From: Bacteroidota bacterium
GTDB taxonomy: Bacteria > Bacteroidota > Ignavibacteria > UBA10030 > UBA6906
Assembly: GCA_017860635.1 (NCBI GenBank)
Contig: JAGDMK010000025.1
Coordinates: 1 to 36,580, forward strand
Length of the DNA: 36,580 nucleotides
Reading direction: 5' to 3'
The position numbers were made by a program, and so were the translations under genes. The notes beneath the pieces were generated by a model, which saw only the letters and a list, made by a program, of their open reading frames with translations, had not been told where the DNA came from and did not search any database. Below are positions 1 to 36,580 of the stretch, one piece after another; within the stretch, counting starts at the first letter, position 1; every line of letters begins with the position of its first letter.

Positions 1-1
1 T

Positions 2-577
2 GACGTCAAGGACCATGTCGCCCATACGATCCGTCTGGATGCGACGGAAGAGCGGGCCTTGCGCGGACTTGGCTTGCAGGAGATGGATGGTGTCGTCGTT
101 GCCATCGGGGATGATTTCGAGGCCACATTGCTCACGGTCTCGCAGCTGCAAAAACTCGGCATCCACCGCATCATCGTCCGTGCGACAACACCCGTGCATG
201 AACGCATTCTGGACCATCTGGGCATCACGGAGATTATCTTGCCATCAGTCGAGACGGCCGAGCGGCTGTCCAACAGTCTGATGATGGAAGGCGTTGTGAA
301 CTCCCTTGCGCTGGGATCGGACTACACGATCATGGAAGTAAACGCCCCGGAGTGGATGCTTGGCATCTCTTTGCAGGAGTTGCGGATCCGGGAGAAGTTT
401 GAGGTGAGCCTGGTCACGATAAAGCGCGATGAAACCCGCCGTGGACCGCTCGGATTCGGCCGACGAACCGCGCGGACGGTCATCGGCGTTCCGCTGCCCA
501 CCACGGTAGTGGAACGCGGCGACACGCTTGTACTCTTTGGCACCGAAAAGCAGATTCAGAAGATGCTCAACGGGTAG
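2..577 (+). CDS. TrkA-like potassium uptake / RCK domain protein, 5' truncated by the window edge
   Basis: Frame is open from base 2 (DVKDHVAHTIRLDATEERALRGLGLQEMDGVVVAIGDDFEATLLTVSQLQKLGIHRIIVRA...), with RCK_N then RCK_C (ERGDTLVLFGTEKQIQKM) patterns; stop at 575-577. Confidence 0.85.
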   Translation, partial: DVKDHVAHTIRLDATEERALRGLGLQEMDGVVVAIGDDFEATLLTVSQLQKLGIHRIIVRATTPVHERILDHLGITEIILPSVETAERLSNSLMMEGVVNSLALGSDYTIMEVNAPEWMLGISLQELRIREKFEVSLVTIKRDETRRGPLGFGRRTARTVIGVPLPTTVVERGDTLVLFGTEKQIQKMLNG

Positions 578-2264
578 CGACGGAAGGCGCTTCTGCGCTG
601 TACACTATCCTCCCTGCCACGACGGTCATTGCTACGCGCGCACCGGACAGTTGATCATCCGGAACGGTCATGATGTCCTTGCTCAGGATGGTCAGGTCTG
701 CATGCTTCCCGCGCACGATCGTTCCGGCCACTCTCTCACTGAATCCCGCATACGCAGCCCATTGCGTGAACCCCATCAGCGCTTCTTTTCTCGTCATCCT
801 CTGTTCCGGATGCCATCCGCCTTCAGGGCGGCCGGTTCCATCCTGCCGGGTCACCGCGGCAGCAAACCCGAGGAGGGGTGACGGAAGTTCCACCGGGAAG
901 TCCGAGCCTGCGGGGATGACGCTCCCCGCATCCAGGAGGGATCGCCATGCATATGCGTACCGCGCCCGCTTCTCACCCAGACGAGCCGTTGCCCAGGGCA
1001 TGTCCGATGTACAGTGGCCCGGCTGCATGGATGGAATGACACCGAGCCTGGCAAAGCGGGGCACATCCGCGGGATCGAGCACCTGGGCATGCTCGATGCG
1101 CAACCGCAAATCCTGCTTGTCGAAGCCGGACGATCCGAGAACGGCCGCGTAGGTGTCGAGCGTCATTGCGTTGCCCCTGTCACCAATCGCATGCGTACAC
1201 ACCTGGAACCCCGCGCGCACCGCTTCGAGGACCGCAGCCTTCATCGCACTGGAAGACGTCATGGTGATGCCCCGGTTCCCCGGATCGTCGGCGTACGGCT
1301 CGATCATCGCCGCACCACGGGATCCCAGCGCACCATCGGCGTAGAGTTTTAGTGCCCGGACGGTCAGACGATCATCTCCGAACCCGAGCAACGGACCGGC
1401 AGCACGCATGGCATCCCAGGTCGGACCGGGTCCATCGATCGCAGCGTAAACGCGAAACGGGAACTCCCCATTCCGGATGAGTTCCTTGTAGATATCCACA
1501 AGTTCCGCATCGACCCCCATGTCGTGAACGCCGGTCAATCCAACGCTCAGACATGCGTCCACGCCCAGACGGACAGCGCGCATGCGCTCGTCCCGTGTCG
1601 GTCTTGGCATCACCTTCCGCACCGCATCGATAGCATTGTCGATCAACACGCCGGTCGGATCGCCATCCCGGGTGCGCAGGATCTTGCCGCCCGGAGGATC
1701 CGGGGTCTTCCGGGTAATCCCAGCCAGGGCGAGCGCCTTCCCGTTCACCCAGGCAGCATGCCCATCGATGCGGACCAGGAAGATCGGAACCGTTGTGCTT
1801 ACCGCATCGAGATCCGCGCGTGCGGGGAACTGTTGTCCCGCCCACCGGTTCTGGTCCCACCCCCTCCCCCTGACCCAGGATCGCCCTTCGGTGACGCGGA
1901 TATCCTCGGCAATACGTCGTTGAACCTCATCGATTGAAGAAACCCCCGAGAGATCCACGGTCATCAGCGCAATGCCAAGACCTTCAAGATGCGCATGGGC
2001 ATCGACGAAGCCCGGATAGACCGGCTTGCCCCCCAGCTCGATCACCGAGTCAGCATCGAACTGCTTCAGTATTTCCTCCGTGGTGCCCACTCCGACGATT
2101 GTCCCCTGACTGACCGCAATGGCTTCAGCGGCCGTTTCCGAGGAATCTAGAGTGTACACAACCCCGTGGAGGAGAACCATGTCGGCATGATCCGGGCGAC
2201 CCAGGAACCAGAGAAGCGACAGGGCGATACATGCGATAAGAACACCTACGGCGAGTTTGCGCAT
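567..2264 (-). CDS. Amidohydrolase family protein (YtcJ-like) with N-terminal signal/membrane anchor
   Basis: 565 aa; hydrophobic N-terminus MRKLAVGVLIACIALSLLWFLG; amidohydrolase motifs GFVDAHAHLEG, RIEHAQVLDPADVPRFARLGVIPSMQP, GSDFPVE. Confidence 0.85.
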   Translation of the reverse strand: MRKLAVGVLIACIALSLLWFLGRPDHADMVLLHGVVYTLDSSETAAEAIAVSQGTIVGVGTTEEILKQFDADSVIELGGKPVYPGFVDAHAHLEGLGIALMTVDLSGVSSIDEVQRRIAEDIRVTEGRSWVRGRGWDQNRWAGQQFPARADLDAVSTTVPIFLVRIDGHAAWVNGKALALAGITRKTPDPPGGKILRTRDGDPTGVLIDNAIDAVRKVMPRPTRDERMRAVRLGVDACLSVGLTGVHDMGVDAELVDIYKELIRNGEFPFRVYAAIDGPGPTWDAMRAAGPLLGFGDDRLTVRALKLYADGALGSRGAAMIEPYADDPGNRGITMTSSSAMKAAVLEAVRAGFQVCTHAIGDRGNAMTLDTYAAVLGSSGFDKQDLRLRIEHAQVLDPADVPRFARLGVIPSMQPGHCTSDMPWATARLGEKRARYAYAWRSLLDAGSVIPAGSDFPVELPSPLLGFAAAVTRQDGTGRPEGGWHPEQRMTRKEALMGFTQWAAYAGFSERVAGTIVRGKHADLTILSKDIMTVPDDQLSGARVAMTVVAGRIVYSAEAPSVATR

Positions 2265-2484
2265 GGGAGACCTTCACTGAAGCGTACGACAAGCGAAACG
2301 CTGAGACGGAAGCGGAAAGACCGACAACTCAATGCATCCAAATCATTTCTGCGGCTGGGCACAGAACCGGCGACTCACGTTACCAAGAACGCAGGAAGAT
2401 TGCAAGTCAGGCATGTTTTGGCTACGTTATCCGACCACCATCCCCTTCCGGGGATCAGCAAGAGCCCACGTCCGAGGTCACTCC

Positions 2485-3363
2485 ATGTCATCATCGTACC
2501 CCGATATCCCGCGTAAAGATTTCGCTGTCTTTGTGCGCGTCGTGCGCCGTCTCCGCCGCGATTGTCCGTGGGACCGGAAGCAAACGCACAAATCCCTCCG
2601 TCACTCGCTCATCGAGGAGACCTATGAAGTAATAGAGGCGCTGGATGCCGGCGACACGGACGAACTCGCGAACGAGCTCGGCGATCTGCTGCTCCACGTC
2701 GTTCTGCAGGCAACGATTGCCGAACAGGCCGGGGAGTTTTCGCTGCGGGATGTCATGACACGCGAAACTGCGAAACTGGTACGCCGGCATCCGCATGTCT
2801 TCGGAACGACAACCGCCCGGAGTGCCGACGAGGTGAAGCAGAACTGGGAACGTCTGAAAATGAAGGAAGGGCGGACCTCGGTACTGGAAGGGGTTCCCCG
2901 CAGCATGCCGGCGTTGATCAGGGCCTTGCGCGTTCAACAGAGGGCGGCCAGAGTGGGCTTCGACTGGGAGAATGAGGACCAGGTCTGGAAGAAAGTGCGC
3001 GAAGAGCTGGAGGAGGTCCGCGAGGCGCTCAAGGGAGGGAAACAGATCCGCCGTGAAGAAGAGTTCGGCGACCTGCTTTTCGCGCTCGTCAACTACGCAC
3101 GGTTTCTCCGCATTAATCCGGAGAACGCCCTGCGCGGAACCATCGACACGTTCACGAGGCGGTTTCAGTATATCGAACAGGAACTGGCCAAACGGGGGAA
3201 GACCGCCCACGAGAGCACGCTGGAAGAAATGGACGCGTTGTGGGAGAAAGCAAAAGAGAAGAAGCGACGTGTTGCGCGGACTGTAAAGACTTCCAGGGGA
3301 TCCGGGCGCTCGGCACGCAGCGGCCAGCGATCACGCACCAGCCGCCAAACGCGCTTGCGCTGA
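2485..3363 (+). CDS. mazG: MazG-type nucleoside triphosphate pyrophosphohydrolase with basic C-terminal tail
   Basis: ORF 2332..3363; likely start ATG 2485 (MSSSYPDIPRKDF). Two MazG repeats: CPWDRKQTHKSLRHSLIEETYEVIEALD...ELGDLLLHV and GFDWENEDQVWKKVREELEEVREAL...EEFGDLLFALVNYAR. Confidence 0.93.
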   Translation: MSSSYPDIPRKDFAVFVRVVRRLRRDCPWDRKQTHKSLRHSLIEETYEVIEALDAGDTDELANELGDLLLHVVLQATIAEQAGEFSLRDVMTRETAKLVRRHPHVFGTTTARSADEVKQNWERLKMKEGRTSVLEGVPRSMPALIRALRVQQRAARVGFDWENEDQVWKKVREELEEVREALKGGKQIRREEEFGDLLFALVNYARFLRINPENALRGTIDTFTRRFQYIEQELAKRGKTAHESTLEEMDALWEKAKEKKRRVARTVKTSRGSGRSARSGQRSRTSRQTRLR

Positions 3364-3402
3364 TCAGCGCGAGCCGGTCGCGTCAGAGGGTCCCGTGGCG
3401 CC

Positions 3403-4446
3403 TCATTTCCCACCGGGAGGCGCGCCGGATGACGCCTCGTCCCCGGCCTGCGGCGCGCCGTTGTGGAACTTCTCATACGCATCAATGATGTCCTTCACCA
3501 GCCGGTGCCGCACCACATCCTGCTTATCAAAGTACACAAACGCAATCCCTTCAACATCGCGCAGCACCTCCTGAATCTGGACAAGCCCCGAGCTCTGCTT
3601 GCTGGGGAGGTCGATCTGCGTCACGTCCCCTGTCACGATCGCGCGTGAATTCGGTCCAAGGCGGGTCAGAAACATCTTCATCTGCATCGCCGAAGAGTTC
3701 TGTGCTTCATCCAGGATGACGAACGCATTGTTCAGCGTGCGACCGCGCATGTACGCCAGCGGGGCGATCTCGATGACCCGCTTCTCGATGTACCCGCGAA
3801 GTTTCTCCGCGGGGATCATGTCATCGAGCGCATCGTACAGCGGCCTGAGGTACGGGTCGATCTTCTCTTTCAGATCCCCGGGAAGGAACCCAAGACTCTC
3901 CCCCGCCTCCACCGCCGGGCGGGTCAGGACGATCTTTGTGATCTCGTTGTTCTTCAGACTCGCCACAGCGAATGCGACGGCCAGATAGGTCTTGCCTGTT
4001 CCTGCCGGACCGATGGCAAACACGATATCGTTCGACCGGATCCGGTGCAGATACTCCCGCTGGCCAGGTGTCTTCGCGCGAATGATCTGGTTCTTCGTGA
4101 ACAGGATCACGTTGTCCAGCTCATCCGTGGTAAGACCGGAGGCAAGCGTTTTGGGAACAGCGGGTTCGCCGTTTGCGGTCACCAGATCAATGACGGTCTC
4201 CACATCGCTGGTGGTCAGAGAACCGTTCTTCTTGAGGAGGAACAGCAGCTCTTTGAAGATCCGTTCCAGCTGATCCACTTCGTTCGCCGCGCCGCGCAGG
4301 GTGATCATGTCGCCCCTGACGACAACTGTCGCGTCGAAGCACCGCTCAATGATCTCCAGGTTGGAGTCATTCAGGCCGAGCAGACCGAATGTGTCGGCGC
4401 CTTCAATTTTGATCTTCTTCTCAGTCACGGTGTGCGTCCCCTGCAC
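3403..4446 (-). CDS. phoH: PhoH-like ATPase (YbeZ family)
   Basis: Walker A AIGPAGTGKTYLA, VLTRPAVEAGESLGFLPGDLKEKIDPYLRPLYDAL, FVILDEAQNSSAMQMKMFLTRLG; GTG start. Confidence 0.95.
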   Translation of the reverse strand: MQGTHTVTEKKIKIEGADTFGLLGLNDSNLEIIERCFDATVVVRGDMITLRGAANEVDQLERIFKELLFLLKKNGSLTTSDVETVIDLVTANGEPAVPKTLASGLTTDELDNVILFTKNQIIRAKTPGQREYLHRIRSNDIVFAIGPAGTGKTYLAVAFAVASLKNNEITKIVLTRPAVEAGESLGFLPGDLKEKIDPYLRPLYDALDDMIPAEKLRGYIEKRVIEIAPLAYMRGRTLNNAFVILDEAQNSSAMQMKMFLTRLGPNSRAIVTGDVTQIDLPSKQSSGLVQIQEVLRDVEGIAFVYFDKQDVVRHRLVKDIIDAYEKFHNGAPQAGDEASSGAPPGGK

Positions 4447-4456
4447 AAAAGACAGA

Positions 4457-4493
4457 AACCCCCTTCCCTGTGGAGTGCACAGGAAAGGGGGTT
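4457..4493 (-). terminator. GC-rich hairpin, candidate terminator downstream of the LysM-protein gene
   Basis: AACCCCCTTCCCTGTG / CACAGGAAAGGGGGTT inverted repeat (16 bp, one mismatch, 5-nt loop) between the LysM gene stop (4521) and phoH start (4446); only a weak T-rich tract follows. Confidence 0.6.
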
Positions 4494-4520
4494 CGATGAG
4501 ACCAACGAACTCATGTACAG

Positions 4521-5294
4521 CTACTTCGCCGGAGCGGCAGCCGGAGCGGGTTCAGCGGCGGCCGCGGCTTTCCTCGAATAGTATCTCTTCGCGGCGGACT
4601 TCTCCTCGGACGTCATTTCCTTCCCCTGCGGGATGGTCAGTTTCTGTCCGGTATGAATGACATCAGGATCCTTTATCTGATCCCGGTTGCCCTGCCAAAT
4701 GCGCGGCCAGAGCCATGCATTGTCATAGATGTCCGGCTTCTTGGAGATATTCCAGAGGCAATCCCGGTCCCGTGACCATGTACCGACCGTATAGACCTTC
4801 ACCTGCTTCGCAAGTGTGTCTTTCAGGCTCTTCACTTTGTTGTCGACCTCGGTGAGGCGATCCCAGAAATCGGGGATCAGGGAGAGTTTGTTCCCCCACA
4901 GCTCTTTTGACTTTGCTTCGAGCTCGGCAACTTCACCGCTGCGCGCCATCAGGTCGGCGTCGGAAAGCCGCATGAGCTCTCCTGCCTTTGCCTCGGCTGC
5001 CGCGAGCTCATCGTTGAACGCTGCGGCCTTCTCACGATCCGAGCCGACGAGCGCATAGAGTTCATCGAGGCATTTTTCGCAATCGGTATCAAGTTTTGTG
5101 GACATGGTGTTCGCATCGCTGACGGCGCCCTGCAGAGTCTTCAATTTTCCCTGGAGGTCATCACGCATCTGCGTGTATTTGGTCACTTCCTGCTGCCACT
5201 GATCCTTGGTCATTTCTTCCTGGGCATTCGCCAGTCCGACCGACAGGGTGAGCACGGCAGCAAGCGCATAGATCACAAAGCTGTTCACTTTCAT
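4521..5294 (-). CDS. Secreted coiled-coil protein with LysM domain
   Basis: Signal peptide MKVNSFVIYALAAVLTLSVGLANAQ; coiled coil with DTDCEKCLDEL; LysM-like YTVGTWSRDRDCLWNISKKPDIYDNAWLWPRIWQGNRDQIKDPDVIHTGQKLTIP. Confidence 0.8.
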   Translation of the reverse strand: MKVNSFVIYALAAVLTLSVGLANAQEEMTKDQWQQEVTKYTQMRDDLQGKLKTLQGAVSDANTMSTKLDTDCEKCLDELYALVGSDREKAAAFNDELAAAEAKAGELMRLSDADLMARSGEVAELEAKSKELWGNKLSLIPDFWDRLTEVDNKVKSLKDTLAKQVKVYTVGTWSRDRDCLWNISKKPDIYDNAWLWPRIWQGNRDQIKDPDVIHTGQKLTIPQGKEMTSEEKSAAKRYYSRKAAAAAEPAPAAAPAK

Positions 5295-5319
5295 TGTCAG
5301 AAGCTCCTTGCTATGAGTG

Positions 5320-5589
5320 TCACTTCGCCAGCCGTTGCTTCACGATCTGCTGATCGGCGTTGCATTTCTGTAGTTTTGCATTCTTTTCCGCAATGATGCG
5401 ATCCAACTCGACCTTCTTCCCTTCTATCTCCTTGATCTCCTTCTCGAGCTGGGTCACTTCATCCTTCAACGTCTGGAGCTGCTTCAGTTGGGCTTCGTCG
5501 GGCCCCGAAGAGCATCCAAACAGCAGGAGCGACCCGGAGAAGAGAAGCGTCACCCCAATGGTCGTGACCTTTCTGTTGAGTTTGTACAT
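5320..5589 (-). CDS. Small Lpp-like coiled-coil lipoprotein
   Basis: Lipobox LLLFGC; mature ~64 aa coiled coil CSSGPDEAQLKQLQTLKDEVTQLEKEIKEIEGKK...VKQRLAK with C-terminal Lys; GGAGG upstream of the ATG. Confidence 0.75.
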   Translation of the reverse strand: MYKLNRKVTTIGVTLLFSGSLLLFGCSSGPDEAQLKQLQTLKDEVTQLEKEIKEIEGKKVELDRIIAEKNAKLQKCNADQQIVKQRLAK

Positions 5590-5652
5590 GTGAACCCTCC
5601 TGAGATATGAACTAAACTATGGGGTACGTGATTAGGCTAAGCAGGGCATTCG

Positions 5653-5681
5653 AGTATAACAAAAAAAAGAACCTTTGTCAA
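5653..5681 (-). promoter_or_regulatory. Strong sigma70-type promoter for the lipoprotein/LysM genes
   Basis: Minus strand TTGACA (5681-5676), 17-nt spacer with T-tract, TATACT (5658-5653), upstream of the lipoprotein ATG at 5589. Confidence 0.7.
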
Positions 5682-5780
5682 ATGATTATTTGGCCTTGGA
5701 TTGCGGTGATTATTTCAACGACAGCTCCGCCGCGGCTCAGAAGCTCGCGGCAGTGAGGACGCGGAGCATCGTGGACAGGC

Positions 5781-6476
5781 TTACAGGAGACCACGCTCGG
5801 CGTGACTTGTGTACTGCTCGCCGGCGACGATCAGATGATCATGCAGAGGAATCCCTATGATTTTGCCTGCTTCCGCAAGTTGGCGTGTAATGTCGATGTC
5901 TTCAGTGCTCGGTTCTGGATTTCCGCTGGGGTGATTGTGGACCACAATGATCGCCGCGGCCCCGTTATCGATAGCTACCTTGTACACCTCCCGGGGGTGC
6001 ACCAGACTGGCATTGAGAGTCCCGATCGACAGCTCGACATCGATTTTCAGGGCATTCTTGGCGTCCATGACGAGGACATAGAACACCTCCGTCGTACGGT
6101 CGCGCAGGAGCGGGACCATGCGCCGGGCGACATCCTGAGGCGAACGGAAGACGGGCCGCTCGTGTTCGTGCTCTGCCTGGGCCCGCCGGCCGATTTCGAA
6201 TGCGGCCAGCAGCTCCATGGCTTTCGCCGGACCGATCCCGCGCTGCCGCATGAGCTCGCCGGGCGTGCGCGTGCCGATCTTCCGGAGGCTCCGCTCCCGC
6301 ACAAGGATGGATCGTGCCAGATCCAGAGCGGTGGATTCGCGGCTGCCTGTCCGGAGCACCAGAGCCAGGAGTTCAGCGTCGGAAAGCGTGTGGATGCCTT
6401 GTCTCAGAAGCTTTTCCCGTGGCCGATCGTCTTTCGGCCACGATGGAATGGGGGCCCTATTCCGTCTGGATCTCAT
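5781..6476 (-). CDS. radC: RadC family protein (JAB/MPN+ domain)
   Basis: ORF 5781..6527; likely start near 6476 (MRSRRNRAPIPSWPKDDRPREKLL). Motifs: HxH in VHNHPSGNPEPSTED, UPF0758-type N-terminus GIHTLSDAELLALVLRTG. Confidence 0.93.
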   Translation of the reverse strand: MRSRRNRAPIPSWPKDDRPREKLLRQGIHTLSDAELLALVLRTGSRESTALDLARSILVRERSLRKIGTRTPGELMRQRGIGPAKAMELLAAFEIGRRAQAEHEHERPVFRSPQDVARRMVPLLRDRTTEVFYVLVMDAKNALKIDVELSIGTLNASLVHPREVYKVAIDNGAAAIIVVHNHPSGNPEPSTEDIDITRQLAEAGKIIGIPLHDHLIVAGEQYTSHAERGLL

Positions 6477-9315
6477 CAACCCGGAGGACATTCCTCCCGT
6501 CAAACTGCAGTATGGAAAGCCAGACATTCACCCGCCTCTGGGAGAATCCTACCTTTGAGTGCAGGCCCTGGAACTCACGGACCTCCGCGAGAGCTCGTCC
6601 GAATCCCTGCCGGGTCGTTGCACCGCCCCGTATCGTCTGCAGGACAAGCTCTGCGGTGTCGTACCCGTACAGAGTATGCTTGGCAGGACGTTTCTTGTAT
6701 TTGGACTGGAACGCAGTCAGCCATCCCCGGTATGAGGACAAGGCCGTGTCGGCATGCGCATCAGATTCAAAGAACACACCCGTGCAGTACCGGCGACTGG
6801 CATCCAACTCGGGGAGATTGTTCCACTCCCCTGAACCGAGCAACTGCGTGTGTAGGTTGAAATAGGTGACCTGCGAGGAGACGATGCCGATCTCTCCAGG
6901 TGCGCTGATGGGGATATACAATCCGTCGATGGTCGTGACGGGAATGTCAAGGCTGTCAGCAAGCGATTCATCGTACACCACGTCAATGCCGATAGAGTCC
7001 AGCTTTGCGGCAGCATCAGATCCGATGAGGGAGATCGCGCTGACCGACGCCCCCTTGTGCATGAGCGAATCCAGCCTGTGCACCGGCACGCCGAGACCCG
7101 CGAGCTTCATCAACTCGCCGAGTTTCTTTTTTCCGCCGAACGAGATCATCGGGTCAGCGCCGATACGCAGCCCCGCACGGCGGATGTTGCCCAGCTGCCT
7201 CTTGAGGTCAGCAGATCCGCGCTCATACCATTCCGTGGAGACGACGCGTGCCCCGAGGCGGTGGACCTCATCACTGAAGGCTTCGGCGAGGAACTTGCCG
7301 TAGGAGTCAGACGGAGCGAGAATGGCGAGACGGGAACATTTCCGGCGCTTGACTGCGAATTGCGCCATCGCCCGGCCTCGCATCTCATAATCCGGATTTG
7401 CCTGAAAGATCACACTCCCCAGTGCTGCTATCCCGTTTGCGTTTGCCGTCGGAGTGATCAGCGGAAGGTTCAACTCCGCAGCCGCGCGTGCGGCCGCTAC
7501 CGCCGAACTCGAGAAGACGGGCCCGATGACAGCCACCACCCGATCGTCCGCCGCAAGTTCCCGCACCACACGATCTGCCACGAGGGGATCCCGTTCCGTA
7601 TCACGTGTCACCTGAACAACGCTGATGCGGTGATAGGGATCCGCCATGTACCGTTCAACGGCGAAACTGACGCCCTCGAGTACCTCCTGGGCGATCTCTT
7701 TCGCGGCCGTGGGTGCTCCGTTCCGCATCAACGGAAGCACCACACCCAGCCTCACGTCACTCTGTTTGGTGAGCCTGTTGAGCAGAGCGGTGACGCGCGG
7801 ATGCGTCCGCTCCGCTGGATACATTTGGAGCAGCGTATCAAGCGCGAGGCGGGAGCGAAGAGTGTTTTCCCCTGCGGCTTCGTTCTCGGCAATCTTCAAC
7901 CAGAGAAAGGCCTGACATTCCTGGTCAGAGGTTGTCGGGATGAGACTTCGCAGATGTGCCGGAGTGAATGCCGTCGAGGCGAGCGTATCGATTGCTTCCA
8001 CAATCTCCGCCGCCAGGCGCGGCGGCTCCGGACGCACCATGGTCTCCCAGGCACGGATCATCTCCGTCATCGCATCGTCCTGCCGTCCGATGCGCCGGTA
8101 GATGTTGCCGAGCACGACATGAGCGTCCGAGGTGTACCGGCTCCGGGGATAATCGGTGAGAATCGTCCGCACGGCCCGGGCACTTTCGAGATTTTCGCCA
8201 AGCTGGAAGAGCGCCTTCCCTCTCATGATGATCGCGGCAGTGATCCGCTTGTTGCCGGGGTAGGACGTGGTCAATGTCCCGAATGTTTCCGCCGCTTCCC
8301 TGAACTGCCCACTTTGATACTGAACGACCCCGGTGGAAAAGAGATCGCCGATTTCCCGGTCGCCGGGGGTTGATACCTGCGCGAGCGAAGAGAACCAGCC
8401 GACAAGGAAGGCGAGGAGAAGGAGACTCAATCGTTCAGCGAGCCGCAACTCCCGCATGCGCGCGTGCAGCCGTCCATCCATGGCACGCTGGTGGCCCGGG
8501 TGGAGACGCAACGCGGTGTCAAACGCTGCCAGGGCGTGTTCCATGTCACCTTTCTGCAAAGAGAGTTCTCCCATGATGACCGACGTCTCAGCTGACTGTG
8601 GATCCAGATCGAGGGCACGGCGCAGGCACACTTCGGCCTCATTGAGCCGCCGCAGGCGGAGCAGCACTTCACCGCACAAGTGCCATGCACGCGCGTCCAG
8701 CGGATCAAGGTTCACGGCCATCTGGAATGCGTCGAGTGCCTCCATCAGGTTCCGGTTCTGCAGGTAGGCCTGACCCAGGAGCTGGTGGGTCCAGCCGTTG
8801 TACGGACTGATGCGCAGTGCGCGTTTCAGCTCGGCCGCTGCTTCTCCCGGCCGGCGTGTTGCCAGCAGGATTTCCCCCAGGACCTCCCGCGCCTGCGGGA
8901 GGCGTGATTCCAGGGTCAGCGCCTTCCGAATCTCCGCCTCAGCCCCCGCCATCTTGCCCAGGTGCATGAGCGCCACTGCTGCCCGCAGGTGCACCTGCGG
9001 AAGCCTTTTTGTCAGTAGCGGGGCAAGACACTCCAGTGCCCCACTGTAGTCGCTTCGCCTGAGCAGGTGATCACTGAGCACTGTCAGACAGTGCGTGCTG
9101 TCGGAGCATGTCCGCGCCCCCCGGCGGAGAATGCGCTCGGCTTCCTCCGCGTGTCCTTCATCCAGAAAGATCGCCGCCAGCCGGAGGTACGGTTCCTCCA
9201 GATCCGGAGCCGCCTTCATCAGCCGCCAGTAGACCTGTCCGGCGTGGAGTACCTTCCCTTCTTCCTCATAACGCCGTGCTGCGTCGAGCAACTCATGTAT
9301 GCCAAGACAGGCCAC
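6457..9315 (-). CDS. TPR repeat protein with central TM/signal-like segment and C-terminal type I periplasmic-binding-fold (Leu/Ile/Val-binding-like) domain
   Basis: 952 aa; N-terminal TPRs, hydrophobic LSLLLLAFLVGWFSSLAQV at about aa 296-314, second TPR set, then DVRLGVVLPLMRNGAPTAAKEIAQEVLEGVSFAVE...VVAVIGPVFSSSAVAAARAAAELNLPLITPTAN...FAVKRRKCSRLAILAPSDSYGK. Confidence 0.85.
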   Translation of the reverse strand: MACLGIHELLDAARRYEEEGKVLHAGQVYWRLMKAAPDLEEPYLRLAAIFLDEGHAEEAERILRRGARTCSDSTHCLTVLSDHLLRRSDYSGALECLAPLLTKRLPQVHLRAAVALMHLGKMAGAEAEIRKALTLESRLPQAREVLGEILLATRRPGEAAAELKRALRISPYNGWTHQLLGQAYLQNRNLMEALDAFQMAVNLDPLDARAWHLCGEVLLRLRRLNEAEVCLRRALDLDPQSAETSVIMGELSLQKGDMEHALAAFDTALRLHPGHQRAMDGRLHARMRELRLAERLSLLLLAFLVGWFSSLAQVSTPGDREIGDLFSTGVVQYQSGQFREAAETFGTLTTSYPGNKRITAAIIMRGKALFQLGENLESARAVRTILTDYPRSRYTSDAHVVLGNIYRRIGRQDDAMTEMIRAWETMVRPEPPRLAAEIVEAIDTLASTAFTPAHLRSLIPTTSDQECQAFLWLKIAENEAAGENTLRSRLALDTLLQMYPAERTHPRVTALLNRLTKQSDVRLGVVLPLMRNGAPTAAKEIAQEVLEGVSFAVERYMADPYHRISVVQVTRDTERDPLVADRVVRELAADDRVVAVIGPVFSSSAVAAARAAAELNLPLITPTANANGIAALGSVIFQANPDYEMRGRAMAQFAVKRRKCSRLAILAPSDSYGKFLAEAFSDEVHRLGARVVSTEWYERGSADLKRQLGNIRRAGLRIGADPMISFGGKKKLGELMKLAGLGVPVHRLDSLMHKGASVSAISLIGSDAAAKLDSIGIDVVYDESLADSLDIPVTTIDGLYIPISAPGEIGIVSSQVTYFNLHTQLLGSGEWNNLPELDASRRYCTGVFFESDAHADTALSSYRGWLTAFQSKYKKRPAKHTLYGYDTAELVLQTIRGGATTRQGFGRALAEVREFQGLHSKVGFSQRRVNVWLSILQFDGRNVLRVDEIQTE

Positions 9316-9326
9316 GGGACGCCCCC

Positions 9327-11027
9327 TCAGAAATCCTTTCGCAGGGCCCGAAGGCCCAGTTGATGAGACAAAACGGTTACCGCACCTGCGATAAGGACGA
9401 TTCCTCCGAGTGCCAGGGTCATAGGAAGGTCAGAGGAGCGCTGCCCCAGCAATCCTGCTATAAACGAGGCGGGCAACGCAACGATGCCGGCAACGACCAG
9501 GAGGATAACCAGGCTACCCAGAAAGGTCACCGATGCGCCCTGGGAGGAAGCAACTTTCACCGGATTCTTCTCATTCAGCGTGGCATAGTACGCACCGGAG
9601 CCAAGATTCAGGCTCACAAGAGCCACCACGAGCCCGGCCATGCCTGTGGCGGCCAGAATCAATAGAGACGAGTGCCCGCGCATGGCAGGGACCGACAGCA
9701 CGATCATCAGCTCAGCGGGCACAATGACAGAGGCAAGCGCCACGGCAAACTTCATCCAGTAGAGCCGCGACAGTGTGATCGGCGCCGTCCGCACCGCCCA
9801 GAACGCATCGCCTTCGAGGCTCACTGTGGGAAAGACAAATCGCAGGATGACGGAACTCACAAGAAAACCAATGAAGATGAAGACGATGACGAACGACAGC
9901 ACGAGCGATGCCGGCTGGTTGACCGTCACATCCATGGAACGGATCGAAGCGACAACGGCGCACGCAAGAAAAAACATGATGAGGGTATGCAACCGTTGCG
10001 ACGGATCGCGCATGAAGAGCCAGAAATCGCGTTTGACCACGGCTTCAAGATGAGGGCGATATCCCCAGAACCGACCGAATTCCATGATGGCGGGGCGGAG
10101 CCACCCGTTTGCTGCTGTCCGGTGCATGCGCATCTCTGTCGCCGCCAGCCACGAAGCATAGTACCATCGCCGTCCAACCAGCGCCGCAACCACGGCGAGC
10201 ACAACAAGCAGGAGGAACAGAAGCCCGGCGTACCCCCATGCTTCCGCCACACGGTGGCGGACCAGCGCGTTCAGAAGCTCCGCCAGCCAGTCGCTGGGGA
10301 ACCAATAGAGGACATCACTCCCGGCGGCGGCACCCTCCCCGGCAGCCGCATCGACCCCGGCTGCGCCGCGGAAAAATGTCGCGGAACGGATGACCGCCGT
10401 CGGGTCCATGGTCCGCATCAGCAGAGAGGTCACGACGACATAAATCGGAATGGCAATGCTCATCATCCAGCGAACGCCGATACGTGCGGCCCCGAGAATC
10501 AGAAGGGCGAGGGCAATCACCGCCAGCATTCCCGCAATCAGGACAAAGGGAACGAAGGCCGCGAACATGATGAAGAGATAGCTCCAGAAGTCCAGATGGA
10601 ACACCGAACCGTACGCAAGGACGCCCGCCAGGCCCAGGAGCATCAGAGTGGAGCCGCTGGTGATCACATTTTCCACCATACGCACACCGAACACGGCCGA
10701 ATGCGGAACCGGGAGTGAGAACAGAAACGGAATATCCTCAGCCGTATACAGCGTGGCGTAACTCACCAGGAGGCTGATCATATTCACTGAGAGGAAGAAG
10801 CTGAACATCACGAAGGAGAGGAGACGGTGGACGGTGTAGAGATCGATATGAACCTGGTGCACAAGATAGGCCAGGAACATGCGCACGATCACGAATGTCC
10901 CGACCGCAACGCCGCCGAAGATCAGGACAGAGGAGATGTTCTTACTCAGCGACTGCCATCGCGTATCCGTGATGCCTTTCATCAGCATCGCGGCACGGAC
11001 ACTCAGAAGGAGGAAGAATTCCCGCAT
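9327..11027 (-). CDS. ABC-2-type exporter permease (large multi-TM protein)
   Basis: 566 aa with many hydrophobic segments, 5 bp downstream of an ABC ATPase gene; resembles putative ABC exporter permeases. Confidence 0.8.
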   Translation of the reverse strand: MREFFLLLSVRAAMLMKGITDTRWQSLSKNISSVLIFGGVAVGTFVIVRMFLAYLVHQVHIDLYTVHRLLSFVMFSFFLSVNMISLLVSYATLYTAEDIPFLFSLPVPHSAVFGVRMVENVITSGSTLMLLGLAGVLAYGSVFHLDFWSYLFIMFAAFVPFVLIAGMLAVIALALLILGAARIGVRWMMSIAIPIYVVVTSLLMRTMDPTAVIRSATFFRGAAGVDAAAGEGAAAGSDVLYWFPSDWLAELLNALVRHRVAEAWGYAGLLFLLLVVLAVVAALVGRRWYYASWLAATEMRMHRTAANGWLRPAIMEFGRFWGYRPHLEAVVKRDFWLFMRDPSQRLHTLIMFFLACAVVASIRSMDVTVNQPASLVLSFVIVFIFIGFLVSSVILRFVFPTVSLEGDAFWAVRTAPITLSRLYWMKFAVALASVIVPAELMIVLSVPAMRGHSSLLILAATGMAGLVVALVSLNLGSGAYYATLNEKNPVKVASSQGASVTFLGSLVILLVVAGIVALPASFIAGLLGQRSSDLPMTLALGGIVLIAGAVTVLSHQLGLRALRKDF

Positions 11028-11032
11028 GGCGG

Positions 11033-11740
11033 TTATCGCGTGACTTCAAGAAACGTCTGTTCGAGCTGGCCGTGATCACCCCACGAAGCCTTGAGCATTT
11101 CCTCATAGATGATGCGACCTTTCTTGATGATGACGATCCGGTCGCAGAGTTCTTCAACCGCTCGGAGGAGGTGTGTCGACATGAACACCGTCAATCCTTT
11201 TTTCGTCAGCTGCTTGAGCGTGGTCTTGACCAGCCATGCGCTGCGGGGATCAAGGCCGAGGAGTGGTTCGTCGATGATCAGCGCAGGCGGGTCGTGTATC
11301 AGTGCCGCGGCCAGTGCCACTCTCTGCCGCATCCCCTGAGAATACTCCTCCGCGGGGTTGTTCAGGAAGGGTTCCATCTCAAACAGCTGAGCATAGTGAT
11401 CGATGCGCTGCTTCAGAACCCGGCCGTCCTCTTTGTACAGTCCTCCCACGAAGTAGAGGAATTCCCTTCCGGTCAGGCGGTCATACAGATGCGGCTGATC
11501 CGGCACATAACCGAAGCTCCGCTTTGCCTCGACGGGATGCGTCTGGATGTCGTAACCATTGATCGTACACGATCCCGAGGTCGGCCGGTACAGGCCGGTC
11601 ATCATCTTGATTGTGGTCGTCTTGCCTGCACCATTCGGGCCGAGGAATCCAAAGAACTCACCCGGAGCGATCTTCAGCGAAATGGCGTCCACTGCGACAA
11701 ATGAGCCGAAATGCTTTGAAACATTCTGAAGTTCGATCAC
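11033..11740 (-). CDS. ABC transporter ATP-binding protein
   Basis: Walker A GFLGPNGAGKTTTIKMM, signature EYSQGMRQRVALAAAL, Walker B PPALIIDEPLLGLDP, H-loop STHLL. Confidence 0.97.
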   Translation of the reverse strand: MIELQNVSKHFGSFVAVDAISLKIAPGEFFGFLGPNGAGKTTTIKMMTGLYRPTSGSCTINGYDIQTHPVEAKRSFGYVPDQPHLYDRLTGREFLYFVGGLYKEDGRVLKQRIDHYAQLFEMEPFLNNPAEEYSQGMRQRVALAAALIHDPPALIIDEPLLGLDPRSAWLVKTTLKQLTKKGLTVFMSTHLLRAVEELCDRIVIIKKGRIIYEEMLKASWGDHGQLEQTFLEVTR

Positions 11741-11827
11741 GCGTGATTCCTGCCTTGCTGAAGTGGACTAATTAGTTCAAAAAAAGGGCAAGAATCAATC
11801 AGGACCGGGCGTCTATGGTTGACCATA

Positions 11828-13018
11828 CTACACCTTTCGTGAGCGTTTTCCGAGTGCTGCGGTGATCTCCTTGCGCAGCCGTCTGAGGATTGCCAAATCC
11901 TCCTCGATCAGCGAGAGCATGGCCCGTCGTTGCTGCCTGGTCTTGCTCCCGCGGAGGACGCGCTGGCGTGTGAAGTGATCCATGAGGGTGAGTGCCACCA
12001 TGGATTCTGCAACAGGGACGATGCGGGGACAGATGCATGGATCATGCCTTCCCTGAACGGAGATGCGCGCCGGACGGCCGTCGACCGTGGTTGTGTCCTG
12101 CATCTTCCGGATGGAAGAGGTCGGCTTGACAGCGATCCGCATGATGAGATCCTCGCCGGTGGAGATTCCTCCTGCCATCCCGCCGGCATTGTTTGTCCGG
12201 CTCCGGACGCGCCGCGCGGACGCATCAAAATAAAGGGGATCATTGTTCTCGCTTCCCCTGAGCCGCGCCCCTGCGAAGCCGTTCCCGAACTCCACACCTT
12301 TCACCGCTCCAACGGACATGAGCGCATGCGCGAGATCGGCTCCCAGCTTGTCGAACACCGGTTCGCCCAGTCCCACAGGCATGTTGCGCACACGGATCTC
12401 GACGATGCCGCCCACGGAGTCGCCTTCGTCGCGGGCTCGCATGATTGCGCCCGCCATTTCTTCAGCGGCGCGACTGTCCGCGCAGCGCAGCGGATTTTGT
12501 TCAATGACAGATTCGTCAAACTCCCGCGCCGCAATCCCCGCGACTTCCACCGTGTACCCGATGATGTCGATTCCACGTGCGGCAAGGAAGCTCTTTGCAA
12601 GCGCGCCGGCCGCCACCCGCGCCACCGTCTCGCGTCCGGACGATCTCCCCCCTCCACGGTAGTCCGCAATGCCGTACTTGGCCAGGTAGGTATGGCCTGC
12701 GTGACCCGGACGGAACATCGCCTTGATCTTCTCGTACGCCATCGGACGCTGGTCTGTGTTGCGGATGATCATACAGATCGGCATGCCGGTGGTTTTTCCT
12801 TCGAACAAACCGCTGAGCACCTCCACCCTGTCCGGTTCCCTGCGTGGCGTCGTGAGCGTACTCTGTCCCGGGCGGCGCCGGTCGAGTTCCTTCTGGATCG
12901 CCGCGACATCAAAGCGCATCCCCGGCCGTACGCCGTCGAGAACCACGCCCAGTGCGGGCCCGTGGCTTTCGCCGAATGTCGTGATGCGCACATGTGTTCC
13001 AAATGAATTGCCGGCCAT
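11828..13018 (-). CDS. aroC: Chorismate synthase
   Basis: MAGNSFGTHVRITTFGESHGPALGVVLDGVRPGM, RPGHAGHTYLAKYGIADYRGGGRSSGRETVARVAAGALAK, NNAGGMAGGISTGEDL. Confidence 0.98.
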   Translation of the reverse strand: MAGNSFGTHVRITTFGESHGPALGVVLDGVRPGMRFDVAAIQKELDRRRPGQSTLTTPRREPDRVEVLSGLFEGKTTGMPICMIIRNTDQRPMAYEKIKAMFRPGHAGHTYLAKYGIADYRGGGRSSGRETVARVAAGALAKSFLAARGIDIIGYTVEVAGIAAREFDESVIEQNPLRCADSRAAEEMAGAIMRARDEGDSVGGIVEIRVRNMPVGLGEPVFDKLGADLAHALMSVGAVKGVEFGNGFAGARLRGSENNDPLYFDASARRVRSRTNNAGGMAGGISTGEDLIMRIAVKPTSSIRKMQDTTTVDGRPARISVQGRHDPCICPRIVPVAESMVALTLMDHFTRQRVLRGSKTRQQRRAMLSLIEEDLAILRRLRKEITAALGKRSRKV

Positions 13019-13035
13019 GGTGGATGCGAATCCGT

Positions 13036-14313
13036 TCAGGTGGATGATTGATGAGTGGACAGGCGGGCGAGCTCATCCCAAAACCGCGGATAGGATTTCG
13101 CCACACAGTCAGGAGTTTCCACAAGGATGCCGGGGACACGAAGTCCGATCACTGCAAACATCATTGCCAGCCGGTGGTCTTCATGCGGATCGAGCTGTGC
13201 TCCGTGCAGGGGAACGGGATGGATTTCAAGTCCGTCCTCTGCCACCCGGATGTCCGCACCCATCTGCGTGAGCTGTTCCGCAAGCGTCCCGAGACGATCA
13301 GATTCTTTGAACCGGAGGTGTGCGACGTTGCGGATCCGCGTCGGGCTGTCTGCAAAGAGAGCCACAGCCACGAGCGCCGGCACGGCATCGGGCATGGCAT
13401 TCATGTCGGCGTCGATTCCTCGCAGCGCTTCCTGCCGCTCAACCGCAACCTGCATCCCATCCCGCTGCACGCGGCACCCCATGCGTTGCAGGACTTCGAG
13501 GAATCCCGCATCACCCTGCATGGAGTCCGGCGCCAGGTGCGGCACGGCAACAGGTCCGCCACACAGCGCGGCGGCGGCGAATGGGTACGTTGCACTGGAT
13601 GCATCGGCCTCGATCTGGTATGCCGCTGCCCGGTACCGGGCACCGGCAGAGATCTCGAACCGGGAATCCCGGACACGCACACCGACGCCAAATGAATTCA
13701 TCACGCGAATCGTCATCGTTACGTAGGGTGCGGACGGGAGGCTCCCCGGCACGTCGAGCATGAGCTCTCGCTCCAAACCGGGCGACGCCAGCAGGAGGGA
13801 GGAGACAAATTGAGAACTCTGCTCACCGCTCACACTCGCCGCACCGCCGCGGAAGGTTCCGCCGTGAACGACGTACCGTGATGCATGCGGCTGGAATTCA
13901 ACATGCACACCCAGACCGGTCAGCGCGTCGATGAGCGGAGTGATTGGCCGGAGGGCCATGCGCGGAGATCCCTCAAACACGGTCGTGCCCGTTGCCCGGG
14001 CCGCAACAGACAACAGAAAGCGCAATGTCGTCCCTGCATTGCCGACAGGGATGGGATACTTCGGCGCGTAGAGCCGCCCACCCGTGCCGTGAACAGTCAG
14101 GCCGTCTCCGGAACGCACAGCCAGCACACCCATCTGATTCAACCCATTGATCATCATGCCGGTATCGGTGCTGTCCGATGAGTTCTGGATGACTGACTTG
14201 CCCTCCGCAAGCGCCGCACAGACCAGAGCCCGGTTCGTGATGCTCTTCGATCCCGGCACGTGCATGACTCCTTCGAGGCGGTCAACCGGCACTATGATTC
14301 GTGGGGAGGACAT
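13036..14313 (-). CDS. aroA: 3-phosphoshikimate 1-carboxyvinyltransferase (EPSP synthase)
   Basis: PGSKSITNRALVCAALAEG, VGNAGTTLRFLLSVAA, SSQFVSSLLLASP, RFKESDRLGTLAEQLTQMGADI, DHRLAMMFAV. Confidence 0.98.
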   Translation of the reverse strand: MSSPRIIVPVDRLEGVMHVPGSKSITNRALVCAALAEGKSVIQNSSDSTDTGMMINGLNQMGVLAVRSGDGLTVHGTGGRLYAPKYPIPVGNAGTTLRFLLSVAARATGTTVFEGSPRMALRPITPLIDALTGLGVHVEFQPHASRYVVHGGTFRGGAASVSGEQSSQFVSSLLLASPGLERELMLDVPGSLPSAPYVTMTIRVMNSFGVGVRVRDSRFEISAGARYRAAAYQIEADASSATYPFAAAALCGGPVAVPHLAPDSMQGDAGFLEVLQRMGCRVQRDGMQVAVERQEALRGIDADMNAMPDAVPALVAVALFADSPTRIRNVAHLRFKESDRLGTLAEQLTQMGADIRVAEDGLEIHPVPLHGAQLDPHEDHRLAMMFAVIGLRVPGILVETPDCVAKSYPRFWDELARLSTHQSST

Positions 14314-14319
14314 CTCCGT

Positions 14320-15810
14320 TCAGGTGCGGACCTTTCCGGTTCCGGGAGCGAGAGCGGCGGACGCGATCTCGAAGCGACGGCGGACCTGTGCAGCGCTCAC
14401 GCGGATTCCGGTCAGGAGGCGTATCTGCTCGACCGCCTGTTGTGCATACATTTCCACGCCGGTGATCACGACAAGCCCCCTGTCCCGCCCCATTGTCAGA
14501 AAACGGGTCATGGATGGATTGTAGATTGCATCGAAGACCAGACGGACTGTGGGGGGAATTGCGTCCACCGGAGTGTTCTGGATATCCGGCCACATGCCGA
14601 CCGGCGTTGCGTTGATGAGAATCTCAGGGTTGAGGTCATGGAGTTCAAGGAGCGGAGCCCACCCAACGCCGAGCTCTCCGGCCAGCGTCCGGGCGTGCGT
14701 GTCTGACCTGTTGACGATCACCACAGACGCACCCCGGTGTTTCGCCTCCGCTGCGATTGCACGCGCGGCCCCTCCCGCACCCACAATCACCAGCTTCTTC
14801 CCTGCCACCTTCATTCTCCGCTCGATAGCCACGAGAGCACCTTTGGCATCGGTGTTCGCGCCATGCCATCCAGTGCGCCTGTGCACCAGAGTGTTCACAG
14901 CGCCGATCGCCGCAGCCTCAGGCGAGCAGGAGGCACAATACCGGACCATCTCCTGTTTATGGGGAAGCGTGACGCTGCATCCCGACACCATGGGGCTGAC
15001 ATCCTTCATGAACCGCGCGGTGTCGACAACGGGAAACCGCACGTACACGCCGTCAAACCCCGCCGAGCGGTATAACGGATTGTGGATGTAGACGCCCTTG
15101 CTCTGTCCGACCGGATTCCCCACGAGTCCGAACACCTTTGTACGCCGTGTGCGCTCGTGCGCATGGTATATCGTATGCAGGATCCGGGCGGGCACTTGCC
15201 CGGGGGCAGATGGTTCTCCCTCTTCGGGAGCGGCATATGTTGCCCATCCGCCGAGCATTTTGTAGAGGACACGGCTGGCCTCGCCTGCCGTCCCCATGGC
15301 CAGCGCGATGGCGTGCTGCTTGTCCTTGCGGGCCAACTGCAGAAACATCCTGACCAGCGACAGTTGCCAGGCATCGTCGGCCATGAACGATAATTTCACA
15401 ACATCAGCGCGCACCGCGCGAAGCGCTCTGTACGTCCGGGGAATATCGGGAGGTTGCTGATCGAAACAATGTCTCGAGACAATCAGCCTGGTACGCACAT
15501 GGTGCGATGTGAGCAATGCACGGAAGTCCCGGATAGCATCGAGTTCTATGTCGACAAATGCCGCACCGGCCTTCGCGGCATCACAGAGGCGGTCAAGGCG
15601 TCCACGCTCATCACCTGCATACGTTCCTCCCTCACGCACCGGCCTGCAGGTCGCGATCCAGGGCTTACGACAGCCGCGGATCAAGTCCCCCACTGGACTG
15701 TCAGCAATCCGATCCAACCGGAATTCAACCATCTGTGCATAACGGGATGAGAGCCGGAGCTGTCTTCGGGCGTCCTCTGGAGTCGGTCCGGTGATGGCCA
15801 CGATGATCAT
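14320..15810 (-). CDS. aroDE: Bifunctional type I 3-dehydroquinate dehydratase / shikimate dehydrogenase
   Basis: N-terminal type I DHQase (VEFRLDRIAD, LIVSRHCFD, ADVVKLSFMADD, ALAMGTAGEASRV, SAPGQVP) fused to shikimate dehydrogenase (FGLVGNPVGQSKGVYIHNPLY, GCSVTLPHKQEMV, WHGANTDAKGALVAIE, VIVGAGGAARAIA). Confidence 0.95.
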   Translation of the reverse strand: MIIVAITGPTPEDARRQLRLSSRYAQMVEFRLDRIADSPVGDLIRGCRKPWIATCRPVREGGTYAGDERGRLDRLCDAAKAGAAFVDIELDAIRDFRALLTSHHVRTRLIVSRHCFDQQPPDIPRTYRALRAVRADVVKLSFMADDAWQLSLVRMFLQLARKDKQHAIALAMGTAGEASRVLYKMLGGWATYAAPEEGEPSAPGQVPARILHTIYHAHERTRRTKVFGLVGNPVGQSKGVYIHNPLYRSAGFDGVYVRFPVVDTARFMKDVSPMVSGCSVTLPHKQEMVRYCASCSPEAAAIGAVNTLVHRRTGWHGANTDAKGALVAIERRMKVAGKKLVIVGAGGAARAIAAEAKHRGASVVIVNRSDTHARTLAGELGVGWAPLLELHDLNPEILINATPVGMWPDIQNTPVDAIPPTVRLVFDAIYNPSMTRFLTMGRDRGLVVITGVEMYAQQAVEQIRLLTGIRVSAAQVRRRFEIASAALAPGTGKVRT

Positions 15811-16804
15811 GTGAGCACAGAACGGATGAGCAGAGGAGGGACAGGCACATCGATGGCGGACTTCCCCATACTGCGCGGGAGGACGAACAACTGCGCTCCG
15901 GCACTTCTTTTCTTGTCCAGAGCGAGGGCCGAAAGGAGCCGTTTCATGTCGAGTCGCGCGGGAAGGCGCGCGGGCAGTCCCACCGCATCCATCACACGCT
16001 TCATGCGGAGAAGATCGCGCACATCGAGAAGACCCAGCGTAACGGCGAGCTTCCCTTCGAGGATCATGCCGATGGCGACGGCCTCCCCGTGCCTGAGCTG
16101 GAACGAAGTCGCCGCTTCAATCGCATGGCCCAGCGTGTGGCCGAGATTCAGCACCTTGCGCAAGCCTGATTCCCGTTCGTCCCGGGCCACGACCGCAGCC
16201 TTGAGACCGACGGACGTGGCGATCACTTTCGAAAGAAGGCGCACATGCGCAGGCGTGATGTCATGCGCTTTTCGTTCCAGGAGAGAGAAGAATTTCGCAT
16301 CCAGGGCGACAGCGATCTTCAGGACCTCCGCCATGCCGTTCCGGAATTCGGCCCTATTCCCACTTTGCCGCCGACGCTGCTGTCCACCTGAGCCAGAAGT
16401 GTCGTGGGCACCTGAACGAAAGGAACGCCACGGAGGACCGTTGCCGCCGTAAAGCCTGCGAGGTCACCGACCACTCCTCCCCCGAGCGCAACCACCACAC
16501 TTCCTCGCCGGACGTTGTTCTCAAGGAGGGCTGTGATGACGGCATAGTAGACGTCAATGGACTTGGACTTCTCTCCGGCGGGGATGTCGATCAGCAGCGC
16601 ATCCAAACCGGCCCGGTGGAGATCATGCATGACAGCGCGGCCGTACAACCTGCCAACATTCTCGTCGGTCACCACGAAGACCGAGCGTCCGCGCCACTGC
16701 CGGAGCAGCAGCGCCGGTAGTTCATGCAAGGCTCCGGCTCCGATCAGAACCGGGTACCGGCGATCGTTTCCCGCGGGAAGGCGTACAAGAAGCTTTTCGT
16801 TCAT
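15807..16804 (-). pseudogene. aroB: 3-dehydroquinate synthase, apparently disrupted by an internal deletion and frameshift
   Basis: N-terminal half from ATG at 16804 ([24 protein letters not shown]...[19 protein letters not shown]) in frame with ORF 16319..17572; C-terminal half ([20 protein letters not shown]...LNLGHTLGHAIE...HGEAVAIGM) in another frame (ORF 15807..16334); the usual ~30 residues between GGKxGx and [11 protein letters not shown] are missing. Confidence 0.85.
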
Positions 16805-16810
16805 GCATTC

Positions 16811-16839
16811 AGAGTACGGCAAGGTGCGGAAAAAGTCAA
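16811..16839 (-). promoter_or_regulatory. Candidate promoter directly abutting the aroB start codon (leaderless)
   Basis: Minus strand TTGACT (16839-16834), 17-nt spacer, TACTCT (16816-16811), then GAATGC and ATG at 16804. Confidence 0.4.
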
Positions 16840-16876
16840 CTGTAGAATCTGAGCCCCCTATTCCGTATGTTCTTGT

Positions 16877-17617
16877 GTGCCGCCGGCACATGCAGAACCG
16901 TGCACTCACAGCCCCGATAGCACTCCCCTGGAAAAGCACCTCGTCCGTTCGATGTTTGACGCAATTGCGCACCGGTATGACCTGCTGAACCACATGCTGA
17001 GCGGGGGTGCCGATCTCTACTGGCGCCGTAAAGCCGTGGCGTCGCTCCGGGACCTGCGGCCGCGGAGGATTCTGGATGTCGCGACGGGAACCGCGGATTT
17101 TGCCATCGCGGCTCTCCGCCTCAAGCCGGACGAGGTGATCGGCGTGGACATCGCAGAGAACATGCTGGCCATCGGAAGAGCGAAGATCCAGCGGATGGGC
17201 GCCGGAGAGGTGATCCACCTGAGAACCGGCGAGGCAGAACACCTTGAGTTCGGGGACAATGCATTCGATGCGGCGATGGTCGCGTTCGGCGCCCGCAACT
17301 TCGAACATCTGCACCAGGGACTCCGCGAGATGCAGAGAGTGCTGCGGCCCGGAGGGCGCATCGTGGTGCTTGAGTTCTCCCGACCGACGGCCTTCCCGCT
17401 CCGGCAGCTCTATCTCTTCTACTTCCGGAGGATTCTCCCGCTCCTGGGCAGATCCATTTCGAAAGACCGGGATGCGTACACATACCTGCCGGATACTGTC
17501 ATGAAGTTCCCCCAGGGAGAGGAGTTCCTCGCCATCCTGAAGGAAGCCGGCATCCGTTCGCCACGCCAGCACCGACTGACGTTCGGCATCGTCACTATCT
17601 ACACAGGAGAAAAATGA
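16877..17617 (+). CDS. ubiE: Demethylmenaquinone methyltransferase (UbiE/MenG family)
   Basis: GTG start; [80 protein letters not shown]. Confidence 0.96.
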
Positions 17618-18459
17618 TCGCGCCAGCTGACCGCGTAATCCGCGTCGGACACAGTCCCGACCCCGATGATGCCTTCATGTTCTACGGACTTGCCAGCGGA
17701 AAGGTGAAACTCGAAGGAATCACCATCGAACACATGCTCGAGGACATCCAGTCGCTGAACGTCCGCGCCATGAAAGCCGAGCTCGAGGTCACGGCAATCT
17801 CGGCTCATGCGTTCCCCGCCGTAGCGGAACACTACTGGATCATGCGGACCGGCGCAAGCATGGGCGAGGGATACGGACCCGTGATCATTTCACGGAAATA
17901 CAGGACGCTGGAAGAGTTGAAGGGAAAGCTCGTAGGAACCCCCGGCCCCCTGACCACCGCAACGCTCCTCTTCCGCACATTTACGCAGGGCATCCGGCAT
18001 ATCGACATGCCTTTCGATGCCATCATGGAGGCGGTCGACAACGGAAGTGTGGACGCCGGACTGCTTATCCATGAAGGGCAGATCACCTACCAGTCGCTCG
18101 GGTACAATAAGATCCTGGACTTCGGAGAGTTCTGGGACGGAGAAACCGGCGGACTCCCGTTGCCGCTGGGACTTGATGTGGTGCGGAAGGACCTCGGCAT
18201 GAACCTGGCAACGATACTCTCCCGTGGATTGAAGGAGAGCATCGCCTACGGCTACGCCCATCAGGACGAGGCAATCCCTTACGCCATGCGATGGGGCCGG
18301 GGGATTGACTACGCGCTGGGCGAGAAGTTCGTGAAGATGTACGTGAGCGACCTGACGATCGACATGGGCGAAAAGGGACTGCGGGGTCTGCAGATGTTGT
18401 TCGCGAGGGCAGCGGAGAAAGGGGTGGTGCAAGAGGTCCCGACGATAGAACTTGTCTGA
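17614..18459 (+). CDS. mqnD: 1,4-dihydroxy-6-naphthoate synthase
   Basis: ATGA overlap with ubi[85 protein letters not shown]. Confidence 0.92.
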
Positions 18460-18693
18460 TGCATCGGGGCAGGCATCGGGGCACCATACGCCGGCGGAGG
18501 TCCGGTCACTTGGGCAACCCGCTCCCAGGAGTCCGCGCACCCAGTCCAGGAGGATGCCAGGGGATTGCGAGCGAGGTGCGTGACGTGAGAAACCGGATGT
18601 CCGCACGGTGCTGCAATCAGAGGTTAGTCATCGGGATGCTTCAACCTGTCAATGGAGAACGTTTCGTCTCCGAAGGTCCGGGAGGCACCGCCC

Positions 18694-19791
18694 TTACGCC
18701 GCCTCGGCAGGGGGTGGATAGACGTTGAGAATCTCGTAGACCGTGTTCCGCTGCGCCGCCTCAAATCCCGCGTCGTGAATCATCCGGATGCACTCTTCAG
18801 TGTCTGTCGTGTTCACGAAATTCGCAGCCGCGTGCACATTCTCTTCCTGCAGTGTACCGCCGAAATCATCCGCACCGAAATGAAGCGCAATCTGCCCCAC
18901 CTTCTTCCCCTCCGAAAACCATGATGCCTGGATGTGCGGCACGTTGTCGAGATACAGGCGCGAGAGCGCCAGGATCTGCAGGTAGCGTGTCGGCGTCGCA
19001 TAGTGAGGAATGATCTTCTCCAGCGGCGTGTTGCCAGGTTTGAAGCTCCACGGGACAAACGCGGTGAATCCGTGATACTCATCCTGCAGCGCCCGCACGA
19101 CCTCGAGATGGTCGATGATGTCCTCGTCCTGCTCGAGATGGCCGTACATCATTGTCGCGGTGCTCTTGTACCCGATGCGGTGCGCCTCCCGCATCACGTG
19201 CAGCCAGTCGGCGCTGGTTCCCTTCCGGCTGCTGATCTTTCGCTTGACACGGTCGGAGAGGATTTCCGCTCCTCCGCCCGGCAGCGTCCGCAGGCCCGCA
19301 TCCCACAGTTGCGCAAGCACTTCGGGCACACTGAACCCCGAAACCTCAGCCATGCCCAGCACTTCCGATGTGGAAAAGAAATGCGGATGTATGGAGGGGA
19401 CCTCCCGTACCGTCCGCTCCACGAGTTCCAGATAGTAGCTCAGCGGCAGCGCCGGATTGACACCGCCCTGGAGGAGAACCGTCGTGACACCCCGTGCCGC
19501 CGCTTCTTTGAACTTCGCAATGAGATCGTCAACGCTGTGCGTGTACTCCCCCGATTCGCCGGGATGCCTGTAGAACGCACAGAATATGCAGTCAATCGTA
19601 CAGACATTTGTGTAGTTCGGATTGGTGTCGATCACAAACGTGACACGGGGATCCGGGTTGATCCGGAAGCGGACCTCGTTGGCTGCTTCGGCGAGGTCCA
19701 GAAGATCGCCCCGTTGGAGAAGTGCCAGACCTTCTTCCCGGGTCATGCGTTCCTGCTTCCGTATCTTTTGAAAAACCTGCTCCAGCGTCAT
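18694..19791 (-). CDS. mqnC: Cyclic dehypoxanthine futalosine synthase (radical SAM)
   Basis: Radical SAM motif CTIDCIFCAFYRHPGESGEYTHS, TTVLLQGGVNPALPLSYYLELV, TLPGGGAEIL, WFSEGKKVGQIALHFGADDFGGTLQEENVHAAA. Confidence 0.95.
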   Translation of the reverse strand: MTLEQVFQKIRKQERMTREEGLALLQRGDLLDLAEAANEVRFRINPDPRVTFVIDTNPNYTNVCTIDCIFCAFYRHPGESGEYTHSVDDLIAKFKEAAARGVTTVLLQGGVNPALPLSYYLELVERTVREVPSIHPHFFSTSEVLGMAEVSGFSVPEVLAQLWDAGLRTLPGGGAEILSDRVKRKISSRKGTSADWLHVMREAHRIGYKSTATMMYGHLEQDEDIIDHLEVVRALQDEYHGFTAFVPWSFKPGNTPLEKIIPHYATPTRYLQILALSRLYLDNVPHIQASWFSEGKKVGQIALHFGADDFGGTLQEENVHAAANFVNTTDTEECIRMIHDAGFEAAQRNTVYEILNVYPPPAEAA

Positions 19792-19833
19792 CGTCTGCCT
19801 TCCCGGATCCAGTCCATGAGGTGTCCCATCGGT

Positions 19834-21732
19834 TCACATCCTGCTGCCGGGCAGGTCGTTCCGCTCCGGGACCTGTCCCTCCGGCTGCTCGAGTTCACGC
19901 ACCATTCCCGCAAACCTCGTGATGGCTTCCCATTCCCGTTCGCCCAGCCGGTAGTTGAAACCGGTGAGGTACTCTACTGTCTCCATTTCCGTGAGGCCCA
20001 GACGCCGGCCGCTTGCTCCGGCGATCCCCGCGAGGTCCTCGTTGCTTTTCTCCAGAGACGCCTCGAGAGCCCGTGTGATCTGCGCTTTGGATTCCGCCGG
20101 CAGCGAACGCTTCGCAGCCCAGACAGCAAACACAAAGGGCAGCTTCTGCCATTCATACCATTCGCTCGCCAGATCGTAGATCAGGTCGAACCCGGCAAGG
20201 CCGGTCTTCTGATGCCGCAGCGCTTCGTCGCCGATGAGCAGGACGGCATCCAGTCCGGAGTGGTCATTCACACCCCCATGGAGCCGTTCGAAGCGCGCCG
20301 TGATGCCATATTTCTTTTCCAGCAGGACGCGGAGGAGGCGAACGGAGGTCGCGGTATCATCGATGATCCCGATCCGCTTGCCGTCCAGGTCGCGCCACCC
20401 CTCCTTCGAAAAAAGCATGACGCTCTTCACCTGGTCACGCGTGGCCAGACCGTATCCGATCGGTTCCAGTTGCTCTGCCTGCTCGACGTAGTTCATGACA
20501 GAGAACAGGCCGGCGTCTATCATCCCCTTCTCGCTCAGCATGCCCATCCGGCGGGGTTTGACCGGCAGCACTTTGTAGCCAGGGACATGGAGGTGCGCGT
20601 GGAACGCTATTGAGTTCAGGTACGGAATCTTCCCGATCACACGCTCCGCATGGAGATGGAGGGGATTATAATAGACATCCCGTTCGACCGGGATCTTCCC
20701 CGCCGCACGGATGATGCGGATGATCTGATCCTTCTTGAGCGACATCGGACTGATGGCACCGGCATCATGGGCGATTTTTTCTCCCCCGACGGTTCCATCC
20801 ATGTCATCCGCGCCGAAGTTGAGTGCGACGCCGGCCACCTCCTCCGTCAGCATCACCCAGTACGCCTTGATGTGCGGGAAGTTGTCCAGCATGAGCCGTG
20901 AGACGGCAATGGTCTTGAGATCATCGATAGCCGATGTATGCCTGTGCGACGGTTTGATCCCCGTTGCGCCGGGCTGGAACGCAAGAGGGATGAATGTCAG
21001 GAAGCCGCCGGTTTCGTCCTGCAGCTCGCGCAGTTTCATCATATGCTGGAGCCGCTCTTCGATCGTCTCGATGTGACCGTACAGCATGGTGCTGTTCGTG
21101 GGAATGCCCAGACGGTGAGCAGTCCTGTGCACCTCGAGCCATCCCTTCGCGCCGATCTTTTGATTGAAAAGCTGTTTCCGCACCCGCTCCGAGAACACTT
21201 CCGCACCGCCGCCCGGCATCGTGCGCACGCCTGCCGCTTTCAGCTGGCGAAGCACCTCTTCAATGGACATTCTGAACTTCTTGTGAAAGAAGTCGATCTC
21301 CACCGCTGTGAACGCCTTTACGTCTGCGTCCGGGAGAGTGCGGTGCACCGACTCCACAAGATCCAGATACCGCTCCCATGGCCAGTCCGCCGGCATCCCT
21401 CCGGTGATATGCACTTCTTTGATGTCCGGCGTCAGCCGGTCCAGAACATCCCTGGCCGTCATCTCGTAGGCGCCGGCGGCGCCCTTCTTCACTGCGAAAT
21501 CGCAGAACTTGCACGACAGGACACAAATATTGGTATGTTCGATCTTCTGATTGAGGACAAAGTAGACGCCGTCCCCGCTCCGGGACTTCTGCACGGTATG
21601 GGCCATTTTGCCCAGCCCGATGATGTCCGGAGTCCTGTACAGGATGAGTCCGTCTTCCAATGACAGTCTCTCGCCCTTCTGGACTTTCGCCCAGACGGGC
21701 CCGAGTTCTTTATCTCTGAATGTGATGTCCAT
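19834..21732 (-). CDS. mqnE-mqnA: Fused aminofutalosine synthase (MqnE, N-terminal) / chorismate dehydratase (MqnA, C-terminal)
   Basis: aa ~1-363 (nt ~20644-21732): MqnE radical SAM CVLSCKFCDFAVKKG, VHITGGMPADWPWERYLDL, TMPGGGAEVFSERVR, GADDMDGTVGGEKIAHDAGA. aa ~364-632 (nt ~19834-20643): MqnA IGKIPYLNSIAFHAHL, LIGDEALRHQ, YDLASEWYEWQKLPFVFAVWAAKR. Single uninterrupted 632-aa frame. Confidence 0.93.
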   Translation of the reverse strand: MDITFRDKELGPVWAKVQKGERLSLEDGLILYRTPDIIGLGKMAHTVQKSRSGDGVYFVLNQKIEHTNICVLSCKFCDFAVKKGAAGAYEMTARDVLDRLTPDIKEVHITGGMPADWPWERYLDLVESVHRTLPDADVKAFTAVEIDFFHKKFRMSIEEVLRQLKAAGVRTMPGGGAEVFSERVRKQLFNQKIGAKGWLEVHRTAHRLGIPTNSTMLYGHIETIEERLQHMMKLRELQDETGGFLTFIPLAFQPGATGIKPSHRHTSAIDDLKTIAVSRLMLDNFPHIKAYWVMLTEEVAGVALNFGADDMDGTVGGEKIAHDAGAISPMSLKKDQIIRIIRAAGKIPVERDVYYNPLHLHAERVIGKIPYLNSIAFHAHLHVPGYKVLPVKPRRMGMLSEKGMIDAGLFSVMNYVEQAEQLEPIGYGLATRDQVKSVMLFSKEGWRDLDGKRIGIIDDTATSVRLLRVLLEKKYGITARFERLHGGVNDHSGLDAVLLIGDEALRHQKTGLAGFDLIYDLASEWYEWQKLPFVFAVWAAKRSLPAESKAQITRALEASLEKSNEDLAGIAGASGRRLGLTEMETVEYLTGFNYRLGEREWEAITRFAGMVRELEQPEGQVPERNDLPGSRM

Positions 21733-21966
21733 GGTGCTGTCGGTTTCTCTGTTTGAATTGATACAGCGACGGTGCTATTCCTGTATGATCCCTGAAGGCT
21801 ATAGGGTTCTGTTTATGGGAGGAACGCACATTGTGGTCTTTGTTGCGTACACTCAATGAGTTGCGCTGGCTCTTTCGTGAGTCCACCCTGTACCGCACCG
21901 CGCCAGAAACAAACCTGAGCTATCCGGCCCACCAGTGAATTGCGCCGGGCAATGGGTGAGGTCACT

Positions 21967-21991
21967 GCAGGGTTCGTCTGACGAAACCTGC
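21967..21991 (-). terminator. Hairpin downstream of the ubiD gene, candidate terminator
   Basis: GCAGGGTTCGT-CTG-ACGAAACCTGC, 11-bp arms with one mismatch, about 100 nt past the ubiD stop on the minus strand; no clear U-tract. Confidence 0.4.
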
Positions 21992-22094
21992 CGTGCCCTG
22001 CATCATGGTGAAATCGCTCCCTGAGATCGTTCCAACAGACAATCAGTCCTCCCGACGATCCACCCGAAAATCGGCAACGCGGGCTGGCGCACCG

Positions 22095-23882
22095 TCACCG
22101 CCACATCCGCTCCCACCGCTCGTCAACTTTCCTGCGGACGTCCTCCGTCATCGTGAGCGCCTTGGGATATCCGGTTTTCCAGGTAGCGTCTATACCCATA
22201 ACACCGGAGTAGACCGGACTGATCCCGATCAGCTCCTGCCGTGTGAAGGCGATGTCGCGCTCGCAGTCAAACCGCGTAAAGACTCCCCAGATATAGTTCT
22301 CGCGGTCCTGGATGTCCACATCCTCGCTCACCGCAGCGATCATCGTCACGCCAGTCAGTGCCGGGTGGCGGACCAGTGTTTCGATGATCCGCCGGCCTCC
22401 TTCCCGCACCTTGACCAGCAGCAGCGTTTCGTGCACGAACCGGCAATCCACGATCGCGCTGTCCGTTTCCTTCACCGCCCGGAGGGCATCGGGCGACGGC
22501 AGTTGCTGCCTGCGTCTGATCACCACATCGGGCCGGATTTTGCGGGTTGCATCCAGGATCATCTTGCTGCCGAGATTCATCGTATAGCTTGTGAAGTCAA
22601 GCGTGTCCAGAGGCACTTTGGGGATCAGCACAAAATCGTGGTGGGGATCGAAATGGTCCCTCACCTCCTTCATCACCTCATCGAAATTCCGGACGTTCAC
22701 GCCTTCGCTCACGAGGACCAGGGATTTGGTCAGCGCGAGCTGGGACATGCCCATGAGGCCGAGTGCAGTCTTCATCGCCTCTTTGCCGTACCGCTGGTCG
22801 ACGGCGACGACAAGGAGATTGTGAAAGCCCGCTTCGTAATACGCCCACATCGAGGTGATTTCAGAATGGATGAGACGGGCAAGCGGACCAAGGATCAGCT
22901 GCGTCGCATCGCCGAGAAACTTGTCTTCCATGGGGGGAATCCCGACGACCGTCGCGGGGTAGAGGGGATTCCGCTTCCGGGTTATTGCCGTCAGGTGAAA
23001 GACCGGATACTCCGCTGCATGTGAGTAGTGGCCGAAGTGATCGCCGAACGGACCCTCCATGCGGCGTTCGCCGGGGCGCACCACTCCCTCGAGCACGAAT
23101 TCTGCGTGGGCAGGGACATCGATGCTGATGGTCGCACCGCGCGTGAACTCCGTGCGCTTCCCCCTGAGGAATCCGGCAAACATGGCCTCGTCGATGTTCT
23201 CGGGAAGCGCAGCAATCGTAGCCATGAGCAGCGCGGGGTCGGTTCCGATGGCAACGGCGAGCTCGAGGGACTGACCCAGCTTCTCCGCCTGCACATGATG
23301 GAACCCTCCCCCCTTCTGGATCTGCCAGTGCATACCCGTTGTCGCAGCATCGAAGACATGCATCCGGTACATGCCCATGTTGCGTTTGTGCGTCAGCGGA
23401 TCGTAGGTAATCACCTGAGGCAGCGTGATAAACCTCCCCCCATCATCCGGCCAGCAGGTGAGTATCGGAAGCGTATCGAGGTCAGGTTGTTCGACAACCT
23501 GCCGGGCGAGACCGGTGCGGACGCGGGTGACGGGTGCCGAAAGGAATCTGCGTGCAAGCTTCCGGTGCTTCAGCACAGAGGCGGGACGGGGTGGAAGAAT
23601 ATCACCGAGAAATGCGATGAGCTCCTCACCCAGCTGCTCCGGATGTTTCTGAAGGGCCAGCTCGCAGCGCAGGTCGCTGGCCATCGCATTGACGAGGACC
23701 GGATAGGGCGAGCCTTTGACCTGTTCGAACAGCAACGCCGGACGGCGTTCACGGACGGCGCGGCGCGCGATCTCCGTGATCTCGAGATACGGATCCACCT
23801 CGTCATGCACCCGGTGAAGCTCCCCCACACTTTCCAGATACAGCGCAAAGTCTCCGATTGTCCGGAACGCAGCCGGGTTCAC
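22095..23882 (-). CDS. ubiD: UbiD-family menaquinone biosynthesis decarboxylase (MqnL-type)
   Basis: ORF 22095..24044; likely GTG start at 23882 preceded by GGAGG (VNPAAFRTIGDFALYLESVGELHRVHDEVDPYLEITEIARR...). UbiD motifs: WQIQKGGGFHHVQAEKLGQSLELAVAIG, EGPFGDHFGHYS, NPLYPATVVGIPPMED. Confidence 0.93.
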   Translation of the reverse strand: MNPAAFRTIGDFALYLESVGELHRVHDEVDPYLEITEIARRAVRERRPALLFEQVKGSPYPVLVNAMASDLRCELALQKHPEQLGEELIAFLGDILPPRPASVLKHRKLARRFLSAPVTRVRTGLARQVVEQPDLDTLPILTCWPDDGGRFITLPQVITYDPLTHKRNMGMYRMHVFDAATTGMHWQIQKGGGFHHVQAEKLGQSLELAVAIGTDPALLMATIAALPENIDEAMFAGFLRGKRTEFTRGATISIDVPAHAEFVLEGVVRPGERRMEGPFGDHFGHYSHAAEYPVFHLTAITRKRNPLYPATVVGIPPMEDKFLGDATQLILGPLARLIHSEITSMWAYYEAGFHNLLVVAVDQRYGKEAMKTALGLMGMSQLALTKSLVLVSEGVNVRNFDEVMKEVRDHFDPHHDFVLIPKVPLDTLDFTSYTMNLGSKMILDATRKIRPDVVIRRRQQLPSPDALRAVKETDSAIVDCRFVHETLLLVKVREGGRRIIETLVRHPALTGVTMIAAVSEDVDIQDRENYIWGVFTRFDCERDIAFTRQELIGISPVYSGVMGIDATWKTGYPKALTMTEDVRRKVDERWERMWR

Positions 23883-24436
23883 CGGAATTCCTCCTCCCGC
23901 CACCCGGGTGCACCGCGCAGTCCCAGAGTCCCGAGCAGTTTGTCCGTGAATCCCCCGACATAGGCGTCGACCGACTCCGGAACATAATAGAGCGGCGGCG
24001 AGATGGGCATGATGGTCGCCCCGTACCCTGAGAGCCGGGCGCATTGCTCAAGCGTCAGGGTTGAGAGAGGCGTTTCCCGTACGCAGAGAATCAGGGGGAA
24101 GCGCTCTTTCAGGCAGACCTGCGCCGTGCGCGTGATGAGGGTGTCCCCGATGCCCGAGGCAATCCGTCCGATAGTGGAGGTGGACGCGGGGAGGATGACC
24201 AGGCCGTCAAAACGATTGGAGCCGGATGCCGGCGGCGCGGTAAGGTCATCGTCAGAGAAGGTACGCTCGACGAACGGTGCGAGGTCCTTGTCAGTCATCT
24301 TCAGTTCGTCCCGCAGAAGCACCTTGCCCCACTTGCTGACGATCAGGTACTTTGTCGCAGGACATTTCTTCAGAAAATCCAGCGCGTACACCGCTCCGGA
24401 CGATCCCGTTATGCCAACCACGATCTTCATGTCCAC
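23879..24436 (-). CDS. ubiX: UbiX-family flavin prenyltransferase (MqnM-type)
   Basis: MKIVVGITGSSGAVYALDFLKK, VILPASTSTIGRIASGIGDTLITRTAQVCLKERFPLILCVRETPLSTL; GTGA overlap with ubiD. Confidence 0.95.
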   Translation of the reverse strand: MDMKIVVGITGSSGAVYALDFLKKCPATKYLIVSKWGKVLLRDELKMTDKDLAPFVERTFSDDDLTAPPASGSNRFDGLVILPASTSTIGRIASGIGDTLITRTAQVCLKERFPLILCVRETPLSTLTLEQCARLSGYGATIMPISPPLYYVPESVDAYVGGFTDKLLGTLGLRGAPGWREEEFR

Positions 24437-25260
24437 ACCCCCACGAACACCATTGCGAGTACAGCAAAACCTGCAACCGCGTTGATCCTGAAGAACGCAA
24501 GCTCGACATCTTCGGCTTTCTTCTGCTCAAGATAGAGCAGAGCTCCCGTGAGGAGGAGCAGCGGGAGCGCATACAGAGAGAGCCGGGTCTGCCAGAACAG
24601 AATGGCGAGCACGCCGAACGCCGCGAAATGAAGATATCCGGAGTACCGGAGAGCGCGTTCACGGCCAAACCGTGCCGGAAACGAATAGAGGGACTCTTTC
24701 CGGTCGAACTCTTCGTCCAGTGTCGCATAGATGATGTCAAATCCCGATACCCAGAGGAGAGTGTAGAGTGAAAGCAGAAGGGGCGTCAGGAGTCCGTCAG
24801 TCGAGGGCGATACCGCAAACCACCCGCCAAGAGGTCCCATCGCGAGCCCCATCCCGACACCGAAATGGGCCAGCGGCGTGAATCGTTTCATCGTGGGATA
24901 GACAAGGAACACGATGAGCGGGATCGGTGACAGCATGAAACAGAAGAAGGAAAGCAGGTAGGCGGACCCGAAGTACAGTGCAAGTCCGGCGGACAGCACT
25001 CCCAACGCCTCGCCGAGGTTCATTCGTCCGCTGGGCAGATCGCGCGATGCGGTACGGGGATTCCGGGCATCGATTCTCCGGTCGATGATTCTGTTCAGTG
25101 CGAACGCGACGGTCCGCGCGCCCGTTGCGGCAGCCACGACCAGCAGAACCGGCCCCCATCCCGGAAACGCGCCGCGCGACGCGAGAAAGACTCCTGCGTA
25201 CACCAGCGGCAGCGAAAAAAGGGTGTGTTCGATTTTGACGAACGAGAAGTACTTTTTCAC
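24427..25260 (-). CDS. ubiA: UbiA-family prenyltransferase (MqnP-type)
   Basis: VKIEHTLFSLPLVYAGVFLA, ALNRIIDRRIDARNPRTASRDLPSG, DIIYATLDEEFDRKESLYSFPARFG; multi-TM; adjacent to ubiX/ubiD. Confidence 0.94.
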   Translation of the reverse strand: MKKYFSFVKIEHTLFSLPLVYAGVFLASRGAFPGWGPVLLVVAAATGARTVAFALNRIIDRRIDARNPRTASRDLPSGRMNLGEALGVLSAGLALYFGSAYLLSFFCFMLSPIPLIVFLVYPTMKRFTPLAHFGVGMGLAMGPLGGWFAVSPSTDGLLTPLLLSLYTLLWVSGFDIIYATLDEEFDRKESLYSFPARFGRERALRYSGYLHFAAFGVLAILFWQTRLSLYALPLLLLTGALLYLEQKKAEDVELAFFRINAVAGFAVLAMVFVGVWT

Positions 25261-25309
25261 AAGGGAATCCGGACGACAGGATTCAGGAAGCTGACTTCGC
25301 GGGCGAACT

Positions 25310-26863
25310 TCATTCCCATTCTATTGTTGAGGGTGGCTTCGAACTGATATCAAAGACCACGCGATTGATACCACGCACTTCGTTGGTGATGCGCGACGAA
25401 ATGGCCGCGAGAGTGTCATGCGGAATGCGCGACCAGTCTGCAGTCATCCCATCGACACTGCTGACAGCCCGAATGGCCGCAGCGTTTTCGTATGTGCGGC
25501 CATCGCCCATAACGCCGACAGACTTCACCGGCAGAAGGACGACGAAGCCCTGCCAGATAGTCCTGTACAGACCGGCTTTCTTGATCTCCTCGACGAATAT
25601 AGCGTCTGCCCGGCGCAGGAGATCCAGCCGCTCCCGTGTGACACTGCCGAGCACGCGCACAGCCAGACCCGGTCCGGGAAATGGATGTCGCCAGATCAGA
25701 TCTTCGGGAAGCCCGAGCTCGAGCCCGACTGCCCGCACTTCGTCCTTGAACAGTTCCCGGAACGGCTCAATCAGACGCAGCTTCATCCGCTTCGGGAGTC
25801 CGCCGACATTGTGGTGCGTCTTGATGGTGACCGACGGCCCGCGGAACGAGGTGGACTCAATCACATCGGGGTACAACGTGCCCTGCGCAAGGAAGTCTGC
25901 CTGGCCGAACTTCCTCGCCTCTTCTTCAAAGATGTCGATGAACAGCTTGCCGATGATTTTCCGCTTCCGTTCGGGATGCGTCACTCCGCGGAGCTTTGTG
26001 AGAAACCGGTCTGTTGCATCCACAGAGTCGAGCGGGATCGCATAGGCATCGCGGAACGTGCGCACCACGCCCTCGGATTCATCCAGGCGCATCAGTCCGT
26101 TGTTGATGTGCACACACTGCAGCCGGTCACCGATCGCATGGTGCAGCAGGACTGCTGCAACGGAGGAGTCGACCCCTCCCGAGAGGGCGCAGATCACCCG
26201 CCCATCCCCTACCGTTTCCCGGATCTCCTTCACGGCGTTCTGGATGAATGACGCCGGGCTCCATCCACCAGTGCAACCACAGATGCGGTAGAGGAAGTTC
26301 CGTAGCACCTGCTTACCCTGGGGAGTGTGGACCACCTCGGGATGGAACTGGACGCCGAAGATGCGCTTCGAGGGGTTGCGTATTGCGCAGATGGGAGCGT
26401 TGTCGGTATGCGCGATCGCCTCAAACCCTGGGGGCATGCCGGTCAGATGATCTCCATGGCTCATCCAGACAGACATGCCCTCCCGCGCCTGATCCGGCAG
26501 GTCGGCGAACAGGTCAGTCTGGTCGTCTATGCGCAGCGTGGCATGCCCGTATTCCCGTCTCGCAGCCCGGTCCACCTCGCCGCCAAGCTGGTACCCGATC
26601 AATTGCAGCCCGAAGCAGATGCCGAGGACGGGTATGCCGAGGTCGAAGAGTTCAGGGGAGGAGAGGGGTGCGCCGTTTTCATACGTGCTGTACGGGCTCC
26701 CGGAGAGAATAATCCCCCTCGGGCGCATTTCCCGGATGCGGTCAACGGAAAGGTGAAACGGATGGAGTTCAGAATAGACTCCCAGCTCCCGCACGCGGCG
26801 TGCGATGAGCTGGGAATATTGCGATCCGTAATCCAGGATGAGGACGAGTTCCGGGTGGGTCAT
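25310..26863 (-). CDS. guaA: GMP synthase (glutamine-hydrolysing)
   Basis: [82 protein letters not shown]-terminal [14 protein letters not shown]. Confidence 0.99.
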
Positions 26864-26897
26864 GCTGAAATATACGGAATTTGGAATCAGAGCACAA

Positions 26898-28247
26898 TTA
26901 CTTGCGCGACCGGCGTTTTTTCAACCGCCGCTTTTTCAGCACTCCCTGCAGGACGTCCGTCAGGTCCGGTCTGGTCGTCTCTGCCAGAGAATAGGTCACA
27001 CGGACTGACGGTTTGTCGATGGAGATCACGCGCCGGAGGTCGATCGGGGTCCCGATGACCACGGCATCGCAGGGAACCTGGCGGATGGTGGCTTCAAGGT
27101 CCTCCATCTGAGCGGCGCCATAGCCCATGGCGGGGAGGATCGCCCCGGTCGACGGATACTTCCGGTACGTCTCGGCGATGCTGCGCACCGCGAAGGGACG
27201 CGGATCGACGATCTCCAGCGCACCGAACTGTCTGGCGGCGATGGTCCCGGCCCCGAATCGCATGTCTCCATGCGTCAGCGTGGGCCCGTCTTCCACCACG
27301 AGCACCCGCTTCCCCTTGATGACCGCGGGATCTTCAACAACGATCGGCGATGCGGCCTGGATGATCGTTGCGTGAGGATTCATCTCGCTGATGTTTTTGA
27401 GCACCGCATCAATGCCTTCCTGCGGGGCCGAGTCCACTTTGTTGACTACCAGCACGTCGGCAATGCGGACGTTCGTCGCGCCGGGATAGTACGAGCGTTC
27501 ATGTCCGGGCCGGTGCGGATCCACGACGGTGATCGTCAGATCCGGCTTGTAGAATGGCGTATCGTTGTTGCCTCCATCCCACACGATCACGTCGGCCTCG
27601 CGTTCCGCCTGGCGCAGGATGGCCTCGTAGTCCACGCCAGCATAGATGATGGTCCCTTCCACGATGTGCGGTTCGTACTCTTCCATCTCCTCGACGGTGC
27701 ACTCGTGTGTATGGAGGTCATCGATGGAAGCAAAGCGCTGAACCTTCTGTTTGACCAGATCGCCGTAGGGCATCGGGTGGCGGACGGCGACAACCCGCTT
27801 GCCCTTGCTGCGAAGATAGCTGCAGACGCGCCGCGACGTCTGGCTCTTTCCCGCGCCCGTGCGCACAGCAACAACTGCAACCACCGGCACGGTCGATTTC
27901 AGCATGGTCTGCTCGGCACCCAGCATCGTGAAGCTCGCACCGGAGGCGGTGACGAGGGTGGCTTTCTCCATCACCGTCTGGAACGAGACATCCGAATAGG
28001 CAAACACAACCTCGTCAACCTTGAACTTCTTCATCAGCCGGACGAGATCCGATTCCGGATAGATCGGAATGCCGCGCGGATAGAGTTTTCCCGCGAGCCG
28101 GGCTGGATACTTCCGTCCTGCGATGTTCGGAATCTGGGTTGCCGTGAATGCGACAACGTCATATGCCTTGTTGTGGCGATAGACGGTATTGAAATTATGA
28201 AAGTCACGTCCTGCTGCACCCATGATCAGAATGCGTTTTCTGGGCAT
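26898..28247 (-). CDS. COG2403-like predicted GTPase / cyclic 2,3-diphosphoglycerate synthetase-like protein
   Basis: [23 protein letters not shown]-loop [66 protein letters not shown]; basic C-terminal tail [12 protein letters not shown]. Confidence 0.8.
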
Positions 28248-28269
28248 ACCACCATCTCCTTGTTATTTG

Positions 28270-29220
28270 TCACGGCACCGGATCCGGAACGATATGCGTT
28301 CCGCCGCGGCCGTGCACCGCATCCACCATATGCTGGTGGTTGGTGATGATCGCTTCGTGTCCGCCGCGCGCAATGAATACCAGGGCCGCGTCGATTTTCG
28401 GTCCCATGCTCCCGGCGGGAAACTGTCCCGATGCGCGGTGCCTGGTGCACTCGCTTACGGTTACCGTGTCCAGCATACGCTGCGAGGCCTTCTTGTAGTC
28501 GAGGGACACTTTTTCGACATCCGTGGCTACGACGAACAGATCGGCATTCAGCTGTGATGCGAGTATCGCGGAGGTGTGGTCCTTGTCGATCACCGCCTCG
28601 ACGCCCTTTGACAGATCGTGGTCGTTGAAGACGGGGATCCCGCCTCCGCCGCCCGCGATCACCACAAGGCCTCGCTCGACGCACGCCTGAATTGCGTCCA
28701 GCTCGATGATCGCTTTGGGTTCGGGGGAGGAGACGACCCGGCGGTAGCCGCGCGAGGAGTCCTCGACGATCACCCAATCGAACAGGTCCCTGTACCGCTC
28801 TGCCACGTCGCGGGTGTAGAACGGGCCGATGGGCTTCGTCGGGTTCTTGAACGCGGGATCTGCTCCGTCCACCAGGACCTGGGTAATCAGCGAGACGACG
28901 GGGACATGGAGACCCTCCTGCTGCATCGCCTGCCACATCGCATACTGGAGCACGTAGCCGATCTCACCCTGCGTCGCCGCCACACAGCAGTCGAGCGGGA
29001 GCCGGTATGCGTGCGCGGCGGCGAGTTCCGTGCGTGTGAGCATCGCACCGACCTGCGGCCCGTTTCCGTGTGTGAGAACGACACGGTGTCCGGCTTTGAT
29101 CAGCCTGACGATCGCCTGTGCGGTCTCCACGGCATTTTCGAATTGTTCCTGTGCGGTGCCCTTCTGTCCTGCACGGATGAGCGCGTTCCCGCCCACCGCG
29201 ACCAGGATGAGTTTCCCCAT
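28270..29220 (-). CDS. arcC: Carbamate kinase
   Basis: LILVAVGGNALIRAGQKGT, VLTHGNGPQVGAML, PTKPIGPFYT, VIAGGGGGIPV, VIDKDHTSAILA, FPAGSMGPKIDAAL. Confidence 0.96.
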   Translation of the reverse strand: MGKLILVAVGGNALIRAGQKGTAQEQFENAVETAQAIVRLIKAGHRVVLTHGNGPQVGAMLTRTELAAAHAYRLPLDCCVAATQGEIGYVLQYAMWQAMQQEGLHVPVVSLITQVLVDGADPAFKNPTKPIGPFYTRDVAERYRDLFDWVIVEDSSRGYRRVVSSPEPKAIIELDAIQACVERGLVVIAGGGGGIPVFNDHDLSKGVEAVIDKDHTSAILASQLNADLFVVATDVEKVSLDYKKASQRMLDTVTVSECTRHRASGQFPAGSMGPKIDAALVFIARGGHEAIITNHQHMVDAVHGRGGTHIVPDPVP

Positions 29221-29221
29221 G

Positions 29222-30181
29222 TTACTCCCGCAGCAGTTCGAGCATAATTGCCTTTTGTGCGTGCAACCGGTTCTCGGCCTCCTGGAAAACCACGGAATTC
29301 AGCGAGTCGATGACTTCATCCGTCACTTCCTCACCGCGGTGCGCCGGAAGGCAATGCATGAAGAGCACGTCCTCCCGTGCATGGGAGATGAGCGCCTTGT
29401 TCACCTGATAGGGAGCGAATACCGCGCGGCGGGCCGCCGCCTCCGCTTCCTGGCCCATGCTTGCCCATGTGTCGGTGTACACCATGTCCGCCTCGCGCGC
29501 GGCTTCAACCGGATCGGCGGTCCATACAATGTGCGCGCCGGTCTCAGACGCAATCCCCAGGGCGCGCTCCATGATCGCCGCCTGCGGTTTGTACCCTTCG
29601 GGAGTGGCGACAAACATCGTGGTCCCCAGCTTCGCCGCAATCAGCACGAGCGAATGGGCCACATTGTTGCCGTCGCCGATGTAGCTGAGCTTGAGCCGCT
29701 TGAGGCTCTTTTTGTGTTCAAGGACAGTGAAGATGTCCGCCATTGCCTGGCAGGGATGCTCCAGATCGGTCAGACCGTTGATCACGGGAATCGACGCATG
29801 CTGCGCAAGGGATGTGCAGATGTCGTGCCCGAACGTGCGGATCATAATGCCGTCCACCATTCGCTCGAGATTCTTCGCGACATCATAGACCGACTCGCGT
29901 TTGCCAAGATTGATGTCGGCTGGGGTGAGGAGTATTGAATCCCCCCCGAGCTGCTTGATGCCCACGGTAAAACTGGTGCGCGTCCGCAGGGAAGGCTTCT
30001 CGAAAATCAGCGCCATCATTTTCCCCTCGAGGGAACGGCGGTACCGGCGCGGGTGCGCTTTGATCTCCGCAGTCAGCGCAAGCAGGGACTTGATTTCGGC
30101 GGTCGAAAAATCGTCCACCGAAAGGTAGTCCCGGCCCCGCAGCGCTCTCTTTGCTGTCTTCTTCTTCGCTTTCTTTTTCAT
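29222..30181 (-). CDS. argF: Ornithine carbamoyltransferase-family protein with Lys-rich N-terminus
   Basis: ORF 29222..30238; likely start ATG 30181 (MKKKAKKKTAKRALRGRDYLS). Motifs: FEKPSLRTRTSF, MIRTFGHD, PVINGLTDLEHPCQAMADIFT, FMHCLPAHRGEEV. Confidence 0.93.
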   Translation of the reverse strand: MKKKAKKKTAKRALRGRDYLSVDDFSTAEIKSLLALTAEIKAHPRRYRRSLEGKMMALIFEKPSLRTRTSFTVGIKQLGGDSILLTPADINLGKRESVYDVAKNLERMVDGIMIRTFGHDICTSLAQHASIPVINGLTDLEHPCQAMADIFTVLEHKKSLKRLKLSYIGDGNNVAHSLVLIAAKLGTTMFVATPEGYKPQAAIMERALGIASETGAHIVWTADPVEAAREADMVYTDTWASMGQEAEAAARRAVFAPYQVNKALISHAREDVLFMHCLPAHRGEEVTDEVIDSLNSVVFQEAENRLHAQKAIMLELLRE

Positions 30182-30412
30182 ACCTATCGACTCCGGCATG
30201 TGGAAGGGTACGTGAGAAAGCTCAAATAGTGTGCCCACCGCGGGATGGGGTTTAAATCACTTAAACGCGATTTTCCCAAAAGCGCTGCGGGGCATTTCCC
30301 AAGAATAGGAATCGTTTTTGCCGATTCCGTTGTCCTGTATTCCGAACCGATTCCGTTCTTTGAAGTGCGCTGGCGATTCGCATACCGATGCTGTGGACAC
30401 CGCAACTCCCGG

Positions 30413-30444
30413 TTTGAATATCAGACGTGATCTCCGTATCTTTG
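30413..30444 (+). promoter_or_regulatory. Candidate Bacteroidetes-type promoter upstream of gcvP
   Basis: TTTG (30413-30416), 20-nt spacer, TATCTTTG (30437-30444), fitting TTTG / TAnnTTTG; gcvP ATG at 30505. Confidence 0.4.
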
Positions 30445-30504
30445 ATGTATGTTTGTGCATTCCCTTCCTAACCACCTTTTCACAATCGCCGACAACAACC
30501 TCCC

Positions 30505-33381
30505 ATGCCAATAACCTTTGCTCCTGATGCTGCGTTCGCGCGGCGCCATATCGGCCCGGACCCCGGGCATCTCCCTGCGATGCTGGCTGCGCTCGGTGCA
30601 CACAGCCTCGACGGCTTCATCGACACGGTCATCCCGCGCTCACTCCGCTCCGGAGGGCCGCTGCACATCGGCGATCCGCTCTCTGAAGAGCAGATGCTGG
30701 ATCGCATATCCCGCATCGCGGCGATGAACTCGCGGCACCGCAGTCTGATCGGGATGGGCTACGCAGGCACAATCACGCCACCGGTCATCCTGCGGAACAT
30801 TCTGGAGAACCCGGGATGGTACACAGCATACACGCCCTATCAGGCCGAGATCGCTCAGGGCCGTCTTGAGGCGCTTCTCAATTTCCAGACCATGATTGTT
30901 GATCTCACGGCGATGGATGTGGCCAACGCGTCGTTGCTGGATGAAGCAACCGCAGCGGCCGAGATGATGACCATGTTTTATGCGCTGAAGGGGCACCCTG
31001 CCGGCGGAACGTTCATCGTCTCCGAGGAGTGCCACCCGCAAACCATCGCGCTCCTGAAGACGAGGGCGAAGCCCCTCGGTATCCAGATCCTTCTGGGCGA
31101 TGTTGGCAAAGCTTCATCCACACCCGGTGCGTTTGGAGCATTGTTGCAGTACCCCGCCTCCGATGGTGCAGTCCGCGACTACACCGGGATCATCTCCGTC
31201 GCTCATGCGGCGGAGATACAGGTCGGTGTCGCTGTCGATCTGCTCTCGCTGGCACTGCTCGCGCCTCCGGGTGAATTCGGCGCCGACGCCGTTGTCGGGA
31301 GCGCGCAGCGTTTTGGCGTGCCGATGGGATACGGCGGACCGCACGCCGGCTTTCTAGCCACGCGTGATACGTACAAGAGGCACATGCCAGGCCGCATCAT
31401 CGGGGTCTCGATCGACGCCCGTGGAAAACGCGCCTTGCGCATGGCACTCCAGACCCGCGAACAGCACATCCGCAGGGAGAAAGCGACCTCCAACATCTGT
31501 ACCGCGCAGGTCCTCCTCGCCGTCATGGCCGGCATGTACGCGGTCTATCATGGCCCTGAAGGGATCCGGAGTATCGCGACCAGAATCCATGACAACGCCC
31601 GCCTGCTCGCACGCGCACTCGGGGATGAAGGCCATGAGGTGGTCCATCCGGCATACACGGACACGCTGCGGATCCGGCCCCACCGCGTTAAGCCCGAAGC
31701 AATCCGGAAGTACGCGGAAAGCGTCGGCTACAACTTCCGCTATTTTGACGACGGGACCATCGGCATCGCGCTCGATGAACAATCCACACTCGGGGAACTG
31801 GGCGACATCCTCACCGTCTTCTCAGGCGGGAAGCACGGCCAGAGGGAATTGCTGTCCCTCGCACCTTCGACACCCTCGGGGTACGACGGACCCATGGTAC
31901 GCAAAAGCGCCTACCTCACGCATCCCGTTTTCAATAGTCATCATTCGGAAACCGAGATGCTCAGGTACATGCACCTGCTCGAAACGCGGGACCTCGCACT
32001 GAATGTCAGCATGATCCCGCTCGGTTCCTGCACAATGAAACTGAACGCCACGGCCGAGATGATTCCACTCACCTGGCCACCGTTCGCCGGCGTGCATCCG
32101 TTTGCTCCGGCAGCGCAGGCGCAGGGGTACCATGAGCTGTTCCGCCAGCTCTCGGGCTGGCTGGCCGACATCACGGGCTTTGCCGCGGTTTCACTGCAGC
32201 CCAATGCGGGAGCGCAGGGCGAATACACAGGGCTCCTGGTCATCCGCGCTTACCATGAGACACACGAGGGTGCGGAACGAAACGTCTGTCTGATTCCCTC
32301 CTCAGCCCACGGCACGAATCCCGCAAGCGCCGTCATGGCTGGCATGCAGGTTGTCATCGTGCGCTGCGATGAGCGCGGCAATATCGATGTCGAAGACCTG
32401 CGGTCAAAGGCGGGAGAGCACCGCGAGCACCTCGCTGCCCTCATGGTTACCTATCCGTCAACACACGGAGTGTTTGAGGAATCTATTAAGGAAATCTGCC
32501 AGATCGTCCATGCCAATGGCGGACTTGTCTACATGGATGGCGCGAACATGAATGCGCAGGTGGGAGTATGCAGGCCGGCAGAGCTGGGTGCCGATGTCTG
32601 TCACCTGAACCTCCACAAGACTTTCAGCATCCCGCACGGCGGAGGCGGACCCGGCATGGGACCGATTGCGGTGACGCAGCAACTCGCCCCGTTCCTTCCC
32701 GGTCACCCGGTCGTGCAGACCGGCGGAGAGCAGGCCATCGGAGCCGTATCTGCAGCGCCGTACGGCAGCGCGAGCATCGCGGTAATCTCCTGGGCGTATA
32801 TCGCTCTGATGGGCTCTGATGGGCTCACACGGGCAACCAAGATGGCAATCCTGAACGCCAACTACATGGCGAAACGGCTCGAGCCCCACTACCCGGTTCT
32901 CTACACCGGCGTCAACAACCGTGTCGCGCACGAGTTCATCATCGATCTTCGCGCGTTCAAGGAGTCGGCCGGGATCGAAGCGGAAGATGTGGCAAAGCGC
33001 CTGATGGACTACGGCTTCCACGCACCCACCGTCTCATTCCCGGTCGCAGGGACGCTCATGATCGAACCGACGGAGAGCGAACCCAAGCCGGAGCTGGACC
33101 GTTTCTGTGACGCGCTGATTGCGATCCGGGAGGAGATCAGGGAGATTGAGACGGGGAAGGCGGACAGGGCCAGGAACCTGCTGAAGAACGCGCCGCATAC
33201 AGCCGAAGTGGTTACCGCCGATGCCTGGGATATGCCGTACAGCCGGGAGAAGGCCGCGTATCCCGCACCATGGACGCGCGAGCAGAAGTTCTGGCCGGCG
33301 GTGAGCCGTGTGAACAACCCTTACGGTGATCGAAACCTGGTGTGCACGTGTCCGCCCACAGAGGAATACGGGCAGCCGTAG
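30505..33381 (+). CDS. gcvP: Glycine dehydrogenase (decarboxylating), P protein, single-chain form
   Basis: 958 aa; [53 protein letters not shown]-lysine region [22 protein letters not shown]. Confidence 0.98.
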
Positions 33382-33393
33382 TACCTTGTGTTC

Positions 33394-33423
33394 ACGGCCC
33401 GGGGGACGTTCCGGCCGGGCCGT
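33394..33423. terminator. GC-rich hairpin between convergent gcvP and gcvH, possible bidirectional terminator
   Basis: Perfect 9-bp inverted repeat ACGGCCCGG-N12-CCGGGCCGT; no U-tract. Confidence 0.4.
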
Positions 33424-33442
33424 TCGACGCCACAGACAGCCT

Positions 33443-33823
33443 CTACTTCCCCAGAATGGCCCCGTACGCAGCTGCGTCGAGCAGGGTCGCCAGTTCGGCC
33501 GTGTTGGCGATACGGATCTTCACCATCCATCCTTTGCCGTACGGATCCTTGTTCACGAGCTCCGGATTTCCGGCAAGGTCTTTGTTCACCTCAGTGATAG
33601 CCCCCGAGGCCGGCGCATAGAGATCCGACACGGCCTTCACGGCCTCGATCGTGCCGAACGACTCCCCCTGCTTCACGGTCTTCCCAATGGCAGGCAGTTC
33701 GACAAACACCACATCGCCCAGCTCGCCCTGCGCATGATCGGTGATGCCCACCGTGCCGATCGCCCCTTCTACCAGGATCCACTCGTGGTCTTTCGTGTAT
33801 TTGAGATTTTCAGGCAGATTCAT
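33443..33823 (-). CDS. gcvH: Glycine cleavage system H protein
   Basis: YTKDHEWILVEGAIGTVGITDHAQGELGDVVFVELPAIG, lipoyl-lysine region GTIEAVKAVSDLYAPASG, GWMVKI. Confidence 0.97.
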   Translation of the reverse strand: MNLPENLKYTKDHEWILVEGAIGTVGITDHAQGELGDVVFVELPAIGKTVKQGESFGTIEAVKAVSDLYAPASGAITEVNKDLAGNPELVNKDPYGKGWMVKIRIANTAELATLLDAAAYGAILGK

Positions 33824-33856
33824 AGAGCACTCCTTGCAGTAACGGTGTTCGTGGAA

Positions 33857-35203
33857 TCACTTTTCCGGGACGTACTGAAATGTTTCGAGGAAACTTGTAT
33901 CGAATGTGCCGCGGGCAAAGCGGTCGTCCTGCATCACCTGTCGGTGGAACGGAATCGTTGTTTTGATCCCTTCAATGGTGAATTCGTCGAGGGCAGAGGC
34001 CATCTTTGAGACAGCCCCGTCGCGAGTTTGCGCAAAGACGATCAGCTTTGCGATAAGCGAATCGTAATAGGGCGGAACGTGATACCCGGTATAGCTGTGG
34101 GTGTCCACGCGCACGCCGAAGCCGCCCGGCATGTGGAAATCCGTGATCTTGCCCGGGCTGGGCCTGAAGTTGTGCTCCGGGTCTTCCGCGTTGATCCGGC
34201 ATTCGATCGCATGTCCGCGCTGCACGATCTTCTTCCGGGGAAGGCGCTCGCCCGCCGCCACCTGAAGCTGCAGCTTGACCAGATCGTGGCCGGTTACCTG
34301 CTCCGTCACGGGGTGCTCGACCTGGATCCTGGTGTTCATCTCCATGAAATAGAAGTTCCGGTCCTTGTCGACCAGGAATTCAATCGTGCCGGCGTTCTCG
34401 TATCCGACGGCCTTGCATCCTTTGATCGCCGCTTCACCCATTTGTTCGCGAAGCGCATCGCTGACGAACGGTGACGGGGATTCTTCGATGAGTTTCTGGT
34501 GGCGGCGCTGGACAGAACAGTCGCGCTCCCCGAAATGGATGGCATTGTTGTACTGGTCGCCGAACACCTGAATTTCGATATGATGCGGCTGTTCGACGAA
34601 CTTCTCGATGTAGACCCCCGCATCACCGAACGCCTGCTCGGCTTCATGCTGTGCGGTCTGGAGGGCCTGTTCCATCTCTGAGGGCTCCCGAACGACCCGC
34701 ATCCCGCGCCCGCCGCCGCCGGCAACCGCCTTGATGATGACGGGAAAACCGATGCTTGCCGCAATCTCGATCGCTTCGCCTGCCGATTTGACAACCCCCT
34801 CGCTTCCGGGGATGACGGGGACACCAGCCTTCTTCATGGTCTCTTTCGCCAACGCTTTGTCGCCCATCGCAGAAATCATCTCCGCACTCGGGCCTATGAA
34901 CTTGATGCCCGTCGACGCACAGATCTCCGCGAAGCTGGCGTTCTCCGCAAGGAAACCATAGCCCGGATGGATGGCATCGGCATTCGTGATCTCCGCAGCG
35001 GCGATGATGCGCGGAATCTTCAGATAACTTTCCTTGCCGGGAGGTGGTCCGATGCACACTGCCTCATCCGCAAACCGCACGTGCAGGGAATCCATGTCAG
35101 CCTGCGAATAGACGGCAACGGTCTTGATGCCGAATTGCTTGCAGACACGGATGATGCGCAGGGCGATTTCCCCGCGGTTGGCGATGAGGACTTTGTTGAA
35201 CAC
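33857..35203 (-). CDS. accC: Acetyl-CoA carboxylase, biotin carboxylase subunit
   Basis: [91 protein letters not shown]. Confidence 0.99.
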
Positions 35204-35232
35204 GCGGATGCTTCCGGAGTTCGGGCGAGAGG

Positions 35233-35760
35233 CTACGATTTGTCGACGACAAACAGGACCTGGTCGTACTCGACCGGTTGCCCGTTTTCCACCAGGATCT
35301 TGACGATCTTCCCGGCGATATCAGCTTCTATCTCATTCATCAACTTCATCGCTTCAACGATGCAGAGGACCGTCCCGGGCTGGATCTCAGACCCCACCTG
35401 GACGAAAGGTGCTGCGTCAGGGGCAGGGGCGCGGTAGAATGTTCCGACGATCGGGGATCGTATTTCGTGGAGAGTGGGTGCAGGAGAGACGGCAGCCGGA
35501 GGTGCCGGAACTCCCGGTGGCGCCGGGATTGCTCCCGGCTGGGGTCCCTGTGTCGCCGCAGGGGGCAACGGCGGCGGGGGGTATCCGGCCAGCCGCGACA
35601 TATCCATTACCCAGGGCCCGGGCATGCCGGCTCCCGGCCCACTGCCGCGCTGAGGGTGCTTGGCTATCCGAACTTTCTTCCCCTCCTCCTCGATCTCAAT
35701 CTCGTCAACTTCACTTTCGGACAACAGCTTTACCAGCTTCTTTACCAACGTCAGGTCCAT
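35233..35760 (-). CDS. accB: Acetyl-CoA carboxylase, biotin carboxyl carrier protein
   Basis: Pro-rich linker; [44 protein letters not shown] with biotinylation motif EAMKLM. Confidence 0.98.
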
Positions 35761-35782
35761 TGTCTCTCCACGGAAGTTGGGC

Positions 35783-36346
35783 TCAATTCTTCACCCGCTC
35801 GATGTACCCCCCCGTCCGCGTGTCGATTTTGATCACATCCCCTTCATTGATAAAGAGTGGCACATTCACCGATGCCCCGGTCTCCACCTGCGCCGGCTTC
35901 GTACCTGCATTGGCGCTGTCCCCCCGGACACCAGGAACCGTTTCCACAACCTTTAATTCGACGGTAATCGGAAGTTCAATCCCGGTGATATCAGTCCCGT
36001 TGAAAAGGATGTCCACCGACTCACCGTCTTTCAGGAAGGCAGCTCCGTCCCCCACCTGCTCCTGCTGCACGGTCAGCTGCTCGTAGTTGTCCTTGTCCAT
36101 GAACACGTAGCCACTGCCATCCCGGTAGAGAAACTGGAATTCTTTCCGCTCTATGCGGACGATTTCAATGGCTTCCCCAGCCCGGAACCGGTTTTCAAGC
36201 ACCTTCCCGCTTTTGAGGTTTTTCAGCTTTGTCCGGACAAACGCCCGCCAGTTTCCAGGGTTGACGTGCTGGAACTCCACCACAGTCCAGAGTTCATTGT
36301 TGTATTTGATGACCAACCCGGGGCGGAAATCAGATGTTGAGGGCAT
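35783..36346 (-). CDS. efp: Elongation factor P
   Basis: [53 protein letters not shown]...C-terminal [15 protein letters not shown]; synteny with accB-accC. Confidence 0.97.
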
Positions 36347-36388
36347 AAAGATTAATGGGATTTAACAATGGTGAAGAAACCGAACTTT

Positions 36389-36417
36389 AATATACCCAAG
36401 TGGCCCCCTAATGTCAA
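36389..36417 (-). promoter_or_regulatory. Strong sigma70-type promoter for the efp-accB-accC-gcvH operon
   Basis: Minus strand TTGACA (36417-36412), 17-nt spacer, TATATT (36394-36389), about 43 nt upstream of the efp ATG. Confidence 0.7.
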
Positions 36418-36420
36418 GAA

Positions 36421-36437
36421 ATACGATCCGATCGTAT
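36421..36437. promoter_or_regulatory. Perfect inverted repeat just upstream of the efp promoter -35, candidate operator
   Basis: ATACGAT-CCG-ATCGTAT, 7-bp perfect arms. Confidence 0.4.
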
Positions 36438-36550
36438 ACTTTTGAGGTATTCTACACGTTCCGGCGCCCTTTTTCCGCGCGAGGCGAGCGTCCAGCGCGC
36501 GGAGATCACCCTTGTTGCTGAAGAGACGGCCATCCTGATTTCGCCGCCCG

Positions 36551-36580
36551 GCATTCGTGCAGGTGGCATTCGTGCAGGTG
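36551..36580. repeat. Two perfect tandem copies of a 15-bp unit at the window end
   Basis: GCATTCGTGCAGGTG repeated twice (36551-36565 and 36566-36580). Confidence 0.9.

Follow-up and report, generated by a model that had tools for sequence, protein, structure and literature searches.

Does one reading frame in a member of the Bacteroidota encode two consecutive enzymes of the futalosine pathway and, if so, how did it arise and what does the joining bring? We addressed this question in a window of 36 580 nt (the whole stretch of DNA analysed, contig JAGDMK010000025.1), in which the original prediction, made from the sequence alone, had placed a 632-aa frame carrying aminofutalosine synthase (MqnE) followed by chorismate dehydratase (MqnA). 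The frame was recovered with exactly the predicted ends and was assigned to the minus strand, which the prediction had not given (Table 1). We conclude that it very probably encodes a bifunctional enzyme for the first two steps of the futalosine pathway, with a single origin from adjacent genes.

A single frame with MqnE-type and MqnA-type halves

Both predicted domains were found when the 632-aa protein was searched with HMMs. The N-terminal half, expected to be a complete radical-SAM enzyme with the motif CVLSCKFC, scored 465.7 bits against TIGR03700 and thus belongs to MqnE by the curated equivalog cut-off of 434.55 bits; NF006687 also matched this half, as a homologue only. The C-terminal half, expected to be a complete MqnA, scored 153 bits against PF02621 (gathering score 26), a model that alone cannot tell MqnA from MqnD. 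We assigned this half to MqnA because of its nearest solved relatives, its motif and the presence of a separate MqnD. Its sequence matches in the PDB were chorismate dehydratases, with MqnD absent among the listed matches, and the MqnD structure 2czl was a far weaker fold match to the predicted model than the MqnA structures. The junction, predicted near aa 363 with almost no linker, was located at aa ∼363–365 (nt ∼20 640), and the linker measures 5–9 residues in most fusions and is somewhat longer in those of family f15.

The top Foldseek match of the predicted model for the MqnE half was MqnE of Pedobacter heparinus (6xig/6xi9), which shares the whole radical-SAM fold and the motifs (266 bits over aa 12–358) but, unlike the fusion, is a stand-alone enzyme without an MqnA domain. 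The MqnA structures from Streptomyces (SCO4506; 2nxo/7ahr) and Deinococcus (2i6e) and the structure 6o9a share the fold and motifs of the C-terminal half, including the Asn of LN and LPFVFAVWA; these are likewise stand-alone, whereas the MqnA half of the fusion lacks a separate N-terminus and follows straight on from MqnE. No chain covering both halves was found among the solved structures listed by the sequence and fold searches.

In the alignment of 49 fusions, no variation was seen at the three cluster cysteines, in PGGGAE, YGH or ERD, or at the Asn of YLN; HIKAYW, LPFVFAVWA and the SV and TS motifs were invariant or nearly so. The YLN Asn (N373) is presumably catalytic, as reported for the Streptomyces MqnA. 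Loss of catalytic residues in either half, which the prediction had named as a finding that would speak against it, was looked for over these 49 fusions and was not seen. Judged from these motifs, both halves are ordinary intact enzymes.

Table 1. Features of the mqnEA locus and its neighbourhood (positions in the window)
Feature	Position	Strand	Evidence or remark
aroC, chorismate synthase (substrate supply)	11828..13018	minus	PF01264, 454 bits
aroA	13036..14313	minus	TIGR01356, above cut-off
Fused aroD-aroE	14320..15810	minus	aroD and aroE models match the halves, below curated cut-offs
menG/ubiE methyltransferase	16877..17617	plus	TIGR01934, above cut-off
mqnD	17614..18459	plus	PF02621, 234.5 bits; identified as MqnD from its context and because BLAST shows no similarity with the MqnA half
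mqnC, unfused	18694..19791	minus	TIGR03699, 452.8 bits, above cut-off; 42 nt downstream of mqnEA
mqnEA fusion ORF	19834..21732	minus	632 aa plus stop; ATG start; zero internal stops
MqnA domain (chorismate dehydratase)	19897..20637	minus	aa 366–612; PF02621; PDB matches 7ahr, 2nxo, 6o9a
N373 of YLN motif (candidate catalytic Asn)	20614..20616	minus	invariant in 49/49 fusions
Junction, very short linker LHLHAERV	20638..20661	minus	aa 358–365; includes putative internal GTG (V365, 20638–20640)
MqnE domain (aminofutalosine synthase, radical SAM)	20662..21690	minus	aa 15–357; TIGR03700, Foldseek
CxxxCxxC cluster motif CVLSCKFC	21502..21525	minus	aa 70–77; the three Cys (C70, C74, C77) do not vary over 49 fusions
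Menaquinone biosynthesis decarboxylase, UbiD family	22095..24044	minus	TIGR03701, 498.4 bits, above cut-off
UbiX flavin prenyltransferase	23879..24436	minus	TIGR00421, above cut-off
UbiA/MqnP-like prenyltransferase	24427..25260	minus	TIGR01475, above cut-off

Distribution and origin of the fusion

Neither a stop nor a frameshift lies between the halves in the assembly itself, and one open frame runs across the junction in 46 of 60 near relatives, a few of these 46 being cut by contig ends. A stop or frameshift at about nt 20 640, the other finding that had been named as contrary evidence, was absent from all 46 relatives whose match spans the junction. With the source genome included, 47 fused genomes were counted in the order, and 58 of the 247 genomes drawn from the class had a stop-free frame over the junction (counted from the listed rows). 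All of these sequences come from metagenome-assembled genomes (MAGs), and the source genome is 88% complete.

The taxonomic mapping of other two-domain proteins, suggested as a check, assigned the fusions found to one clade of Ignavibacteria-type genomes. Within the class, the fusion was carried by the source order (families f1–f6) and by families f13, f15 and f16, and separate mqnE and mqnA genes were found in families f12 and f20 and in the pathway-bearing genomes examined elsewhere in the phylum. Outside the class the depth of the survey was uneven, other phyla being sampled from the best 80 matches; among these, the named records with the fusion were mostly Ignavibacteria or Ignavibacteriae, together with Bacteroidetes-labelled MAGs, one KSB1 and one Deltaproteobacteria, the last two of which may be wrongly labelled. 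Five loci from other phyla (L064, L084, L093, L118 and L119) gave the impression of an in-frame MqnE-MqnA fusion of separate origin, but their genes are parted by a stop, and the apparently fused long frames in G295 and G117 also turned out to be separate genes.

In trees of the MqnE half and of the MqnA half, both quick searches without bootstrap, the fused proteins formed one clade with an SH-aLRT of 98 in each case, which argues for one old fusion event. Apparent splits within this clade (L054, L055 and L057) were contig edges or a frameshift. The split relatives closest to the fusions (members of the Chloroflexota, Acidobacteriota, Latescibacterota and other groups) carry mqnA immediately behind mqnE, and the two genes often overlap, either by 4 nt in an ATGA-type arrangement or over a longer stretch in different frames; in a few more distant split relatives the two genes are in the same frame and parted by a single stop. 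Because the split genes are adjacent and often overlap, their fusion is a small step; a small indel or the loss of a stop would suffice to join them and may have been what happened.

Proposed function and alternative readings

That the fusion joins a producer and a consumer that are consecutive in the pathway, as originally proposed, is well supported by the intact motifs, the domain scores and the conserved frame. With both activities assigned from the enzyme families, the C-terminal MqnA domain would form 3-[(1-carboxyvinyl)oxy]benzoate by dehydrating chorismate. The N-terminal MqnE domain would add the adenosyl radical from SAM to this product and release aminofutalosine, from which the remaining enzymes, among them MqnC and MqnD encoded nearby, would make menaquinone. 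The protein arose once, when a small change joined adjacent and probably translationally coupled mqnE and mqnA, and has been kept wherever the pathway was kept within the lineage. Its main benefits are most likely production at a fixed 1:1 ratio and co-localisation.

A stronger reading is that the fusion was retained as a channelling machine, in which facing active sites hand over 3-[(1-carboxyvinyl)oxy]benzoate without releasing it. The joined steps are consecutive, the linker is very short and the fusion has long been conserved. Furthermore, AlphaFold with the 49-sequence alignment gave a pLDDT of 86 and a pTM of 0.86 over both domains, a pTM that would be unexpected for a 632-residue two-domain chain of unpredicted orientation and that points to a likely defined arrangement of the domains relative to each other. 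On the other hand, the fused pair are plain gene neighbours in the split relatives, and in family f8, which belongs to the same class, MqnA is joined to MqnC rather than to the enzyme of the next step. Since that fusion joins non-consecutive steps, channelling is weakened as a general reason for such fusions, and we regard it as unlikely to be what has preserved this one. It is similarly doubtful that the single chain channels the intermediate from the dehydratase to the radical-SAM site, in a lineage in which one polypeptide has carried the first two committed steps of menaquinone synthesis from before the main families diverged. Fusion by gene neighbourhood explains both MqnE-MqnA and MqnA-MqnC, and channelling, if it occurs at all, would have been acquired later.

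The f8 fusion was found in four genomes of three genera (L142–L145; G061, G080, G089 and G071), where an MqnA-type domain with an FLN motif and an MqnC-like radical-SAM domain with CNVDCxFC share one frame of 689–738 aa. As in mqnEA, an MqnA-type domain is fused to a radical-SAM enzyme of the futalosine pathway, but MqnA is N-terminal and its partner MqnC-like, whereas mqnEA has MqnA at the C-terminus and MqnE as partner. The order mqnE-mqnA-mqnC was seen in many split relatives, so that MqnA and MqnC are gene neighbours although not consecutive in the pathway, and it is apparently gene order, not pathway order, that such fusions reflect. The sole MqnE-like protein found in f8 (neighbour loci L123, L144:239-1459, L145:3558-4643 and L143:3748-4818) lacks CxxxCxxC, yet retains 33–76% identity; aminofutalosine may be made there by one intact radical-SAM enzyme that does both jobs or that pairs with the degenerate one. 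In a Proteobacteria-labelled MAG (L093:2168-3931), mqnE has kept its motif and precedes a single 588-aa frame of MqnA plus a degenerate MqnC-like domain without CxxxCxxC, and another radical-SAM relative (L181) is located elsewhere in the genome.

The original prediction had also raised internal initiation at a GTG in the junction, which would additionally yield free MqnA and which has a GGAG just upstream in the window. This codon is GTG in 5 of the 49 aligned sequences (GTC in 16, GTT in 11, GTA in 5 and mostly Ile, Leu or Thr codons in the rest), even though Val is overall most often encoded by GTG (709 of 2117 codons), and a start there would leave almost zero residues ahead of the first MqnA strand. 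As the codon is not conserved, we rejected it as an MqnA start and consider its use very improbable. The remaining alternative, an assembly or sequencing error that deleted a stop between two genes, could be suggested by the MAG origin and by split homologues that often overlap or sit one stop apart, but it can be practically dismissed given that dozens of separately assembled genomes, all of one clade, share the same single frame.

Probable role in menaquinone synthesis and related fusions

The genomes tested from families f15 and f16 (G077 and G105) contained exactly two PF02621 proteins, MqnD and the fusion. Genomes of the source order had a third, divergent PF02621 protein, which in the source genome is the free paralogue C110 (302 aa; G000:C110:1247-1981, L136) with DFSG in place of YLN. 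Free paralogues of this kind, lacking the presumed catalytic Asn, occur across the order (L136 and likewise L138 and L139). Because such paralogues are also present in G029 and G043, genomes without MqnC and MqnD, they appear not to be tied to the futalosine pathway, and C110 was rejected as a separate free MqnA on the grounds of the lost Asn and of this occurrence without the pathway. This leaves the fusion protein as the sole chorismate dehydratase candidate detected in these genomes. No MenD above cut-off was detected in the 15 genomes tested. Given this single candidate copy and the absence of MenD, all menaquinone synthesis probably runs through the fusion.

The protein is a new arrangement of known enzymes. 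Titles and abstracts of the open literature, the part searched, contained no description of an MqnE-MqnA fusion, and an automatic domain-architecture listing in UniProt or InterPro is likely to exist already. A precedent is the bifunctional CofGH (FbiC-type) FO synthase, which carries related radical-SAM domains of a cofactor pathway in one protein; unlike mqnEA, it joins two radical-SAM domains of F420 synthesis and does not involve MqnA. Where annotation names the mqnEA protein after a single domain, MqnA would be recorded as absent. With two futalosine steps encoded by one gene, the fusion would help in vitro work on MqnE, for which the substrate has otherwise to be provided, and it suits tests of channelling into a radical-SAM enzyme. 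Having arisen only once, it is also a clean marker of its lineage. Moreover, the class contains two distinct fusions that are both built around the MqnA module, which separates gene order from pathway order as the cause of fusion.

Gene neighbourhood

Upstream of mqnEA are genes for a UbiD-type decarboxylase, UbiX and a UbiA-type prenyltransferase. The listed decarboxylase and UbiX ORFs overlap by 166 nt, and the true start of the decarboxylase is probably further inside its ORF, since the decarboxylase model begins at aa 68. To the left of the mqn genes lie aroC, aroA and aroDE, and the supply and use of chorismate are thus encoded side by side. Between aroDE and menG/ubiE, at about 15 811–16 800 on the minus strand, aroB is seemingly broken, its N- and C-terminal parts being in different frames with an estimated ∼30 residues missing between them; the break appears to be an assembly error or a real lesion. 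The fused aroD-aroE protein is a second bifunctional enzyme in this neighbourhood, of a type known elsewhere (NF006802).
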